Part shown: positions 1 through 64,000 of the stretch, piece by piece
Numbering within the stretch: position 1 is the stretch's first letter
Layout of the letters: the number at the start of each line of letters is the position of its first letter
Program-made: the position numbers and the translations under genes
The notes under the pieces: model-generated
Told to the model about the DNA's origin: nothing
Database searches by the model: none
The model's input: only the letters and a program-made list of their open reading frames with translations
NCBI RefSeq assembly: GCF_013362815.1
Contig: NZ_JABFVK010000013.1
Span: 62,001 to 126,000 of the forward strand
Length of the DNA stretch: 64,000 nt
Direction of reading: 5' to 3'
From: Hamadaea sp.
GTDB taxonomy: Bacteria > Actinomycetota > Actinomycetes > Mycobacteriales > Micromonosporaceae

Positions 1-834
1 CGCCAACTGCCTTACCTGCGCGCCTGGGCGCACAAGTACGCCGCTCACGGCCTGGTCGTCGTCGGTGTGCATACGCCGGAGTTCGAGTTCGAGGCGTCGA
101 CCGGCAACCTGCGCCGGGCGGTGCGGGAGCTGGGCGTGGACTATCCGATCGTCGCCGACGACGACTACGCGATCTGGCGCGCGTTCGGCAACTCGGCCTG
201 GCCCGCGCTCTACCTCGCCGACGCCGAGGGCCGCATCCGCCGCCATCACCTCGGTGAAGGGGAGTACCAGCAGACCGAGGCGGCCATTCAGGCGCTGCTG
301 ACCGAACGCGGCTCGGCGGGCTTCGACCCGGCCCCCGTCAAGGTCACTGCGCAGGGGATCGAGGCCCCGGCCGACTGGACGACCCTGCGGACGGCCGAGA
401 CCTACACCGGATACCAGCGGACGGCATACTTCGCTTCGCCGGGCGGGCTCGTTCCTCAGCGGCAGCACGGTTATCGCGTACCGGCCGACCTCGCGGTGGA
501 CTCGTGGGCGCTCGCCGGGGACTGGATCGCCCAACCGCAGGCCGTCGTGTCGGCCGCGCCCGGTGGGCGGATGGCGTACCGCTTCCATGCGCGCGATCTG
601 CACCTGGTGCTGGCTCCGGCCACGCCGGGGGTGCCGCTGCGGTTCTGTGTACGCCTCGACGGCGAAGCGCCCGGTCCGGCGCACGGGCTCGACGTCGACG
701 CCGAAGGCCATGGTGTCCTCGTCGAACCCCGGCTGTATCAGCTGATCCGGCAGCCCGGCGACATCGCCGACCGGACTTTCGACATCACCTTCGCCGACGC
801 CGGTGCCGGGGCGTACGCCTTCACCTTCGGCTGA
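1..834 (+). CDS. DipZ-like thioredoxin-fold protein, C-terminal part (5' end outside window)
   Basis: The reading frame is open from base 1, so this is the 3' part of a longer gene. The first ~100 codons read as a thioredoxin/redoxin fold: strand 'GLVVVGVHTPEFEFE', helix, then 'YPIVADDDYAIWRAFGNSAWPALYLADAEG', with the conserved cis-Pro region (WPALYL). The CxxC motif, if present, lies upstream of the window. The last ~150 residues form a beta-rich domain with 'TYTGYQRTAYFASPGG' and 'LYQLIRQPG', which match the C-terminal domain of DipZ-type cytochrome c biogenesis proteins as I know them. The likely role is membrane-anchored extracytoplasmic thiol-disulfide exchange; any CcdA-like membrane half would lie upstream. 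An alternative is a free-standing thioredoxin-like protein. Naming from family resemblance is moderately safe; substrate unknown. Confidence 0.75.
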   Translation, partial: RQLPYLRAWAHKYAAHGLVVVGVHTPEFEFEASTGNLRRAVRELGVDYPIVADDDYAIWRAFGNSAWPALYLADAEGRIRRHHLGEGEYQQTEAAIQALLTERGSAGFDPAPVKVTAQGIEAPADWTTLRTAETYTGYQRTAYFASPGGLVPQRQHGYRVPADLAVDSWALAGDWIAQPQAVVSAAPGGRMAYRFHARDLHLVLAPATPGVPLRFCVRLDGEAPGPAHGLDVDAEGHGVLVEPRLYQLIRQPGDIADRTFDITFADAGAGAYAFTFG

Positions 835-882
835 GCCCGGGCCCTTCGCGCCGGGCGGGTCTTGCGTTCGGCGGTCGGGTCT

Positions 883-1776
883 TCAGCGTTCGGGGTTCGC
901 GTCTTCGGCGGTCCACGGCGCGAGTTTCTCCGGGTTGCGGACCGCCCACACGCGCCGGATCAGGTCGCCGGCCAGCTCGAACGCGAACACGGCCACGGTG
1001 ACGCCGTCGCGCCGGCCGACCAGTCCGGGTTGGCCGTTGACCGTCCGCTCGACCAGCGTCAAGCCGGGTGCCTGCGTCGCGATGTAGAGGGCGAACTGAG
1101 CCACCTGCTCCGCGCCCTGCACCGGGCGTACCACCGTGTTCACCAGACCGCCGCCGTCGGCGACCACAGTCACGTCCGGATCCAGCAGCCCGACGAGGGC
1201 CGGGATGTCCTGAGCCTCCCAAGCCTGCTTGAACTCCCGGACGACGGTGGCCAAGTGGGTCGCCGGGGCGGGCGACGGCTGCGCCGAATCGAGCCTGCGG
1301 CGGGCCGCGGTGGCGAGCTGGCGGCAGGCAGCGGGCGTACGCCCGACGATGTCGGCGACTTCCGTGAACGGATACCGGAAGACGTCATGCAGGATGAAGG
1401 CGACTCGTTCGGCTGGCGTCATCGACTCCAGGACGACCAGAAACGCCATGCTCACCGACTCGTCGAGGGTGACTCGATCGGCGGGATCGGCCGGCGACTG
1501 ATCCGGCAGCGGCTCCGGAATCCACTCCCCGACATAGCGCTCCCGGCGTACGCGGGCCGACCCGAGCACGTCGAGACAGATCCGGCTGGCCACCTTCGTC
1601 AGCCACGCGCCCGGCGACTCCACCACCGCCTGCTGCTCCGGCGACATGGCGTACCAGCGGGCGTACGTGTCCTGGACGACGTCCTCGGCGTCCGCCAGCG
1701 AACCCAGCATCCTGTACGCCAGATTGATCAGCTGGCGTCGTTCGGCCGCTACGGCGCTGATGTCGGGAGTGCTCAT
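883..1776 (-). CDS. sigJ: ECF41-type RNA polymerase sigma factor with SnoaL-like C-terminal domain
   Basis: 297 residues. Sigma-70 region 2 lies near residues 10-75 ('LAYRMLGSLADAEDVVQDTYARW') and region 4 near 115-170 ('RVAFILHDVFRYPFTEVADIVGRT'). A SnoaL/NTF2-like domain follows from ~185, carrying DGGG ('VVADGGGLV') and NGQPG, the two motifs typical of group ECF41. In that group the C-terminal domain acts as a fused modulator instead of a separate anti-sigma factor. ATG at 1776 is chosen because a matching promoter ends about 10 bases upstream, which implies a nearly leaderless mRNA; an in-frame extension upstream runs through that promoter and is unlikely. The gene is divergent from the membrane protein at 1894, its probable target. 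The symbol follows the Mycobacterium SigJ-like naming and is approximate. Confidence 0.9.
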   Translation of the reverse strand: MSTPDISAVAAERRQLINLAYRMLGSLADAEDVVQDTYARWYAMSPEQQAVVESPGAWLTKVASRICLDVLGSARVRRERYVGEWIPEPLPDQSPADPADRVTLDESVSMAFLVVLESMTPAERVAFILHDVFRYPFTEVADIVGRTPAACRQLATAARRRLDSAQPSPAPATHLATVVREFKQAWEAQDIPALVGLLDPDVTVVADGGGLVNTVVRPVQGAEQVAQFALYIATQAPGLTLVERTVNGQPGLVGRRDGVTVAVFAFELAGDLIRRVWAVRNPEKLAPWTAEDANPER

Positions 1777-1785
1777 GTCAGTACC

Positions 1786-1851
1786 GACGATATAGCCGCC
1801 CGGAATGTGAGCCGCGCCTCCCTGCCTCACATTCCGGGCCGCCAGGTCGTC
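1786..1851. promoter_or_regulatory. Divergent ECF41-type promoters built on a perfect inverted repeat
   Basis: A perfect 13-bp inverted repeat, CCCGGAATGTGAG (1799-1811) and CTCACATTCCGGG (1826-1838), separates the sigma factor gene from the gene at 1894. Each arm carries CTCACA followed by exactly 16 bases and CGTC: on + strand CTCACA 1826-1831 and CGTC 1848-1851; on - strand CTCACA at 1811-1806 and CGTC at 1789-1786. The published ECF41 consensus is TGTCACA-N16-CGTC, so spacing and -10 match exactly and the -35 box in part. The - strand promoter would start transcription at or just before the sigma factor ATG. Autoregulation plus control of the neighbour is the inference. Confidence 0.75.
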
Positions 1852-1893
1852 GGATCTGATGACAACATCCACGTCGACTGACAGGAAAGTCTG

Positions 1894-2301
1894 ATGCGTA
1901 AGGTCTTCGCCGCCCTGGCCGGAATCCTCGTGCTCCTGGTGGTGGCCCAGTTCTTCTTCGCCGCGAGTGGCGGCTTCAGCACGCGCCCGGGCGAAGAGGC
2001 GTACCGGGGACACCACGCGCTCGGCTATGTGATCTTCCTGTGGCCGATCGTGATGATGATCGTCGCCGCCATCGGGCGTATGCCCGGCCGCCTCATCGGC
2101 CTGACCGCGGTGATCCCGGCACTGACCGCGTTCCAGGTGGTGGTCGCGAAGGTCGCCATCGGCATGAGCGACAGCGGCGGCAGTACGGCGTCGGAGCTCG
2201 TCTTCGGCCTGCACGGCATCGGCGGCCTGCTCACCGGGGTGTTCGCCGGGCTCATCCTGCGGCAGGCTCGGACGCTCGCCCGCCCGGCCCCGGTTTCTTG
2301 A
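1894..2301 (+). CDS. Four-TM small membrane protein (DUF6220-like), probable ECF41 target
   Basis: 135 residues with about four hydrophobic segments: 'VFAALAGILVLLVVAQFFFAA', 'LGYVIFLWPIVMMIVAAI', a third after 'PGRLIGLTAVIPALTAFQVV', and 'LHGIGGLLTGVFAGLIL'. A conserved-looking 'HHALGY' follows the first loop and histidines recur near 'GLHGIGG', resembling the DUF6220 family. ATG at 1894 has a good Shine-Dalgarno sequence (AGGAAAG, 1883-1889). The gene is preceded by the + strand half of the divergent ECF41-type promoter, so it is the likely output of the adjacent sigma factor. Classic ECF41 targets are carboxymuconolactone decarboxylases, oxidoreductases or epimerases, so a membrane protein in this position is less usual. 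Function is unknown. Confidence 0.8.
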   Translation: MRKVFAALAGILVLLVVAQFFFAASGGFSTRPGEEAYRGHHALGYVIFLWPIVMMIVAAIGRMPGRLIGLTAVIPALTAFQVVVAKVAIGMSDSGGSTASELVFGLHGIGGLLTGVFAGLILRQARTLARPAPVS

Positions 2302-2345
2302 TCTGGTCTCTGCGCGGGGCGGGCAGGCGCGGCCTCCTCGCCCCG

Positions 2346-2855
2346 CTAGTTGTGGGCGTCGGTGCCGCGCTGGAATTCGAGGCAGTGGTCGCCCGGGTCG
2401 ATCGCCTGGATCACCTGCGCGCCGATCTCGGCGAGCTGGCGGATCTGCTCCGGAGTGAGCGCGTCGAAGACGTACTTGCGAACAGCGGCGACGTGCCCGG
2501 GAGCGGTCTCCACCACCTTGTCCCATCCCGCGTCGGTGAGCAGTGCGAGGGTGAAGCGGCCGTCGTCGGGGTCGGGCGCCCGGCGGACCCAGCCACGCTT
2601 CTCGAGACGGCCGACGACATGGGACAGCCGTGACAGGGAGCCGTTGGCCAGCACGGCGAGGTCGCTCATCCGCATGCTGCGGCCCGGGCGCTCGGACAGC
2701 CCAGCGAGCACCTGATATTCGAAGTGGTTCAGCCCGGAATCTCGCTGCAGCTGAGTGTCCAGTGCGTACGGCAGCTTGATCATGACGGCGGTCAAGGCCA
2801 GCCAGCTGCGCGTCTCCTCGCTGGTCAGCCAGCGCGCCTCGGCCGGGGTACCCAT
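2346..2855 (-). CDS. MarR-family transcriptional regulator
   Basis: 169 residues. The winged helix lies at about residues 40-110: 'HFEYQVLAGLSERPGRSMRMSDLA' and 'LSRLSHVVGRLEKRGWVRR', then the wing 'PDPDDGRFTLALLTDAG'. Flanking helices form the dimer interface. ATG 2855 gives the usual family length; a GTG three codons upstream is an alternative. No strong ribosome site is visible, and the mRNA may have a very short leader. The gene is divergent from a DoxX-like gene, and TTCAA/TTGAA half-sites lie in the shared intergenic region, as expected for a MarR repressor controlling itself and its neighbour. Inducer unknown. Confidence 0.92.
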   Translation of the reverse strand: MGTPAEARWLTSEETRSWLALTAVMIKLPYALDTQLQRDSGLNHFEYQVLAGLSERPGRSMRMSDLAVLANGSLSRLSHVVGRLEKRGWVRRAPDPDDGRFTLALLTDAGWDKVVETAPGHVAAVRKYVFDALTPEQIRQLAEIGAQVIQAIDPGDHCLEFQRGTDAHN

Positions 2856-2891
2856 GGGCACGATCGTACCCGGTAGCCCGATTTCGGACGG

Positions 2892-2937
2892 TTGACGCTT
2901 CAAGTAATTGCGGCTACGGTTCGCTTGAAGGTTCAAG
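2892..2937 (+). promoter_or_regulatory. Promoter of the DoxX gene with MarR-type operator
   Basis: TTGACG (2892-2897), 17-bp spacer and TACGGT (2915-2920) make a good sigma-70-like promoter for the gene at 2959. CTTCAAG lies in the spacer (2898-2904), and CTTGAA-GG-TTCAAG (2924-2937) sits just after the -10 box. The arrangement suits repression by the divergently encoded MarR protein. Seen directly: the promoter boxes and palindrome. Inferred: the regulator that binds. Confidence 0.7.
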
Positions 2938-2958
2938 TCATCGAAGAAACGGATCCCC

Positions 2959-3336
2959 ATGAACGTCGTGCTCTGGATCGTGGCCGGCCTGCTTGCGCTG
3001 GCATTTCTCGGCTCCGGAATCATGAAGCTGAGCCAGCCGCCCGCGAAACTCGCGACGATGGGCCTCGCCTGGGCCGGTGACTTCCCGGCAACTGCAGTCA
3101 AGACCATCGGTGGGCTGGAGCTGCTGGCGGCTATCGGCCTGATCCTGCCGGCCGTCCTCGACATCGCCCCCGTGTTCGTCCCACTGGCCGCCCTCGGCCT
3201 CGTCCTCGTCATGATCGGCGCGATCGTGGTGCACGGCCGGCGTGGGGAACTGAAGCAGTCGCTGCCGATCAACCTGGTCTTCCTCGTGCTCGCCGCTGTC
3301 GTCGTCTGGGGCCGGTTCGGGCCGTACGCCTTCTGA
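2959..3336 (+). CDS. DoxX-family membrane protein
   Basis: 125 residues, four membrane segments: N-terminal 'VVLWIVAGLLALAFLGSGIMKL', then 'TIGGLELLAAIGLILPAVL', 'VFVPLAALGLVLVMIGAIVV' and 'INLVFLVLAAVVVWG'. The 'GSGIMKLSQP' stretch and 'GGLELLAAIGLILP' are typical of DoxX-like/DUF4267-type proteins. Members are linked to oxidative or thiol stress and to quinone-related redox at the membrane, but this one has no proven role. It is divergent from a MarR regulator with a shared operator, a common pairing in actinobacteria. ATG 2959 is the first start after the promoter; the ribosome site is weak. Confidence 0.85.
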   Translation: MNVVLWIVAGLLALAFLGSGIMKLSQPPAKLATMGLAWAGDFPATAVKTIGGLELLAAIGLILPAVLDIAPVFVPLAALGLVLVMIGAIVVHGRRGELKQSLPINLVFLVLAAVVVWGRFGPYAF

Positions 3337-3382
3337 CCCGCTTCGCCGCGCGTTCGCTTCGTCGCGCTCGCGCGCGTTGACC

Positions 3383-3443
3383 GCGCTATCCGGGGATAGC
3401 GCGGCCTTTCTGCGCTGCGAGGGGACGTTATCCCGGGATAACG
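3383..3443. repeat. Paired-palindrome intergenic repeat, copy 1
   Basis: First box GCGCTATC-CGGG-GATAGCGC (3383-3402) has perfect 8-bp arms. The second, CGTTATCCCGGGATAACG (3426-3443), is a perfect 18-bp palindrome preceded by GGGGA. The start-to-start distance of the two core boxes is 42 bp. The same architecture recurs at 3547-3607 and 42569-42633. The 374-base gap between 3336 and 3711 holds copies 1 and 2 and a GCC-rich low-complexity run (about 3613-3652); no gene is visible there. Confidence 0.8.
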
Positions 3444-3546
3444 CGCACCGCCCGGGCGCGCCGCCCCTCGGCTGGGCGTTGGCCCGCGCTTCGCCGGGCG
3501 TCGGCCTGTTCGGTGCGTCCGTCCAAGCGTTCGCGCATCCGCCCAC

Positions 3547-3607
3547 GCGTTATCCGGGGATATTGCGGCTATCTCGCGCCGGAAGGGGACGTTATCCCGG
3601 GATAACG
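3547..3607. repeat. Paired-palindrome intergenic repeat, copy 2
   Basis: First box CGTTATCCGGGGATATTG starts at 3548, a partly decayed palindrome. The second box, CGTTATCCCGGGATAACG (3590-3607), is identical to that of copy 1, again 42 bp downstream and again preceded by GGGGA. The decay of the first box and perfect keeping of the second suggest the second box is the constrained part. Confidence 0.8.
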
Positions 3608-3710
3608 CACACCGCCGGGCCGCCGCCGGGCCGCCGCCGGGCCGCCGCCCGAGCGTCGGCACTCCGGCGTACAACGCGGCCCCGTCGCGCAGGGAGATCA
3701 CGCCCGTAGG

Positions 3711-5108
3711 ATGCACCGTGTGCACCGGCTCTACACCGTAGTGGTGTTCGTGATCCTCGCCTCGCTGGACAACGTCGCCGCCGGGCTGGTGCCGCCGTTG
3801 TACAGCCCGATCAGCGCGGATCTCGGGGTGCCGGAGGCGGCGATCGCCGCGGTCACCGCGACCGGGTTCCTGGTCTCCGCGGTGGTGGCGGTCGGGTGGG
3901 CGTACGCCGGTGATCATTTCAATCGGCGTTGGCTGCTGATGGCCGGCACGACGATCTGGGCCGCGGGCACCTTCGGAACCGCGCAGGCGCAGAGTTATCC
4001 GGCGTTCTTCGCCGGGCAGCTGGTGGCGGCGGTGGGGCTCGGCGCGGTCGGTTCGGTGGGCTTCTCGGTCGTCAGCGACTTGATCTCGCCCCGCCGGCGG
4101 GGACTGATCATGAGCCTGTTCGGGCTTTCCCAAGGCGTCGGCACGCTCGCCGGGACGTTGATGGGCGGTGTGCTCGGCGCGGCCGACTGGCGTCGCCCGT
4201 TCACCCTGCTGGCGGTGATCGGCGTGGCCGCGACGGTGGCGTACCTGCCGACGGCGAGCATCCGGCGCGGCCAGAGCGAACCGGCGTTGCAAGAGGTGTT
4301 CGAGGCGGGTGGGGAATACGACTACCGGATCAGCCGCGCCGACCTGCCCCGGATTCTGTCCCGGCGGACCAACGTCTGGCTGGTGTTCCAGGGCCTGACG
4401 GCGCAGCTGACCTTCGGTTCGCTGGTCTGGCTGCCGCGGCTGTTGCAGGCGAAGGCGGAGGCGCAGGGGTACCCGCAGGAGACGGCGATCGTCGTCGGCA
4501 CCATCTTCGCCACGATCTTCCAGCTCGGCGGAGCCTTGTCCATCATCGGCGGGCTCCTCGGCGACCGGCTGCAACGGCGTACGCCGAGGGGACGGGCGCT
4601 TGTCGCAGCGGTCGGCGTACTCGCTGGAATTCCGTTCTATGTGTTCCTGTTCTTCCTGCCGTTGCGGGTCGACATCGCGGCCGACGCCGGGGCGGGCGGG
4701 GTCACCACGAGCGTCCTGCGCAGCCTTGTGACCGAGCCGCTGATGGGTCTGTCGGCTCTGATGGCGCTGGTCGCGCTCGCGCTGACCTCGGCGAACTCGC
4801 CTAACTGGTTCGCTCTGATCGCCGACGTGAACCTGCCCGAGCATCGAGGAACCGTCTACAGTGTCGGGAACCTGGCCAACGGCGTCGGCCGGGCGGCCGG
4901 CAACAGCCTGGTCGGCGTGACCTTCAGCGCGCTGTCCCGGGCGCTGCCGCCGCCGTGGAACTACGCGACCGGGCTCGCACTGTTCCAGATCTTCTTCATC
5001 CCGACGGGCGTCATGTATTGGCTCGCCTCGAAGACCGCGCCGAAGGACATCGCCGAGGTGGATCACGTGCTCCACGAACGGGCCGAGGAACGGGTCAGCC
5101 TGGCGTGA
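3711..5108 (+). CDS. MFS transporter (Spinster-like), probable sugar importer of the GH9 locus
   Basis: 465 residues with about 12 hydrophobic helices. The loop between TM2 and TM3 has 'GWAYAGDHFNRRWLLMAGT', the MFS motif A region; a matching one in the second half is 'GGLLGDRLQRRTPRG'. The N-terminus 'VVFVILASLDNVAAGLVPPLYSPIS' resembles Spinster-type carriers. ATG at 3711 is annotated, but GTG at 3720 with TAGGATG just upstream is an equally good start. The 3' end overlaps the convergent GntR gene by 14 bp. Position beside a GntR regulator, glycosidase, SIS protein and kinase suggests uptake of the sugar or disaccharide they process. The substrate is inferred only. Confidence 0.8.
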   Translation: MHRVHRLYTVVVFVILASLDNVAAGLVPPLYSPISADLGVPEAAIAAVTATGFLVSAVVAVGWAYAGDHFNRRWLLMAGTTIWAAGTFGTAQAQSYPAFFAGQLVAAVGLGAVGSVGFSVVSDLISPRRRGLIMSLFGLSQGVGTLAGTLMGGVLGAADWRRPFTLLAVIGVAATVAYLPTASIRRGQSEPALQEVFEAGGEYDYRISRADLPRILSRRTNVWLVFQGLTAQLTFGSLVWLPRLLQAKAEAQGYPQETAIVVGTIFATIFQLGGALSIIGGLLGDRLQRRTPRGRALVAAVGVLAGIPFYVFLFFLPLRVDIAADAGAGGVTTSVLRSLVTEPLMGLSALMALVALALTSANSPNWFALIADVNLPEHRGTVYSVGNLANGVGRAAGNSLVGVTFSALSRALPPPWNYATGLALFQIFFIPTGVMYWLASKTAPKDIAEVDHVLHERAEERVSLA

Positions 5109-5814
5109 AGCTGGTCCGCAGCCGATAGCGAGATCCGGCGTACGCGACGACGGAGAGCATGACCGGCTGCCCGGACGGCGCGACGATGACCTGATCGAGG
5201 TGCAGCACCGGCGAACCCTCGGCCACCTCCAGGTGCCCGGCCAGGTCGGCGTCGGCGGGCCGGGCCTCGATCGCGACGTCGGACCGGCCCAAGGCGACAC
5301 CTCGGGCGGCGAGTTCGGTGAACAACGACGCCTCGGTGAAGTCCATTTCTTCCAGGCCGGGTGCAGCAGCGGCTGCCACCAGCGAAGAGTCCACGGCGAC
5401 GCGTACGCCGTTGAGCAGCCGGACGCGGCGGAGGTGCAGCAACGGCGTACCGGCCGGAAGTTCGAGCGCCTCCGCCTCGTCGAGGGTGGCCGGGCGTACT
5501 TCCTGAGTCAGCACGAGGGAGCTGGCGGTCAGGTTCTTGCGGCGGGCCGTGGCGGTGAACGACTCCAGTTCCTGCGGCCAGTCGCGGGTGGCGGGCGGCG
5601 GCACGGCGACGAACCAGCCTCGTCCGTGCGACGGCGTCACCAAGCCCCGCTCGTCCAGCTCGACCAGCGCCTTGCGCAGGGTCACGCGGGAGACGTCGAG
5701 GCGCTCGCACAGCTCCCGCTCGGCGGGCAGCCGGTCACCTGGCCCGAGCCCGTCGCGGGCGATCTGGCCGAGAATCTGGTCCGCGGTCTGCGCCCAGAGA
5801 GGTGCGGCGGTCAT
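5095..5814 (-). CDS. GntR/HutC-family transcriptional regulator with UTRA effector domain
   Basis: 239 residues. The N-terminal winged helix (about 10-75) shows 'QTADQILGQIARDGLGPGDRLPAERELCERLDVSRVTLRKALVELDERG' in sequence with standard GntR spacing. The UTRA sugar-sensing domain follows (about 90-235), with 'PLLHLRRVRLLNGVRVAVDSSLV'. DasR and NagR, which sense amino-sugar phosphates, belong to this subfamily. ATG 5814 is chosen because an upstream in-frame ATG (5868) would place the operator inside the gene; a TATTCT box at 5828-5823 implies a near-leaderless mRNA. It is divergent from the GH9-SIS-kinase operon, its likely target. The ligand is probably a phosphorylated sugar. Confidence 0.92.
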   Translation of the reverse strand: MTAAPLWAQTADQILGQIARDGLGPGDRLPAERELCERLDVSRVTLRKALVELDERGLVTPSHGRGWFVAVPPPATRDWPQELESFTATARRKNLTASSLVLTQEVRPATLDEAEALELPAGTPLLHLRRVRLLNGVRVAVDSSLVAAAAAPGLEEMDFTEASLFTELAARGVALGRSDVAIEARPADADLAGHLEVAEGSPVLHLDQVIVAPSGQPVMLSVVAYAGSRYRLRTSFTPG

Positions 5815-5827
5815 GACGCCAGAGAAT

Positions 5828-5871
5828 ACCACTGCATACCAATCTTGACGATACGCAGACCACCGCATACC
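5828..5871. promoter_or_regulatory. GntR operator: two 13-bp direct repeats over the divergent promoters
   Basis: ACCACTGCATACC (5828-5840) and ACCACCGCATACC (5859-5871) are direct repeats with one mismatch, 31 bp apart, about three helical turns. The + strand promoter TTGACG (5845-5850), N17, TACCTT (5868-5873) runs between and into them; the start point would fall at about 5880, the GTG start codon of the GH9 gene. The half-site GTGGT on the opposite strand recalls DasR-type sites, but the arrangement is direct, not palindromic. Confidence 0.7.
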
Positions 5872-5879
5872 TTTGCCGG

Positions 5880-7439
5880 GTGCAGGTGCTCACCTCCCAT
5901 CTCGGCTACCCGGCGTACGGCCCCAAATCGGCCGTCGTCCTGGGGACTCCGTCGACCGCCGAGTTGGTGGGTCCTCAGACGGAACCGCTCGTCATCGGCC
6001 CGGCCGAGCACGTCGACCGCTGGCATCTGGGCCCGTTCACTCGGATCGAGCTGCCGCTCCGGCTGGCTCCGGGCACCTATCGCGTCGTGGCCGACGGCGT
6101 CGAGTCCGAGCCGTTCGCCGTCGCCGCCGACCCGTTCCTCGCCACCTTGCCCGACGTCGTGGCGTACTTCCGCGCCATGCGCTCCAGTGGCGAGATCGAC
6201 GCCAAGGACCGCCACGCCGAGCTGTGGGCGGACCCGCGCGGCAGCACCGTCGACGCGAGCGGCGGCTGGCTCGACGCGAGCGGCGACACCAGCAAGTTCC
6301 TCAGCCATCTCACCTACACGAGCACGATGAGTCCACAGCAGATTCCGTTGTGCGTCTGGGCGATGCTCGTGTCCTACGAGGAGACTGGCGATCCGGCGCT
6401 CCTCGAAGAAGCCTTGTGGGGAGCCGACTTCCTGCGGCGGTTCCGCTCGACCGAGGGCTACTTCTACACCGGAGTGTTCGACGCGCTGACGAAGCGGCTC
6501 GATGAGCGGTTCGTCACCGCGCCCCTGGCCGACTGTGTGCGTACGTCGCGGTATCAGGCCGGTTATCGGCAAGGCGGTGGTTTGGCGATTGCGGCGCTCG
6601 CCCGCGCGTCCACCTTCGACGCCGGTCTGCTGCCGATCGCGATCGAGGCGTTCGAGCACTTGGAGGCGCACAACCGGGAGTACTTGTTCGACGGTGAAGA
6701 GTCCATCGTGGATGACTACTGCGCGCTCCTCGCCGCGGCCGAGCTGATCGGCGCGGGTCATGCCGCAGCAGCGCCGGCCGCCGAACGTCGGGCCCGCTCG
6801 CTTCTCGCGCGCCACGCGGGTTGGTTCACTGTGGATAGACGCCCGTTCCATCACGCGGCCGAGTCCGGCCTTCCGGTCCTCGCGCTGCTGCGGTTCGCGG
6901 CGGTCCAGCCCGCCGCAACGTGGGCCCGTTCCGGTGCGCTGCAAGCGATGTCCGCGCTCCTGACGGGTACGCACAACGCAGTGAACCCGTTCGGTTATCC
7001 CCGGTTCGGCGCATTCTTCTTCCCTCATGTCAACGACACCGGCTATTGGTGGCAGGGGGAGAACGCGAACATCGCCTCCCTCGCGGCGGCGGCGTACGCC
7101 TGTGCCGGGCACGATTCGGACAATCGCGCCGAGCTGCTCGCCTTCGCCGAGGACCAACTGGCCTGGATCGCCGGGCGGAACCCGTTCGACGTCTGCATGA
7201 TCCACGGCCAGGGCCGCAACAACGCCGTCTACTCGGTGGACTTCCCGCCGAAGCCGGGCGGGATCGTCAACGGGATCACCTCCGGCTGGACCGACGAACG
7301 GGACATCGCCTTCCTGCCACCGGATGCGCCGGAGGGCGACGCCTGGCGCTGGGCCGAGCAGTGGATCCCGCATTCCGCCTGGTATCTGCTGGCCGTTGCC
7401 ACCGGAGCCGCCTTCCGAAAGGACACCCTCGCCTCATGA
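5880..7439 (+). CDS. Glycoside hydrolase family 9 enzyme, intracellular (candidate exo-beta-glucosaminidase)
   Basis: 519 residues. An N-terminal immunoglobulin-like CelD_N domain (about 1-90) precedes the (alpha/alpha)6 GH9 barrel. The catalytic aspartate region is 'GGWLDASGDTSKF' (Asp132 and Asp136; one residue longer than the usual DAGD). The motif 'GRNPFDVCMIHGQG' matches the GH9 G-NP-xxx-S/M-xxG region, and the general acid is probably Glu493 in 'WAEQWIPHSAW'. No signal peptide is present, so it acts in the cytosol on imported oligosaccharide; GH9 includes bacterial exo-glucosaminidases besides cellulases. The GTG start coincides with the predicted transcription start (leaderless). It is first gene of an operon with 4-bp ATGA overlaps to the next two. 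The exact substrate is inferred from the amino-sugar-like neighbours. Confidence 0.85.
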   Translation: MQVLTSHLGYPAYGPKSAVVLGTPSTAELVGPQTEPLVIGPAEHVDRWHLGPFTRIELPLRLAPGTYRVVADGVESEPFAVAADPFLATLPDVVAYFRAMRSSGEIDAKDRHAELWADPRGSTVDASGGWLDASGDTSKFLSHLTYTSTMSPQQIPLCVWAMLVSYEETGDPALLEEALWGADFLRRFRSTEGYFYTGVFDALTKRLDERFVTAPLADCVRTSRYQAGYRQGGGLAIAALARASTFDAGLLPIAIEAFEHLEAHNREYLFDGEESIVDDYCALLAAAELIGAGHAAAAPAAERRARSLLARHAGWFTVDRRPFHHAAESGLPVLALLRFAAVQPAATWARSGALQAMSALLTGTHNAVNPFGYPRFGAFFFPHVNDTGYWWQGENANIASLAAAAYACAGHDSDNRAELLAFAEDQLAWIAGRNPFDVCMIHGQGRNNAVYSVDFPPKPGGIVNGITSGWTDERDIAFLPPDAPEGDAWRWAEQWIPHSAWYLLAVATGAAFRKDTLAS

Positions 7440-8425
7440 CCCGGATTTCGTTCGCCGACGGCCGGGCCGCCCAGCCCGAGGCGCTCGACCGCATCGTCAG
7501 CCGCCTGCGCGACGCGCTCGACCTGCCCCCGGTACGCCGCCCGCTGTTCTGCGGCATCGGCGCCTCGTACGCAGCGCTCGCCGTACCGGTCGAGGCGCTC
7601 CGGCGTCGTGGCGTGCCGGCGTTTCGGGTGCAAGCGAGCGAGGTCGCCGAGTATCCCGAGGCATTCGACGCCGACGTCCTGATCGGAGTGTCCCAGGGCG
7701 GCAAGAGCTCGGAGACGATAGCCGCTTTCGAGCAGACCCGGGCCGCCACCGTCGCCCTCGTCAACGTCAGCGACTCACCGCTGGCCGTGCTCGCCGAGCA
7801 CCTCGTGAGCCTGGGCGACGAGCCCGACTCGTACGCCTCGACGGTCGGGTTCACCGGCACGGTCGTCGCGCTCGACCTGATCGCCGCCGCCGTGGTCGGA
7901 GACATGGCCGCCGCCGGGAAGTGGGACGGGATCGCCGAACTCGTGCACAGCGTTGGGCGTATCCCTGAAGTGGGCTCTTTCGTGGCTGCGGACGTCGTGG
8001 CCGCCGGCGCGTCGCGAGCCTCGGCGGAGGAGGCGGCGCTGTTGTTGCGTGAGGTGCCGCGAGTGCCGGCCGCCGCTTCCACAACGCGCACGTATTTGCA
8101 TGGCGAGATGGAATCGGCGGGGGACACGCTGCACCTAATCTTCGGCGCGGACCGGGAGATCGAGCTGGCCCGGACGCTTGCAGGCGCAGGCCATCGGACG
8201 GTGCTCGTCACGACGGCCGATGTGGACAGTGACGGCATGCTTTCCGTCGTGCGTCTGCCCGATGTGGACCCAGCGGTACGCGTGGTGCTGGAAACCGTTG
8301 TGGCGCAGAATCTGGCCGCGACGCTGGCGGAGGAGCGCGGCATCAAACCGGAGTCGTTCGTCTTCGCCAACCACGACACCAAGCTCGGCGGTGTCGATCC
8401 CGTGGACTTCGGAGGTACGCGATGA
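7436..8425 (+). CDS. SIS-domain protein (sugar-phosphate isomerase/deaminase-like)
   Basis: 329 residues with two SIS domains. The first has 'PLFCGIGASYAALAVPVEALRRRG' and 'VLIGVSQGGKSSETIAAFE', the phosphosugar-binding serine motif (SQGGKS). The second begins near 'TRTYLHGEMESAGDTLHLIFGADRE'. It resembles the isomerase half of glucosamine-fructose-6-phosphate aminotransferase and AgaS/NagB-II deaminases, and lacks the glutaminase domain. A role in converting an amino-sugar 6-phosphate to fructose-6-phosphate would fit between the kinase and the glycosidase of this operon. The ATG overlaps the upstream stop by 4 bp, with AAAGGA about 13 bases upstream. A pure regulator role is possible but less likely. 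Confidence 0.85.
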   Translation: MTRISFADGRAAQPEALDRIVSRLRDALDLPPVRRPLFCGIGASYAALAVPVEALRRRGVPAFRVQASEVAEYPEAFDADVLIGVSQGGKSSETIAAFEQTRAATVALVNVSDSPLAVLAEHLVSLGDEPDSYASTVGFTGTVVALDLIAAAVVGDMAAAGKWDGIAELVHSVGRIPEVGSFVAADVVAAGASRASAEEAALLLREVPRVPAAASTTRTYLHGEMESAGDTLHLIFGADREIELARTLAGAGHRTVLVTTADVDSDGMLSVVRLPDVDPAVRVVLETVVAQNLAATLAEERGIKPESFVFANHDTKLGGVDPVDFGGTR

Positions 8426-9249
8426 TCGTCGGCGTCGACGTGGGCGGCACCAAGACGCACATCCGCTCGTCGTCCGGAGTGGACGTCGTTCTGCCGTCCT
8501 CCGGATGGTCGGTAGTGGACGGAGCGCGGTGGTTGCTGGAACGGCTTCCGGCGGGCGTGACCGCGCTCGCTGTCGGCGCGCACGGGGCGGAGGACCGTGC
8601 GCAATGTCAGGCGTTGCAGGAGGCGCTCGCCGCCGTCTTGCAGGTGCCGGTCGCGGTAGTGAACGACGGTGAGCTGCTGCTTCCGGCGGCGGGCCTGCGG
8701 TCGGGCGTCGCCGTCGTGGTCGGCACCGGCTCCATCGCGCTCCACGACGACGGGTCCGGGACGGTACGTCGCGCGGGCGGCTGGGGCTGGCTGCTCGGCG
8801 ACGACGGCAGCGCCTCGGCCCTCGTACGCGAAGCGGCCCGCGCCGTCCTCGCCGCCGACGACCAGGGCTTGCCGCCTTCTCGCCTGGCCGAGGCGCTGAC
8901 CGAGTCCTTCGCGGTCGCCACCGTCCTGGATCTGGCGTACGCCCTCGGCCTCGACCCGGACACGTGGGGCAGGCACTGCTCAGCCGTCTTCGCCGCGTAC
9001 GCCGCCGGCTGTCCGCTCGCCGCTTCGGTAGTCCGCTCTGGTGCGTCCGCCTTGGTATCCCTTGTGGACGTCTTCATCCGGCGGGGGCTCGCCTTCTCGG
9101 ACGTCGTCTTCGGTGGCGGGCTGGTCACGGGGGTTCCGGCGTACTGGGCGCTCATCCAGGACGCCACGCCCACCGGCGTACGCCTTCACCTGCTGACCGC
9201 TCCGCCGGTCTCGGGCGCGCTCGCCCTCGCCGCCCGCCTCGCACCCTGA
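8422..9249 (+). CDS. BadF/BadG-family sugar kinase (N-acetylglucosamine kinase-like)
   Basis: 275 residues. The ATPase fold of the acetate/sugar kinase/Hsp70 superfamily is shown by the phosphate-1 motif 'IVGVDVGGTKTHIR' (residues 2-15), connecting motif 'VVNDGELLLPAAG', phosphate-2 'VVVGTGSIAL' and adenosine motif 'VVFGGGLVTG'. The family includes eukaryotic and bacterial N-acetylglucosamine kinases. It would phosphorylate the monosaccharide released by the GH9 enzyme and pass it to the SIS protein. ATGA overlap with the upstream gene and a strong GGAGG (8411-8415) show translational coupling. Last gene of the operon; a long hairpin follows. Confidence 0.88.
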   Translation: MIVGVDVGGTKTHIRSSSGVDVVLPSSGWSVVDGARWLLERLPAGVTALAVGAHGAEDRAQCQALQEALAAVLQVPVAVVNDGELLLPAAGLRSGVAVVVGTGSIALHDDGSGTVRRAGGWGWLLGDDGSASALVREAARAVLAADDQGLPPSRLAEALTESFAVATVLDLAYALGLDPDTWGRHCSAVFAAYAAGCPLAASVVRSGASALVSLVDVFIRRGLAFSDVVFGGGLVTGVPAYWALIQDATPTGVRLHLLTAPPVSGALALAARLAP

Positions 9250-9297
9250 TCCGCCCCGTTGATCCGAGCGGCCGCCCGCGCCAGGGCCGCATCGCGC

Positions 9298-9373
9298 CGT
9301 TCCAAGATCGAGTTGCAGAATACTGTCGAGAACGGCCTCCCAGAACAGTATTCGCTCACTCGATCATGGAACG
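9298..9373. repeat. Long imperfect hairpin after the kinase gene
   Basis: CGTTCCAAGATCGAGT (9298-9313) pairs with ACTCGATCATGGAACG (9358-9373), 15 of 16 positions. Inside, GAATACTGT (9318-9326) pairs perfectly with ACAGTATTC (9345-9353). GC-rich flanks (about 9270-9400) can extend the stem. It may terminate the sugar operon, but no U-run follows, and its size is closer to a small mobile hairpin element. Confidence 0.65.
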
Positions 9374-9428
9374 CCGCCTCGTGGGCGCGGCGGGCCGGCC
9401 CGTTCAGCTCTAACGGATGTAAAGCTCG

Positions 9429-9464
9429 CTTGACACTCGCGCGGGTGTCAAGCATGCTTGACAC
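9429..9464 (+). promoter_or_regulatory. Operator and promoter of the serine hydrolase gene
   Basis: GTGTCAAGCATGCTTGACAC (9445-9464) is a perfect 20-bp palindrome; a third half-site CTTGACAC lies at 9429-9436. The consensus TTGACA at 9430-9435, with N17, places a weak -10 (CATGCT, 9453-9458) inside the palindrome and the start point at 9465, the A of the ATG. A repressor bound here would block the polymerase; the XRE regulator two genes downstream is one candidate. Confidence 0.65.
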
Positions 9465-10529
9465 ATGCACAATCTACTCTCGATGGTGCTGACCGCGGCG
9501 ATCGCGGTCCAGCCCGCGACTCACCCCGTGAAAGACCTCGAGCAAGCGCTGCAATCGGTCCGCGACGCCGGTGCGCCGGCCGCGATGGTCCTGGTCCGCG
9601 ACGATCATGTCGTACGCACCGCGACTGCCGGGGTGGCGGACACGGTCACCGGGCGTCCCGCGAACGCCGTGGATCACTTCCGCGCCGGGAGTGTCACGAA
9701 GACCTTCGTCGCCACCGTCGTCTTGCAGCTGGTCGCCGAGCGACGGCTCGCCCTCGACGACCGGCTCGGCACGCTGCTGCCGGGCGTACTGTCCTATGCG
9801 GACACCATCACCGTCCGCCAGCTGCTCAATCACACGAGCGGGGTGCCCGAGTTCCTCGGAATCGTCATCCAGAAGTACGCCGAGGAGCCGCAAAGCTGGT
9901 ACCGCGAATGGTCCCCGGCCGAGCTGGTGGGGCTCATCGCCGACCAGCCGCCGCAGTTCCCGGCGGGCACCGACGGGCACTATTCCAACACCGGATACAT
10001 CCTCCTCGGAATGATCGTCGAGAAGGTGACCGGCCGGTCGCTGGCCACCGAGATCCGCCACCGCATCAGTCAGCCCCTCGGCTTGCGTGGCACGTCGTTG
10101 GCGGAGCGCACGACCTTGCCCGCGCCCGCGATGCACGGGTACGCCCCGATGCCCGGAGCCGATCCCGTCGACGTCACGGAGTGGAACCCGTCGGCGGCCT
10201 GGGCGGCCGGTGCGCTGGTCAGCACGTTGTCCGACCTCGCCCGGTTCTATCGGGCCCTCCTCGGCGGCGCGTTGCTGCCCCGGCCGCTGTTGCGGCAGAT
10301 GCTGACCACCACCGACGTCGACGGAATCGCGTACGGGCTCGGCATTTTCCAGGCGCAGACGCCGTGTGGTGTCGTGTGGGGCCACAACGGCGCGGTCTTC
10401 GGCTACATCACCGACGTGTTCACCAGCCCGGACGGCTCCCGCCAAGTGGTGCTGGCCGAGAACTACTACGACGAAGGGGCCTGGCGCGCCCAGGAATCCT
10501 TGATCGGGTCGCTGCTGTGCTCGAACTGA
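9465..10529 (+). CDS. Serine beta-lactamase-fold hydrolase (D-alanyl-D-alanine carboxypeptidase/class C-like)
   Basis: 354 residues. SxxK is 'GSVTKTF' (Ser76, Lys79), YxN is 'HYSNTGY', and the KTG-equivalent is 'WGHNGAVFG'. Together these define the beta-lactamase/PBP-like family called serine hydrolase or Streptomyces R61-type carboxypeptidase. The N-terminus 'LLSMVLTAAIAVQPA' is hydrophobic but lacks a basic n-region, so export is likely but not certain. ATG 9465 is supported by the leaderless promoter; ATG 9483 is an alternative. It overlaps the XRE gene by 13 bp and forms an operon with that regulator and a membrane protein. Substrate may be a peptidoglycan peptide or a beta-lactam. Confidence 0.88.
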   Translation: MHNLLSMVLTAAIAVQPATHPVKDLEQALQSVRDAGAPAAMVLVRDDHVVRTATAGVADTVTGRPANAVDHFRAGSVTKTFVATVVLQLVAERRLALDDRLGTLLPGVLSYADTITVRQLLNHTSGVPEFLGIVIQKYAEEPQSWYREWSPAELVGLIADQPPQFPAGTDGHYSNTGYILLGMIVEKVTGRSLATEIRHRISQPLGLRGTSLAERTTLPAPAMHGYAPMPGADPVDVTEWNPSAAWAAGALVSTLSDLARFYRALLGGALLPRPLLRQMLTTTDVDGIAYGLGIFQAQTPCGVVWGHNGAVFGYITDVFTSPDGSRQVVLAENYYDEGAWRAQESLIGSLLCSN

Positions 10530-10726
10530 CCGGCAACGACGTCCGGGAGCTGCGTACGCGGCGGCAGCTCTCGCAGGCCGAACTCGCCTCCGCCATGGGG
10601 GTTTCCCGCCAGACCGTCAACTCGATCGAAGTGGGCCGGTACACCCCGTCGTTGCCGCTGGCGATCGCGCTGGCCCGCTTCTTCGAGACCACTGTGGAGG
10701 AGATGTTCCATGTCAAGGAGCAGTAA
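10517..10726 (+). CDS. Small XRE-family HTH regulator
   Basis: 69 residues, one helix-turn-helix: 'DVRELRTRRQLSQAELASAMGVSRQTVNSIE', then 'YTPSLPLAIALARFFETTVEEMF'. This is the compact Xre type (YozG-like) that usually accompanies a small membrane protein. The GTG start overlaps the hydrolase stop by 13 bp, and its stop overlaps the next start, so expression is coupled. It may bind the palindrome ahead of the operon; no direct evidence. Confidence 0.88.
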   Translation: MLELTGNDVRELRTRRQLSQAELASAMGVSRQTVNSIEVGRYTPSLPLAIALARFFETTVEEMFHVKEQ

Positions 10727-11105
10727 GAGCGTCACCACGTATTGGGCGACCCCGGCGATCTGCGTCGTGGGCGGGCTTGCGTACCTGATCTCGGCGTGGA
10801 TCGGCGGCCGGCCCGGGCTCGGCCTGCTGCTTCTGCTGATCATGCTCGGCTTCGGCGGCGTCGTGCTGCTCGCCGGGCGTAAGTCGGAGACCGTCCGGCA
10901 TCTGCTCGACCGGCGGGACGAACGCATCACTGCGATCGACCTGCGGGCCAGCGCCGCAGCCGGGGGAGTCCTCATCGTCGCCGTGCTGATCGGCGCGTTC
11001 GTCGAACTCGGACGCGGGCACTCCGGCGAACCGTTCACCTGGCTCGCCGCCATCGCCGGAGTCGCCTACATCGTCGCGGTCATCCACGGTCGCGTACGCG
11101 GTTAG
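10710..11105 (+). CDS. Four-TM membrane protein partner of the XRE regulator
   Basis: 131 residues, four hydrophobic segments: 'AICVVGGLAYLISAWIG', 'GLGLLLLLIMLGFGGVVLLAG', 'AAGGVLIVAVLIGAFVEL' and 'WLAAIAGVAYIVAVIHG'. The middle loop 'RDERITAIDLRAS' resembles the conserved loop of DUF2178-type proteins, which commonly follow an Xre-like gene. The two genes overlap by 17 bp. In such pairs the membrane protein is thought to act with the regulator, perhaps as an envelope sensor; that is inference. Confidence 0.8.
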   Translation: MSRSSKSVTTYWATPAICVVGGLAYLISAWIGGRPGLGLLLLLIMLGFGGVVLLAGRKSETVRHLLDRRDERITAIDLRASAAAGGVLIVAVLIGAFVELGRGHSGEPFTWLAAIAGVAYIVAVIHGRVRG

Positions 11106-11110
11106 CCGGG

Positions 11111-11566
11111 TCAGTCCTGCTTGTCCCGGTGGTAGTCGGTCACCCGGGTCAGCAGGTCGATCAGCGTACGCCGGTCGGCGGCGGACAGGGGCGCCAGGTA
11201 CGCGTCCTGCGCCGCGCCCAGCAGTTCGTCGAGCTGGGCGAGTTGCCGCCGGCCGGCCGAGGTCACGGAGACGATGTTGCGCCGCCGGTCCTCCGGGTCG
11301 GGGACGCGCTGGACGAGTCCCCGGTCGGCGAGGTCGTTGACGGTCGCGACCATGTCGCTGCGGTCGATGCCGGTGCGGCGGCCGAGTTCGGCCTGACTGG
11401 TCGGACCGGTCTCGTCGAGCGCCGCGAGCAGCGAATAGTGATATCGGCGTACGCCGACCTGGGCCAGCGCCTTGTCGACGATCCGGTTGGCCGTCAGCGC
11501 CGCCTGATTCGTCAGCCTGCTCGGCAGCGCTCGGAGCCGTCGCGGCGTCGCTTCTCCCGGGTTCAC
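11111..11566 (-). CDS. MarR-family transcriptional regulator
   Basis: 151 residues. Winged helix: 'YHYSLLAALDETGPTSQAELGRRTGIDRSDMVATVNDLADRG', then wing 'PDPEDRRRNIVSVTSAG'. The GTG at 11566 is the first plausible start; internal starts would remove N-terminal helix residues. It is divergent from an FAD-linked oxidase, with several GTTGG/CCAAC half-sites between them. The ligand is unknown; control of the oxidase and itself is the natural inference. Confidence 0.92.
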   Translation of the reverse strand: MNPGEATPRRLRALPSRLTNQAALTANRIVDKALAQVGVRRYHYSLLAALDETGPTSQAELGRRTGIDRSDMVATVNDLADRGLVQRVPDPEDRRRNIVSVTSAGRRQLAQLDELLGAAQDAYLAPLSAADRRTLIDLLTRVTDYHRDKQD

Positions 11567-11613
11567 CAGGCGAATCTAGCAAACTGTTGGCAAGACCCAC
11601 GATTGCCGATATG

Positions 11614-11644
11614 GTTGGCCGTACCAACGTTGGCGCAGCCAACG
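11614..11644. promoter_or_regulatory. MarR-type operator cluster ahead of the FAD oxidase
   Basis: CGTTGGC-GCA-GCCAACG (11628-11644) is a perfect interrupted palindrome. GTTGG-N5-CCAAC (11614-11628) overlaps its edge, and another GTTGGC lies at about 11586-11591. These repeated half-sites are consistent with cooperative binding of the divergent MarR protein. Binding is inferred. Confidence 0.65.
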
Positions 11645-11665
11645 AAAGCGATGGGGAGAGCTGAC

Positions 11666-13027
11666 ATGCTGGACAACGACATTCGCGGACGCGTTCTCTA
11701 CCCGGGCGACGAGGGGTTCGCCGACGCCGTCTCCGGGTTCCTGCTGACCGTCACGCATCGGCCCGCCGTGGTCGTGCTGCCGGCCGACGCGGGTGACGTC
11801 GCCACCGCCGTCCGGTTCGCGGTGGACACGGGGCGCCCCGTCGCCGTGCAGTCGACCGGGCACGGCAAGTCTGTCCCGGCCGATGACGCCGTCCTCATCG
11901 CGACCGCCGGTCTGCGCGAGCTGACGATCGACCCCGGTGCGCGTACCGCCCGGATCGGGGCGGGCCTGCGCTGGGGCGAGGTGGCCGCCGCCGCGGCCGA
12001 GCACGGTCTCGCGCCGCTGATGGGTTCGTCGCCGCAGGTCGGCGTCATGGGTTACCTGACCGGCGGCGGGCTGCCGCTGACCGGTCGGACCTTCGGGTTC
12101 GCCGCCGACTACGTCCGGTCGCTCGACGTCGTCACCGCCGACGGAGTGCTGCGGACGGTGTCGCCGACGGAGGAGCCGGACCTGTTCTGGGCGGCGCGCG
12201 GCGGCAAGAGCAACTTCGGCTGCGTGGTCGCCGCCGAGATCGACCTGGTTCCGTTGCGCACCGTCTACGGCGGCGAGCTCACCTTCGCGGGGGAGGATCC
12301 GGCGTACGCCGCCCGCGTGCTCGGCTCCTATGTGGAGTGGACTCGCCGGCAGCCGGAGGAGATGTCGTCGTCGGTGACGTTGCTGCGGTTCCCCGACGCT
12401 CCGCAGTTGCCCGCCGAGTTCCGTGGCCGATCCCTGATCCAGGTACGCGTCATCTACGCGGGCGAGCAGGAGCGGGGAGCGGAACTGCTGACGCCGTTGC
12501 GGGAGCTCGGGCCGGAGAAGGACACCACCGCCGAGGTTCCCTACGAGGAGATCACCGAGATCTATCAGGACCCCAAGAACCCCGTCCTGGCTCACCTGCG
12601 CAGCGCCTTGCTGCGTGACCTCGACGACGACGCCGTACGCGAACTCGTCGCGCTCATCGACCCGTCGTCGAGCGGCGGACCCTTCCCCGGCGTCGAGATC
12701 CGTCATCTGGGCGGAGCGCTGGACCGGGCTCCCCGGCGCGCACACGCCGTCAGTACGCAGGGCGCTGCGTTCCACCTGTGGTCGCGGATGCCGGCTCCGC
12801 CGGACCGGGCCGACGCCGTCCGTCAGGTCAGCGACGAGGTGCTGGCCCGGCTGGCGCCCTGGGACACCGGGGCGAAGCTGCCGGGATTCCTCTTCGACCA
12901 CGACTCGGCTCCCGAGCTCGTGCGGCGGGCGTACACGGCGGAGAACTATCGGCGGCTCGCCGAGCTGAAGGCGAAGTACGACCCGGACCAGCTCTTCCGG
13001 ATCAACCACAACATCCCGCCCGCCTGA
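11666..13027 (+). CDS. FAD-binding oxidoreductase (BBE/PCMH type)
   Basis: 453 residues. The PCMH FAD-binding domain spans about 30-200, with 'VVVLPADAGDVATAVRFA' and 'QSTGHGKS' (the GH of the FAD pyrophosphate loop and likely flavin-linking histidine). 'LMGSSPQVGVMGYLTGGGLPLTGRTFG' and 'FWAARGGKSNFGCVV' are family hallmarks. The berberine-bridge C-terminal motif is 'YRRLAELKAKYDPDQLFRINHNI'. It would catalyse oxygen-dependent oxidation of a small organic substrate. GGGGAG at 11653-11658 supports ATG 11666 over ATG 11651. Controlled probably by the divergent MarR regulator. Confidence 0.9.
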   Translation: MLDNDIRGRVLYPGDEGFADAVSGFLLTVTHRPAVVVLPADAGDVATAVRFAVDTGRPVAVQSTGHGKSVPADDAVLIATAGLRELTIDPGARTARIGAGLRWGEVAAAAAEHGLAPLMGSSPQVGVMGYLTGGGLPLTGRTFGFAADYVRSLDVVTADGVLRTVSPTEEPDLFWAARGGKSNFGCVVAAEIDLVPLRTVYGGELTFAGEDPAYAARVLGSYVEWTRRQPEEMSSSVTLLRFPDAPQLPAEFRGRSLIQVRVIYAGEQERGAELLTPLRELGPEKDTTAEVPYEEITEIYQDPKNPVLAHLRSALLRDLDDDAVRELVALIDPSSSGGPFPGVEIRHLGGALDRAPRRAHAVSTQGAAFHLWSRMPAPPDRADAVRQVSDEVLARLAPWDTGAKLPGFLFDHDSAPELVRRAYTAENYRRLAELKAKYDPDQLFRINHNIPPA

Positions 13028-13037
13028 GCGTGCGCAG

Positions 13038-13063
13038 TGGGGCGGGTGATGGCACCCGCCCCA
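13038..13063. terminator. Bidirectional hairpin terminator
   Basis: An 11-bp perfect stem (13038-13048 with 13053-13063, GGGGCGGGTG core) and a 4-base ATGG loop lie in the 53-base gap between two convergent genes ending at 13027 and 13081. Confidence 0.8.
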
Positions 13064-13080
13064 AGCCCGCGTCGAGAACG

Positions 13081-13863
13081 TCAGGCGTCGCGCAGCCGGA
13101 ACAGGATCGCTCCGGCGAGCACCGCCGCGGCGGCGTACGCCGAGAGCAGGCCGAGCCCTGCCCAGGGCCCGATGTGCGTCGTGACCGCGAAGTCCCTTGT
13201 GGACGTGATAGCCAGACCGGCGTCCATCGGCGAGAACCGGTGAATCCGGTGCTGCCACTTGGCGTCCGTCACGAACATGGCGATCAGCGGCGAGCCGTAG
13301 AAGAGCATCAGAACGGCCGCGACGGTGCCGCCGGTGTCCCGGATGACGAACCCGAGCCCGGCGCTGAGCACCGCGACCAGTCCCAAGTAGAGGATCGATC
13401 CCGCGTACGCCCGCAGGGTCAGGTGGTCCGACAACGACAGATCGGCGTACCCGTTGGCGGGGGTGAATCCCTTGTGAGGCAGGACCGCGCGGGCGGCCAG
13501 CAGCGAGCCGGCCACCCCCGCCATCCCGGCCAGCGCCGACAACCCGGTGACGACCGTCATCTTGCTCAGCAGCACCCGGAGACGTCCCGGCGTGGCGGTC
13601 AGCGTCGGCCGGATCGTGCGGGTGGCGTACTCGGAAGTGACGGCGAGGGCGGCCAGGATCGCCACCGCCGCCTGCCCGAGGCGTACCCCCATCAAGCTCA
13701 TCCGGGTGAGGTCCTCGTGACACTCGTTGAGGCAGTGATCCGCGTCGAGTGAGCCGGTGACCGCGAAGCCGAGGGCGGCCGTGGCGACGACCACCGCGAG
13801 CAGCAGCCAGCCGGTGCTGGGCAGCGACCGCAACTTCGTCCACTCGGCCCGCACGGTCCTCAC
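13081..13863 (-). CDS. ABC-2-type exporter permease
   Basis: 260 residues beginning 'RAEWTKLRSLPSTGWLLL', the standard start of ABC-2/YhgE-like permeases, with six hydrophobic segments. The second TM region has 'TSEYATRTIRPTLTATPGRLRVLLSK', a conserved feature of these permeases where the protein meets the ATPase. The GTG start overlaps the upstream permease stop (GTGA). The partner ATPase is at 15445-16374 and a two-component system lies beyond, so this is a regulated exporter, perhaps for a lantibiotic-like peptide or lipid. Substrate unknown. Confidence 0.88.
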   Translation of the reverse strand: MRTVRAEWTKLRSLPSTGWLLLAVVVATAALGFAVTGSLDADHCLNECHEDLTRMSLMGVRLGQAAVAILAALAVTSEYATRTIRPTLTATPGRLRVLLSKMTVVTGLSALAGMAGVAGSLLAARAVLPHKGFTPANGYADLSLSDHLTLRAYAGSILYLGLVAVLSAGLGFVIRDTGGTVAAVLMLFYGSPLIAMFVTDAKWQHRIHRFSPMDAGLAITSTRDFAVTTHIGPWAGLGLLSAYAAAAVLAGAILFRLRDA

Positions 13864-15374
13864 ACGTCCCTCCGCCGCAGCGACCACCAGGCGAGACCCA
13901 GCGCGACGGCGGTGTACGCCGCGACCACGCTGAGGCCGGCCCACGGCCCGATGAGCGACCACGGTTCGGCGAGGGTCTGTGACGGCGGCTTGGCCCGCTG
14001 AGTCGCCATGCCCCCGGCGAGAGTGGCGTACATGAGCAGCTTCGGCAGCACCGTGCCGGGCAGAATCGAACCGACGATGATCGGCAGGATCACCAGCACG
14101 ATCGTGAGCGTGATCGCCCCCGCGCTGTGCCGCAGCAGCAAGCCGACCGCCATCGCGAACACCGTGAGCAACGCCATGAACGCCGCCGACAACACCAGTA
14201 CGCGGATCACCACGGGGTCGGTGATGGACTCGTCCGGGAAGGCAGGCGGGGCGAACCCGTTCTTGCGCAACGCCGGCCGGGCGATGAGATACCCCGCGAC
14301 CACCCCGACGAGGCTGAGGACGAACGCCACGCCCCCGAGGACCACCGCTTTCGCGGCCAGCACCCGGCCCCGGCGCGGTTCGGCGGCGAAGGTGGTGCGG
14401 ATCATGCCGCGCCGGTACTCGGAGGTGGCGAACAGGACTCCGACCGCGATCAGCGCCATGATTCCGGCGATGACGCCGAGCAGCGAGGACTCGACCGGAT
14501 CGTCGCCGACGTCCTCCGGCCCGATCCGGCCGATCCCGGTGACGGTGTAGGTGCCGCCGGACTCGCTGAACGCGGTGACCTCGGGCATCCCCTTCTTCTG
14601 CAGGATCTCGTCGTCCTGGGGCTGTTTGACCGCCTCGGTCTGCCACGCCGCCGCAGTCGCGCCGGTCATCGTGACGTTGTCGAAGGTGCCCGTCGCCAGG
14701 GTTGTGCGCGCGGCTACCGACGACCCGCCGGCACCGCGGGAGACGTACAGCGTGGGGGAGGAGGAGACGTAGAACCCGATCTCGGCGGTGGCCGGCAGGT
14801 GGGCCGGCGTGACCTCGCCGATCTTCTGCCAGGAACCGCCGTCGGCCGACTGATACGCCGTCACGACGTTCCCGGTGCGGGTGAGTCGCAGCCATTGCGG
14901 GGCGGTCGAGGACTTTCCGGCGATGTCGGTGTGGAAGTCGGACTGGAGGCGTACGCCGTTCTCGGAGGAGACGGAGACCGCGGCGTAGGACGCGCCGGAC
15001 TGCGTACCATCCTTGATCATGAGGCCGGCGAAGGCGCCCTTCCACGGTGACGGGTCCTTCAGCTTCGTCATCTTGCCGTCGCGCGAGTCCCGCTCATCCG
15101 GCTCGTCCTGAGGCACGAGCGAGCCGACCTTGACCGTGAGAGTCACGTCGCCGGTCACCGGCTGGTGGACGAAGGCGAACGCGTCGGCGACGGCGGTCCC
15201 GGCCGGCCCGATGACGAAGTTCGGCTTCTCGTTCACGTCGGTGCTGGACCCGTTCGCGCCCAGCAGGCTGATCCCGATGGTCAGCACGGCCGCGCCGAAC
15301 AACGTCAGCAGCCAGCGGTTGACCGACCGCAGTTTGACCCATTCGGCCCGAAGCAGCCCACCGAACCCGCTCAT
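13860..15374 (-). CDS. ABC-2-type permease with large extracytoplasmic laminin-like insert
   Basis: 504 residues, about twice the length of its neighbour. The N-terminus 'RAEWVKLRSVNRWLLTLFGAAVL' is TM1. Residues about 40-300 form an extracytoplasmic domain resembling a concanavalin/DUF1349 fold: 'KGAFAGLMIKDG', 'YAAVSVSSENGVRLQ', 'WLRLTRTGNVVTAYQSADGGSW', 'EIGFYVSS'. The remaining five TM segments follow, with 'TSEYRRGMIRTTFAAEPRRGRVLAAK'. The insert may bind glycans or the exported substrate outside the membrane. It is cotranscribed with the second permease (4-bp overlap); 70 bases separate it from the ATPase gene. Confidence 0.85.
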   Translation of the reverse strand: MSGFGGLLRAEWVKLRSVNRWLLTLFGAAVLTIGISLLGANGSSTDVNEKPNFVIGPAGTAVADAFAFVHQPVTGDVTLTVKVGSLVPQDEPDERDSRDGKMTKLKDPSPWKGAFAGLMIKDGTQSGASYAAVSVSSENGVRLQSDFHTDIAGKSSTAPQWLRLTRTGNVVTAYQSADGGSWQKIGEVTPAHLPATAEIGFYVSSSPTLYVSRGAGGSSVAARTTLATGTFDNVTMTGATAAAWQTEAVKQPQDDEILQKKGMPEVTAFSESGGTYTVTGIGRIGPEDVGDDPVESSLLGVIAGIMALIAVGVLFATSEYRRGMIRTTFAAEPRRGRVLAAKAVVLGGVAFVLSLVGVVAGYLIARPALRKNGFAPPAFPDESITDPVVIRVLVLSAAFMALLTVFAMAVGLLLRHSAGAITLTIVLVILPIIVGSILPGTVLPKLLMYATLAGGMATQRAKPPSQTLAEPWSLIGPWAGLSVVAAYTAVALGLAWWSLRRRDV

Positions 15375-15444
15375 GCGATCACCGTCCTACGGCCGGCGAC
15401 CGCATGAGTGCGACTGTGCTTGCTGATGATCGACCTGCGGTCGC

Positions 15445-16374
15445 TCATGCTTCACCGCCAGCGGGAGCGGCGGTGAACTCCACCGACGAGCGGGTGAGTT
15501 CCATGTACGCCTCTTCCAGCGTGGCCCGGTGCCGCCGCAGTTCGCTGAACGGCACTCCGCCCTCGGTGAGCAGCCCGCCGATCCCCTCCGCCGCGAGTCC
15601 CTCGACGATCACGGTGTCCGCACCGGTGATCGACACGGTGGCTCCGGCGTTCGCAAGCACTGTCATAGCCTCCGTACGCTGCGTCGTGCGTACCTCGACG
15701 CGGTCCTTCGACGCGGCGGCGAGCAGCTTGGCGACGCTGGTGTCGGCGACGAGCTTCCCGCGTCCGATAATGATCAGATGGTCGGCGGTGTCCTCCAGCT
15801 CGCTCATCAGGTGACTGGAGACGAGCACGACTCGTCCCTCAGCCGCCAGCGACCGCAGTAGTCCCCGGATCCAGACGATGCCGTCCGGGTCCAGCCCGTT
15901 GACCGGCTCGTCGAGCAGCAGCACGGGCGGGTCGCCCAGCAGCGCGGCGGCGATGCCGAGCCGCTGCTGCATACCCAGGGAATAGGTGCCGGCCCGCCGT
16001 TTGGCCGCCGACGCCAGGCCGACCTGGTCGAGCACCTCGTCGACCCGTTTGCGGGGGATTCCGTTGCTGTGCGCCATCCACAGCAGGTGATCACGGCCAC
16101 GCCGGCCCGGGTGCACCGCGCCCGGGTCGAGCAGCGCCCCGACATGGGTCAGCGGCGCGCGCAGGGTCCGGTAGTCGGCCCCGCCGACTCGCGCGGTGCC
16201 GCCGTCGGCCGCGTCCAGTCCCAGGATGAGCCGCATCGTCGTGGACTTGCCGGCTCCGTTCGGGCCGATGAAGCCGGTCACCTCGCCGGCTCGGACCGTG
16301 AACGACAGCCCGTCGACCGCTGTCGCGCCGCGATAACGCTTGCGCAGGTCGCGTACCTCGATGGAAGTTTCCAT
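15445..16374 (-). CDS. ABC transporter ATP-binding protein
   Basis: 309 residues. Walker A 'GFIGPNGAGKSTT', Q-loop region 'VGALLDPGAVHPGRRGRDHL', signature 'YSLGMQQRLGIAAAL', Walker B 'VLLLDEPVNGLDPDG', and H-loop 'VLVSSHLMSELE' are all intact. The C-terminal extension after ~215 is typical of exporters of the CcmA/DrrA type. It energises the two permeases downstream. It is divergent from the histidine kinase; the ~135 bp between them must hold both promoters. Confidence 0.95.
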   Translation of the reverse strand: METSIEVRDLRKRYRGATAVDGLSFTVRAGEVTGFIGPNGAGKSTTMRLILGLDAADGGTARVGGADYRTLRAPLTHVGALLDPGAVHPGRRGRDHLLWMAHSNGIPRKRVDEVLDQVGLASAAKRRAGTYSLGMQQRLGIAAALLGDPPVLLLDEPVNGLDPDGIVWIRGLLRSLAAEGRVVLVSSHLMSELEDTADHLIIIGRGKLVADTSVAKLLAAASKDRVEVRTTQRTEAMTVLANAGATVSITGADTVIVEGLAAEGIGGLLTEGGVPFSELRRHRATLEEAYMELTRSSVEFTAAPAGGEA

Positions 16375-16487
16375 GCCGAGGACGCTAGGTCCGGCGGTGT
16401 GCGGAAGTCGTCACACGCTGACGTGGTCTTGTCATGGACGTCTCCCTCCCGTGGGGGACGCGCGCACCCCTGGCCAGGAGGACGACA

Positions 16488-16507
16488 TTACCTCCAGCCG
16501 CAGGTAA
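16488..16507. promoter_or_regulatory. Candidate operator TTACCT-N8-AGGTAA upstream of the histidine kinase
   Basis: TTACCT (16488-16493) and AGGTAA (16502-16507) are perfect inverted hexamers ending two bases before the ATG of the histidine kinase, in the divergent region shared with the ABC ATPase. The adjacent NarL-type regulator could bind here; no further evidence. Confidence 0.4.
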
Positions 16508-16509
16508 GA

Positions 16510-17664
16510 ATGGCTGCCGTGAGGTGGACGGCGAATCTGACGGCGGGCTGGCCGTGGCTCGGTGCGGTCGTGCTCGGGGTCGCCGCCGTCGCCGAGAGCG
16601 CCGTGCGTACCAGCGAGCATCCGGATGTCGCCAGCTTCGCGGCGCTGACCGCCCTGGCCATGGCCGCGCCGCTCGCGCTCGCCCGGCTCTGGCCCGGCAT
16701 CGCGGCCGCCCTCTCCGGGTCCGCGTGCCTGCTCGGCCTGTTCCTGGGCGCGTTTCCGCCCGCCGCCGGGCTCGTGGCACTCACCGTCCTCTATCTCAAT
16801 GCAGGGATACGCCGAGAGCCGTGGACGGGGCTCGTGCTCGTCCTGCCGTTCGCGGCGTACGCCGTCACGCCGGTGGCCGCCGACCGGCCCGGTGGGCGTA
16901 CGCTCGCCGTCGTCCTCTTCGCGATCACCGCGCTCACCGTCGCCGGGGGAGCGGCGTACCGGGCTCGGGGTGAGGCGCAACGGCAGGCGGCGGCGAACCA
17001 GGCGGTCCAGGATTCGCTGCTCGAACACATCGCCCGGGGCGAACGGGCCCGCATCGCCCGGGAACTCCACGACGTCGTGGCGCACCACATCTCGCTGATC
17101 GCCGTGCAGGCCGAAGCGGCCCGGTTGACCACGCCCGGTATGCCGCCCGAGGGAGCCAAACGCCTGGTGGCCATCGGTGACACCGCCCGGACGGCGCTGA
17201 CCGAGATGCGGCGGCTGCTCGGCGTACTGCGCGAGGACACCGCAACCGCGCCGGTGACCCCCGTACGCCGACCGCAGCCGACCCTGCAGAACCTGACCGA
17301 ACTGCTGGACGAGGTACGCGACCTCGGCTCGGGGAGCGCCCGGCTCATCGTGTCCGGCCCGGTCGCCCCGTTGGATCAGGGGATCGAGCTCACGGCGTAC
17401 CGCATAGTCCAAGAGGCGTTGACGAATGCCCGGCGGCATGCCGCGGGCGCCGCGGTCGACGTGGAGCTGCATTATCGACCGGACGCCCTGCTGGTCCGGG
17501 TACGCGACAGCGGGCCGGGACCATCGGTCGCCGCGCCGGGGCACGGTCTGGCGGGCATGCTGGAGCGGGCCGCGATGGCCGGCGGGCAGCTGATCGCCGG
17601 ACCGGGACGTACCGGGGGTTTCGTGGTGGAAGCGGTCCTGCCGATCGCGAAAGGGGACCAGTGA
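16510..17664 (+). CDS. NarL-group sensor histidine kinase
   Basis: 384 residues. Four to five N-terminal membrane helices (about 8-150) have almost no external loop, so it is an intramembrane-type sensor. HisKA_3 domain: 'ERARIARELHDVVAHHISLIAVQ' with His187 as phosphorylation site. HATPase domain: 'AYRIVQEALTNARRHA' (N box) and 'RDSGPG' plus 'GHGLAGMLERA' (G boxes). Stop and next start overlap (GTGA), coupling it to the regulator. The ABC exporter is divergent, a common layout for self-inducing export systems. ATG 16510 chosen; GTG 16519 possible. Confidence 0.93.
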   Translation: MAAVRWTANLTAGWPWLGAVVLGVAAVAESAVRTSEHPDVASFAALTALAMAAPLALARLWPGIAAALSGSACLLGLFLGAFPPAAGLVALTVLYLNAGIRREPWTGLVLVLPFAAYAVTPVAADRPGGRTLAVVLFAITALTVAGGAAYRARGEAQRQAAANQAVQDSLLEHIARGERARIARELHDVVAHHISLIAVQAEAARLTTPGMPPEGAKRLVAIGDTARTALTEMRRLLGVLREDTATAPVTPVRRPQPTLQNLTELLDEVRDLGSGSARLIVSGPVAPLDQGIELTAYRIVQEALTNARRHAAGAAVDVELHYRPDALLVRVRDSGPGPSVAAPGHGLAGMLERAAMAGGQLIAGPGRTGGFVVEAVLPIAKGDQ

Positions 17665-18326
17665 CAACGCGCATCGTCGTCGTGGACGACCAGGAGGTGG
17701 TGCGGGCGGCGTTCGCGGCGTTGCTGGCGACGCAGCCCGACTTCGCGGTGGTCGGCGCGGCGGCCGACGGTGCGCAGGCCGTCCGGGTCTGCCGGGAGCA
17801 GCGCCCGGACGTCGTCCTGATGGACGTACGCATGCCGGTGGTCGACGGGATCGAGGCGACCCGCCGCATCCTCGCCGATGCCGGGGACAGCCGGGTCGTC
17901 ATCCTCACCACGTTCGACCTGGACGAACACGTCTACGACGCGCTGGAAGCGGGCGCCAGCGGGTTCCTCCTGAAGGACGTGACCGCCGAGCGTCTGTTCG
18001 ACGCCGTCCGCGTGGTCGCGGCCGGGGACGCCCTCCTCGCCCCGGCGGTGACCCGCCGGCTCGTCGCCGAGTTCGCCCGGTTGCGCGTACGCCGTCCGAC
18101 CGCCCCGTCGAGTCTGTCCACATTGACTCCCCGGGAGACGGAGGTGCTCCGGCTCATCGCGGAGGGATTGTCGAACCCGGAGATCGCCGCCCGCCTGGTC
18201 GTCGGCGAGGAGACCGTCAAGACGCATGTCAGCCGGGTGCTGGCCAAACTCGGTCTGCGCGACCGGACCCAGGCCGTCGTGCTGGCCTACGAGTCCGGCC
18301 TCATCGTCCCCGGAGATTCGCGTTGA
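17661..18326 (+). CDS. NarL/FixJ-type response regulator
   Basis: 221 residues. The receiver domain has acidic pair 'VVDDQE' and phospho-acceptor Asp55 in 'VVLMDVRMP', then 'ILTTF' and 'FLLKDV' (conserved Thr and Lys). The LuxR-type HTH is 'LTPRETEVLRLIAEGLSNPEIAARLVVGEETVKTHVSRVLAKLGLRDR' in order near residues 150-205. It is the cognate partner of the overlapping kinase gene and probably controls the divergent ABC exporter. GTG start in the GTGA overlap. Confidence 0.95.
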   Translation: MTTRIVVVDDQEVVRAAFAALLATQPDFAVVGAAADGAQAVRVCREQRPDVVLMDVRMPVVDGIEATRRILADAGDSRVVILTTFDLDEHVYDALEAGASGFLLKDVTAERLFDAVRVVAAGDALLAPAVTRRLVAEFARLRVRRPTAPSSLSTLTPRETEVLRLIAEGLSNPEIAARLVVGEETVKTHVSRVLAKLGLRDRTQAVVLAYESGLIVPGDSR

Positions 18327-18465
18327 TCATGAACCTAAGGTCCGCTTCGGCGGCGTGTCACCGCCCCCGTGGTCGTGATCAACGCGGCGTCGCCGCCGCT
18401 GTTGATCACGACCCTAGGGGGCCGACGCGCCGCACAGGTGGGACCTTAGGTTCATGATCAACGCG
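18319..18465. repeat. Nested perfect inverted repeats between convergent genes
   Basis: Outer arms of 25 bp (18319-18343 and 18441-18465) are perfect; core GATCATGAACCTAAGGTCC. The inner hairpin is GGTCGTGATCAA (18371-18382) with TTGATCACGACC (18402-18413), extended by GCGGCG/CGCCGC. The left arm covers the stop codon of the response regulator gene; the right arm ends 15 bases before the carboxylase stop. It can fold as a cruciform or as a bidirectional terminator. Confidence 0.8.
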
Positions 18466-18479
18466 GCAGCGCGGGGAGG

Positions 18480-21400
18480 TCAGGCGGCGAGGCCGCGTTC
18501 GACGGCGGCGATGATCTGCGGGCGCAGCTCCTCCGGCCGGATGATGGCGTCGACCGAGCCGACCTCGACCGCCCGCTGAATGCTGTGCACGCGGTCGAAC
18601 TCCGCCGCCACCTCGCTCAGCTTCTCCGTGCGTACGCTCGCGCGTACCTCGGCGAGCTGGCTGATCAGCGCGGCCCGCTCGGCTCCGGCGGCGGCCGCGA
18701 TCGCCTTCTCCAGATCGGTCACCCGTGGGTCCTTCGCCGTACGCCCGTTGACGTCGTTGACGAATACCACGGCCGCAGCCGGCGCGCCGCCGATGACCGA
18801 GGCGAACGAGCCGTCCACCGCGAGCACCGTCATCGACGGGTTGAGCGCCTTGGAGAAGACCACGAACGCTCCGCCGTGATAGCGGGAGATGACGGTGAAG
18901 ACGATCGGACCCTGGAAGTTGACGATCGCCCGGCCGATCTCCGCGCCGTACTCCAGCTGGAGTTTGCGCATCGACTCCGGGGAACCGTCGAACCCGGACA
19001 GGTTCGCGAGCACCACCAGCGGCCGGTTGCCGCTGGCGGCGTTGATCGCCCGGGCGGCCTTCTTCGACGACTGCGGGAACAACGTGCCCGCCGTGTAGGT
19101 GTCGGGGCCGTCGGTGGGCGGGAAACCGCGCCGTGACACCGAACGGGACTCGATGCCGAGCAGGGTCACCGGGATGCCGCCCAGGTGGACGTCCTGCACG
19201 ACGGCCGTCTCGGCGTCAGCCATGCCGGCCCAGCGCTCCAGGATGGCGTGATCCTGATCGGCCAAGGCCCGCATGAGCGTACGGATGTCGAAGGCCTTCT
19301 TCCGGTCGGGGTTGTGCTCCTTGGAGAAGATCTCCCCGACCGTCGTGAAGTCGCTGTCCGGCACCGAGTGCGGGTACGCCGAGACGTCGCGGTCGGCCGG
19401 GTCGCTGGTGACCGCCCGCCGTGGCCGGGTCTCCCCGGGAGCCACGTACGCGTGGTCGTAGTGCGCCATCAGCACGTCCCGCGCGCTGCGGAGGTCCGGA
19501 GCCCAGTACTGGGCCTGCCCGTTCGGGCCCATGACCCGGTCGTAGCCGCCGATGCCGAAGTTGTCCTCGGCCGAGACGCCGCCGGAGAAGTCGAGCGACT
19601 GCTTGCCGGTCAGCACCATCGCCGAGTCCGGCGTCATCACGAGGATGCCCTTGGTGTGCATGAGCATCGTCGCCTCGGCGTTCCAGTACGGCTGAGCGCC
19701 GACGGTGATGCCCGCGACCACGATGTTGATCTCGTGCCCGGCCTGGGTGAACTCGACGATCCGCTTGAGCGCGGCGGCCACCCAGTCCATGTTCTCGGTG
19801 CCCGAGTCCATCGAGATCCGGGCCCCGGCCGACAGGGCGAACCAGTCGAGCGGCACCTGCATCCGCTCGGCCAGGTCAAGCGCGGCGATGACCCGGGCGC
19901 ACTCGGGTTCGGAGAGCGCGCCGAGCGCCTTCGTCGGATCGCCGAGCAGGACCACCCGGGTGACGCCCTCGGGATACCGCTCGGTCGGCGTACGCACGAC
20001 GCCCGCGACGATGCCCGACTTGTTCTGCCCCTTCGGCCGGTCGACGGGCACCAGCGTGCCGGTGTCGTCCAGATCGTGCTCGACGAAGGTGCCCTCGGGC
20101 CCGGCGAGCATGTCGGTCAGTTCGTACGGATAGGTCGTGCCGCGCCGGCGAGCCGCCAAGACCTTCTGCCGGTAGTCGTCCAGCGGCTGGATCGGCTCGT
20201 TGGTCGGCTCGGCCGCCGAGATCTGCATACCCTGGTCGTAGGAGATCTTGACGGCGATCTCGATCAGCTCACCGGTCGCCTCGTCGCGCTGGCGGCCGAT
20301 GAACAGGACCTCCTCCAGCCCCGCGCCCGCCGTGATCGGCAGTACGCGGTGTGCCACGTCGTTGAGCTCGGCGACGCTCAGCTCGATCGGCGGCCACACG
20401 TAGAGGGTGATCCGGTTGGTGTCGAACCGCTTCTTGGCCGGTCGCTGGGCCTGCGCCTTGCGGATGGCGTCGAGGCAGGCGTCGAGCGCGCCCTCGACGG
20501 CGGGCAGGGCGATGATGCGGCCCTCGCCGTCGCGTAGCGGGGTCAGGTCCCGGACCTGCGCCATCGCCGCGATCCGCTCGTCGGCCGGGTTGCCCGGCGC
20601 GACGCAGTGGAAGACGTAGACCTCTTCGTCGGCCGACGGCAACCGGGTCAGCGTGAAGTTCCGCAGACGCGGCAGTTGCAGGCGCTCGGCGATCAGCGGA
20701 TGCAGCCCGCGGATCACCAGGTCCTCCCCGGTCCCCGGGCGGAAGGTGAAATGGTGGTGCATGGCCGCGCCGGTCGCCCCGGCGACGGTCATGGTGACCC
20801 GCTGGACGACCTGGAGCAGACCGGACTCGTCCAGGGCCTGCCGCAGGTTCGCCGCCATCGTGTCGGCGTCGGGCTGGTCGTCCCACATGACGTAGACGTC
20901 GGTCACAGTGTCGTTGTCGGACAGTGCGGCCACCGCGGCCAGCGTCGTGGCCAGGTCGGCGTGGTCCGTGGCGGTCGCCACCAGCCGGAACCGTTCGCCG
21001 TCGCGGTCGTATGCTGCGGTGAAGAACGCCCGATCGGTGCAGGTCGCTTCGACCAGTCCCCGGCTGCCGTAGTAGCGGCGGCTCAGCACCTCCAGCATCG
21101 GGCCGTGGTCGGCGCCGGTCCGGCCGATCCGCTGGCCGAGGAGCCGTACGAGGGGCTCCGGGGTGGCGACCATCTTGGCGATGCGCTCGGCGCGGTCGGC
21201 CGCGTCCGGGTGCTCGTCGAGGTAGCGCAGATGGCTGCGGACGTCGGCGTACACCTCGGCCCGCTTGCGGCGCAGCATCGGCTGGGCGGCCCAGCGGAAG
21301 ACGATGCTGCGGGCCAGGTCGGCGACGGCCGGGAAGCGCAGCTGGGTGGCCGCGATCAGATGTTCCAGCGCCTGGCCGACCTGCTCGCGCAGGTTCTCCG

Positions 21401-23927
21401 GCGGCAGCGGCTCGGTCAGCCACTGCTGGAGGAAGGTGACGATGAGGGCGACGTCGGCCGACGCCCGCTGCTGCGCCAGGAAGATCCGGAAGACGGCGTC
21501 TTCCAGCTCCGGCGTACGCTCAAAGTCGTCGATGCCGTAGTGGGCGAGCGCCCGGCCCAGCCGGGTGCGGAAGGTCTCGGACAGCCCGGCCCGCTCGACG
21601 TCGAGGCTCTGCAGGTAAGTGTGGAAGTACTCGCGGGGGCTGTGCACCCGGGTGTCGGCCTTGTTCTCCTCCCCGGCCGGCCGGTTGCGGCTCAGCTCGG
21701 ACAGGTCGGCGAAGACCTGCAGCAGCCCGGCTTCCCGGCGCAGCGGCCGGTAGCCCAGCTCGGTCCGGGCCGCCAGGTAACTCGACAGCGCCCGCCGCTC
21801 GTCGCGCGGATCGAGGTCGTATCCGAGCAGCAGGCTGGTCAGATCGGCGATCCCCCGGGTGACCCGCTCCTCGATGGTCCGGTCGGTCGGCTCCGGCGGC
21901 AGGTCAAGGTCGACCGCCTCCGATTCGGCTTCGGCCTCGGCGGCGTCGCCGATGGGCTCCAGTCGCAGCAGCGGCGCTCCGGTCTCGACCTGGCTGCCGA
22001 CCGAGACGAGGCATTCCTTCACCCGTGCCTTGACCGGCGCTCGCAGCACCGTCTCCATCTTCATGCTCTCCAGGACGAGCACGGGCGCGCCCGCCTCGAC
22101 CTCGTCGCCGACCGCCAGCGGCGTCGCGACGACCAGCGCCGGGGCGGGGGAGCGCAGCACGCCGCCCTCGTCGTGGCTGACCCGGTGGGTGACGCCGTCG
22201 ACCTCGACCAGATGGATCGGCCCGTGCGTGTCGGTGACCAAGCGGTAACGGTGGCCGTTGACGACGATCCGGCCGGTGTGCTCGTCGAACCGCTCCAGCT
22301 CGACGTCCACAGTGGAGGAATCGCCGTCTCCGACGCAGACGCGGAACCGGCCCGGCCCGGTCTGGGCCACCGTCACCCGGTAGGTCGCGCCCCGCAGCTT
22401 CAGGTCGATCGGGCGGCCACTCTCGTGCTGCACCTGCGGACGGCCGCCGTGTGCGGTGGACAGCAACCGCTGCCGCTCGACCGCCGCCTCGTCCTCGTAC
22501 GCCTCGATCGCGGCGGCGGCCAGCGCCACCCCGGAGTGCTGCGTCGACATGAGCCGGCCCTCGGCGCGTACCCGGTCGATCCAGCCGGTGTCGGCGCTGG
22601 CGTCGATCACCTCGGGCTCGCCGAGCAGGTCGAGCAGGAAGCTCTTGTTGGTCGCGCCGCCCTCGATGATGACCGTGGTCTCGGCGACCGCCCGGCGCAG
22701 CCGCGCCAGCGCCTCGTCGCGGGTCCGCCCGTACGCGATGATCTTGGCGATCATGGAGTCGAAGTCGGCCGGGATGACGTCGCCTTCGCTGACCCCGGTG
22801 TCGACCCGTACGCCGGGACCGGCGGGCAGGGTCAGCCGTTCGATCCGGCCGGGCGACGGCGCGAAGTCGCGATCGGGGTCCTCGGCGTTCAGCCGGGCTT
22901 CGACGGCGTGCCCGATCTCGGTCGGCGTACGCTCGCCGAGCCGCCCGCCGGAGGCCACGTGGATCTGCGCCTTGACCAGGTCGAAGTCGGTGGTCGCCTC
23001 GGTGATCGGGTGCTCCACCTGCAACCGGGTGTTGACCTCGAGGAAGGCGAACAGCTTCTCGCCGGGGTGGTAGAGGAACTCGACGGTCCCCGCACCCCGA
23101 TACTCGACGGCGAGGGCCAGCCGCTCGGCCGCGCCCTTCAGCTCGGCGACCTGCTCGGGAGCGAGCAACGGCGAGGCGGATTCCTCGATCACCTTCTGGT
23201 TGCGCCGCTGCACCGAGCAGTCGCGTACGCCGAGCGCCCAAGCGGTGCCCTGACCGTCCGCGATGACCTGCACCTCGACGTGGCGAGCGCCGGTGACCAG
23301 GCGCTCCAGGAAGACGATGCCGCTGCCGAAGGCGCGTTCGGCCTCCAGGCTGGTCCGCTCGTACGCGTCGTCCAGCTCGTCGTCGCTGCGCACCACCCGG
23401 ATGCCCCGGCCGCCGCCACCGGCGGTCGCCTTGAGCATGAGGGGGTAGCCGATCTCGGCCGCCGCGCGCTTGGCCGCTTCCAGCGTCTCGACCGCGCCAC
23501 GGCTCCACGGCGCGACCGGTACGCCGACCTCCTCGGCGATCAGCTTCGAGCCGATCTTGTCGCCCAGTTTGCGCATCGCCTCCGGGCTCGGGCCGATGAA
23601 GGTGACCCCGATCTTCTCGCAGAGCTCGGCGAAGGCCGGGTCCTCGGCCACGAAGCCCCAGCCGACCCAGGCGGCGTCGGCGCGCGTCTCGATCAGCGCG
23701 CGCTCCAGGACGGCGTGGTCCAGGTACGGGCGGGCCGACGCGGGCCCGATGCAGAAGCTCTGGTCCGCCTCGCGGACGAAGGTCGCCGTGCGCTCGGCCT
23801 CGGTGTAGAGCGCGATGGTCTCGATCGGCCGGGTGCCCGGCTCGGCCTCGGCGTTGAGCTCGCGGACGGCGTGGATGAGCCGCATCGCGGCCTCTCCCCG
23901 GTTGACGATGGCGATACGGCTGAACAC
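18480..23927 (-). CDS. Single-chain multidomain acyl-CoA carboxylase (BC-BCCP-central-CT)
   Basis: 1815 residues. Biotin carboxylase, about 1-450: 'IAIVNRGEAAMRLIHAV', ATP-grasp loop 'LKATAGGGGRGIRVV' (from about 163), 'EVNTRLQVEHPITE'. Biotin carrier domain: 'LVLESMKMETVLRAPV' with biotinyl Lys623. A long central region (about 680-1280) has no catalytic motif that I recognise and aligns in position with the ACC central region of eukaryotic enzymes. Carboxyltransferase halves follow: 'GVTRVVLLGDPTKALGAL', 'SAGARISMDSG', 'VGAQPYWNAEATML', and 'LANLSGFDGSPESMRKLQLEYGAEI', 'VVFSKALNPSMTVLAVDGSFASVIGGAPAA'. Probable reaction: ATP-dependent carboxylation of an acyl-CoA; acceptor chain length cannot be read. 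GTG start with GGGAGG eight bases upstream. No separate accA/accD gene lies nearby. Confidence 0.9.
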   Translation of the reverse strand: MFSRIAIVNRGEAAMRLIHAVRELNAEAEPGTRPIETIALYTEAERTATFVREADQSFCIGPASARPYLDHAVLERALIETRADAAWVGWGFVAEDPAFAELCEKIGVTFIGPSPEAMRKLGDKIGSKLIAEEVGVPVAPWSRGAVETLEAAKRAAAEIGYPLMLKATAGGGGRGIRVVRSDDELDDAYERTSLEAERAFGSGIVFLERLVTGARHVEVQVIADGQGTAWALGVRDCSVQRRNQKVIEESASPLLAPEQVAELKGAAERLALAVEYRGAGTVEFLYHPGEKLFAFLEVNTRLQVEHPITEATTDFDLVKAQIHVASGGRLGERTPTEIGHAVEARLNAEDPDRDFAPSPGRIERLTLPAGPGVRVDTGVSEGDVIPADFDSMIAKIIAYGRTRDEALARLRRAVAETTVIIEGGATNKSFLLDLLGEPEVIDASADTGWIDRVRAEGRLMSTQHSGVALAAAAIEAYEDEAAVERQRLLSTAHGGRPQVQHESGRPIDLKLRGATYRVTVAQTGPGRFRVCVGDGDSSTVDVELERFDEHTGRIVVNGHRYRLVTDTHGPIHLVEVDGVTHRVSHDEGGVLRSPAPALVVATPLAVGDEVEAGAPVLVLESMKMETVLRAPVKARVKECLVSVGSQVETGAPLLRLEPIGDAAEAEAESEAVDLDLPPEPTDRTIEERVTRGIADLTSLLLGYDLDPRDERRALSSYLAARTELGYRPLRREAGLLQVFADLSELSRNRPAGEENKADTRVHSPREYFHTYLQSLDVERAGLSETFRTRLGRALAHYGIDDFERTPELEDAVFRIFLAQQRASADVALIVTFLQQWLTEPLPPENLREQVGQALEHLIAATQLRFPAVADLARSIVFRWAAQPMLRRKRAEVYADVRSHLRYLDEHPDAADRAERIAKMVATPEPLVRLLGQRIGRTGADHGPMLEVLSRRYYGSRGLVEATCTDRAFFTAAYDRDGERFRLVATATDHADLATTLAAVAALSDNDTVTDVYVMWDDQPDADTMAANLRQALDESGLLQVVQRVTMTVAGATGAAMHHHFTFRPGTGEDLVIRGLHPLIAERLQLPRLRNFTLTRLPSADEEVYVFHCVAPGNPADERIAAMAQVRDLTPLRDGEGRIIALPAVEGALDACLDAIRKAQAQRPAKKRFDTNRITLYVWPPIELSVAELNDVAHRVLPITAGAGLEEVLFIGRQRDEATGELIEIAVKISYDQGMQISAAEPTNEPIQPLDDYRQKVLAARRRGTTYPYELTDMLAGPEGTFVEHDLDDTGTLVPVDRPKGQNKSGIVAGVVRTPTERYPEGVTRVVLLGDPTKALGALSEPECARVIAALDLAERMQVPLDWFALSAGARISMDSGTENMDWVAAALKRIVEFTQAGHEINIVVAGITVGAQPYWNAEATMLMHTKGILVMTPDSAMVLTGKQSLDFSGGVSAEDNFGIGGYDRVMGPNGQAQYWAPDLRSARDVLMAHYDHAYVAPGETRPRRAVTSDPADRDVSAYPHSVPDSDFTTVGEIFSKEHNPDRKKAFDIRTLMRALADQDHAILERWAGMADAETAVVQDVHLGGIPVTLLGIESRSVSRRGFPPTDGPDTYTAGTLFPQSSKKAARAINAASGNRPLVVLANLSGFDGSPESMRKLQLEYGAEIGRAIVNFQGPIVFTVISRYHGGAFVVFSKALNPSMTVLAVDGSFASVIGGAPAAAVVFVNDVNGRTAKDPRVTDLEKAIAAAAGAERAALISQLAEVRASVRTEKLSEVAAEFDRVHSIQRAVEVGSVDAIIRPEELRPQIIAAVERGLAA

Positions 23928-24004
23928 CGAGTAAGCCTCCCAAAGCTGCGTACGCCGATGGACGGGACCTCCCGGGTGTGGAGTTCCCTAGGTCAACCTT
24001 CGTG

Positions 24005-24020
24005 GTTACTCGTCAGTAGC
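24005..24020. promoter_or_regulatory. Candidate TetR-type operator upstream of the carboxylase gene
   Basis: GTTACTCGTCAGTAGC contains the inverted tetramers TACT and AGTA around CGTC (24007-24018), about 80 bases before the carboxylase start. Sites of this type are common in front of acyl-CoA metabolism genes under TetR-family control in actinobacteria. The rest of the 234-base gap (23928-24161) shows only the ribosome site; I see no gene in it. Confidence 0.35.
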
Positions 24021-24161
24021 GAATCGCTGGACTCGCCAGCTCGTCTCGGCGAAAGTTGTGGAGATCCTCCAACAGAAGGTGTGGGATTGGTCAGTCCGAC
24101 CCCGGCGCGCATCCAAGACCGTCAAGCGCCTGTGCCTGGTGCGTACCGGTTGAGCAGGTCG

Positions 24162-24884
24162 TCAGCTCAGGAGGGTGGTCGCGGTCACCGGGGTCAGACC
24201 GCGGCGGCGCAGGGCCGCGACCAGCTCGGGCAACGCCTCGACGGTTCCGGGATGGCCGAGGTGCAGGCTCACGATCGATCCATTGTGTACGCCGTTGAGC
24301 ACGTTCGCGACGATCGCGGCCGGACCCGGATCGGTGTAGTCGAGGGAGTCGACGTCGTACGCCAGGCAGGTCGGGTATCCCGCGCGCTGCGCCTGCTTCT
24401 GCACAGCGGCGGTCGCTCGGGGAGCCTGGGAAGGCCGGAACCAGCGCCCGGCCGAGCCGGTCAGCCGCCGGAGCACGGCGGCGCAGCGGCTGATCTCGGC
24501 GTACTGCCCGGCAGCGTCGAGGCTGCTGATGTCAGCGTGTGAGTAAGTGTGGTTGCCCAGCTCATGACCACCGTCGAGGATGGCGCGCGCCAACGCCGGA
24601 GACTGCTCCAGCCAGCTGCCGACCGCGAGGACGGTCACCGGCGCGGCCGACTGCGCCAGCACGGTCAGCGTTGTGCGTACCAGTCGATCATCGCCTTGGC
24701 CGTGGAAGGTGAGCGCGACTTGGGCGCGGTCGCGAGGGCCGTGAACCACCTCGGACGGCAAGTGGGAGGCGGACGGTGCGGCCGACGGACTCGGGCTGGG
24801 CGAGGCGGTGAGCTGGGCCTCGGTGCTGCACCCCGCGAGCGTGAGGGCGCCCGCCGCAAGGGCCGCACGGCGGGTGAGCTGCAT
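24162..24884 (-). CDS. Polysaccharide deacetylase-like lipoprotein with altered first motif
   Basis: 240 residues. The N-terminus 'TRRAALAAGALTLAGCS' is a lipoprotein (possibly Tat) signal with lipobox LAGC, followed by a Ser/Pro-rich linker. NodB-fold: motif 1, normally TFDDG, reads 'ALTFHGQGDD', losing the canonical Asp-Asp; motif 2 'GHELGNHTYSHAD' keeps the metal-binding H-x3-H; then 'WFRPSQAPR' (motif 3) and 'VSLHLGHPGTVEALP' (motif 5-like). The family removes acetyl groups from chitin or peptidoglycan. The altered motif may mean a different base, another substrate or loss of activity. Stand-alone gene. Confidence 0.85.
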   Translation of the reverse strand: MQLTRRAALAAGALTLAGCSTEAQLTASPSPSPSAAPSASHLPSEVVHGPRDRAQVALTFHGQGDDRLVRTTLTVLAQSAAPVTVLAVGSWLEQSPALARAILDGGHELGNHTYSHADISSLDAAGQYAEISRCAAVLRRLTGSAGRWFRPSQAPRATAAVQKQAQRAGYPTCLAYDVDSLDYTDPGPAAIVANVLNGVHNGSIVSLHLGHPGTVEALPELVAALRRRGLTPVTATTLLS

Positions 24885-25014
24885 GAACGCGAGCTTAGGC
24901 GGACCGGGTGGGGTGACCGGACCGGCACGCCGTCTACTTCGGAGGACGAACCCGCCCTTGCCGCGGGATTCACGATCGGCGAGGATAGGGCGACGGAACG
25001 TGACGGAGGCTGGG

Positions 25015-25407
25015 ATGGTGATCGCGACGTCGGCTCAGCTCCGGCTGCCGCTGGACCACAGTGCCCCCGCGATCGCGCGGCACGGCGCTAAACCCGTCCT
25101 GATGAACTGGGGCTTCATCGATGAGCATTGGCTCGGTGACGCCGCCGTCGTGATCAGCGAACTCGTCTCCAATGCGATCATCCACGCCGACGGCTGCGTC
25201 GAGCTGAGCCTCGAACTGCGCCGCGGGCGGGTCTGGATCGGTGCGGCGGACCGCTCGTCAGCCGTTCCCCGGCGGCGGGCGGCGACCGTCGACGGCGGGC
25301 ACGGGCTGGCCATCATCGCCGACCTCACCGTCCAGCTGCACGTTCAGCGGTATCACCGCGGCAAGCGCGTGTGGGCGGTGTTGCGGCCCTGCCCGGTCGC
25401 GGACTGA
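25015..25407 (+). CDS. RsbW-like ATP-binding protein (anti-sigma kinase family)
   Basis: 130 residues. A compact HATPase_c domain: N box 'VISELVSNAIIHADG', G1 'IGAADRSSA', G2 'GGHGLAIIADL'. There is no membrane segment or HisKA domain. Streptomyces-type genomes contain many of these, which act as serine kinases or partner-switch proteins on anti-sigma antagonists. GGAGG at 25004-25008 supports ATG 25015. No STAS-domain partner or sigma factor is adjacent, so its target is unknown. Confidence 0.9.
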   Translation: MVIATSAQLRLPLDHSAPAIARHGAKPVLMNWGFIDEHWLGDAAVVISELVSNAIIHADGCVELSLELRRGRVWIGAADRSSAVPRRRAATVDGGHGLAIIADLTVQLHVQRYHRGKRVWAVLRPCPVAD

Positions 25408-25454
25408 CGCGACTCTCATCGTCTTCTCATGGAGCTCTGGGCAAAGTCTTCAGC

Positions 25455-27227
25455 GTGCCCGATACCCGCGACTCCCGGCGAAGGTCCACGGCCGAGCGCC
25501 GTCCCCCGGCGCGTGTGCCCTCAAGCGCGCGCTGGACGGCCCGGTTCGTCGCCCTCGCCGGCGTCGTCGACCTGCTGACCGTTCTGCTGCCGCCGGCCCG
25601 ATACCGGCTGCACCTGCTCACCGAGGTTGTGCCCCTGACCGGGGTGCAGACCGCCCGGGCCGCCACCGCGGCCGTCGGCCTGCTGCTGATCTATCTCAGC
25701 GTCGGGCTGCGGCGACGCACTCGCGAGGCGTGGTTCCTGGCGGTCGCCCTGGCCGTGGTGAGCGCGGGACTGAACGTGCTGAAGGGACTGGATCTGGACG
25801 CGGCCGCCATCTCGGCGGGTCTGCTGGCCGCTCTGCTGAGCGGGCGGCGGGACTACTGCGCGGCCGCCGGGCGATCCAGCCGGTGGCGGGCACTTGCGGC
25901 ACTGGCCGGGTTCGGTGGGGCGGGCCTGGCGTTCGGGGTGGCGGAGATCGCGGTCCGATCCCACGCCCTCGAACCCGGCCAGTCGCCGCGACTGTGGGTG
26001 GTGCACGCGGCGGAGGGGATGGTCGGCGTGACCGGGCCGCTGCGCTTCACCCGCCCGGCGGTGGCCGACGCGGTGTCGCTGACCACGGGGACGATGGGCC
26101 TGCTGGCGGCGGCCGTCGCCCTGGTGCTGCTGCTGCGCCCGCTCGGCCGCCGCCCGGGGCATACGCCGGACGACGTGCAGCGCATCGGACGGCTGCTCGC
26201 CTCGCACGGGCACCAGGACTCGCTAGGCTACTTCGCACTGCGGCCGGACAAGTCGGTGATCTGGTCGGCCACCGGCAAGGCCGGCGTGGCGTACCGGGTG
26301 ATCTGGGGGGTCAGCCTCGCCTCGGGCGATCCGATCGGCGACCCCGAGGCGTGGCCGGGTGCGATCGAAGCATGGCTCGCGGACTGCCGGCTCAACCGGT
26401 GGACTCCGGCGGTGCTCGGCTGCGGCGAACGGGCCGGACTCGCGTACGCACGACAGGGGTTGAACGCCATCGAGCTCGGTGACGAGGCACTGGTGGACGT
26501 GGCGGGCTTCTCGCTGGAAGGCCGGCCGATGCGGGCGGTACGCCAAGCCGTCGGCCGGGTCGAACGGGCCGGCTACACCTGCCAGATCGCCCGGCAGAAG
26601 GACCTGCCGCCGGAGGTGCTCGCCGAGGCCCGGCGCGCCTGCCACCAGTTACGCGATGGCGACGTCGAGCGCGGCTTCTCGATGGCCCTGTCCCGCGTCG
26701 GCGACCCGGCCGATGGCGACTGCCTGCTGGTGCTCGCCCGGGACGTCGAGGGACGGCTGCGGGGCATGCTCCAATTCGTCCCGTGGGGCCCGGACGGGCT
26801 GTCGCTCGACGTGATGCGCCGCGACCGCGCGGCCGACAACGGGCTGATCGAGTACATGGTGGTCACGCTGCTCCGGCAGGCGGCCACGGTCGGCGTCGCG
26901 CGGGTGTCACTCAACTTCGCCGTGCTCCGATCGGTGTTCGCCCGGGGCGACCGGCTCGGCGCCGGACCGGTCCTGCGTCTTTGGTATCAGGTCCTGATGC
27001 TGGCCTCGCGGTACTGGCAGCTGGAGTCGCTCTACCGAGCGAACGCCAAATACCTGCCCACGTGGCTGCCTCGGTACCTCTGCTATCCGGCGCTCGCCGA
27101 CCTGCCCCGGATCGGGCTCGTCGCGTTGCGCGCCGAGGCTTTCCTGACCGTGCCGCATTTTCGGGTTCGGCAGCGTACGGCTCCCACCCCGGCACCGTCC
27201 GTGGAACGGGTGACGGCGTGGGGCTGA
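25455..27227 (+). CDS. MprF-like DUF2156 phosphatidylglycerol aminoacyltransferase, membrane-anchored
   Basis: 590 residues from GTG 25455. About six N-terminal membrane helices ('FVALAGVVDLLTVLLPP', 'AVGLLLIYLSVGL', 'FLAVALAVVSAGLNVL', 'SLTTGTMGLLAAAVALVLLL' among them) precede a DUF2156 GNAT-like double domain from about 240: 'LASHGHQDSLGYFALRPDKSVIWS', 'RQAVGRVERAGYTCQIARQ', 'FSMALSRVGDPADGDCLLVLARD'. This architecture matches the C-terminal part of MprF, which moves Lys or Ala from charged tRNA to phosphatidylglycerol. No lysyl-tRNA synthetase domain is fused, unlike mycobacterial LysX. The start is uncertain because no clear ribosome site is visible. The next gene overlaps by 10 bp. Confidence 0.82.
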   Translation: MPDTRDSRRRSTAERRPPARVPSSARWTARFVALAGVVDLLTVLLPPARYRLHLLTEVVPLTGVQTARAATAAVGLLLIYLSVGLRRRTREAWFLAVALAVVSAGLNVLKGLDLDAAAISAGLLAALLSGRRDYCAAAGRSSRWRALAALAGFGGAGLAFGVAEIAVRSHALEPGQSPRLWVVHAAEGMVGVTGPLRFTRPAVADAVSLTTGTMGLLAAAVALVLLLRPLGRRPGHTPDDVQRIGRLLASHGHQDSLGYFALRPDKSVIWSATGKAGVAYRVIWGVSLASGDPIGDPEAWPGAIEAWLADCRLNRWTPAVLGCGERAGLAYARQGLNAIELGDEALVDVAGFSLEGRPMRAVRQAVGRVERAGYTCQIARQKDLPPEVLAEARRACHQLRDGDVERGFSMALSRVGDPADGDCLLVLARDVEGRLRGMLQFVPWGPDGLSLDVMRRDRAADNGLIEYMVVTLLRQAATVGVARVSLNFAVLRSVFARGDRLGAGPVLRLWYQVLMLASRYWQLESLYRANAKYLPTWLPRYLCYPALADLPRIGLVALRAEAFLTVPHFRVRQRTAPTPAPSVERVTAWG

Positions 27228-28093
27228 CGAGTCTGCTTCTGACCATCCTCGTCGCCCTCGGCACTGTCGCCGTACTCGCCGGTCTCGTGCTGCTGTGGCG
27301 GCGACTGCGCGGACCTCTGCTGCCGGTGCGGATCGTCGGCATCCTGCTCGCCGAGTCGCTGTTGCTCGTCGCCGTCGGCCTGACGATCAACCGGGCCGGC
27401 GACTTCTACCCCAACTGGGCGTCGCTGCTGGGCGAGACCACCCCGGTACGCCTGCCCGCGACCGAATCCGTACACCTGACTCCGCAACTGGCCGCGCAGG
27501 CATCGGCCGGACGGGAGAACGGCTTGGTGTTCCCTTGGCATCCGGCGGGGGAACGCGACTGGCGCCTGGCTGGGTCACCGGTCGCGTATCTCCCGCCGGA
27601 GTCCTTCCAACCGGCCGGTGCCGCCGTCCCGGCGATCGTGGTCGTGTCGACGGCCCCGCTTCCGGCGGCCAACGCGGTCTCCGAGCTGGCCAAGCTTGTG
27701 GGCGAACCTGTCGCGGTGGTGTTCGTCCGGCTGGCCAAGACGACTGCGATCCCGGTGCTGGCGACCGGGCTGGCCCGGGAACTCCCGGCGTCGTTACCGG
27801 TGCTGGGGCACGGCTGGGTGCTCGCGGGTTCCGGCCCAGCCGCGCTGAGCCTGTGGCAGGCCGCGCAGCAGCGCTTCGTCGCGCTCGCTCTCACGTCGCC
27901 CACGGACGGGGTGACTGTCCACAAAGCACGTTTTGCGGTGCGTACGCGGTTGTGGGTGGGGCCTGACCTGTCCAGTGCGCTGCGCTGGGCCGGTACGCAG
28001 ACTCCGCCTCCACTCGCTCCGCCCGTCGCGCTGACACCGCTTTCGCCGTCGCCCACCGCACGGCCGGGCGTTCACGCCGGCCACGCTAGTTGA
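27218..28093 (+). CDS. Two-TM protein with degenerate hydrolase-like domain
   Basis: 291 residues. Two membrane helices at the N-terminus ('LLLTILVALGTVAVLAGLVLLW' and 'VRIVGILLAESLLLVAVGLTI') are followed by ~230 extracytoplasmic residues. 'GHGWVLAGSGPAALSLWQAA' looks like a nucleophile-elbow region of an alpha/beta hydrolase in which Ser may be replaced or retained in GSG. The C-terminus is Pro-rich. It overlaps the DUF2156 gene and precedes an esterase by 99 bp, so the three are likely cotranscribed and act on the same envelope lipid. I do not recognise a named family. Confidence 0.7.
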   Translation: MGLTSLLLTILVALGTVAVLAGLVLLWRRLRGPLLPVRIVGILLAESLLLVAVGLTINRAGDFYPNWASLLGETTPVRLPATESVHLTPQLAAQASAGRENGLVFPWHPAGERDWRLAGSPVAYLPPESFQPAGAAVPAIVVVSTAPLPAANAVSELAKLVGEPVAVVFVRLAKTTAIPVLATGLARELPASLPVLGHGWVLAGSGPAALSLWQAAQQRFVALALTSPTDGVTVHKARFAVRTRLWVGPDLSSALRWAGTQTPPPLAPPVALTPLSPSPTARPGVHAGHAS

Positions 28094-28192
28094 TCACGGC
28101 GCTGAGGGACTGACCATGGTGCTGTGGACGCGACACTCCGGTCGAGCACGTCCGAAAGTTCATGATCGCGCAGAGAGAGGAGGTGGCGCGGA

Positions 28193-29230
28193 GTGGCGCC
28201 GGACGGTCGGCTGACCCAGTTCGCTGCGGTCACGGCGACGATCCTGGTGGCCGTCGCGACGGCGGTCGGCTGGGATCGCGTACGCGTCATCGCAATGCGG
28301 GTGATCGCAGTGGTGGCCTGCCTGGCGACGGCGTCGATGGCGGGCTTCGTCACCGTGGACCGCACCTTCGAGTTCTACGGAAGCTGGACCGACGTCCTCG
28401 GCCTGACCGCTTCGAACCAGCTGGCGATCCCGGCGAAGCAGGCGGTCGACTCCGCGCACAGCCAGATCGTGCCGTTCACCGTGACGGGCACCGCCAGCCA
28501 CCTCGACCTGCCCGCGTACGCATACCTCCCAGCCGGGTATGCGAAGGAGACCCGGAAGCTCCCCGTGGTCGAGGCGCTCGACGGATTTCCGGGCAGTCCC
28601 CGGGTATGGCTGCGGTCGCTGCTGGCGCAGCAGGTGCTGGACCAGGAGATCGCGGCCCATCGCATACCGCCGATGGTCGTGGTCTTCCCGACGCAGACGG
28701 TGACCGCCCAACGGGACTCCGAGTGCGTCGACGCCGTCGGCGGGCCCGCGATGGACACCTTCCTCACGACCGACGTACCGGCCGCCGTCGAGCACCGGTT
28801 CCGCGTACGCACCGACGCCGCCGGTTGGGGGTTGATCGGATACTCGACCGGCGGTTTCTGCGCCGTCAACTTGGCATTGCGCCACCCCGACCGGTACGCC
28901 GCCGCAGCGAGCCTGTCCGGATACTTCTCCGCGATCACCGACCGCACCACCGGGGATCTCTACCGGGGTTCGCCGCAGACCCGGCTCGATAACTCACCAC
29001 TGTGGAGGGTCACCTCGCTTCCCGTCCCGCCGCTGGCTCTTTACATCGCCACCGCACAGGACGATCGGCCCGGCTATCTGCAGTTACGCCGCTTCACCGA
29101 CGCCGCCCGGCCGCCGCTGCGGGTGACGACCGCGACGATCCCCGTCGGCGGGCACAGCCGGAAGGTGTGGCGGCAGATGGCGGCCCCGGCCTTCGACTGG
29201 CTCGCGTCGTGGTTGGCCGGCCCCGAATGA
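28193..29230 (+). CDS. Membrane-anchored esterase (alpha/beta hydrolase, esterase D/antigen 85-like)
   Basis: 345 residues. Two N-terminal hydrophobic segments ('FAAVTATILVAVATAVGW' and 'MRVIAVVACLATASMAGFV') precede a secreted hydrolase. The nucleophile elbow is 'GLIGYSTGGFCAVNLAL' (GYSTG), 'VVFPTQTVT' lies earlier, and the catalytic His is in 'PVGGHSRKVWRQ'. The fold matches the putative esterase family that includes antigen 85 proteins. AGGAGG at 28178-28183 supports GTG 28193. Beside a DUF2156 enzyme, it could hydrolyse aminoacyl-phosphatidylglycerol or another lipid ester; that role is inference. Confidence 0.85.
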   Translation: MAPDGRLTQFAAVTATILVAVATAVGWDRVRVIAMRVIAVVACLATASMAGFVTVDRTFEFYGSWTDVLGLTASNQLAIPAKQAVDSAHSQIVPFTVTGTASHLDLPAYAYLPAGYAKETRKLPVVEALDGFPGSPRVWLRSLLAQQVLDQEIAAHRIPPMVVVFPTQTVTAQRDSECVDAVGGPAMDTFLTTDVPAAVEHRFRVRTDAAGWGLIGYSTGGFCAVNLALRHPDRYAAAASLSGYFSAITDRTTGDLYRGSPQTRLDNSPLWRVTSLPVPPLALYIATAQDDRPGYLQLRRFTDAARPPLRVTTATIPVGGHSRKVWRQMAAPAFDWLASWLAGPE

Positions 29231-29232
29231 GC

Positions 29233-29904
29233 TCAGCCCGTGCTGAAGCGGTAGCCGGCCCCGCGTACGGTCTGGATCGTGTCGCGGGCGAACGGCCGGT
29301 CGACCTTCTCGCGCAGGTACCGGATGTACACGTCGACCACATTGGACCCCGTGAGCTGGTCGCTGTCCCACAGCTTGTCGATCAGGTAAGTCCGCGTCAG
29401 CACCTGGTCCGGGTGCCGCATCAACTCGTGCAGCAGCGCGAACTCCCGGGCCGACAGCGCCACCGGCTGCCCGTCGCGGGTCACCGTCCGGCGCGCCGGG
29501 TCCAGGGCCACGCCCGCCAGCTCCAGCACCGCCGGTCGCTGGCTGGGCGCGCGCCGGGTCAGGGCTCGCGCTCGGGCGTACAGCTCCGCGAGCGCCACCG
29601 GCTTGACCAGGTAATCGTCCGCGCCGGCGTCGAGCGCGGTCACCCGGTCGGCCACGGCGTCGCGCGCGGTCAGCACCAGGATGGGGGTCCAGCGCTCCTC
29701 CGCCCGCAACGTCCGGGTCACGGTCACCCCGTCGGCGCCGGGGATCATCAGGTCCAGCACGATCAAGTCGTACGCGAATTCGCGCGCGGCCCACAGCGCT
29801 TCCATCCCGGAGACGGCGAGGTCGACGGCGTACCCCTCGCCGAGCAGTCCCCGCCGCAGCGCCCCGGCGAGCGTCGTGTCGTCCTCCACCAGTAGCAGCC
29901 GCAC
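29233..29904 (-). CDS. OmpR/PhoB-type response regulator
   Basis: 223 residues. Receiver: 'LLVEDDTTLAGALRRGL', phospho-acceptor Asp51 in 'LIVLDLMIPGADG', 'LVLTARDA' and 'DYLVKPVALAEL'. The winged-helix effector domain (about 125-220) has 'LSAREFALLHELMRHPDQVLTRTYLIDKLW' and 'VVDVYIRYLREKVDRP', ending 'TVRGAGYRFST'. The GTG start lies only 19 bases from the start of the divergent sensor kinase, so their promoters must lie inside each other's coding regions or be leaderless. Confidence 0.94.
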   Translation of the reverse strand: MRLLLVEDDTTLAGALRRGLLGEGYAVDLAVSGMEALWAAREFAYDLIVLDLMIPGADGVTVTRTLRAEERWTPILVLTARDAVADRVTALDAGADDYLVKPVALAELYARARALTRRAPSQRPAVLELAGVALDPARRTVTRDGQPVALSAREFALLHELMRHPDQVLTRTYLIDKLWDSDQLTGSNVVDVYIRYLREKVDRPFARDTIQTVRGAGYRFSTG

Positions 29905-29923
29905 GGGGACTACCGTACGCCGA

Positions 29924-31249
29924 GTGAAGTCGCTGTTCCGGCGGTGGACGCCCGGCTCGCTACGCGGGCGGATCACGGCGGTGTACCTGGTCGCGCTCGT
30001 CGTCACCCTGACGGGGTTCGGTGTCGTGGGCTCGCTGCTGTTCGTCAGCGACCTGCGCCAGGGCGACACCGACGAGGTGACCGCGCGGGTGGGCGATCTC
30101 GCCGCGGCCGTCCGGGCGGGCGATCTCACGCCGGTCGAGCAGGACCCGTACGCCCAGGTCATCGACGGCCGGAAGGTGACCGTGCGGTCGTCGGCCGCTC
30201 CGGATTCGCCCGTCCTCGACGACGCGGAGTTGACCGCGGCGCGGCAGGAGAAACTCGTCGTGCACAAGAACGTCCCCGGGCTCGGTGACGACGCCGTGCT
30301 CGTGGCGACGCCGTTGCCGGGTGGGAAAGTGGCGGTCGCCGGGGCCAGCCTCGACACGGTGAACACGGCCGCCCGCCGGCTCATCACCGGACTGGCGCTC
30401 GGGCTGCCGATCCTGCTGCTGCTCCTGACCCTCGGCGTACGCCGTCTGCTGGGGTCGGCCCTGCGACCGGTCGCCGGGTTGACCGCGGAGGCGCAGGAGA
30501 TCAGCACCGCCGACCCCGGACGGCGGTTGCCGGTGCCACCCGGGGAGGACGAGATCGCCTCCCTCGCGCGTACCCTCAATGGGATGCTCGACCGCATCGC
30601 GGCCGCGACGAAGCGGGAGCGCACGTTCCTGGACGCGGCCGCGCACGAACTGCGTACCCCTGTGGCGACCTTGCGCGCGGAGCTGGAACTGGGCCTCGCG
30701 GGCGGGGAAGAACAGGCCCAGGAGGCCTTGCGGGGCGCGTTGCGCGAAGCCGACCGGCTGGCCCGGCTGACCGCGGACATGCTGACTCTGGCCCGCGCGC
30801 GGGCCGGGCAGCTGCCGCTGGAGCGGATGCCGACCGACGTCACCGACCGGGTACGCGAGATCGCGCGCCGGGTCGCGGGGGTGTATCCGCTCAGCGTGCG
30901 AGTCGTGGGGGAAGAGCTCGTCGGCGACGTCGACCCGGTACGCCTCGACCAGGTGGTCACCAACCTCGTCGCGAACGCCGCCCAAGCCGGCGCGAGTCAA
31001 GTGACGGTCGGCGTACGCGGTGAGCCGCCCGCGACCGTGGTGATCACGGTCGACGACGACGGCCCCGGCTTCCCCGCCGCGATGCTGCCGGTGCAGTTCC
31101 CCGAACCCGGGTCGGTGCCGCGCCACGATTCGAGCGGCACCGGCCTCGGGCTCACGATCGTCGACATGATCGCCCGCGCGCACTCCGGATCGGTGCTGGC
31201 GGCCAACACCTCACCGCTCGGCGGTGCGCACGTCGAGGTACGCCTCTAG
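29924..31249 (+). CDS. Sensor histidine kinase (HAMP, HisKA, HATPase)
   Basis: 441 residues. TM1 is 'GRITAVYLVALVVTLTGFGVVGSLLF' and TM2 is 'LITGLALGLPILLLLLTLGV', enclosing a ~110-residue extracytoplasmic sensor. HAMP follows ('RPVAGLTAEAQEIS'), then HisKA 'FLDAAAHELRTPVATLRAELEL' with His241, N box 'DQVVTNLVANAAQAG', and G boxes 'VDDDGPG' and 'GTGLGLTIVDMIA'. The GTG start is 19 bases from the divergent regulator gene, an unusual layout for a two-component pair. The signal is unknown. Confidence 0.94.
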   Translation: MKSLFRRWTPGSLRGRITAVYLVALVVTLTGFGVVGSLLFVSDLRQGDTDEVTARVGDLAAAVRAGDLTPVEQDPYAQVIDGRKVTVRSSAAPDSPVLDDAELTAARQEKLVVHKNVPGLGDDAVLVATPLPGGKVAVAGASLDTVNTAARRLITGLALGLPILLLLLTLGVRRLLGSALRPVAGLTAEAQEISTADPGRRLPVPPGEDEIASLARTLNGMLDRIAAATKRERTFLDAAAHELRTPVATLRAELELGLAGGEEQAQEALRGALREADRLARLTADMLTLARARAGQLPLERMPTDVTDRVREIARRVAGVYPLSVRVVGEELVGDVDPVRLDQVVTNLVANAAQAGASQVTVGVRGEPPATVVITVDDDGPGFPAAMLPVQFPEPGSVPRHDSSGTGLGLTIVDMIARAHSGSVLAANTSPLGGAHVEVRL

Positions 31250-31253
31250 GTGG

Positions 31254-31538
31254 TCAGTCCACGTCGCGTAAGTACTCGGCGACCTTGTGACTGTGCTTGG
31301 AGCGGGAGTGCGCCACCTTGTCGGACGCGCTCAGCCCCTCCTCGTCAGCGGTACGCAAGCGCACCGAGCGCAGCACCTCGGGCAGGTTCTCGTAGGTCGC
31401 CAACGGGAGCCCGCGCAGCACGCGCCGGGTCTCCGGATCCGCCCCGGCCTGCTCGGCGTGGGCGGCGATCTCTTGCTTGGTCGCCGGATAGTGGAGGTCG
31501 GTCAGGGACTGCTTCAGCAGCTCGTACGGATCAGCCAC
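31254..31538 (-). CDS. DUF2795-family small protein
   Basis: 94 residues from GTG 31538; an upstream TTG at 31547 is possible. 'DPYELLKQSLTDLHYPATKQEIAAHAEQAGADPETRRVLRGLPLATYENLPEVLRSV' in order fits DUF2795, a short helical family widespread in actinobacteria. Its C-terminal tail is basic ('SRSKHSHK'). No function is established. It ends four bases after the convergent kinase gene and is divergent from the binding-protein gene at 31719. Confidence 0.8.
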   Translation of the reverse strand: MADPYELLKQSLTDLHYPATKQEIAAHAEQAGADPETRRVLRGLPLATYENLPEVLRSVRLRTADEEGLSASDKVAHSRSKHSHKVAEYLRDVD

Positions 31539-31620
31539 GAGTGCCAATCTACGCCGAGTCCGACAATTCGCCAGGCGAACCGGGCTGCCGGTCTTGCTCT
31601 CGCGGCCCCCTTCAGGGCTG

Positions 31621-31673
31621 GATCAGGGTTCTGGGCCGAGTCTTGCCTCATGATTCGGCCCAGAACCCTGATC
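31621..31673. repeat. 53-bp inverted repeat with 19-bp perfect arms
   Basis: GATCAGGGTTCTGGGCCGA (31621-31639) and its exact complement (31655-31673), with a 15-base loop, lie between two divergent gene starts (31538 and 31719). A terminator makes little sense here; a regulator site, cruciform or small mobile hairpin is more likely. Confidence 0.75.
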
Positions 31674-31718
31674 TTGCTCGGCCATTGAGCGGCCGCCGGC
31701 GGCACGTACCATCGGGCG

Positions 31719-32768
31719 ATGATCACCTCCGCGGTCTCGATCGGCGTACTCGTTCCGTTGAGCCGTCCCGGTTGGGTCGAGGCGGGTGAACAGCTGCTCG
31801 CCGGGCTGGAGCTGGGCGTACGCGACGTCAACGAGGCGGGTGGAATCGGCGGAACGCCGCTCGAACTGGTGATACGAGACACCGCCGCCGATCCGCAACG
31901 GGCCGCCGAAGCGGTGGACGAACTCACCGCTCTCGGCGTGGCGGCGTTGGCAGGGGAGTACCACAGCGTCGTCGCCCGCGCTGCCGCCGACCGCGCGGAT
32001 GCGCTCGGCGTACCGTTCCTGTGCTCGTCCGCGGTGCTCGACGAACTCACGGAGGTACCGACGAACTGGGTCGCCCGGCTCCCTCCGCCGCAGTCGCGCG
32101 GTTGGCAGGCGTACGCGGACTTCCTGCTCGACGTGGGTCACCGCTACGTCGCCGTCGTCCGTCAGCCGAGCGTCTATTGGGATTCCGGTACCCGCATTCT
32201 GCGGAAACACTTCGCTGCCCACGGCGGTTCGGTCGTCGACCTCAGTTTGACGACCGTTGCCGAGCTGTGCGACGACCTCGCCGAGACCGGCGCGACGGCG
32301 CTGTTGTTGCTCGTCGGGCACCCCGATCCGGCGGTACCGATCGTCCGCGCCGTCCGAAGCGATCGGCGGCTTTCGGAGCTCTTGATCGGTGCGCCTGCTG
32401 GACAGCCGGAACTCGCCTCCTGGGCGGCGGCTCTCGGCGACGACGGTGCTGGGATCCCGTTCCTTCGTTACCTGCCTTCGCGGTTGACTGCGGTCGGCGT
32501 ACGCGTCGAGGCGGCATTGCGCGAGCAGTTCGGCGCAGAGCCGTCGTTCGTCGCCTTCGAGGGTTACGACACGATCGCCGTGCTCGCCGAGATCCTGCGT
32601 ACGCCGTCGGATTGGTCGTCGGTCTCGGTGACTGGCACTCGTGGCGACATCGGCTTCTCGCGTACGCCGGGCGTCAGCGTCTGGCAGTGGGCCGGCGCGC
32701 CGATTCAGGTCGTCGATCGCGATCCCGCCGACACAGGCCGCTTCCGAGTCCGGTACGCCGTCAGCTGA
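31719..32768 (+). CDS. Periplasmic-binding-protein type I fold protein (LivJ-like) without signal peptide
   Basis: 349 residues. 'SIGVLVPLSRPGWVEAGEQLLAGLELGVRDVNEAGGIGG' and 'LELVIRDTAADPQRAAEAVDELTALGVAALAGEYHS' are the N-terminal signatures of branched-chain amino acid binding proteins. 'VPFLCSSAVLDELTEVP' and 'FVAFEGYDTIAVLAEIL' complete the two-lobed fold. The family is normally exported or a lipoprotein, yet this one begins directly with the first beta strand and has no signal sequence, and no permease or ATPase genes are near. It may be a cytosolic ligand sensor. Convergent 8-bp overlap with the LysM gene. Confidence 0.82.
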   Translation: MITSAVSIGVLVPLSRPGWVEAGEQLLAGLELGVRDVNEAGGIGGTPLELVIRDTAADPQRAAEAVDELTALGVAALAGEYHSVVARAAADRADALGVPFLCSSAVLDELTEVPTNWVARLPPPQSRGWQAYADFLLDVGHRYVAVVRQPSVYWDSGTRILRKHFAAHGGSVVDLSLTTVAELCDDLAETGATALLLLVGHPDPAVPIVRAVRSDRRLSELLIGAPAGQPELASWAAALGDDGAGIPFLRYLPSRLTAVGVRVEAALREQFGAEPSFVAFEGYDTIAVLAEILRTPSDWSSVSVTGTRGDIGFSRTPGVSVWQWAGAPIQVVDRDPADTGRFRVRYAVS

Positions 32769-33405
32769 CCCGCAGTTTCCAGTCCGCCTGGATGTAGTCC
32801 GCATCGGTGACCGACGGATTGAGCTTGAGCAGCTCGCCCACTGTGGTGCCGTGCCGCTCGGCGATGCCGCTCAGCGTGTCACCGGAGACGACCGTGTAGT
32901 TCTTCACCGTCTTCTTGGGCGCGGCCGCGGTCTTCTTCTTCGCAGTCGCGGTCTTCTTCTTCGGGGCGGCGGCCTTCTTCGGCGGCGCCCCGGTCTTCTG
33001 CAGCTTCTGCAGCAGCTCGGTCGCCGCCTGGTGTGACATCGCCAGGTGCACGTGATTGAGGTGATCACCCGGCTCGTTGTAGAACCCGGCGTCGACGGAC
33101 TTGCCGCGCTTGACATAGAAGCCGTTGTCGTCCGCGAACGGCGTGCTGTGGATCAGCTCGAGGTAGTACCCGCGCCACTGCCACAGCCACCGCGCGAACT
33201 CCCGCATGTTGCGGCTGCCCCGGTCGCCGTCGTACGCGTCGTAGAAGTCGACCGCGTTGCCGAAGTCGTGGTAGTCCGACGAGCCGTTGCGTTTGGTGCT
33301 CGACACCTTCATCTTCGGGCTGCCCGGGAAGTACTTGGCGATGTCGGTCATGACGCGGTACGCGTCGCCGTCGTTCGGCGGCCAGCCGGGATCGTAGACA
33401 GGCAT
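32761..33405 (-). CDS. M15-like peptidase with C-terminal LysM domain
   Basis: 214 residues. The N-terminal part has 'SSDYHDFGNAVDFYDAY' (H-x-x-G-x-A-x-D-like metal motif) and 'GDHLNHVHLAM' (HxH), which fit a D-Ala-D-Ala carboxypeptidase/endolysin M15 fold. A Lys/Ala-rich flexible linker (about 140-165) follows, then one LysM peptidoglycan-binding domain: 'NYTVVSGDTLSGIAERHGTTVGELLKLNP'. There is no signal peptide. GGGAG seven bases ahead supports ATG 33405. The upstream lysozyme gene ends 10 bases before, so the two form a two-enzyme wall-cleaving operon resembling a phage lysin cassette, although no holin or other phage gene is seen. Confidence 0.82.
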   Translation of the reverse strand: MPVYDPGWPPNDGDAYRVMTDIAKYFPGSPKMKVSSTKRNGSSDYHDFGNAVDFYDAYDGDRGSRNMREFARWLWQWRGYYLELIHSTPFADDNGFYVKRGKSVDAGFYNEPGDHLNHVHLAMSHQAATELLQKLQKTGAPPKKAAAPKKKTATAKKKTAAAPKKTVKNYTVVSGDTLSGIAERHGTTVGELLKLNPSVTDADYIQADWKLRVS

Positions 33406-33415
33406 CAGGCGCTCC

Positions 33416-34117
33416 CTATGCACGCATGGTGATCATGTCGGCGAAGTCGTCGAGGGTGCCGCGGAAGACGTTGGCGTCGCAGGTGTGCTGGCCGCCGATG
33501 ACCGCGTCGGAGGCGTACTGGAGGATGTGGGGCTCCCGGCCGGACATCGCGGCGAAACCCTGGTTCGCGTCGTGGACCGCCACCCGGTCCCATTGGTCGC
33601 GGAAATGCGCCGGATCGCCGGAGCCCCGGTAGTCGCTGTTCCAGAGTGGACGGTCACCCGGCAGTCCGTCGCCGTACGCCCAGCGCGGCGCGTACAGGAC
33701 GGCCCGGTGGCCGGTCAGCTGTTCGAGCTCGGTCGCCATCGCCTCGCCCAGCTCAGCTTCGACCTTGTCGTAGTCCCAGTGTTCGAGGTCGACCTGCCAG
33801 AAGAAGCCGCGGAACCCGTCCGGCGCTTCGAGCAGGAACGGGGCGTGCGTACGCACGAACTCCACAGCGGTGGCGGCCTGCTCCGTCGGCGCAACCCCGG
33901 TCCGGACCACGGCGTACGCCCCCAGAAATGGAATACCGGCCTCGCGGGCGGCGGTGATCTTCTCCCCGAAGTGGCGACTGGCGAACACGGTCTTCGGCGT
34001 CTGCTCGGTCGCCTTGTGCGTGAAGAAGCCGACGCCGTCGGCCGACGCCGCGTGCAGATGCTCGGCTCGCATCCCCCGCTCGTGGTCGTAGTCCGACGCG
34101 TCCCAGCCGAAGATCAC
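33416..34117 (-). CDS. GH25-type lysozyme (muramidase) without signal peptide
   Basis: 233 residues. It starts with 'IFGWDASDYDHERG' (GH25 strand 1 with catalytic-site Asp), then 'GVGFFTHKATEQ', 'FWQVDLEHWDYDK' (DxE-type catalytic pair), 'LWNSDYRG' and 'HILQYASDAVIGG', ending 'DANVFRGTLDDF', the usual GH25 end motif (D-x-N-x-F-x-G). It would hydrolyse the beta-1,4 bond between N-acetylmuramic acid and N-acetylglucosamine. No secretion signal is visible. It is first in a two-gene unit with the M15-LysM gene. Confidence 0.88.
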   Translation of the reverse strand: MIFGWDASDYDHERGMRAEHLHAASADGVGFFTHKATEQTPKTVFASRHFGEKITAAREAGIPFLGAYAVVRTGVAPTEQAATAVEFVRTHAPFLLEAPDGFRGFFWQVDLEHWDYDKVEAELGEAMATELEQLTGHRAVLYAPRWAYGDGLPGDRPLWNSDYRGSGDPAHFRDQWDRVAVHDANQGFAAMSGREPHILQYASDAVIGGQHTCDANVFRGTLDDFADMITMRA

Positions 34118-34171
34118 TCTCCGAGGTTAACCGGACGATCCGTAGATCGAACCCGAAATCCGCAGCTCAGC

Positions 34172-34251
34172 CGGCAGTCCGAGGGTGATCACGGCGTCGG
34201 GGGATCGATCAGGGCGCTGCGGGCATGACACGCCGGGCGATCAAGACCACA
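34172..34251. repeat. 80-bp direct repeat, copy 1
   Basis: Identical to 34526-34605 except one base (79/80), 354 bp apart. The unit includes GGTGATCACGGCGTCGG and ends GGGCGATCAAGACCACA. It is part of a 580-base gene-free region (34118-34697) that contains only repeats. Confidence 0.85.
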
Positions 34252-34281
34252 GACCCGTCGGTAAAGGTTCGGGGCGCGCGC

Positions 34282-34428
34282 AAAGATCACGTGCCCGTGG
34301 TCTGCGATTTCGGGCCCGAATTGATGATCAAGTTCCCGTGGTCTGCGGAAATCGGCCTGCTGGCGCATACCACGGGCACATGTCGGCCGATGCGAGCCGG
34401 AAATCGCAGACCGAGGGAACATGATCAT
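34282..34428. repeat. Four-box cruciform element, locus 1
   Basis: Four related ~30-bp boxes: two forward (34282-34313, 34324-34355) and two reversed (34359-34385, 34397-34428). Shared core GATCAnGTnCCCGTGGTCTGCG. Outer boxes pair with outer and inner with inner, so one strand can fold into nested stems. The same architecture recurs at 46353-46500. Confidence 0.75.
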
Positions 34429-34525
34429 GCCCAAGTCCTGGGCGGCGCTCTGCTGGAGCTGGGTTGGAGCATGATCGTCGGAAGCCGACGATCAGCGCGC
34501 TAATTCTTCCAAGAACGTCGGAAGA

Positions 34526-34605
34526 CGGCAGTCCGAAGGTGATCACGGCGTCGGGGGATCGATCAGGGCGCTGCGGGCATGACACGCCGGGCGATCAAGA
34601 CCACA
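34526..34605. repeat. 80-bp direct repeat, copy 2
   Basis: Second copy of the 80-bp unit at 34172-34251. The two copies bracket the four-box element, like a duplication or insertion scar. Confidence 0.85.
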
Positions 34606-34612
34606 AGTTCAT

Positions 34613-34680
34613 GATCGCGCGGCGGAAGTGATCGGGCGGCGGAAGCGATCGCGCAGCGGAAGCGATCGCGCAGCGAAGGC
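34613..34680. repeat. 17-bp tandem repeat, four units
   Basis: Units at 34613, 34630, 34647 and 34664, consensus GATCGCGCAGCGGAAGC with one to three substitutions each. They end 18 bases before the stop of the SRPBCC gene. Confidence 0.85.
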
Positions 34681-34697
34681 CGACCGCGTGGCATGGA

Positions 34698-35102
34698 TCA
34701 GCCCGGGGTGAAGCTTTCGGCGATGTCGTCGCGCACAGCGGCGACTGCCCGGCCAACGAGGTCGTCCAGCTGCTCCCGCGCGCAGTCGCCGAGCACCGCG
34801 AGGTCCACCCGACTGCGAGCGTCCGGCAACGGCGTGATCACCAGGTTGGCGTACCAGGCGTCGCCGGAGTCGGTGGCGACGGGGAGCACGCGTTGGTGCC
34901 GCAGTCCCGGGTCACCGGTGCCGTCCGCGTCGGTGGTGTGCAGGCGTACGCGCAGCAGCCCGGGCCCGTCCTCGTCGAGTCGCAGCGGGGCGGGCAGCCA
35001 TCGGGCGACCCGGCCCGGATCGGTCAGCGCCTCGAAGACGAGTTCCGGGACGACCCCGAAGTCGACGACGGCATGCGGGCGGGTCTGAACGGCCACGTTC
35101 AC
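34698..35102 (-). CDS. SRPBCC-family protein (START/polyketide cyclase-like)
   Basis: 134 residues. 'VVDFGVVPELVFEALTDPGRVARWLPAPLRLDEDG' followed by beta strands and a long C-terminal helix ('CAREQLDDLVGRAVAAVRDDI') is the helix-grip pattern of SRPBCC proteins, which bind small hydrophobic ligands. No catalytic residues can be named. GTG start at 35102. It probably stands alone, since the next gene upstream starts at 35534 on the same strand 18 bases away and could be cotranscribed. Confidence 0.75.
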   Translation of the reverse strand: MNVAVQTRPHAVVDFGVVPELVFEALTDPGRVARWLPAPLRLDEDGPGLLRVRLHTTDADGTGDPGLRHQRVLPVATDSGDAWYANLVITPLPDARSRVDLAVLGDCAREQLDDLVGRAVAAVRDDIAESFTPG

Positions 35103-35120
35103 AGCTTGGCGCGTACCCGA

Positions 35121-35534
35121 TCACTCGGGGACCGAAACGCCCGATTTCACCGGGCCGAGGAGGCGTTCGAGCAAGCGCGGCTCGCCCGGCCAGGCGGCCA
35201 GCAGGACGTCCCGAGGCACTTGGCGGCCGGCGTACCGGAGACAGAGGGCGACCACGACGATGTCGTCGAGCGGGCCGATGACCGGGATGAACTCGGGGAT
35301 GAGGTCGATCGGGCTCGCCACCCAGAGCCCGGCGAACACGATAGCGATCTTGGCTTTGCGGGGGACGCGCGGATCTTTGCGCAGCCGGCGTACGGTCGTC
35401 ACGCAGTCGGGGATGAACGCGGCGAGGTCGCGGAGGATGCCGGGCGGCAGTCGCCGGGCCAGCAGGATCAGGATGCCCCACGACGCGATGACGACGGCCA
35501 CCGCGACACCGAGCCAGATCAGCCAATCGCGCAC
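35121..35534 (-). CDS. YkvA/DUF1232 membrane protein
   Basis: 137 residues. An N-terminal membrane helix ('WLIWLGVAVAVVIASWGILILL') is followed by the DUF1232 hallmark 'SPIDLIPEFIPVIGPLDDIVVV' near residues 80-100. The family is widespread and of unknown function, sometimes linked to envelope stress. ATG 35534. It ends 18 bases before the SRPBCC gene. Confidence 0.9.
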   Translation of the reverse strand: MRDWLIWLGVAVAVVIASWGILILLARRLPPGILRDLAAFIPDCVTTVRRLRKDPRVPRKAKIAIVFAGLWVASPIDLIPEFIPVIGPLDDIVVVALCLRYAGRQVPRDVLLAAWPGEPRLLERLLGPVKSGVSVPE

Positions 35535-35563
35535 CTTCCCATGGTAGGGCCTCAGGATCCAAG

Positions 35564-36223
35564 ATGATCAGCATGAATATCGACGCATCTCGCGGGGCGC
35601 TGCGGGTCGCGGCCGCGGGTGGGCTCGGCTTCGACCTGCTCTACGTCGTGCACCGGCTGCTGCAAGGCTTCGGGCCCGACGACGCCAGCCCCGCCGGCAT
35701 CGCGGCCTACAGCGCCGCGCATCGCGGCCGGCTGCTCGGTAGCGAGGTCGCGCTCGGTCTCGCGCTCTTCGCGTTCGTCGGGCTGATCGCAGGTTTGACC
35801 CCGGTTGTACGCACAGCGGGGCAGGACGTGCTGGCGACTGCGGTCGCCGTGACCGGGGCCGTCTTCGTCGCCCTGGGATTTCTGTCCCAGGCGGCCGAGA
35901 CCGCATTGACGAACGTGAGCGATCCGTCCGCTGTGCTGGCGTTGAACCAGCTCCAGGGGCGTACGCCGAACGTCTGGGCGATCACGGCGCTGACCGCGGT
36001 CATGTCGTCGGCCGCGTGGCGTACGCGCTTGGTGCCGAAGTGGCTGGCGATCGCCGGGTTCGTGGCGGCCGGGGTGTTCGCGCTCGGCGCGTTCTTCAGC
36101 GTCTTCGGCCGGGAAGTGGAGGGCAACTCGTCGCTGTTCGGCGTGGGGCTCTTCGTCGTCTGGCTGTTCGTCGTGGCGGTGTTCCTGCTGCGCGGCAGCT
36201 CAGAAGCCCGCGAGGAACAGTAA
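35564..36223 (+). CDS. Six-TM membrane protein of unknown function
   Basis: 219 residues, about six hydrophobic helices, including 'LGSEVALGLALFAFVGLIAGL', 'LATAVAVTGAVFVALGFLSQAAE', 'WLAIAGFVAAGVFALGAFFSVF' and 'LFGVGLFVVWLFVVAVFLL'. No motif I recognise beyond a general DUF4386-like look. ATG 35564 or ATG 35573. It is divergent from the DUF1232 gene and overlaps the convergent TauE gene by 24 bp. Confidence 0.75.
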   Translation: MISMNIDASRGALRVAAAGGLGFDLLYVVHRLLQGFGPDDASPAGIAAYSAAHRGRLLGSEVALGLALFAFVGLIAGLTPVVRTAGQDVLATAVAVTGAVFVALGFLSQAAETALTNVSDPSAVLALNQLQGRTPNVWAITALTAVMSSAAWRTRLVPKWLAIAGFVAAGVFALGAFFSVFGREVEGNSSLFGVGLFVVWLFVVAVFLLRGSSEAREEQ

Positions 36224-36931
36224 GCCGGACACGACGAGTCCGGCCTCCACGAGCAGGACGAAGAGCCGGTCGCTGACCCGCGTCAGGATCTTCTTCCCCG
36301 TCCACGCTCCGGCGAGCACAGCCGGAGTGAGGGCCAGTCCGTAGACCAGCACGGTTCGAGTGAGCAGGTCGCCCGTCCCGTACGCCGTGAGCTTGGCGAG
36401 GTGCATGGTCAGCGCGCTCGCCGCCTCCGTCCCGATGTACGCCGCCCGGGTCAGCCCATACGCGAGGAAGAACGGCGCGGTCAGCGGTCCGACCGAGCCG
36501 AGCAGTGCCGACCCGAACCCGGACGCTGCGCCGACGGCGGCGAACGCCGGGTCCTTCGGCTTGCCCGGCCGGGGGCGTACGCGCCGCCAGACCACCAGGC
36601 CGATGAGGAAGACCCCGAGGACTCGCTTCAGCGGACTGAGTGGGGCATGAGCGAGCAGGATGCCGCCCGCGATCGCGAAAGGGACCGCACCCAGCGCGAA
36701 CCAGCCGATGAGCCGCCAGTTCAGATCGTGGCGGTTGAGCCAGACCCGCGCGCCGTTGCTCGACAGCTGCGTCAGGGTCAGCATCGGCACGGCGACCCGC
36801 AGCCCGAACAGCGCGCTGAACACCGGGAGCAGCAGTACGCCGCCGCCGAACCCGGCCACGGCCGACAACAGCGCGAGCGCGTACGCCGCAACGGACGCGC
36901 CGAGCAGCATCGGCCAGTGATCGATCGGCAT
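36200..36931 (-). CDS. TauE/SafE-family sulfite/organosulfur exporter
   Basis: 243 residues, about eight hydrophobic helices. 'VAGFGGGVLLLPVFSALFGL' near the N-terminus and 'GAASGFGSALLGSVGPLTAPFFLAYGL' in the middle are the duplicated glycine-rich signatures of TauE/SafE permeases (family formerly DUF81). It moves sulfite, sulfoacetate or related anions across the membrane. No sulfur metabolism genes lie nearby. ATG 36931. Confidence 0.9.
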   Translation of the reverse strand: MPIDHWPMLLGASVAAYALALLSAVAGFGGGVLLLPVFSALFGLRVAVPMLTLTQLSSNGARVWLNRHDLNWRLIGWFALGAVPFAIAGGILLAHAPLSPLKRVLGVFLIGLVVWRRVRPRPGKPKDPAFAAVGAASGFGSALLGSVGPLTAPFFLAYGLTRAAYIGTEAASALTMHLAKLTAYGTGDLLTRTVLVYGLALTPAVLAGAWTGKKILTRVSDRLFVLLVEAGLVVSGLLFLAGF

Positions 36932-36970
36932 CCGGCCACGATGCCACAGCGGCCGGATGCCGATGAACCG

Positions 36971-37720
36971 TCAGACGGTGAATCCGCCGTCGACGTTGAC
37001 GGACGCGCCGGTCAGGTAGCGGCTGTCGGGGCGGGCGAGGAACGCGATCGCCGCCGCGATGTCGGCGGGGTCGGCGTAGTGGCCGGTGGCGGTGAACCCG
37101 GTGACGACTGTCGCGTTAGGACCGTCAGCCGGATTCAGCTCCGTGTCCGTCGCGCCCGGGTGCACCAGGTTCACCGTGATGCCGCGCGGGCCCAGTTCCC
37201 GGCCGAGCGCCTTCGTGAGCCCGGTCAGCGCCGTCTTGCTCAGCGAGTACAGCGAGAAGCCCGGAAACACCACGCGCTCCGCCGCGTTGCTGCCGATCAT
37301 GATGATGCGACCGCCGCCGGTCAGATGCCGAAGCGCTGCCTGACTGGCCACGAACGGCGCGCGTACGTTGACCGCGACGGTCTGCTCGAAGTCGGCGAGC
37401 GACAGGTCCTCGATCGGGCCCAGGCGGAACTCGCCCGCGTTGTTCACGAGGATGTCGAGCCGGCCGAAGTCGGCTGCGGTCGCATCGACGGCGGCGACGA
37501 CCTCGGCCGGGTTCGCGCTGTCCGCGCGGTGTGCGACCGCCCGGCGGCCGAGCGCCTCGATCTCCTTCACGACGTTCTCGGCGGCCTGCGCGTCCCGCTG
37601 GTAGGTGATCGCGACGTCCGCGCCGTCTTGCGCGAGCCGCAGCGCGATCGCCGCGCCGATCCCGCGCCCTCCGCCGGTCACCAGGGCTGCCTTGCTGTCC
37701 AGTGCAAAGTTCATGATCAC
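36971..37720 (-). CDS. Short-chain dehydrogenase/reductase
   Basis: 249 residues, classical SDR. Nucleotide-binding 'ALVTGGGRGIGAAIALRLA', 'ILVNNAGEF', active-site Ser in 'IIMIGSNAAERV', Tyr-x3-Lys 'YSLSKTAL', and C-terminal 'YLTGASVNVDGGFTV'. It uses NAD(P)H to reduce or oxidise an unknown carbonyl or alcohol. GTG 37720 is annotated; ATG 37714 is equally likely. The P450 gene follows 50 bases downstream on the same strand, so they might form a small oxidation unit. Confidence 0.92.
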   Translation of the reverse strand: MIMNFALDSKAALVTGGGRGIGAAIALRLAQDGADVAITYQRDAQAAENVVKEIEALGRRAVAHRADSANPAEVVAAVDATAADFGRLDILVNNAGEFRLGPIEDLSLADFEQTVAVNVRAPFVASQAALRHLTGGGRIIMIGSNAAERVVFPGFSLYSLSKTALTGLTKALGRELGPRGITVNLVHPGATDTELNPADGPNATVVTGFTATGHYADPADIAAAIAFLARPDSRYLTGASVNVDGGFTV

Positions 37721-37771
37721 TACACTGGTACGCCGAAAGCCGAGCGTCTGGCGGAGATCGGACGGGACAGT

Positions 37772-39046
37772 TCAGCTGAGAAGGACGGGGAGGGACTCGA
37801 CCCCGTACACAATGGACGCGGGACGGAAGCGGAGATCGCCGGGTTCCACGGCGAGCCGCATCTCCGGGAAGCGCCGGACGAGCGCCGGGTATGCCGCCCG
37901 CAGCTCCATCTTCGCCAGCTCCGCGCCGATGCAGCGATGGAGGCCGTGCCCGAAGGCTAGGTGGGAGACCGGCTTCCGGGTGGGATCGGGGTGTTCGAGG
38001 TCCGGGCCGAGCGCCGGATCGCGGTTGGCCCCCGACAGCGACACGATCACCACGTCGCCGCGGCTGATCGGCGTACCGGCGATGACGAGGTCGTCGCGAG
38101 CGAAGCGGGGGAAGGCGACCTGCACGACGGCCAGATGCCGGAGCACCTCCTCGACGAAGGGCGCTGCCGCTTCGTCCGTTGTGCGTACCAGTTGAAATGC
38201 TTGTGGATCTTGAAGCAGGACCAGTGCGCCCAGCGCGAGCATGCTCGCGGTCGTCTCGAAGCCCCCGGTCAGCACGCCGTCCGCGAGCCCCGCGAGTTCT
38301 TCGTCGGTGACCTCGTCGCCGTGCTCGCGGATGATCATGCCGATGAGCCCGTCGCCGGGTTCGCGCCGCTGAGCCTCGACCACGGTACGCAGATAGGCGA
38401 GCGACTCGCTGATCGCGCCGAGCGGTGCGCCCGCACCCGCGAAGACGTCGAACCGGGCCATGGCCAGGCGCTGGAAGTCGGCGCGGTCGGCATAGGGCAC
38501 GCCGAGCAGCTCGCAGATGACCAGCGACGGGATCGGCAGCGCGAACTCGGCGACCAGATCGACCGGGCCGGGTGCCGCGGCCATCGCGTCGAGCCGGTCG
38601 GTGACGATCGCGTGGATGCGCGGCGTGAGGCGGGCCAGCCGGCGCATCGTGAACTCGGGCGTGAGCAGTTTGCGCAGCCGGGTGTGCTCGGGCGGGTCGG
38701 CGAAGCCCAGACCGCCGGGGCCCGCGATGTCCGGCGCGAGGTTGGCGAAGTCGGTCGAGAAGCCGTCGCCGTCGGCGAGCACCTGTTTGGCGGCCTCATA
38801 GCCGGTGACCAGCCAGACCCGCAGGCCGAACGGCACCGGCAGCCGGGAAACCGGCGCCTGATCGCGGATCTCGCCCAGCGTGGGCACCGGATCGATGCCC
38901 ACCCGCCGCAACGGGACCAGCGTCCGGTCGGGCAGCATGCCGACCTTGGCCAGGTCGAACCCGCCCTTGCGGCCCAGATAGCGCCGGGCGGCCGCGGCCA
39001 CGATGCGCGACGTCAGCTGCCTCACCCGCGCGACGGTACTGGACAT
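37772..39046 (-). CDS. Cytochrome P450
   Basis: 424 residues. Heme-binding loop 'HLAFGHGLHRCIGAELAKME' with the ligand Cys372. ExxR lies in the K-helix at 'EEVLRHLAV', and the I-helix 'DGVLTGGFETTASML' has the GG-ET-T pattern. No signal or membrane anchor is present; soluble bacterial type (CYP107-like by general look). The electron partner (ferredoxin, reductase) is not adjacent. ATG 39046 gives a slightly long N-terminus (~35 residues before the usual P450 start). Substrate unknown. Confidence 0.92.
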   Translation of the reverse strand: MSSTVARVRQLTSRIVAAAARRYLGRKGGFDLAKVGMLPDRTLVPLRRVGIDPVPTLGEIRDQAPVSRLPVPFGLRVWLVTGYEAAKQVLADGDGFSTDFANLAPDIAGPGGLGFADPPEHTRLRKLLTPEFTMRRLARLTPRIHAIVTDRLDAMAAAPGPVDLVAEFALPIPSLVICELLGVPYADRADFQRLAMARFDVFAGAGAPLGAISESLAYLRTVVEAQRREPGDGLIGMIIREHGDEVTDEELAGLADGVLTGGFETTASMLALGALVLLQDPQAFQLVRTTDEAAAPFVEEVLRHLAVVQVAFPRFARDDLVIAGTPISRGDVVIVSLSGANRDPALGPDLEHPDPTRKPVSHLAFGHGLHRCIGAELAKMELRAAYPALVRRFPEMRLAVEPGDLRFRPASIVYGVESLPVLLS

Positions 39047-39084
39047 CCGTCCTGTTCGGGAACCTGATCGTTGGATTCGCAATA

Positions 39085-39101
39085 GCGGGGAACTTTCCCG
39101 C
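39085..39101. terminator. Hairpin between corA and the P450 gene
   Basis: GCGGGGAACTTTCCCGC forms a near-perfect 8-bp stem, 23 bases past the corA stop and 39 bases before the P450 start. It could terminate corA or act as an operator for the P450 gene. Confidence 0.4.
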
Positions 39102-39123
39102 GCCCCGTGGCGACTACCTGTGG

Positions 39124-40095
39124 TTAGAGCCAGTCCCGCTTCCGGAACAGGATGTAGAGGCCGACCGAGAGCACGGCGATGACGGCGCTCGACACGAGGA
39201 AACCCGACAGATGCCCGAAACCGGGATAGGGCACGTTCTGGCCGTAGAAGCCGGTCACGGCGGTCGGCACGGCGATGATGGCGGCCCAGCTCGTCACCTG
39301 CTTCATGATCACGTTGAGCCGGTTGCCGCGCAACGTCAGCTGTGTCTCCAGAATCGTGCTGACCAGCTCCCGGAGCGTGTCCGTACGCTCGACGGCCCGC
39401 CGGGCGTGGTCGTAGACGTCTTCGTAGTAAGGCTCCATCGCCTCGTCGAACGCGCGCCCCTCCCGGCGTAGCCCGTCGACCAGCTCCTGCGTCGGCACGA
39501 CGACGTGGCGGAGGCGTACGAGGCTCTTGCGCAGCTCGTACGTACGCTTCTGCATGTCCCGCGTCTGAGTGGGCTTGTCGGCGAACAGAGCGTCCTCGAG
39601 ATCCTCGATCTGCTCGTCCAGCGCCTCGCTCGCGTCGCTGATGGTGTCCACCACGTAGTCGATCAGCCCGTGCAGCAGGTACGCGACCCCATGCTTGGCC
39701 AGCTGCGGCAGCAGGTCCCAGCGGCCGGTCACCTCGGCGATGTCGAACGAGTCGTCCGGCCGGATCGTCACGAGCGCATTCGGGGTCACGAACGCGTTCA
39801 CCGTGGCCTTGGTCAGCTCGCCGGTCTGCACGTCCAGCGTCACCGCGTACGCCGTGACGAACAGATGGGAGGCGTACCGGTCGATCTTGGGGCGCTGATG
39901 CTCCGTGAGCGCGTCCTCGACCGCCAGCGGATGCAGGCCCAGCTCCTCGCTGACCGAGTGCAGCTCGTCCGGGGTCGGCCGCAGCAGATCGAACCACACC
40001 GTGTTCGCCGAGTCGGCCAGCCGGTCGGAGACCTCGGCGATCGGGAAGCCCTGCGCGGCGAGTACGCCGTCGCGGTAGAGGCGGGTCAGCGGCAT
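39124..40095 (-). CDS. corA: CorA-family divalent cation transporter with GQN signature
   Basis: 323 residues. A large N-terminal cytosolic domain ('HPLAVEDALTEHQRPKIDRYASHLFVTAYAV'), long stalk helices, and two C-terminal helices: TM1 'MKQVTSWAAIIAVPTAVTGFYGQNVPYPGFG' and TM2 'SSAVIAVLSVGLYILFRKRDWL'. The pore-loop signature is YGQN where canonical CorA has YGMN. It is expected to move Mg2+, or other divalent cations, down the membrane potential. ATG 40095 has a purine-rich ribosome site; an upstream in-frame start exists at 40113. Confidence 0.88.
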   Translation of the reverse strand: MPLTRLYRDGVLAAQGFPIAEVSDRLADSANTVWFDLLRPTPDELHSVSEELGLHPLAVEDALTEHQRPKIDRYASHLFVTAYAVTLDVQTGELTKATVNAFVTPNALVTIRPDDSFDIAEVTGRWDLLPQLAKHGVAYLLHGLIDYVVDTISDASEALDEQIEDLEDALFADKPTQTRDMQKRTYELRKSLVRLRHVVVPTQELVDGLRREGRAFDEAMEPYYEDVYDHARRAVERTDTLRELVSTILETQLTLRGNRLNVIMKQVTSWAAIIAVPTAVTGFYGQNVPYPGFGHLSGFLVSSAVIAVLSVGLYILFRKRDWL

Positions 40096-40170
40096 GATCC
40101 CACCTTCCCACACGGTGCTCCCTCGTGGTGTTCTGCTTTTGTCCGATTCCTACGGGTTCTCTCCGTGATC

Positions 40171-40210
40171 TTGGCTGATTTCGGTTGCTATGGCAGCCGA
40201 AACTCGCCAA
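40171..40210. repeat. Imperfect inverted repeat upstream of corA
   Basis: TTGGCTGATTTCGGTTGC (40171-40188) pairs with 40193-40210 at 14 of 18 positions, with a four-base loop. It lies between the divergent starts of corA and the epimerase gene and could be a riboregulatory or operator element. An M-box type leader is not recognisable. Confidence 0.5.
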
Positions 40211-40289
40211 GGTCAACTTTGTCCGTGTCGGATGCTCCGTGCTTCCGCCGCGCTTGCGACTCTGCCCGTCGGGAGTGGACGATTCGCGC

Positions 40290-41207
40290 GTGGATATTCT
40301 CGTGATCGGCGGCAGCGGTCTCATCGGCTCCCATATCGTCGACGTGCTCCGTGAACGCGGGCACGCCGCCCGGCCGGTCGCGCGTACGCCGGGCCCGGAC
40401 GTCGAGCACGTCGCCGACCTTGCGACGGCCACCGTCGACGAGCTGCGCCCGATGCTGCGAACCTGCGACGGGGTGGTGTTCGCCGCGCGTACCGATGAGC
40501 AGAAGCCCGTCAAGAAGCCGCTATATCCGGTGTTTCGTCGCGATCTCGTCGACCCCGTCGTCCGCCTGTTCACCGCCGCCCGCGAGGAAGGTCTCACCCG
40601 CGGCGCGATCATGGGTTCGTACTACACCTACTTCCACCGTATGCATCCAGAATGGACGCTTCCGGAGTGCCACGCGTACGTCCGCTGCCGCCTGGAGCAG
40701 GCCGCCGAGGCGCGCGCGGCAGCCGGGCCGGACCTGCCGGTGACCGTGATCGAGTTGCCGTTCGTGTTCGGCGTGGGCGGCGGCCGCCGGCCCAACTGGT
40801 CGGGGCCGCTGGACCGCTGGGCCCGCTCCGCCTGGCCGCTGCTCATGCCGGACGGCGGCACGGCTGCCACGACCGCCCGGCACGTCGCCGAGACCACCGT
40901 CGATGCGCTGGAAAACCGCGCCGCCGAGGACCTTCCGATCGCCGACGAGAACCTCACCTGGCGCGACATGCTCGCGCGCATCGCGGAAAGCGTCGGACGG
41001 CCTCGTCGCGTACGCCGGCTGCCGATCGGCCTCGCCCGCGGGGCCATGCGGCTCGGCGGAGCACTGCAAGCCTTGGGCGGCAAGGAGACCGGCATCAACC
41101 TGCGCCACCTCGACCGGCTGATACTCAGCGAGCTCTTCGTCGAGCCGCTCTCCGGCCGCCCGCTGGGAGACGCGGTCGCGGCAACCTTCCCGGCCCGGCA
41201 GCCGTGA
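40290..41207 (+). CDS. NAD-dependent epimerase/dehydratase-family protein
   Basis: 305 residues. 'ILVIGGSGLIGSHIVDVLRERGH' at the N-terminus is the Rossmann GxxGxxG. 'GSYYTYFHRMHPEW' sits at the place of the catalytic Tyr region, but a clean YxxxK is not visible, so it may be an atypical (NmrA-like) extended SDR. 'DENLTWRDMLARIAE' is typical of the substrate-binding part. GTG 40290 is chosen at the Rossmann start; GTG 40275 is possible. Reaction unknown. Confidence 0.8.
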   Translation: MDILVIGGSGLIGSHIVDVLRERGHAARPVARTPGPDVEHVADLATATVDELRPMLRTCDGVVFAARTDEQKPVKKPLYPVFRRDLVDPVVRLFTAAREEGLTRGAIMGSYYTYFHRMHPEWTLPECHAYVRCRLEQAAEARAAAGPDLPVTVIELPFVFGVGGGRRPNWSGPLDRWARSAWPLLMPDGGTAATTARHVAETTVDALENRAAEDLPIADENLTWRDMLARIAESVGRPRRVRRLPIGLARGAMRLGGALQALGGKETGINLRHLDRLILSELFVEPLSGRPLGDAVAATFPARQP

Positions 41208-41223
41208 CGGTTGAGCCCGTCTG

Positions 41224-41883
41224 TCAGTCGAACTTCCGCCATCGTCCTTCGGAGACCACCTCGACGGAGCCGTCGACGACCTTGATGGCGGTCTGTTCGT
41301 CGATGGCATAGGCCGGGACCCCGATGTCGGCGGCCCACCGCTCGGCGTCGGCCATGGTGTTCGTGGGGAAAGCGTCGAGGTGCGGGAAGATCGAGAAGTC
41401 GACGACGCCTAAGGTGCGGTCGTCCGGCGCCGACGGCCACTCGACGAAGTCCGCGCCGATCCGAGGCGTCATCACCATGCTGCCGGCGCTGACTCCCGTC
41501 CAGACCTTCTCCGGCAATGAAGGCAGCAGATCGGCCAGGCCGGACTCCCGCATCCAGTGACAGAGGTAGGTCGCGTCGCCGCCGTCGACCAGGAGGACGT
41601 CGGCCTCCTGGACCCACGGGACCCATCGTTCCGCGCCGATGGTGGGCAGCGCAGTGAGTTCGAGGACCCCGAGCGACGCCCAGCCCAGGCCGGAATGGTG
41701 CTGCCACGTGGACTCGGCGGCGATGAATCCGCGCACCGATTTCGGGCCGCACATCGGATGACCCCATTGGGCCGTCGGTACGCACAGGGCGTGGCACTCG
41801 GCGATCGGTTTGCCGAGAAGCTCCACGAGTGCGGAGTGGATGCTGGGGTTCGTGACTCCGCCCGACGTGAGCAAGAGCTTCAA
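41224..41883 (-). CDS. pepE: Peptidase E (S51 family)
   Basis: 219 residues. 'KLLLTSGGVTNPSI' at the start, 'EADVLLVDGGDATYLCHWMRESGL', nucleophile Ser in 'WTGVSAGSMVMTPRI', and a downstream His region 'FSIFPHLDAFP' match the S51 dipeptidase E/cyanophycinase fold. It would cleave aspartyl dipeptides in the cytosol. ATG 41883 begins on the first beta strand. Stand-alone gene; the epimerase ends convergently 16 bases away. Confidence 0.88.
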   Translation of the reverse strand: MKLLLTSGGVTNPSIHSALVELLGKPIAECHALCVPTAQWGHPMCGPKSVRGFIAAESTWQHHSGLGWASLGVLELTALPTIGAERWVPWVQEADVLLVDGGDATYLCHWMRESGLADLLPSLPEKVWTGVSAGSMVMTPRIGADFVEWPSAPDDRTLGVVDFSIFPHLDAFPTNTMADAERWAADIGVPAYAIDEQTAIKVVDGSVEVVSEGRWRKFD

Positions 41884-41923
41884 GGTTCCTCCAAGAATCG
41901 TGCGCGGGCCAGGTCGCCTTGCT

Positions 41924-42433
41924 TCACAGTCGGTAGGTGGTCTGGCTGAACGGGCCGCCTTTGGCGAAGGCGTACGCCTTGTCCAAGGCCACCTCGAAGA
42001 CGACGAGCTGGACGCCGGGCGTACGGGAAACCACGGCGCCGTCGTGGACGTCGAGGTGCCAGCGGCCGTCCCAGCGATCGCGGTACAGCACGGAGAGCCG
42101 AGTCAGCAGGGCGTCGTCGGACACCGCGACGGCGGTCCCCTCGACGGCCACGTCCAGGCCACGGTCCCAGGCAGTGTCGCCGGTCAGCATCAGCACGTGC
42201 GGATTGGCTTGGAGGTTCGCGTACTTCACCTCGTTGCTGCCCGTGTGGAAGTACACCGTCCGCTCATGGACGAGAGGAACCACGGGCGTCGCATGGGGAC
42301 GGCCGTCGGGCCGTACGGTCACGAGCCAGGCGACCTGTGCCGCGGTCAGCCTGGCTTCGGTCTCGCTCCAGGGGATCGCCTCGGCTTCTTCGTCGCTGTA
42401 GCGACGGTCGAGGTGTTCGCGTACCGGTTGCAT
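41924..42433 (-). CDS. Pyridoxamine 5'-phosphate oxidase-fold (FMN/F420-binding) protein
   Basis: 169 residues. 'VAWLVTVRPDGRPHATPVVPLVHERTVYFHTGSNEVKYANLQANPHVLMLTGD' in order is the split-barrel flavin-binding pattern of the PNPOx-like family, with 'AVEGTAVAVSDD' on the next strand. Actinobacterial members often bind F420 or FMN and reduce small molecules. AGGAGG six bases ahead of ATG 42433. The function is not proven, and the adjacent intergenic region carries repeat copy 3. Confidence 0.88.
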   Translation of the reverse strand: MQPVREHLDRRYSDEEAEAIPWSETEARLTAAQVAWLVTVRPDGRPHATPVVPLVHERTVYFHTGSNEVKYANLQANPHVLMLTGDTAWDRGLDVAVEGTAVAVSDDALLTRLSVLYRDRWDGRWHLDVHDGAVVSRTPGVQLVVFEVALDKAYAFAKGGPFSQTTYRL

Positions 42434-42568
42434 CGTGCCTCCTCGTGAAGAGCGTTCATCACCACAACGAAGCACTCGCGCCGGATCCGACACTCTCCAG
42501 CAAAGTTTTCTGACGCTGATGCGTGCGCCGGCCGGCCCCCGTCGGTCCGACCGGGAGTCCCCTCGACA

Positions 42569-42633
42569 CGTTATCCGGGGATATCGCGGCTTCGGCGCGC
42601 TCGGGTTCAAGGGGACGTTATCCCGGGATAACG
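42569..42633. repeat. Paired-palindrome intergenic repeat, copy 3
   Basis: Box 1 CGTTATCCGGGGATATCG starts at 42569; box 2 CGTTATCCCGGGATAACG (42616-42633) is identical to copies 1 and 2 and again follows GGGGA. Spacing here is 47 bp instead of 42. It sits in the 299-base divergent gap 42434-42732, which otherwise holds only the two ribosome sites. Confidence 0.8.
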
Positions 42634-42732
42634 CGCCCAGCGCGGCCGGGTGTGTTAGCCCGGTCACGCGACCTGACAGTTCGGTGAGGTGCGCCGTCGA
42701 TGGAGGCGAGACCACATCGAGGAGGCACCACC

Positions 42733-43785
42733 ATGGACCTGCAGACCGTCGCCGACCGAGTCGAGATCGAGGCGCTGCGCGGCGAGTTCACCGACGCGGC
42801 GATGATGCGCAACCGGCCGCGTCTCGCTGCGCTGTTCACCGAGGACGGCGTACTGCGGATGCCGAACGTCCCGGTCGAGTTCACCGGGCGGGAGGCGATC
42901 CTGGCCGGCGGCGAGAAGCTGCAGGCGCAGTGGGACTTCTTCGTCCAGAACACGCATCCGGGGAGCATCCAGCTGGCCGGTGACAGCGCGACCGGGCGGA
43001 CCTACATGCACGAAGTCGTGCGTACGCTCACCGGCCACGAAGGGATCAACTTCGCGATCTACCACGACCGCTACCAGCGGACCGCCGACGGCTGGAGGTT
43101 CGCCGAGCGGGTGTATGAGGTCCGTTACCTCGACCCCTCCCCGCTGGCGGGCGGCGCTCCCGAGGCTAAGCCGAGCGAACCAGGATTCGCCGTCGCCGCA
43201 ACGGATGCGGCTCTCGATCGCACTGTCGCTGCGTTGACGGCGAACGGCTTCACCGCCGAGATCGTCGACGATCTGCCGGCTGCGCGTACGCGGGTCGCCG
43301 AGCTGATTCCGGCCGGAGCCAGCGTCTTCACCAGCGCCAGCGAGACGCTCCGGCTGTCGGGGATCGACGACGACATCAACCGGGGCGATGCGTACGACCC
43401 GGTGAAGCCCCGGCTGTACGCGATCGACCGGGCGACGGGAGCCGACGAGATCCGGCGGCTCATGTCCATCCCGGACGTCGTGGTGGGCAGCGTCGCGGCG
43501 GTCACCGAAACCGGGTCGCTCGTCGTCGCCTCCGCCACCGGGAGCCAGCTTCCGGCGTACGCGGGCGGGGCGGCGAAGGCCATCTGGATCGTCGGAGCGC
43601 AGAAGGTGGTGCCGGATCTGAGCACCGCGCTGCGCCGGGTCGAGGAGCACGCACTGCCGCTGGAGGACGCGCGGGCCAAGCTCGTGTACGGCAAGTCGAG
43701 CGCGATCAACCGGCTGCTCGTGCTGAACGCGGAGAACCCTGGTCGCGGCACGGTGGTGCTGGTCAGGGAGGCGGTCGGCTTCTGA
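42733..43785 (+). CDS. SnoaL-like domain fused to LUD (LutC/YkgG-type) domain
   Basis: 350 residues. Residues 1-135 form a SnoaL/NTF2-like cone ('VEIEALRGEFTDAAMMRNRPRLAALFTEDGVLRMP', 'YHDRYQRTADGWRFAERVYEV'). Residues about 155-350 are a LUD domain: 'VAALTANGFTAEIVDDLPAARTRVAELIPAGASVFTSAS', 'DEIRRLMSIPDVVVGSVAAVTETGSLVVAS', 'ANRLLVLNAENPGRG'-like C-terminus. LUD proteins take part in lactate oxidation complexes, but no iron-sulfur subunit is nearby. The joining of these two domains in one chain is unusual to me. GGAGG (42721-42725) supports ATG 42733. Confidence 0.8.
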   Translation: MDLQTVADRVEIEALRGEFTDAAMMRNRPRLAALFTEDGVLRMPNVPVEFTGREAILAGGEKLQAQWDFFVQNTHPGSIQLAGDSATGRTYMHEVVRTLTGHEGINFAIYHDRYQRTADGWRFAERVYEVRYLDPSPLAGGAPEAKPSEPGFAVAATDAALDRTVAALTANGFTAEIVDDLPAARTRVAELIPAGASVFTSASETLRLSGIDDDINRGDAYDPVKPRLYAIDRATGADEIRRLMSIPDVVVGSVAAVTETGSLVVASATGSQLPAYAGGAAKAIWIVGAQKVVPDLSTALRRVEEHALPLEDARAKLVYGKSSAINRLLVLNAENPGRGTVVLVREAVGF

Positions 43786-43809
43786 ACCGGCGTCAGGGCG
43801 GGCGGATCG

Positions 43810-44265
43810 TCATCCCGGTTGGACGAGGAGCCCGCCCATCGCCGGAGCCGAATCCGTGACGAGGTCCCAGAGCAACGGATCGCCGAGCGCGACGAGCGCG
43901 ACGAGCGGATCGGTCTGCCGCAGGTACGCCAGGTGGCGGCAGGCGTGCGCCGCCACGTCCGCGACGTCGACGTCCGTCGATGCCGGAGCGAGTGGATCTG
44001 CGGCGTACGGGAGTGGCCGCGACGGGTCGAGCGGCAGCGCCCCCGACGGATCGGGATCGGGCAGGGCGGCGTAGGTCAAGATGACGCGGCCGCCGTCGAA
44101 GCGCCAGGACGTCGAGTGCAGCAGGCCGTCGGCCAGGCCGGTCAGGGTCCGGGCGAGGGCGTCGGGATGTGCCCCGTGCGGCAGGTCGGCGCGGCGGGTC
44201 CGGAAGCGCAGCCGGCCGTCTGGGGCGCTGAGCAGGACGGTCTCGACGACGGTCGAGGAAGTCAT
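43810..44265 (-). CDS. Conserved hypothetical protein, Asp/Pro-rich middle
   Basis: 151 residues. I do not recognise a family. It starts 'TSSTVVETVLLSAPDGRLRFRTRRADLPHGAHPDALA', followed by 'ALPDPDPSGALPLDPSRPLPYAADPLAPASTDVDVADVAAHACRHLAYLRQTDPLVALVAL' as two segments. It is soluble, with no signal or membrane segment. AAGGA six bases before ATG 44265 supports the start. Divergent from the metalloprotease gene; no operon partner. Confidence 0.65.
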   Translation of the reverse strand: MTSSTVVETVLLSAPDGRLRFRTRRADLPHGAHPDALARTLTGLADGLLHSTSWRFDGGRVILTYAALPDPDPSGALPLDPSRPLPYAADPLAPASTDVDVADVAAHACRHLAYLRQTDPLVALVALGDPLLWDLVTDSAPAMGGLLVQPG

Positions 44266-44438
44266 GGGATTCCTTCGGGCGTGCGGCGGATCGAGTTCAA
44301 CGAGGGCGAAGTCGATCAGCGACAACACAGGGCGGCGGCCACGCGCCCGAAGTCGACGTGGCCGCGCCGGGTCAGCATGATCCGCACGGGCACCCCGAAA
44401 CTGTATCCGACGAGGCGGCCGACCGGAAGCACCGGCGG

Positions 44439-44467
44439 TTGACAGCGCTCCTAGGGCGCGGCATGAT
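44439..44467 (+). promoter_or_regulatory. Promoter of the secreted metalloprotease
   Basis: TTGACA (44439-44444), N17, CATGAT (44462-44467) is a near-consensus promoter 92 bases before the ATG at 44560. GCGCTCCTAGGGCGC in the spacer is a partial palindrome that could be an operator. The remaining 294-base gap 44266-44559 shows no gene. Confidence 0.6.
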
Positions 44468-44559
44468 GCAAATCCGTCAATGTTTGATGCGATCATCGCG
44501 TCAAGCCCGCGCGTTCCGGGTGCGCAGCGGATCCTCACCTCCACGGAAGGACACCGCCC

Positions 44560-45930
44560 ATGCCCGGAAGTCATCCCTCGCGCCGCCCTGCGCTCATCGC
44601 CGCGTACACGTTGGTTCTGCTGGTCTTCGGCCTGCCGATGTCGGCGACGGCCCGGCCCGCCCCCGAGAAGACGTGCGGCGCGGGCCTGCAGGCCATCGTC
44701 ACGACCGCGCACGTCGTCTGCACCCACGGACCCGACGCGGCCCCGCCCGGCCTCGACATCCACCGGCCGGTCGCGCCGCTCGCAGCCTCGCTCACCGTCT
44801 CGGCCCTGCCCGTCTGCGAGGGCGACGGGGTCACCGGCAAGCGGGTCGAGGTGCTCTACGTGCACGGCTCCACCAGCCGGTACGCACAATATCTGGAAAC
44901 CTTCCGGACGTTGGCCGAAGGCGTGGACGCGATCTACAACGCGAGCGCGGCCGAGACCGGCGGCGAGCGGCACGTCCGCTTCGTCACCGAGACCGTCAAC
45001 GGGCAGTGCCGCCCGGTGGTACGCGACGTGCAGATCGCCGATTCCGCGCTCAACGCCAACGACTGGGCGCCGTTGCTCAACGCGGTGCAGGCGGCCGGTT
45101 ACACGCGGACGGACCGGAAGTATCTGCAGTTCGTGGACGCGACCGTCTACTGCGGAATCGGCGGCTTCGCCGGGGACACCACCAAGAGCGACAGCAACCG
45201 GTCCAACGTCGGACCCGAGTACGCCCGGGCCGACAGCGGCTGCTGGAACGCCGGTGTCGCCTCGCATGAGCTCGGCCACACCCTCGGCGCGGTGAACAAC
45301 AACGCGCCCAACGCCTCGGGCAACGCGCACTGCGTCGACGAGTGGGACGTCATGTGTTACAAGGACGCCGACAACGTGACGCTGGTCTACCGCTGCACCG
45401 ACCAGTCCCACGACAACCGGCTCGACTGCAACCACGACGACTACTACAACACCAACCCGCCCGCGGGCAGTTACCTGGCGAACAACTACAACGTCGCCGA
45501 CAACCTGTTCCTGATCAAGGGTGGCGGCGGCACCACGCCTCCGCCGTCGACGACGTTCAAGCTGACGAACGGGGCTTCGGGCACCTGCCTCGACGATCCC
45601 GGCGGCAGCACGACGAACGGCGTACAGCTGATCCTGTGGACCTGCAACGGCGGCACCAACCAGACCGTCACCCAGAGCGGGGCTGCGCTGCAGATCCTGG
45701 GCAAGTGCATCGACGCGTACGGGGCCGGGACGGCCAACGGCACGAAGGTCATCCTGTGGACGTGCAACGGCGCGACGAACCAGCAGTGGACGCTGCGCTC
45801 CGACGGCTCGATCGCCGGGGTGCAGTCCGGCCGCTGCGTCTCGCCGCTCAACGGCGCGACTGCGAACAACACGCAGCTCGTCTTGTTCGACTGCAACGGT
45901 CAGGCGTACCAGCGCTGGACGCGTAGCTGA
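44560..45930 (+). CDS. Secreted metzincin-like metalloprotease with ricin-B lectin domain
   Basis: 456 residues. The signal peptide 'RRPALIAAYTLVLLVFGLPMSATARPA' is cleaved near residue 32. Catalytic zinc motif: 'VASHELGHTLGAVNNN' (His236, Glu237, His240). 'DEWDVMCYK' downstream fits a Met-turn, so this is probably a metzincin relative. A Gly/Pro-rich linker ('GGGGTTPPPSTT') is followed by a ricin-B beta-trefoil (about 330-456) with repeated 'LWTCNGGTNQ', 'LWTCNGATNQQW' and 'LFDCNGQAYQRW' (QxW) motifs that bind sugar. Role: extracellular protein degradation, targeted to a glycan surface. Ends before a strong hairpin shared with the next gene. Confidence 0.9.
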   Translation: MPGSHPSRRPALIAAYTLVLLVFGLPMSATARPAPEKTCGAGLQAIVTTAHVVCTHGPDAAPPGLDIHRPVAPLAASLTVSALPVCEGDGVTGKRVEVLYVHGSTSRYAQYLETFRTLAEGVDAIYNASAAETGGERHVRFVTETVNGQCRPVVRDVQIADSALNANDWAPLLNAVQAAGYTRTDRKYLQFVDATVYCGIGGFAGDTTKSDSNRSNVGPEYARADSGCWNAGVASHELGHTLGAVNNNAPNASGNAHCVDEWDVMCYKDADNVTLVYRCTDQSHDNRLDCNHDDYYNTNPPAGSYLANNYNVADNLFLIKGGGGTTPPPSTTFKLTNGASGTCLDDPGGSTTNGVQLILWTCNGGTNQTVTQSGAALQILGKCIDAYGAGTANGTKVILWTCNGATNQQWTLRSDGSIAGVQSGRCVSPLNGATANNTQLVLFDCNGQAYQRWTRS

Positions 45931-45970
45931 CCCGACGCCCGGCCCGCCCGCCGCGTGTGGGCGGGTCGGG
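45931..45970. terminator. Bidirectional hairpin after the metalloprotease gene
   Basis: Outer CCCGA/TCGGG (45931-45935 and 45966-45970) and inner CCCGCCC/GGGCGGG (45943-45949 and 45959-45965) lie in the 43-base gap between convergent genes. Confidence 0.7.
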
Positions 45971-45973
45971 GAG

Positions 45974-46288
45974 TCAGGCTTGGCCGGTGGCGATCTGGCC
46001 GATCTTGCCGTCGACGATCGTGAACCGCCACCGCGTACGCATCTCGCCCCAGGTGTCGTTGCGATACCGGGCGGTCAGCGCCAGCCCGTCGTCGTCCTGC
46101 TCCTGGATCTCCAGGTGCCCGTTGACGGTGAAGATCTCGCGGTCGATCCACTCCTCGAGGTCCTGCTGAGTGCCGTCGTCGGACAGCGTGGCGTCCGGCG
46201 TCAGCGCCGACAGGAACCGCGGCCGGTCGCCGGAGTTGATCGCGTCGACCAGCTCGCGGACGACCGGGTGGATGGCTGTCTCGCTCAC
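45974..46288 (-). CDS. SnoaL-like (NTF2-fold) small protein
   Basis: 104 residues. 'HPVVRELVDAINSGDRPRFLSALTPDATLSDDGTQQDLEEWIDREIFTVNGHLEIQEQ' with a later beta-strand 'TRWRFTIVDGKIGQIATGQA' is the SnoaL-like pattern. Members are often ligand-binding or enzyme-like, and no active-site residues can be assigned here. ATG 46288; stand-alone. Confidence 0.8.
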   Translation of the reverse strand: MSETAIHPVVRELVDAINSGDRPRFLSALTPDATLSDDGTQQDLEEWIDREIFTVNGHLEIQEQDDDGLALTARYRNDTWGEMRTRWRFTIVDGKIGQIATGQA

Positions 46289-46352
46289 CTTCGCATCGTA
46301 GGCAGGCCGCCTGGCACCCCGCCCGAGGTTGCGAGATTCCGACCGGCCGGCG

Positions 46353-46500
46353 GTGATCGAGTACCCGTGGTCAGCGATTTCCGCCCGGTTTACAAGGTCA
46401 AGTACCCGTGGTCAGCGCAAAACCAGGGCTTGAGCGCTGACAGGGGGTACTTGATCTTCGAAATCGAGCCTTGAGCGCTGACCCGGGGCACTTGATCTTG
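46353..46500. repeat. Four-box cruciform element, locus 2
   Basis: Two forward boxes (46353-46382, 46394-46424) carrying GTACCCGTGGTCAGCG and two reversed boxes (46428-46460, 46468-46500) carrying TTGAGCGCTGAC and CTTGATCTT. Same order and core (GATCAAGTACCC-GGTCAGCG) as the element at 34282-34428, with TCAGCG replacing TCTGCG. It fills the 266-base gap before the aminopeptidase gene. Confidence 0.75.
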
Positions 46501-46554
46501 AAGCAAGGCCTCGGGTGGGAGAGGCCCGGATGGTCGACCCTCGAAAGTGGACGG

Positions 46555-49095
46555 TCAGGCGGCGTCGCGGGCGCGGGCACGCAGGGCGCGTACGACGCCG
46601 TCGCGGCCGTCCATGACGACGCGGCGCAGTGCGGCCGGCCGGTCGGATCCGGCGAGCCAGGCGTCGGACGCTTCGAGGGTCGCGGCCGAGATCTGGAGGC
46701 TCGGATAGGTCGCGTTGGCGAACCAGAGGCCCATCTGCGCGTCGAAGGTCGCGTACGCGTCCTGCACCTCGGCGAAGTAGCGGTCGGCGTACGGCGCGGT
46801 CACGTCTTCCTGGCCGGTGTGCTGGAAACCGCTGCCGAGGCTCATGACCTCCCAGTTCGCCCGGCCAGGTCGGGTCAGCCGCTCCCACGCGTCCGCCTTC
46901 GCCGCCGCGGTGGGCAGCAGCGCTCCGGAGTGAGCGGCGTGCTGACGGCCGCTCGCGGTCGAGTCGCGTTCCAGTTCGGCGGCGATCCCGGGGGAGTCGA
47001 TCGCGCCGAGGGCGGCCAGCGCCTTGACGACGTGCCAGCGCAGGTCGACGCCGAGGACCAACCCGTCCGGTACGCCGTCTCCGCGCAGCCAGCCGAGGAG
47101 TACCGCGATCTCGGCGGGCGTGCGGGCCGAGTCGGCGTACGTGCGCGCCCACACCTGCTGCAGGTCGCTGCCCGGCTCGGCTCGATCGAGCGCCGTCCGG
47201 GTCGCGGAGTGCAGCGTCGCCCAGCCGGTCGGCTGCCACCCGGGGTCGGTGAACCGGGCCAGTGCCCGGCGCGCCTTGGTGAGCACGGCCGAAGCGAGGT
47301 TGGCGTCGGACTCGGCGGGCAGGTTCGCCGCGACCTGACCCACGTACGCGCGGGCGGGCAGTTCGGCGTCGCAGACCATGTCCCAGGCGGCCGACCAGGC
47401 GAGCGCGCGCTGCATCGGGTGCGGAAACGCCGACAAGTGCCGGAGCAGCGTGGACGCCGACCGGTCGTCCAGCCGGACCTTGGCGTACGCGAGGTCGTCG
47501 TCGTTGAGCAGCAACACGTCGGGCTGCTGCTGACCACGGAGGTCGGCGACGTCGGTGCGGTCGCCGGTGACGTCGGCCTCGATCCGCGTACGCCGGACGA
47601 GCCGGCCGTCGGTCAGGTCGTAGAGGCCGATCGCAATGCGATGGTCGCGTAGCGTCGGGTGGCTCTCCGGGGTCTCCTGCCGGATGACGACCGCGCGATA
47701 CGCGCCGTCGGCGTCCACCTCGATCTCGGGCCGCAACGTGTTCACCTCGGCCGTACGCAGCCAGCGGCGCGCGTACTCGCCGAGATCCCGGCCGCCGGCC
47801 TGTTCGAGGGCCCGCAGCAGGTCGGCGAAGGTGGCGTTGCCCCAGGCGTGCTCGGTGAGATGGGCGCGCACGGCGGCCAGGAACGTCTCCTCGCCCACGT
47901 ACGCGACGAGCTGCTTGAGGACGCTCGCGCCCTTCGAGTAGGTGATCGCGTCGAAGTTGCTCTCGGTGGCGAGCGTGTCGGGCACTTCGGTGTAGATCGG
48001 GTGCGTGGAGGAGAGCTGATCCTGCCGGTACGCCTCAGCCTTGGCGGTGGCGAGGAAGGTGGCCCAGGCTCCGGTATGCCGGGTGACGCTCGTGACGGCC
48101 CAGTAGCCGGCCCAGTCGGCGAACGACTCGTTCAGCCACAGGTCGTCCCACCAGCGCAGGGTGACCAGGTCACCGAACCACATGTGGGCCATCTCGTGCA
48201 TGATGACCATCGCCCGCCACTCGTACTCGACATCGGTGGCCTTGGATCGGAACAGGCACAAGTCCTCGGAGAACGTGACGCAGCCGAAGTTCTCCATCGC
48301 GCCCATGTTGTACTCGGGCAGCAGGAGCTGGTCGTACTTGGGCAGCGGATAACGGATGCCGAACGCGCCCTGGAAATGGTCCAGACCCCGCTTGGTCACC
48401 TCGAGGAACTCGGCCGGGTCGAGGTGCTCGGCGACCGACGCCCGGCAGTACAGGCCCAGGTCGATGCCGTCGTGCTCGTCGCGTACCTCGTGGAACGGGC
48501 CGGCGCAGACGGCGGCGACATAGCTGCTCATCCGCGGCGAACGCTGGAAATGCACGACTTTGGCACCGTCGTCGAGCGGCGTGATCTCGGCGACCGGCAT
48601 GGTGGAGGTGACCAGCCAGTGGCCGGGGACGGTGACGTGCCAGGTGAACTCGGCCTTGAGATCGGGCTGGTCGAAGCAGGCGTACGCCCGCTGGCTCTCG
48701 GCCGGGCAGAACGAGGAGTAGACGTAGACCTCGCCGTCGACCGGGTCGACCGCGCGATGCAGGCCCTGCCCGCTCGACGAGTACGCGAACTCGCCCTCGA
48801 CGACCAGGACGTTGCTGCCGAACTCGGTCGGCAGCGGGTATCCCTTCACGGAATCCAGATCCAGCGGCTGCGGCTGCCCGTTGAGGGTGACCTCGATCAG
48901 CCGCTCGGCGGCGATGTCGATGGCCGTCTCGGTGCCGTGGCACAGGAAGGTGACCTCGGTCCGGGAGCGGAAGGTGCCTTCGCCCGGCCCGCCGTCGCCG
49001 TCGGTCAGATCCAGCTGGATGTCGTAATGCGCCACCTCCACGGTGGCGGCCCGCTCGACGGCCTCCGTCTGCGTGATGTTGCGAATCGCGGCCAC
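46555..49095 (-). CDS. pepN: Aminopeptidase N (M1 family)
   Basis: 846 residues, usual length for actinobacterial PepN. 'GAMENFG' (exopeptidase motif) precedes the zinc site 'HEMAHMWFGDLVTLRWWDDLWLNESFA' read in two parts: His300, Glu301, His304 and Glu323. The N-terminal saddle domain contains 'EVAHYDIQLDLTDGDGG', and a C-terminal ERAP1-like helical region closes the protein. It removes N-terminal residues from peptides in the cytosol. GTG 49095 with GGGGGAGG just ahead is preferred over the upstream ATG at 49146. Confidence 0.95.
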   Translation of the reverse strand: MAAIRNITQTEAVERAATVEVAHYDIQLDLTDGDGGPGEGTFRSRTEVTFLCHGTETAIDIAAERLIEVTLNGQPQPLDLDSVKGYPLPTEFGSNVLVVEGEFAYSSSGQGLHRAVDPVDGEVYVYSSFCPAESQRAYACFDQPDLKAEFTWHVTVPGHWLVTSTMPVAEITPLDDGAKVVHFQRSPRMSSYVAAVCAGPFHEVRDEHDGIDLGLYCRASVAEHLDPAEFLEVTKRGLDHFQGAFGIRYPLPKYDQLLLPEYNMGAMENFGCVTFSEDLCLFRSKATDVEYEWRAMVIMHEMAHMWFGDLVTLRWWDDLWLNESFADWAGYWAVTSVTRHTGAWATFLATAKAEAYRQDQLSSTHPIYTEVPDTLATESNFDAITYSKGASVLKQLVAYVGEETFLAAVRAHLTEHAWGNATFADLLRALEQAGGRDLGEYARRWLRTAEVNTLRPEIEVDADGAYRAVVIRQETPESHPTLRDHRIAIGLYDLTDGRLVRRTRIEADVTGDRTDVADLRGQQQPDVLLLNDDDLAYAKVRLDDRSASTLLRHLSAFPHPMQRALAWSAAWDMVCDAELPARAYVGQVAANLPAESDANLASAVLTKARRALARFTDPGWQPTGWATLHSATRTALDRAEPGSDLQQVWARTYADSARTPAEIAVLLGWLRGDGVPDGLVLGVDLRWHVVKALAALGAIDSPGIAAELERDSTASGRQHAAHSGALLPTAAAKADAWERLTRPGRANWEVMSLGSGFQHTGQEDVTAPYADRYFAEVQDAYATFDAQMGLWFANATYPSLQISAATLEASDAWLAGSDRPAALRRVVMDGRDGVVRALRARARDAA

Positions 49096-49150
49096 GTCGC
49101 CTCCCCCGTCCGGTTGCTCCCAACCTAGTTGATCGGCCGCGATCATGGGA

Positions 49151-49181
49151 GGGCCCCGCGCCTCGTCGAAGCGCGGGGCCC
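49151..49181 (-). terminator. Terminator of the 1100-residue hydrolase gene
   Basis: GGGCCCCGCGC (49151-49161) pairs perfectly with 49171-49181 around a 9-base loop, just beyond the stop at 49195 on the - strand. Confidence 0.75.
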
Positions 49182-49194
49182 AGCGGCGACGCCG

Positions 49195-52100
49195 TTACGA
49201 GGTGAAGGCCTTCACCTCCAGCAAGCCGAGCGACGCACTGCCGGTCGAGGTCAGCACGACGCGTAGGCGGGTGGTCGAGACTCCGGTGAAGGTGACCGTG
49301 TTGTACGCGTTTTTGGTGAGCGTGTACGCGCTCGGCCCCGGCACGTCCACGTACGCCGAACCGTTCCAGTACTGCAGCTTCCACGCCGACGGCATGTCGA
49401 TGCCCTGATCGTCGTCGAAGAAGTAGACCTGGGCGCGGCTGACCGACTGGGCGGCCGGCCACTGGAGTTCGGCCCACTGCGTACCGGTCTCGGGCCAGGT
49501 GCCCCATCGGTTGCCCTGGTTGGTGCCGCCGTAGTTCGAACTGGTCGGCTCGTCCCCGTTGTTGACGGCCGCACAGCTTTCCCAAGACGACGTGTAACTG
49601 CACACGGGGGTTGCCGACAAGGCGAGGTTGGAATTCGGCGGCGGCTGCGTACCACCGCGGTTGAAGATCTTGATCTCGGTGAGGCCCGTCTTGGCGCCGG
49701 ACGCGTTCGTCGCCAGTACGCGTACCCGTTGGGCACTGATGGCCGGGAAGGTCACCAGGTTGTAGTTGGCGCGGGGAGCGCCCGGCGACTTGGCCTGGCT
49801 GGGGACGCTGACCCAGGCGGACCCGTTGTAGTACTGGATGTCGTAGGACGACGGCGCGCGATAGGTCGACGAAGCCGGTCTGCTGTCTTTGAAGTAGAGC
49901 CGGACCTCGTTGAGCGTGCGCGCGGTGCCGAAGTTGACCTCGTACCAGTCCTGGCTGTTCGGCGAGCCGCCCGCGCCCCAGAAGGGCTCGTTGATCGGGA
50001 AGCCGTCGACGGCGGCCGAGGTGCTGGTGCCGGAGCCGTTGTAGGAGGCGCTGACCGTCGCGCCGCTGGCGAGGTTGGTCAGGGCCGGGAGGGTGGTGTC
50101 GACGCCGGCCTTGGCCAGCTCGTCGAGCACCCGGGCGTCGCTCTGGACGACCTGGTTGGGGGCCTGGAGCGACGAGTAGGAGGTGTTGTAGCCGACGCTG
50201 CCGGAGGTGGTGACCGCGCCGGTCGCCGGGTCCCAGGTGAAGGGGACCAGCGAGTTGACGGTGGCGACCCGCGAGCCGTTGATGAAGATCGAGTAGCCCT
50301 CGGGTACGCCGGGGTACCGCACCACGCCGTCGGCCGGGTCGTCCCAGACGATGCTCAGGTCGGCGTTGCGGTAGCGGATGTTGTTGACGGTGAAGTAGCT
50401 CCAGCCGATGTTGATCGGCGACAGCTCGACCTTGGCGTCGTTGCGCGGCCGCAGCCCGGCGACGTCCTCGATCATCGTCCAGTTGCCGCTGCCCAGGATG
50501 TTGTGGTGGATCCAGGAGCGGTAGGTGATCGACGAACCGTTCCAGTTCGCCCAGAACTCGTTGGCGTCCGGGTACGCCGTGTTGCCGTTGACGTATTGGG
50601 CGTACGTGTTCCAGTACAGGAGCTTCTTGTACCAGTCAGCGGTGATCCACGAGTTCGGGTAGTTGCGCAGCACCGAGCTGATCAGCCGGAACTGGACGGT
50701 CGAGTTGATGGTGGAGAAGTTGTTGCTGCCCGTGCCCGCAGCCGCCTTGTCGGCCTGGTTCGCGGTGTAGAACGGGAAGATCGGGTACTGGTTCGGGTCG
50801 TCGAACAGCCGCAGCGCCTGCTTGTAGGTGGTCGTGTTCGGGATCGCGCCGACCGCGAACGGGTAGTAGATGTTGATCTCCTTCCAGGGGTTGAACGCCC
50901 CGTCGGAGACCATCCGGTTCTCGAACAGGTTGTGGCTGGGGTTCCACAACACGTTCACGATCGCGTTGCCGATGTCGGCGGCGAGCTGGCGCATCTCGGC
51001 CGCCTTGGCGGTGTTGCCGGCCGCCTCGTACGCCTGCGCCGCGGCGAGCGCCCCGCTGTACTGATACGCCGCCTCACCCCGGTCCATCCGGCCGGAGCGC
51101 CAGTCGAACGACACCGCGTCGGCGTCGTTGCCCGTCAGCGCGCCCCAGTCGTACTCGATGAGCTTGTTGTTGTTGGTGTCGTAGTAGGACAGCTGGCCCT
51201 TGACGTCGCCCTCGGCGTACTTGGCGAGGTTCGCCGCGATCGCCGGCTGGCCGCCGTGGATCTGGTAACTCTTCCAGGCAGCCTCGGCGATGTACTGGGT
51301 GTAGCTGTTGGACCAGTTCTCCGGGTCACCCGGATTGTCGACGAACCGGCCGCTCTTGCTGACCTGCCCGGCCGACAGCCAATCCCCGTACGCGTACAGG
51401 GGTGTGCGGAGGTACTTCAGGTCGTCGATGTGCATCGGCTGGGTCAGCACGATCGCGTTGTTGTAGCCGAGCGCGCCCTCGACGGAGATCGGGAACTGAT
51501 AGGTCTGCCCCGGGATGTCCGCGTCGAGGTTGTTGAAGCGCATCAACCACCAGCGGTAGTAGTAGTTCTTCTTCAGCGCCGGTTCGGGCGAGTCGAAGTA
51601 CGGGATGTTGTCCGCCCACCACTTGTTGTACGCCCGCACGTGGGTGGCGAACGCGGTGGCGTTGGAGTACCCGGCGTACGCGGTGTACTCCGACGACGAC
51701 TCGGGGATCTCGTTGGCGATGAACCCCATGACGACCTTCGCCGTGGCGGTGGCCCCGGCTCCGATCGTGATCGAGCGGTTCAACCCTCCACTAGAGACGG
51801 TGAACCCGTCGCCGGTCAGCTTCGTGGTCAGGTTCGTCAGGCTGTTCTTGACCCCGGTCGAACCGGTGAGCTCGCTCCCGCTGCCGCTCGTGGCGTACGG
51901 GGAGACCGCTCGCAGGGTCAGCGTCGTGGACGCCGATCCGGAGTTGGTGATCGACAGGTTCGTCACCGCGACGTTGTTGTTGGTGATGAACTTCTGCTGG
52001 GTGATCGTGATCGAGCCGCTGGTGAAGACGTTCTTCGAGTACGAAGGGGCCTGCCAGCGCTGTGACGGCTGCTCCGAGAACGTCCCCGGGCTCGCCGTGA

Positions 52101-52497
52101 TCGTGTACGCGTTGTTGTCGCTGATGCTCTCCCAGTACGCGACGTGCCCGGCGAAGCCCATCGTGCCCGGGGTGTACGTCTTCATGAACAGGGCCCGGCC
52201 CCGCGTCATGAGGATCGCGCCGTCGGCGTCGGCCGGGTCGCTGCCGCCGCTGCGCGACAGCAGCCGATCCATCCAGAAGTCGGTGCCGCCGCTCTCCGCG
52301 TTGTAGATCGCCTGCATCATGTTGCCGGTGGTGTAACCGACCGGGGCGGCCGGGATCGCCGGTCCGGTGAAGGTCGGCAGTCCGATGGTCTGGGCGGCGT
52401 AGCTCGGCGTGGCCTGCGCGGTGAGCAGCGCCGCGCCTAGCGTCGCTACTGTTAATGCCGCGACGCGGCGCCGGAAGGTGGTGCCGGTGGAGCCCAT
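49195..52497 (-). CDS. Secreted (alpha/alpha)6-type glycoside hydrolase with two discoidin/CBM32-like domains
   Basis: 1100 residues. The signal peptide 'RRRVAALTVATLGAALLTAQATPSYAAQ' is cut near residue 35. A beta-sandwich (about 60-270) is followed by an (alpha/alpha)6 toroid resembling MGH1-like hydrolases (about 290-760): 'YYYRWWLMRFNNLD', 'PISVEGALGYNNAIVL', 'SGRMDRGEAAYQYSGALAAAQAYEAAG', 'MIEDVAGLRPRND'. Two F5/8 type C modules at the C-terminus (about 860-985 and 995-1100) have 'DWYEVNFGTARTLNEVRLYF' and 'WAELQWPAAQSVSRAQVYFFDDD', typical of carbohydrate binding. The substrate is not known; the arabinofuranosidase neighbours suggest a plant or microbial arabinose-containing glycan. AGGAGGTGA precedes ATG 52497. 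Confidence 0.85.
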   Translation of the reverse strand: MGSTGTTFRRRVAALTVATLGAALLTAQATPSYAAQTIGLPTFTGPAIPAAPVGYTTGNMMQAIYNAESGGTDFWMDRLLSRSGGSDPADADGAILMTRGRALFMKTYTPGTMGFAGHVAYWESISDNNAYTITASPGTFSEQPSQRWQAPSYSKNVFTSGSITITQQKFITNNNVAVTNLSITNSGSASTTLTLRAVSPYATSGSGSELTGSTGVKNSLTNLTTKLTGDGFTVSSGGLNRSITIGAGATATAKVVMGFIANEIPESSSEYTAYAGYSNATAFATHVRAYNKWWADNIPYFDSPEPALKKNYYYRWWLMRFNNLDADIPGQTYQFPISVEGALGYNNAIVLTQPMHIDDLKYLRTPLYAYGDWLSAGQVSKSGRFVDNPGDPENWSNSYTQYIAEAAWKSYQIHGGQPAIAANLAKYAEGDVKGQLSYYDTNNNKLIEYDWGALTGNDADAVSFDWRSGRMDRGEAAYQYSGALAAAQAYEAAGNTAKAAEMRQLAADIGNAIVNVLWNPSHNLFENRMVSDGAFNPWKEINIYYPFAVGAIPNTTTYKQALRLFDDPNQYPIFPFYTANQADKAAAGTGSNNFSTINSTVQFRLISSVLRNYPNSWITADWYKKLLYWNTYAQYVNGNTAYPDANEFWANWNGSSITYRSWIHHNILGSGNWTMIEDVAGLRPRNDAKVELSPINIGWSYFTVNNIRYRNADLSIVWDDPADGVVRYPGVPEGYSIFINGSRVATVNSLVPFTWDPATGAVTTSGSVGYNTSYSSLQAPNQVVQSDARVLDELAKAGVDTTLPALTNLASGATVSASYNGSGTSTSAAVDGFPINEPFWGAGGSPNSQDWYEVNFGTARTLNEVRLYFKDSRPASSTYRAPSSYDIQYYNGSAWVSVPSQAKSPGAPRANYNLVTFPAISAQRVRVLATNASGAKTGLTEIKIFNRGGTQPPPNSNLALSATPVCSYTSSWESCAAVNNGDEPTSSNYGGTNQGNRWGTWPETGTQWAELQWPAAQSVSRAQVYFFDDDQGIDMPSAWKLQYWNGSAYVDVPGPSAYTLTKNAYNTVTFTGVSTTRLRVVLTSTGSASLGLLEVKAFTS

Positions 52498-52548
52498 GCG
52501 CGTCACCTCCTGATGACGTCGTTGGTGGGGGTTGTCGTGCGTGGATGA

Positions 52549-52597
52549 CCGGCGGGCGGCGGCGGGATGCCGGGTACATCCCGCCACCGCCCGCCGG
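52549..52597 (-). terminator. Terminator of the secreted GH127-like gene
   Basis: CCGGCGGGCGG (52549-52559) pairs with 52587-52597; inside it GGCGGGAT (52561-52568) pairs with ATCCCGCC (52578-52585). The two stems stack into a ~20-bp hairpin beyond the GH127 stop. Confidence 0.75.
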
Positions 52598-52600
52598 GGC

Positions 52601-55081
52601 TCAGGTGCCCGACGTGTACAGCGCGGCGATCTCGCTCGCGCTCAGGGCACGGCTGTAGAGGCGCAGTCCGTCGACCGCGCCGTCGAGGTACGGGTCGGCG
52701 TACTGCGAGCGGCCGATCCGGTTGGCGGTGGTGCTGCCCAGACTCGCCGGGGTCAGGGTCAGCCCCGTGCTGCGGGCGACTTCCGCGCCGTTGACGTAGA
52801 GGATGCCGACGGATCCGTTGAGCGTCACCGCGACGTGCGTCCAGGCACCGGTGGGCAGTGCGGCGGGCGCGTTGATGCGCTGCTCGCCGCCGGAACCACT
52901 CGTCGTGATGGCGAACCGGGCGGTGCCGGAGCTGCTGCGCGGAGTCAGGAACATGTTGACCGACGTGCTGCTGCCGAAGTCGAACAGCCGGGACCAGGTC
53001 GTCAGCGTGTCGATGCGGACCCAGGTCGCGATCGTCGCGGCGGCCGCACCGGCGAGGATGCCGGAGGGCAGCGTGACATGGCCGGTCGAGCCGTTGAGAT
53101 CCACCGCGTTGCCGCTGCGCCCGGCCACCCAGGCGGTGCCGCCGGACAGCGTCGCCGTCTTGCCGTTGCCGGTCGCGTCGGCCGCCGAGGTGCCGCTGGT
53201 CTCGTCGAACTTGTACCAGGCCACGAACTCGGGCAACGGCTGCGTCGAGCTGACGTTCCAGTACACGGTGTACCGCTGGTGGTGCATCTTGTAGAACGGC
53301 AGCAGCGTTACCGTGCCGGTGCTCGCGGTCGCCATGTACTGCAACGGCGTCGAGGTCGCGGTGATGGTCGACGGGTTCAGCGTCGGCAGCGCCGACAGGT
53401 TGCTGGTGCCGTAAGCGCCCGCGAGCACGATCGGCCCGATCTTCACCGCCTGCGTGGTCGCGCTGTCCGGCGCGGCCGACCGGGTCAAGGCCATCGGCAT
53501 CGTCATCGCCACGACGTCGCCGGTGGTCCAGGCCCGCGTGATGACGACCTGGGTTCCGGGGGTGGCCGCGACCGCGGTTCCGTTCAAGGTCACCGTCGCT
53601 CCGGTCGCCCATGAGGGTACGCGCAGCTTCAGCGTGAAGGAGGCGTCCCCGGTGACGGTCAGGCGCGTCGTGTTGGACTCCGGGAAGGTGGTGTCCTGGC
53701 GGATCGTCACGCCCTTCGCGGCCCAGTTCACAGTGGACGCAACGAACAGGTTGACGAAGATGGTGTTCGCGTTGTCGTGGAAGTAGATCGTGTCGGCGAA
53801 CTTCGTGTGCGTCTCCATGCCGGTGCCGTGGTCGCACGTGAAGTCGTTGTAGTCGTTGCTGTAGGTCTTGATGCCGCCGGCGCGCAACGGCGTGTAGTAG
53901 GTGACGAAGCCGTGCGCGGAGTCGGGGTCCTGCTCGCCGAGCATCTGGTTCCACAGCGTCCGCTCGTAGTACTCGAGGTAGTCCAGCCGCGCCGGGTTGG
54001 TGAAGTACAGCTGCCGGGTCAGCTTGAGCATGTTGTAGGAGTTGCAGACCTCGCAGGTGGAGTCGGAGAGCTGGCCGGCGATCCGGTCCGGGGCCTTGAA
54101 GTACTCGCCGTCGGAGTTGCCGCCGATGACGTAGGTGTGGTGGCCGACCACGATGTCCCAGAAGTTGACCGCGATGTCGCGGTACCGGGTCGTGCCGGTC
54201 GCGTGGTACTCGCGGATCGCGCCGATCGCCTTCGGGATCTGCGTGTTGGCGTGATAGCCGTTGAGCGCGTCGGTGTTGCTCGCCAGCGGGTCGAAGATCT
54301 CCGCGTGGTCGAAGTACTGGGCGGTCGTCAGATGGTTGGCGTCGCCGGTGACCTGATACAGGTTGGCCAGCACCTCGTTCATGCCGCCGAACTCGGTGTC
54401 TAGCATGTTCTGCCGCTGGGTCTGGGTGAGCCGGTCCATCCGGAACTTCACCCAGGCCGCCATCGCGGTGAGCACCGTCAGCGCTTGCGCGTTGCCGGCC
54501 AGCAGGTGCATGTCCAACAGCCCGGCCATGATCTTGTGCAAGGTGTAGTAGGGCGCCCACACGGACTGCCGGGCCTCGACGCGGTCGATGAAGCTCTCGG
54601 GGTACGCCGACAGGAAGCCGGTGTTGAAGCCGGCCGTCGTGGCCCGCGCCTGGCATTGGGCGAGTACGCCGACGATGTAGTCGCCCTTGGTCTTGAACGC
54701 CGAGTCACCGGTGTTGGCGTACGACTGGGCGAGTCCGGTCAGCAGATGACCGGTGGAGTGGCCGCGCAGCTCGGTCGTCGGCGACTCCCAGCCGCCGCAC
54801 GCGGTGGCGGTCGAGGAGAGCCCGTAGTTGAGCCGGAAGGTGTGCAGCAATCGGTCGGCGTCCACGAACTTCAGGTACGCCTGCGTACGGCCCTGGTTGT
54901 TCAAGAAGGGGCCGGCGAGCAGGGTGACGGCCGACAGCGGGAACGCGTACGCGGAGACGCCGGTGTCGGGCCGGGCCGCGTACGCCGCATCCCCGGAGAA
55001 CAGGGGTGCCGTGGTCGCGGCGACACCGGCCGCGACGCCGGTGGCGAGCAGGGTACGCCGGGTGACGGGGGAGTCGTGCAT
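52601..55081 (-). CDS. Secreted beta-L-arabinofuranosidase-like GH127/GH146 enzyme with LamG domain
   Basis: 826 residues. Twin-arginine signal 'TRRTLLATGVAAGVAATTAPLFSGDAAYA'. The catalytic (alpha/alpha)6 domain carries 'TCEVCNSYNML' (Glu344, Cys346) and a downstream 'FTCDHGTGMETHTK' (Cys416). These match the Glu and Cys residues that hold zinc and form the thiol nucleophile in GH127/GH146. A C-terminal LamG-like concanavalin domain (about 640-826; 'AWYKFDETSGTSAADATGNGKTATLSGG') should bind glycan. It releases L-arabinofuranose from extracellular polymer. Ends the operon segment downstream of the sugar ABC transporter, after its own hairpin. ATG 55081. Confidence 0.88.
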   Translation of the reverse strand: MHDSPVTRRTLLATGVAAGVAATTAPLFSGDAAYAARPDTGVSAYAFPLSAVTLLAGPFLNNQGRTQAYLKFVDADRLLHTFRLNYGLSSTATACGGWESPTTELRGHSTGHLLTGLAQSYANTGDSAFKTKGDYIVGVLAQCQARATTAGFNTGFLSAYPESFIDRVEARQSVWAPYYTLHKIMAGLLDMHLLAGNAQALTVLTAMAAWVKFRMDRLTQTQRQNMLDTEFGGMNEVLANLYQVTGDANHLTTAQYFDHAEIFDPLASNTDALNGYHANTQIPKAIGAIREYHATGTTRYRDIAVNFWDIVVGHHTYVIGGNSDGEYFKAPDRIAGQLSDSTCEVCNSYNMLKLTRQLYFTNPARLDYLEYYERTLWNQMLGEQDPDSAHGFVTYYTPLRAGGIKTYSNDYNDFTCDHGTGMETHTKFADTIYFHDNANTIFVNLFVASTVNWAAKGVTIRQDTTFPESNTTRLTVTGDASFTLKLRVPSWATGATVTLNGTAVAATPGTQVVITRAWTTGDVVAMTMPMALTRSAAPDSATTQAVKIGPIVLAGAYGTSNLSALPTLNPSTITATSTPLQYMATASTGTVTLLPFYKMHHQRYTVYWNVSSTQPLPEFVAWYKFDETSGTSAADATGNGKTATLSGGTAWVAGRSGNAVDLNGSTGHVTLPSGILAGAAAATIATWVRIDTLTTWSRLFDFGSSTSVNMFLTPRSSSGTARFAITTSGSGGEQRINAPAALPTGAWTHVAVTLNGSVGILYVNGAEVARSTGLTLTPASLGSTTANRIGRSQYADPYLDGAVDGLRLYSRALSASEIAALYTSGT

Positions 55082-55123
55082 GTGCCTCACCTTTCGTTGG
55101 GCGAAACGACGAGGGATTTCCGT

Positions 55124-55152
55124 TGCCGTGGCGCACCCGGAACGCCACGGCA
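55124..55152 (-). terminator. Terminator after the ABC permease genes
   Basis: TGCCGTGGCG (55124-55133) pairs perfectly with CGCCACGGCA (55143-55152), loop 9 bases, between the MalG-like permease stop and the secreted GH127 start. Confidence 0.75.
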
Positions 55153-55162
55153 TCGGGCGGGG

Positions 55163-55963
55163 TCAGCCTTTCAACGCGCCAGAGGCGAACCCGCGGACGT
55201 AGCTGCGTTGCATGAACGCGAACAACAACAGGCAGGGGACGGCCATGAAGACCACTCCCGCCTCCAGCGCCGCGTAGTCGATGGAACCGTGACTGGCGGT
55301 ACGCATGTTGACCACCGCCAGCGTGGTGGTGAACTTGTCGGTCGAGTTGAGCAGGATCAGCGGGGCGAAGAATTCGTTCCACGAGGCGAGGAAGGCGAAC
55401 AGGCCGACGGTGATGAGCCCGGGGCGTACCGCCGGGAGCATGATGCGCAGCAGCGTGGAGAAGCTGTTGCAGCCGTCGACCTGCGCCGACTCCTCGAGTT
55501 CCCGGGGCACCGCCTCGAACGAGTTGCGCATCATGAACAGCGAGAACGGCAGCTGGAACATGATGAGCACCAGGCTCAGCCCGATCAGGCTGTCCTGCAG
55601 GCCCAGCCAGCCGAGCAGCACGTAGAGCGCGATCAGGATCGTCGCGTACGGCACCATCAGGATCGCCAGCGTGAGCAGGAACAGCGCGTCCCGGCCGGGA
55701 AAGCGGAACCGGCCGAAGGCGTACCCGCCGAGCGTGGCGACGACCAGCGTGCCCCCGACGGTGAGCGCGCTGACCGTGAAGCTGTTGACCACGTGATGCA
55801 GGCGGATGCCATTGTCGGAGGTGAACAGCCGGTCGTAGTTCTCGAGGCCGAAGCCGCTGTTGGTGCGCAGCGACGCGTAGCCGCTCCACAGCAGCGGGAA
55901 CAGGAAGAGGATCGCGAGCGCGCCGCCCGTCACGCCGTACCCGGCTTTACCCCAGATCTTCAT
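55163..55963 (-). CDS. Carbohydrate ABC transporter permease (MalG-like)
   Basis: 266 residues, six membrane helices. The EAA loop 'EVPRELEESAQVDGCNSFSTLLRIMLPAVRPGLI' with its conserved G-x9-P is intact, and the ending 'QRSYVRGFASGALKG' is typical of MalG/UgpE. It pairs with the MalF-like gene 12 bases upstream to form the importer channel for the sugar bound by the lipoprotein at 56982-58262. No ATPase gene is in the locus; a shared MsiK-type ATPase, as in other actinomycetes, is expected elsewhere. Confidence 0.93.
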   Translation of the reverse strand: MKIWGKAGYGVTGGALAILFLFPLLWSGYASLRTNSGFGLENYDRLFTSDNGIRLHHVVNSFTVSALTVGGTLVVATLGGYAFGRFRFPGRDALFLLTLAILMVPYATILIALYVLLGWLGLQDSLIGLSLVLIMFQLPFSLFMMRNSFEAVPRELEESAQVDGCNSFSTLLRIMLPAVRPGLITVGLFAFLASWNEFFAPLILLNSTDKFTTTLAVVNMRTASHGSIDYAALEAGVVFMAVPCLLLFAFMQRSYVRGFASGALKG

Positions 55964-55975
55964 GGGTCAGCCCCC

Positions 55976-56920
55976 TCAGTGAGAACGCCGGCGCAGGACG
56001 CCGAGCTGGACGACGTTGACGATGACGAGGACCGCGAGCAGGGCGACCGACAGCGCGGCGGCCGATCCGAGATCGAGCCGGATGAACGCCTCCCGGTAGA
56101 TCACCATCACCAGCGAGGTGGTGCTGTTGTCGGGGCCGCCCCGGGTGAGGATCCAGAACTGGTCGAAGGCGAGGATCGAACCGGTGATCATCAGCGTCAG
56201 GACCAGGGCGATCGTCGGCCGCAGGAGAGGCAGCGTGATGCGCCGGAAGGTCTGCCAGCGGCTGGCCCCGTCGATGCGCGCGGCCTCGTAGACCTCCAGC
56301 GGGATTGCCTGGAGACCGGTGAGCATGATCAGCATGTTGAAGCCGGCGAACCGCCACAGCACCAGCACGACCGTCGAGCCGAGCGCGGAGTTCGCGCTGC
56401 CGGACGTCCAGGAGACGTAGCCGTCGACGAGCCCGACCGCCCGCAACGCGTCGCTCACCGGGCCGACCTCGTCGGAGAGCAGACCGAGGAAGAGCAGCGA
56501 CGCGCTGGCGAACCCGACCGCCATGGGCAGGAAGAACGCGGTACGCAGAAAGCCCACCCCGCGACGGCGGTTCTGCACCAGCAGCGCCAGGCCGAGGGCC
56601 AGCGAGAAGAGCAGGACCGTCATGATCACGGTGTACTTCAGGGTGAACCAGACAGCCGAGCCGACGAGCTGGTTGTCGCCGATGCCGGCGTAGTTGTCGG
56701 GCAGGTTGAACGTCGGCTGGCCCAGCAGCGGCCACTTGTGCAGCGACATCCACACGACGAGCAGCAGTGGCGTCACGAAGAACAGCCCGACCATGACCGC
56801 CGTGGGGGCGGCGTACGCGGCGCCGATCAGGCTCCGCGTGCGGGTCCGGCGGTTGGTGGGAGCGCGGCGCGGCGCCGGTCCCTGTGCCGGCGGCGCCGGG
56901 CGCTGCATCGTCATGGACAT
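55976..56920 (-). CDS. Carbohydrate ABC transporter permease (MalF-like)
   Basis: 314 residues. A basic cytosolic N-terminus ('RRAPTNRRTRTRSLIG') is followed by six membrane helices. The EAA loop is 'EVYEAARIDGASRWQTFRRITLPLLRPTI', the classical MalF-type docking site for the ATPase. Forms a heterodimer with the next gene product. A hairpin separates it from the binding-protein gene upstream, which is usual where the binding protein must be in excess. Confidence 0.93.
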   Translation of the reverse strand: MSMTMQRPAPPAQGPAPRRAPTNRRTRTRSLIGAAYAAPTAVMVGLFFVTPLLLVVWMSLHKWPLLGQPTFNLPDNYAGIGDNQLVGSAVWFTLKYTVIMTVLLFSLALGLALLVQNRRRGVGFLRTAFFLPMAVGFASASLLFLGLLSDEVGPVSDALRAVGLVDGYVSWTSGSANSALGSTVVLVLWRFAGFNMLIMLTGLQAIPLEVYEAARIDGASRWQTFRRITLPLLRPTIALVLTLMITGSILAFDQFWILTRGGPDNSTTSLVMVIYREAFIRLDLGSAAALSVALLAVLVIVNVVQLGVLRRRSH

Positions 56921-56945
56921 CAGTTCTCCGCTACTCGGCTCGGGA

Positions 56946-56972
56946 CCCGGCCGTCCGGTGTGGACGGCCGGG
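56946..56972 (-). terminator. Hairpin between solute-binding protein and permease genes
   Basis: CCCGGCCGTCC (56946-56956) pairs perfectly with GGACGGCCGGG (56962-56972), loop 5 bases. A partial terminator or mRNA-stabilising stem that would raise binding-protein over permease expression. Confidence 0.7.
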
Positions 56973-56981
56973 CCGGACTGG

Positions 56982-58262
56982 TCAGCCTTGCTGAAGCGAC
57001 TTGGTGATCGCGGCGTTTCCGTCGGCGAGCGAGGAGGCCGCGTCGCCGAACATCGCCCCGCGTACCGTTTGCAGCCACGGGCTCTGCGGGTCGTTGAACG
57101 AGGCGTTGAAGTTCTTCGCGTACGGCGTCTTGCCCTTCGCGACGAGGCTGTTGATCGTCACGATGCGCGGGTCGGCCGAGGAGTACTTGTTCGAGGCGAG
57201 GTCGGTGCGGATCGGGACGCCCTTGTTCTTGGCGATCACCTCGACCTGGGCGGCCTCGGACATCGTCCAGTTCAGGAAGTCCCAGGCCTGCGCCTGCTTG
57301 GTGCTGGTCGCGCCGATGCCGATCGAGTCGCCGCCGATGAAGGTGGACTCGCCGCCGTCGAGGCCGGTGATCGGGGCGACGCCCATCTTCACGCCCTTCT
57401 CCTCGATCATGCCGAGCCACACCGACGGCCCGGGTGCGATACCGATCTTGCCGCTCTGGAGCGCGCCGAGCCAGGTCGGACCGGCCTCGTCCTTGGACGC
57501 CGGCGCGGCCACGCCCTCGTCGTAGAGCGAACGGTAGAGGGCGAAGACGTCCGCCATCTCCTTCGAGTCGATCTTCGCGGCGGTGCCCTTGTCGTCGAGC
57601 ACGTTGCCGCCGGACGCCCAGACCGACGGCCAGAAGGTGAACTCGACGCACCCGCCGCAGTTCCCGCCGAAGTAGGTGCCGTTGACGTCCCCGCCCAGCT
57701 TGTCGATCTTCCGAGCCTGCTCGGCGAACTCCTTCAGAGTCGTCGGCGGCTTCTCCGGGTCGAGCCCGGCCTTGGCGTACAGGTCCTTGTTGTAGAGCAT
57801 GACCGACATGTCGACGGTGTGCGGCACGGCGTAGGTCTTGCCTTCCCAGGTGCCGGCGCGGACGTGGCCGGGGGAGACCTTGTCCTTCACCCCGCTGGCG
57901 TTGAACCGGTCGGTGATGTCGGCCCACAGCCCCTGCGAGGCGTACTGCGGCGCGAAGACGACGTCGGTGGCGAACAGGTCGGGCAGCGCCTTGGCGCCGG
58001 CCGCCGAGGCCAGCTTCGCCGGGTACTCCTCGTTCGGGTACGCCGTCACGGTCACCTTGTTCTTGTGACCGGCGTTGTACGCGTCGGCGTACGCCTTGGA
58101 CACCGACTCGGTGGCGGCCCGCGTCCACAGCGTCAGCTGTGCGCCGTCGTCGACGCCGGCGGTGGAGTCCCCGCCGGTCGCCTTGTCATCGCTGCACGCC
58201 CCGAGGACGGCGGTCAGCAGGACCGCGACCGCCACGGCGGCCGGGGCTCTCAATGATCTCAC
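56982..58262 (-). CDS. Sugar ABC transporter solute-binding lipoprotein
   Basis: 426 residues. Lipoprotein signal 'APAAVAVAVLLTAVLGACSDD' with lipobox LGAC. The type 1 extracellular binding fold (MalE-like) shows 'LTLWTRAATESVSKAYADAYN', 'PDLFATDVVFAPQYASQGLWADIT', 'YAVPHTVDMSVMLYNKDLYAKAGLD'. It captures a sugar for the MalF/MalG pair. The gene lies 48 bases downstream of the cytosolic GH127 gene on the same strand, so import and hydrolysis are co-expressed. GTG start. Confidence 0.93.
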   Translation of the reverse strand: MRSLRAPAAVAVAVLLTAVLGACSDDKATGGDSTAGVDDGAQLTLWTRAATESVSKAYADAYNAGHKNKVTVTAYPNEEYPAKLASAAGAKALPDLFATDVVFAPQYASQGLWADITDRFNASGVKDKVSPGHVRAGTWEGKTYAVPHTVDMSVMLYNKDLYAKAGLDPEKPPTTLKEFAEQARKIDKLGGDVNGTYFGGNCGGCVEFTFWPSVWASGGNVLDDKGTAAKIDSKEMADVFALYRSLYDEGVAAPASKDEAGPTWLGALQSGKIGIAPGPSVWLGMIEEKGVKMGVAPITGLDGGESTFIGGDSIGIGATSTKQAQAWDFLNWTMSEAAQVEVIAKNKGVPIRTDLASNKYSSADPRIVTINSLVAKGKTPYAKNFNASFNDPQSPWLQTVRGAMFGDAASSLADGNAAITKSLQQG

Positions 58263-58310
58263 GATCTCTCCTTCGATTCGGGATACAGCGGCTCGGGCGG
58301 CCGGGGTCGG

Positions 58311-60272
58311 TCAGGTCTTGGGCAGCCAGATCCGCATCGTGGCCGGTCCCTGGCGGCCCCAGCGGTGATAGGGAATCAGTCGCAGCGTCGTCGGGGTCCG
58401 GGCTCCGCCCGCCGCCGCGTCGCCGTAGGGCCACGCGGCGGGAGCGGTCTGTTCGAGCACGGCGGAGACGGAGACCGTGCTCTGCTCGGGGTTCTTCTCG
58501 TGCTCCGCCGGGGAGACGGCGGCGTAGTCCGCCGGGAGAACGGCGGTGTCGACCCGCACCCGGTCCAGGTCGAGCTGCGCGTCGAGCGACTCGGCGCACA
58601 GGACGATCGGGCCGCGTTCGACCGCGACACAGTCGCGCACGGCGTCGATGCGAGGGTCGGGGTGCGTGAACCGGGGGTGGATCGGCAGCCAGAGGACGAT
58701 CTCGTCGCCCGCCCGGAACTGCCGCCGGACGACCACGCGGCCTACTGAACCGACAGCATCGCCCGATACGGGCTGCGGAACTCCGTTGACCGTGAGGGTG
58801 GCCCCGCTACCGGCCCAGTTCGGCAGCCGCAGGCCCACCCCCCATTCGCCGCCGGAGGTCTCGGTGACCCGGATCCGGACGCCCCCGCTGTCCGGGTACG
58901 CGGTCGTCACCGAGAGTCCCACCGGCCGCCCGTCGGCCAACCGCGTACGCACCTCGGCGTCGCCGTATTGCAGGAGGTGCACTTCGTCGTCGGTGGCCGC
59001 GGCGAAGTACGCCGACAGGCTGGCGATCAGCCGCGCGGTGTTGCCGAGGCAGCAGGACACCTCGAACCAGGGCGCGCGGGGACCGCCGCCGAAGCCGAGT
59101 TGTTCCTGGTCGTCCGGCACCACCGCGGTCGGCGTACGCTGATGCAGCGTGTTGGCGTAGAAGAAGGACCGGCCGTCGTCGCCCAGCGAGGTCGCGACCA
59201 CGTTGTACAGCACGCGTTCGATGACGTCGGCGTACCGGGACCGGCCGGTGGCGAGCAGCAGCCGCCAGGCGAGCATGACGGTGGCGACGCCGGCGCAGGT
59301 CTCGGAGTAGGCGCGGTCCGACGGCAGGACGAAGTCGTCGCCGAAGGCCTCGTCTTCGTGCCGCGAGCCCATGCCGCCCGTCAGATACGTACGCCGGGCC
59401 AGCGTGTGGTCGAACTGCTCGATGATCGCGCCCAGCAGGTCGTCGTCGCCGGTCTCGACCGCCACGTCCACCGCGCCGGCGGCGAGGTAGAGCGCGCGGA
59501 CGGCGTGACCGCGGAAGGTGTGCGCCTGCCGGATCGGCACGTCGTCGCTGAAGTAGGACCAGCCGAACTGATGCGGCGGCAGGCTGCGGTGGCCCCGGCG
59601 GCGCAGGAACAACGCAGCCTGGTCCAGGTATCGCTGCTCGCTGGTGACCCGGGCGAGCTCGGCCAGGGCCGGCTCGATCTCGGGGTGTCCACACACGACG
59701 GCCGGACCGTCCGGGCCGAAGGTCTCGCAGACGTGGTCGGCGGCCCGCTGAGCGACGGTCAGCAGATCGTCCCCGCCGGTCGTACGCGTCCGCGCCACGG
59801 CCGCCTGCAGGAGGTGCCCGGTGCAGTAGAGCTCGTGCCCCCAGGACAGGTCGCTGTAGCGGGCGCGCTGCCCGGGGCCGCCGAACGCGGTGTGCAGGTA
59901 GCCGTCGGCGGCCTGAGCCCCCGCGAACAAGGTCGTCAGCTCGGCGATCTCGCGGTCGCGGCCGGGCGTCGGCTGCCGTCCGTTCTCCCAGGACATCGCC
60001 TCGACGAGCTTGTACACCTCGGAGTCGGTGAACTCCCGGCCCCGGCGGTCGGCGTTGGCGTCCCCGTCGCGCAGGAACGATCCCGTCCAGCCGAGCTTGT
60101 CCATCCACACTCGACCGTGGTCGAGCGTCGCACTGCCGATCAGGTGCTGCCGCCGGCTCCAGAAGCCCCCGGTGATCCGCACCTCGGCCAGGCCGAGCGG
60201 GCGCAGCGCGCCGCGTGACGGCACGACAGGCCGCCCTCCCGTGAGGTCGGCGGGGCGGGCCGTCACCGTCAT
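58311..60272 (-). CDS. Cytosolic beta-L-arabinofuranosidase, GH127 family
   Basis: 653 residues, typical GH127 length. Zinc/thiol site: 'YSETCAGVA' (Glu324, Cys326) and 'VSCCLGN' (Cys407, Cys408), the positions known as Glu338, Cys340, Cys417 and Cys418 in Bifidobacterium HypBA1. The N-terminus 'VRITGGFWSRRQHLIGSATLDHGRVWMDKLGW' matches the family start, and no signal peptide is present. It hydrolyses beta-L-arabinofuranosides inside the cell after uptake. AAGGAGG precedes ATG 60272. First gene of the - strand operon, directly beside the LacI operator. Confidence 0.92.
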   Translation of the reverse strand: MTVTARPADLTGGRPVVPSRGALRPLGLAEVRITGGFWSRRQHLIGSATLDHGRVWMDKLGWTGSFLRDGDANADRRGREFTDSEVYKLVEAMSWENGRQPTPGRDREIAELTTLFAGAQAADGYLHTAFGGPGQRARYSDLSWGHELYCTGHLLQAAVARTRTTGGDDLLTVAQRAADHVCETFGPDGPAVVCGHPEIEPALAELARVTSEQRYLDQAALFLRRRGHRSLPPHQFGWSYFSDDVPIRQAHTFRGHAVRALYLAAGAVDVAVETGDDDLLGAIIEQFDHTLARRTYLTGGMGSRHEDEAFGDDFVLPSDRAYSETCAGVATVMLAWRLLLATGRSRYADVIERVLYNVVATSLGDDGRSFFYANTLHQRTPTAVVPDDQEQLGFGGGPRAPWFEVSCCLGNTARLIASLSAYFAAATDDEVHLLQYGDAEVRTRLADGRPVGLSVTTAYPDSGGVRIRVTETSGGEWGVGLRLPNWAGSGATLTVNGVPQPVSGDAVGSVGRVVVRRQFRAGDEIVLWLPIHPRFTHPDPRIDAVRDCVAVERGPIVLCAESLDAQLDLDRVRVDTAVLPADYAAVSPAEHEKNPEQSTVSVSAVLEQTAPAAWPYGDAAAGGARTPTTLRLIPYHRWGRQGPATMRIWLPKT

Positions 60273-60322
60273 CGTGGCCTCCTTGGCGTCTTCGGCGGTC
60301 AGGTGTGTAGGACACGATGCGC

Positions 60323-60340
60323 GCCGAAAACCTTTTCGGC
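60323..60340. promoter_or_regulatory. LacI operator O1 upstream of the GH127 gene
   Basis: GCCGAAAA-CC-TTTTCGGC, perfect 8-bp arms, 51 bases ahead of the GH127 start. Core CGAAA/TTTCG is the same as at O2 and resembles the CGAA-N-TTCG boxes known in Streptomyces xylanase promoters. Confidence 0.7.
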
Positions 60341-60433
60341 AATACGTCCCCCGCGTTACGAACTGATAACGGCACATCGAGCGATCACAGGGATTGACAA
60401 CGTCGTTACGCTGACCGCAACGTCGAAATCAAT

Positions 60434-60448
60434 TCGAAAGGCTTTCGA
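60434..60448. promoter_or_regulatory. LacI operator O2 overlapping ribosome site and start of the lacI-type gene
   Basis: TCGAAAG-G-CTTTCGA, perfect 7-bp arms, ends on the A of the ATG at 60448; the ribosome site GAAAGG lies within it. TTGACA at 60394-60399 is the likely -35 of this gene. Negative autoregulation is the natural inference. Confidence 0.7.
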
Positions 60449-61470
60449 TGGGCAGACGGCGGTCGCAACAGGTGACCCTCACCGACGTGGCGCAGCTGGC
60501 GGGCGTCTCGGTCGCCACCGCATCCAAGGCGCTCAACGCCAAGGGCGAAGTCGCGCCGGACACGAGGCAACGCGTACTGCAGGCCGCCGAGCAGTTGGCG
60601 TTCCAGCCGAACGTGCTGGCGCGCGGGCTGATCTCGGGGCGTACGCGGACCATCGGACTGCTCACCGACGAGCTCGCCGGCCGGTTCTCCATCCCCATCC
60701 TGCTGGGCGCGGAGAACGCCCTCGGCAACGAACAGATGTCGGTGCTGCTCTGCGACGCCCGCGGCGATGCCATCCGCCGCCGGCACTACATCCGTACGCT
60801 GGTCGCACGCCAGGTCGACGGGTTCATCGTGGTCGGCGACAGCAACGACGTGACCCCGTCGCTGGGCCGGGAGATCCCGGTCCCGGTCGTGTACGTCTAC
60901 GGCCAGTCGACCGATCCCGACGACCTGTCGCTGCTGGCCGACGACGAGGGCGGCGCGCGCCTGGTCGTGGAGCACCTGATCGCCCAGCGCCGCCGCCGCA
61001 TCGGGCACATCACGGGACCGGAGACCTACCGCGCCGCCCGGGACCGGGTGACCGGCGCCCGGGCCGTGCTCGCCGAGCACGGTCTGAGTCTGGTGGGCGG
61101 CGAGCCGCTCTACGGCGAGTGGTCCCAGCGCTGGGGTCGGCACGCCACCCGGCAATTGCTGACCGCGCATCCGGAGACCGACGCCTTGTTCTGCGGCAAC
61201 GACCAGATCGCCGTGGGCGCTCTGCAAGTGCTGCAGGAGATGGACCGCCGCGTTCCGGACGACGTCGCCGTGGTCGGCTACGACAACTGGGAGGTCCTGG
61301 CGGCCGACTGCCGGCCGCCGTTGACCACAGTGGACTTGAATCTGGAACAGCTCGGCGCGACCGCCGTCCGGCATCTGTTCGCCGCCCTCGACGGCAAGCC
61401 GACCACCGGGGTGCTCCGGCAGCCCTGCCGTCTCGTCGTACGCGAGTCGACCGGTCCCGCGCCGGCCTGA
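60448..61470 (+). CDS. LacI-family transcriptional regulator of the arabinofuranoside locus
   Basis: 340 residues. N-terminal HTH 'VTLTDVAQLAGVSVATASKALNAKGEV' and hinge 'LAFQPNVLARGLISGRTRTIGLL' are classic. The periplasmic-binding-fold core has 'DGFIVVGDSND', 'RRRRIGHITGPETYRAARDRVTGARAVLAEHG' and 'DALFCGNDQIAVGALQVLQE', ending 'LRQPCRLVVRESTGP'. Divergent from GH127 with two palindromes between, so it should repress the operon until an arabinose-containing oligosaccharide or sugar binds. The next gene is convergent, two bases away. Confidence 0.95.
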   Translation: MGRRRSQQVTLTDVAQLAGVSVATASKALNAKGEVAPDTRQRVLQAAEQLAFQPNVLARGLISGRTRTIGLLTDELAGRFSIPILLGAENALGNEQMSVLLCDARGDAIRRRHYIRTLVARQVDGFIVVGDSNDVTPSLGREIPVPVVYVYGQSTDPDDLSLLADDEGGARLVVEHLIAQRRRRIGHITGPETYRAARDRVTGARAVLAEHGLSLVGGEPLYGEWSQRWGRHATRQLLTAHPETDALFCGNDQIAVGALQVLQEMDRRVPDDVAVVGYDNWEVLAADCRPPLTTVDLNLEQLGATAVRHLFAALDGKPTTGVLRQPCRLVVRESTGPAPA

Positions 61471-61471
61471 T

Positions 61472-62632
61472 CTAGATCGCGGAAATCATGACCACGATGA
61501 ATTTCAGGGTTTCCCGGAGCCAGCCGGGCGTGTCCGGCGAGCCGATGATGGAGGCGACGGCGAGCCCCGCTGTAGTCCACACGGGTATGAAGGTCAGCTC
61601 TGCGGCGCCTCTGAGGCGCAGGTACCGAGGGTCCTTTTCGCCGAGCTCCTTACGCCGGCGCGAGGTGACGCGGCAGAGCTGGATGAACCCGAGGACGACG
61701 ACCAGTGCGAAACAGCGTAGATCCGGTTTGCCGAGCAGTTTCCACAACGAGTAGGGGAAGGCCATCACAATCGCGAGGAGCAGCAGGTACAACAGCCCGT
61801 AGAGGCCGCGGGCCAGCACCGAGTACACGCCGTGGCCGCTCTGGTACTCGACCTCGTCTGCCGCCTCCGGTAGAAGGATCATGACGGGAAGCATCAGGAA
61901 CTGCATCGCGAGGAAGGCGACCGCGACGTCGATCCGCAGGAGGCCGAAGGCGGCCAGGGCCAAGGCGACCGCCGCCGCCGCGACCAGGTTCGCAGCGAGT
62001 TCGATGGAGATGGTCCGGGCGAGCCGCGCGGTGCGATCCGCGTGCCGTCGGGAGGCCCGGACGTCGACCGTCACCAAGACGGCCAGTGCGGCGGCCGGAA
62101 GAAGCACGCCCGCCACCGCCGCGACGGTTATCGGCAGGCTGCTCGCCACCGAGCCGTCCGCCACGGCGATCAGCCACGAACCGCTCAGCACGACGACGGT
62201 GCTCAGTAGATTGACGCCGACGTCGCGAGCGAACTTGAACCAGATCAGCAGGGGGAGCGCCAAGATCAGCGCGGCCGCGATGACCATCTCCGGACCCGGC
62301 CCGATTCGGCCGGTGACCAGCAGGAGCAGCCAGACCAAGGCGGCGGCGAACAGGTTCGCGACGACGTTGACGCCGAGGTCGCGCAGCTTGCCCAGCAGAG
62401 GGTCGCTCTCCCACCAGGTGATGAGGACGGCCGCCCCGATGGCGCTGACGACGGCGACCGTCACTGCGATGGCGGCGATGCCGGTGGAACGGGGAAGGTG
62501 TGCCAGTCCACGATCGGCGGCGATCAGCCAGCCGCCGACGAGCATGGCGAGGGTGCCCGACGCGTTGAGGACCACGTCGCGAGTCAGTGGTGCTCCGTCA
62601 GCGCGGAGCCGTTGCAGTACGCCGGATGCCAC
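61472..62632 (-). CDS. Multi-pass membrane protein of unknown function
   Basis: 386 residues with about ten hydrophobic helices, including 'GIAAIAVTVAVVSAIGAAVLI', 'LGVNVVANLFAAALVWLLLLV', 'MVIAAALILALPLLIWFKF', 'VGVNLLSTVVVLSGSWLIAV' and 'LLYLLLLAIVMAFPYSLWKLL'. 'VDVRASRRHADRTARLARTISIELAANLVAA' lies between halves; 'DLGVNVVANL', 'DVGVNLLSTV' and 'SIELAANLVA' look like an internal threefold repeat (V-N-L). I do not recognise the family. Divergent from the xylanase gene; GTG 62632. Confidence 0.7.
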   Translation of the reverse strand: MASGVLQRLRADGAPLTRDVVLNASGTLAMLVGGWLIAADRGLAHLPRSTGIAAIAVTVAVVSAIGAAVLITWWESDPLLGKLRDLGVNVVANLFAAALVWLLLLVTGRIGPGPEMVIAAALILALPLLIWFKFARDVGVNLLSTVVVLSGSWLIAVADGSVASSLPITVAAVAGVLLPAAALAVLVTVDVRASRRHADRTARLARTISIELAANLVAAAAVALALAAFGLLRIDVAVAFLAMQFLMLPVMILLPEAADEVEYQSGHGVYSVLARGLYGLLYLLLLAIVMAFPYSLWKLLGKPDLRCFALVVVLGFIQLCRVTSRRRKELGEKDPRYLRLRGAAELTFIPVWTTAGLAVASIIGSPDTPGWLRETLKFIVVMISAI

Positions 62633-62639
62633 GCGTTAA

Positions 62640-64000
<1,361 letters not shown>

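Follow-up and report, generated by a model that had tools for sequence, protein, structure and literature searches.

The hyp cluster of Bifidobacterium longum JCM 1217 comprises HypBA2 (GH121), HypBA1 (GH127), HypAA and an ABC importer for the disaccharide β-L-arabinobiose (β-Ara2). Three acidic residues of HypBA2 are reported to be essential and fully conserved across GH121, a family described in 2020 as coming mainly from bifidobacteria and Xanthomonas (PMC7263609). Xanthomonas euvesicatoria is likewise reported to use GH121 and GH127 enzymes (XeHypBA1/BA2/AA) against hydroxyproline (Hyp)-linked arabinosides of plant cell walls, with a GH121-GH43 operon under HrpX (PMC6085000). BT0349 and Bll3HypBA1 are assigned to GH146; the latter carries LamG modules, and its C805S and C805A variants were reported as inactive, the zinc-ligand cysteine being essential (PMC10850190). 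Further background is given elsewhere (PMC8106489, PMC13403950, PMC10728902). GH121 has already been named in actinomycete genome papers, Streptomyces and Planotetraspora among them, so its presence in actinomycetes is not in itself new.

Here we describe a locus in a 64,000-nucleotide stretch of DNA (the window) from Hamadaea sp., a soil actinomycete. With a probability of roughly 85%, this locus is an actinomycete counterpart of the B. longum system and is directed at the β-L-arabinofuranosides of hydroxyproline-rich plant glycoproteins. PDB entries served as references, because no bifidobacterial hyp locus scoring above the cut-off was drawn in 394 genomes of the class. Compared through these entries, the two systems share GH121, GH127, a β-Ara2-type solute-binding protein (SBP) with its permeases, and the catalytic residues of the enzymes. 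They differ in that the Hamadaea operon has no HypAA-like GH43 gene, includes a secreted GH146-LamG protein, and faces a LacI gene and an operator-like site. The X. euvesicatoria operon differs again, since the ABC importer, GH146 and LacI stand here in place of a GH121-GH43 pair controlled by HrpX.

Gene layout and enzyme families

All genes named in a sequence-only reading of this DNA were recovered in place, as a minus-strand run from 49195 to 60272 and a divergent LacI-family gene (60448..61470, plus strand; PF00356, PF13377) that lies just beyond that range. The six minus-strand genes look like one operon and are presumably co-transcribed. Next to the regulator is the gene for a PF07944 enzyme (58311..60272), in which no signal sequence could be read by eye. 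It is followed by the SBP gene (56982..58262), whose product is an SBP by Pfam as well and has a lipobox, 'LGAC', recognized by eye, and by two ABC sugar permease genes (55976..56920 and 55163..55963; BPD_transp_1, PF00528, E 8.8e-18 and 6.9e-18), which together bear out the proposed sugar importer. A second PF07944 enzyme (52601..55081) is taken to begin at a Met preceding a Tat-like leader, 'TRRTLLATG', again read by eye, and ends in a LamG module that Pfam confirms; its open reading frame extends to 55153, from which its residues are numbered. The final gene (49195..52497) encodes the large protein. Its open reading frame reaches a GTG at 52587 (1130 aa, the numbering used here), and an ATG at 52497 is the likely start (1100 aa); the leader, also judged by eye, is Sec/Tat-like.

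The sequence-only reading could not assign the large protein to a known family and ranked it as the best candidate for a new enzyme activity. It can in fact be assigned, and a new activity is not supported. By sequence it belongs to GH121, the family of the β-L-arabinobiosidase HypBA2: it matches HypBA2 (PDB 6m5a) with E 9.3e-186 over residues 101-683 and 678-830, with identity at 283/576 aligned positions (49%). The catalytic residues E370, D488 and E677 correspond to HypBA2 E383, D515 and E713, and P419, G420 and W425 to P437, G438 and W443; each is kept in 84/84 sequences compared. The 6m5a match and the conserved triad together rule out a new glycoside hydrolase family, and membership in GH142 or a GH63-type family, raised by a Pfam MGH1-like match, was dropped because GH142 5mqr (E 2.1e-19) scores far below 6m5a. 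The same reading had named, as grounds for refutation, clear membership of a characterised GH family that acts on something unrelated; what emerged is a known family with a related substrate, as the known GH121 substrate is itself an arabinofuranoside.

The NCBIfam HypBA2 model NF041578 (1709 positions) matches the protein with E 2.9e-251 and 837 bits, its best stretch spanning 17-1056. This score lies below the equivalog cut-off of 3200 bits, a value reached in 0/300 genomes of the family and 0/394 of the class. By analogy with HypBA2, the layout would consist of a leader, an N-domain, an (α/α)6 catalytic barrel, a C-domain and two discoidin-type modules; the modules, already noticed from the letters, are placed by Pfam at 859-957 (PF22633) and 987-1128 (DUF7402). 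The B. longum protein, as described, is longer at 1943 aa and has a C-terminal membrane region. The columns of the Ca2-site ligands hold D470, N472, N474, L476, E478 and D502, and at two of them the residue is not that of HypBA2 (N497 to Asp, D505 to Glu), though either replacement could in principle serve as a ligand. We regard the enzyme as a putative β-L-arabinobiosidase.

Both PF07944 proteins had been called GH127-like. This stands for the cytosolic enzyme, a putative β-L-arabinofuranosidase for which GH127 4qjy (E 9.1e-87) and 3wkw, presumably HypBA1 (E 3.4e-77), far outrank GH146 5opj (6.4e-7). It has E308 as acid/base, E324, C326, the nucleophile C407 and C408. For the secreted enzyme the PDB ranking is reversed and rules out GH127: the best match is 5opj, which we take to be BT0349 (E 2.9e-101), followed by Bll3HypBA1 (8k7y; E 3.9e-62), with 4qjy at 1.8e-16. 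The PF07944 barrel, the acid/base Glu (E350), the Glu-x-Cys motif (E368, C370) and the nucleophile Cys (C440) all align with the two GH146 structures, and E368/C370/C440 make up its zinc and nucleophile set. Where BT0349 and Bll3HypBA1 have the second Cys of a Cys-Cys pair, the alignment places D441, so the set of three Cys and a Glu that forms the zinc site is incomplete in this protein, which we call GH146-type by sequence with no claim to a canonical zinc site. Asp occupies this position in all four sequences read from the genus, representing about three species, and Cys is found elsewhere; a close homologue from Catellatospora, for example, has the Cys-Cys pair.

The GH146-type protein of this genus might thus be a dead enzyme retained as a carbohydrate-binding protein, a reading that is compatible with the hyp-like assignment of the locus and that we consider a serious possibility, if the less probable one. 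It draws on the replacement of a zinc-ligand Cys by Asp and on the loss of activity in the C805S and C805A variants of Bll3HypBA1. Against it, the nucleophile Cys (the first of the pair), the Glu-x-Cys motif and the acid/base Glu are all still present, and dN is well under dS in comparisons with two genomes (0.053 and 0.299 versus G061; 0.135 and 0.531 versus G039). Purifying selection on the Asp-bearing form fits a functional protein, which by itself does not prove catalysis.

Proposed pathway, regulation and substrate

The best PDB matches of the SBP are 6lce/6lcf (E 2.6e-86), better by some 60 orders of magnitude than the runner-up (E 1.2e-26). As 6lce is the β-L-arabinobiose-binding protein of B. 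longum, which reportedly accepts no ligand but β-Ara2, the Hamadaea SBP is a putative β-Ara2 binder. The genes suggest the following pathway. The secreted GH121, probably anchored to the substrate by its two discoidin modules, would free β-Ara2 from chains of β-1,2-arabinofuranosides attached to Hyp. Import would fall to the lipoprotein SBP with its two permeases, and the cytosolic GH127 would cleave the disaccharide, giving L-arabinose that could enter the isomerase route; the genome has an araA-type gene. The secreted GH146-type enzyme, if active, may take off another terminal β-L-Araf, and LacI would act on one operator in the region that separates its gene from the operon.

The putative LacI operator, CGAAAACCTTTTCG (60325..60338), lies in the divergent promoter region. 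With up to one mismatch this sequence occurs once in the 7.45-Mb assembly, and the more general CGAAANNNNTTTCG pattern, at the same tolerance, has its sole site in the window there. The pattern was present in 49/55 LacI upstream regions, window included, against 2.1% of 2750 control stretches, a figure that belongs to a data-informed pattern because CGAAANNNNTTTCG was fixed after the window site had been seen. A strict CG-centred palindrome was rejected as the operator: the first scan found one in 4/55 regions, and the window had none. We take the site to be a candidate operator, whose regulator would respond to an inducer.

To place the locus among its relatives, we counted genes with our own bit thresholds in the DNA fetched around each GH121 gene. 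On this basis the SBP, both permeases, GH127 and LacI are all present at 45/80 GH121 loci. Of 71 loci that span 20 kb or more, 22 had no ABC gene above threshold; GH121 is thus not always accompanied by this importer. A GH146-like gene accompanies GH121 at just 23/80 loci and therefore looks accessory, though close homologues of the Hamadaea GH146 in 200 genomes of the family mostly start within 12 kb of a GH121 start (33/47, window included). GH121 genes of two score classes coexist in some genomes, and at three Streptomyces loci two GH121 genes flank one GH127-ABC-LacI set, which suggests specialisation.

There is good support for the sequence-only label of an arabinofuranoside utilisation locus, and the target can be specified more closely as β-L-arabinofuranosides of the type carried by hydroxyproline-rich glycoproteins. 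A different target, the β-L-Araf termini of arabinan or arabinogalactan-protein (AGP), with GH121 and GH146 trimming side chains, is improbable. One GH146 enzyme is reported to be active on AGP and arabinan, and the nearest of the six GH43 genes in the genome, 12 kb past the window, is α-L-arabinofuranosidase-like; its best PDB match is 3akf, presumably SaAraf43A. Yet characterised relatives of both GH121 and the β-Ara2-type SBP are, in the descriptions available, tied to β-1,2-Ara2 from Hyp-arabinosides, and GH146 has the accessory distribution noted above. Slightly less probable still is that this GH121 clade has drifted to another disaccharide or aglycone with its catalytic residues unchanged. 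The modest 49% identity to HypBA2, the two score classes and the paired Streptomyces genes would agree with drift, but the equivalents of HypBA2 E383, P437, G438, W443, D515 and E713 are all kept and the adjoining SBP and GH127 match the β-Ara2 pathway. Mycobacterial arabinogalactan is an unlikely substrate, its arabinan being D-configured.

Putative secreted peptidase genes near GH121

Several secreted HExxH protein families occur near GH121 genes more often than chance. For one of them (family D), 31/121 genes lie within 10 kb of GH121 where about 0.3 would be expected, with 0/50 and 0/61 in two partial controls; a search of the PDB with its profile, allowing E values as high as 1, brought up no relative. 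The window itself carries a putative secreted metallopeptidase of another (family A; 44560..45930, plus strand), in which HExxH was read in the sequence and a ricin-type lectin domain (PF00652) is present. Its gene is 3.3 kb from the GH121 gene, with an M1 aminopeptidase gene between them, and its matches to peptidase models are weak and below cut-off. Among the close homologues listed from elsewhere, 4/36 have a listed GH121 gene no more than 15 kb away, against about 0.1 expected. Neither family gave a usable structure model (mean pLDDT 45.6 for D, 30.8 for A). We found no report of a GH121-peptidase link: the one match to all search terms was a Sclerotinia transcriptome, and a broader search was swamped by peptidase words, arabinobiosidase being absent from its listed matches. 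The link may perhaps be unpublished.

The family A peptidase may be part of the arabinoside system. A bolder proposal, which we advance tentatively and think rather unlikely as a whole, is that actinomycete systems for plant hydroxyproline-rich glycoproteins couple GH121 genetically with several unrelated secreted metallopeptidase families that cut the de-arabinosylated backbone, and that the GH146 cysteine glycosidase of this lineage works with Cys2-Asp-Glu as its natural zinc site, in place of Cys3-Glu.

A protein that had appeared unknown is now placed in a structurally solved family, and the gene set for β-arabinooligosaccharides to which it belongs recurs in many actinomycetes (45/80 loci), accompanied by a regulator and a candidate operator. 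The Cys-to-Asp exchange that occurs naturally in this cysteine glycosidase makes it possible to test the role of the zinc Cys directly. If functional, the peptidase linkage would help explain how bacteria digest glycan-protected, extensin-like proteins.

The large secreted protein and its pathway

The large secreted protein (49195-52587, minus strand), which carries two discoidin-type modules by Pfam (PF22633 at residues 859-957 and DUF7402 at 987-1128), had been put forward in the sequence-only reading as a candidate new enzyme activity. Homology instead assigns it to GH121. Its top PDB chain is HypBA2, the solved GH121 β-L-arabinobiosidase (6m5a, E 9.3e-186; the runner-up, GH142 5mqr, reached 2.1e-19), with identity at 283 of 576 positions aligned by MAFFT. 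HypBA2 is also its sole NCBIfam match (E 2.9e-251); the score, 837 bits, falls short of the model's equivalog threshold (3200). According to the HypBA2 mutagenesis study (PMC7263609), E383, D515 and E713 are essential; in the MAFFT alignment these correspond to E370, D488 and E677 of the large protein. The three acids were kept in all 84 sequences compared (the window's and 83 ORFs out of the 80 GH121 loci described below), as were P437, G438 and W443 (HypBA2 numbering), and the same six residues were present in 40/40 sequences of a tree set that included HypBA2 and left out a roughly 400-bit class. The 6m5a match and the conserved catalytic residues rule out a new family, and the claim of a new activity falls with it.

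HypBA2-model matches of about 400-435 bits form a third class, with open frames of about 1600-1900 residues, that is common in some genera (for example, G281:C1:1774010-1776352, given as surveyed genome, contig and positions). This class is possibly a sister family of GH121.

The cytosolic enzyme (58311-60272, minus strand) matches GH127 in a PDB search (4qjy, E 9.1e-87; HypBA1 3wkw, E 3.4e-77), and its acid/base Glu and cysteine set are in place. The solute-binding protein (SBP) of the ABC importer (56982-58262, minus strand) has as its top match 6lce/6lcf (E 2.6e-86; next 1.2e-26), the Bifidobacterium longum β-arabinobiose-binding protein, for which exclusive binding of β-L-arabinobiose is reported (PMC8106489). 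In the B. longum route, GH121 outside the cell frees β-L-arabinobiose, which is then brought in by an ABC importer and cleaved by GH127 inside the cell. By their predicted functions, the SBP and GH127 fit a single pathway with GH121. The window's genome has an L-arabinose-isomerase-type gene (PF02610); no GH43 genes were found in the operon, and of six genome-wide the nearest lies 12 kb past the window. The GH121, SBP and GH127 matches uphold the original proposal of an arabinofuranoside utilisation locus, and the reading of it as a β-L-arabinofuranoside utilisation operon, most likely for hydroxyproline-rich glycoprotein and a variant of a known system, is well supported.

Operon layout, regulator and distribution

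ORF reading and Pfam confirmed the previously named genes and their coordinates. In order of transcription on the minus strand, the genes for the GH127-type enzyme and the SBP are followed by two permease genes (55976-56920 and 55163-55963), the gene for a secreted PF07944 protein with a LamG domain (52601-55153) and, last, the GH121 gene. The gaps between them are short (12 to about 100 bases, with start codons of our choosing), so the six look like a single putative operon. The LacI gene (60448-61470) is divergent from this run. A predicted multi-pass membrane protein, recognized by eye at 61472-62632, matched nothing in Pfam with E as high as 1 allowed.

A palindrome-like 14-base site, CGAAAACCTTTTCG, lies at 60325-60338; no other place in the window fits CGAAANNNNTTTCG with one mismatch allowed, and the 14-mer occurs once at that tolerance in the 7.45-Mb assembly (97% complete). 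Across loci, CGAAANNNNTTTCG at up to one mismatch was present in 49/55 regions upstream of LacI (exactly in 24 of them, and missing from 6) versus 2.1% of 2750 equal-length stretches from the same loci, a comparison that overstates its strength because the pattern was defined with the window site already in view and the loci are related to one another. Upstream of GH121 it was found in 20/79 (a raw count with no control set). The simplest reading is that LacI is a putative local repressor of a single operon.

Scanning genome contigs yielded 129 relatives. We kept 80 loci, 79 titled as actinomycetes and one as Paenibacillus phyllosphaerae (L083), and called neighbour genes above bit thresholds of our own. 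The SBP, both permeases, GH127 and LacI occurred together in 45/80 loci, a GH146-like gene in 23/80 (for about half of these, identity to that of the window is no more than about 38-42%), and all six components in 15/80. Among the 71 loci of at least 20 kb, 22 had no ABC gene above threshold. The best match comes from a Hamadaea MAG (95%), which suggests Hamadaea or something close to it as the probable source of the window. The HypBA2 model, NF041578, was matched at E up to 0.001 in 159/300 genomes of the window's own family, many weakly, and at E up to 1e-60 in 22/394 genomes of the class. In three Streptomyces loci (L024, L045, L074), a single GH127-ABC-LacI set is flanked by a pair of GH121 genes, which share about 73-76% and 52-53% identity with that of the window.

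An altered zinc site in the GH146-type enzyme

Both PF07944 enzymes had been described as GH127-like. This holds for the cytosolic one; the secreted protein with LamG is assigned by its matches to the GH146 type (5opj, E 2.9e-101, and 8k7y, 3.9e-62, versus 1.8e-16 for GH127 4qjy). Of 47 close GH146 homologues listed from 200 genomes of the family, the window included, 33 start within 12 kb of a GH121 start, making GH146 a regular GH121 partner there.

In GH146 and GH127, zinc is held by a Glu and three Cys, the nucleophile among them. In the window's enzyme, alignment shows the first residue of the Cys-Cys pair kept (C440, numbered from the ORF start at 55153) and the second replaced by Asp (D441). 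This Asp is common to the four sequences of the genus read (the window, the surveyed genomes G061 and G039, and Hamadaea tsunoensis). In all four, the residue separating the zinc Glu from the Cys is Val, a position taken by Cys or Ser in other sequences. G039 and H. tsunoensis, alike around the site, may be one species; no close GH146 homologue was found in the fragmented assembly of G080, the fourth genome of the genus. The Asp was seen in 0/27 other family sequences; a separate alignment gave 0/17 for further sequences, of which 10 were also among the 27. The gene's dN/dS, about 0.18 versus G061 and 0.25 versus G039, indicates purifying selection. In the GH146 reference Bll3HypBA1, C805S and C805A at the corresponding Cys abolished activity (PMC10850190). 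Either D441 would itself bind the zinc, or catalysis would have been lost and another role kept.

Metallopeptidase-like neighbours

A gene with a hydrophobic-HExGH motif was present, within the fetched DNA, in 17/80 loci. These genes sort into at least four groups, which we label families A to D; examples of the four lie near GH121 genes at 44560-45930 in the window, 5650-6483 in L054, 11748-12905 in L050 and 6882-8807 in L032. The proteins are secreted, some with lectin, CBM2 or discoidin-like modules. A Pfam peptidase cut-off was reached by none of the A, B and D members scanned, and an NCBIfam one by none of those scanned from all four families. They are putative peptidases by their motif and by weak model matches. 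The family-D protein of L060 has a module resembling, by eye, the C-terminal one of GH121, and a family-B protein of L032 matches the HypBA2 model at 1135-1283, outside the catalytic part (E 3.5e-12).

Among 121 family-D genes from 300 genomes of the window's family, 31 have a listed GH121 gene no more than 10 kb away versus about 0.26 expected, spanning 7 genera with 15 from a single genus; the other 90, the majority, have no listed GH121 gene that close. Within 15 kb, the counts were 5/37 for close family-A homologues (at least 435 bits, the window's own at 44560-45930 included) versus about 0.12 expected, and 4/34 for family C (195 genomes) versus about 0.13. The expectations were computed for genes placed at random in genomes of 9.5 Mb, ignoring shared ancestry and the general clustering of plant-wall genes. 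Among the best matches listed, in genomes with a listed GH121, M4 peptidases (0/50, about 0.2 expected) and more distant family-A relatives (0/61, about 0.3 expected) were absent near GH121; with expectations this low, a small excess could not have appeared in these controls. No family D or C match was found in the window's own genome. In two genomes (G122:C1:4264754-4271358 and G069:C17:61150-67002), a GH121 gene and members of both family C and family D lie within a few kilobases of one another.

We hypothesize that the HExxH proteins cut the protein backbone after arabinose removal. With a new activity set aside, the remaining interest of the locus lies in the altered GH146 site and this peptidase linkage.
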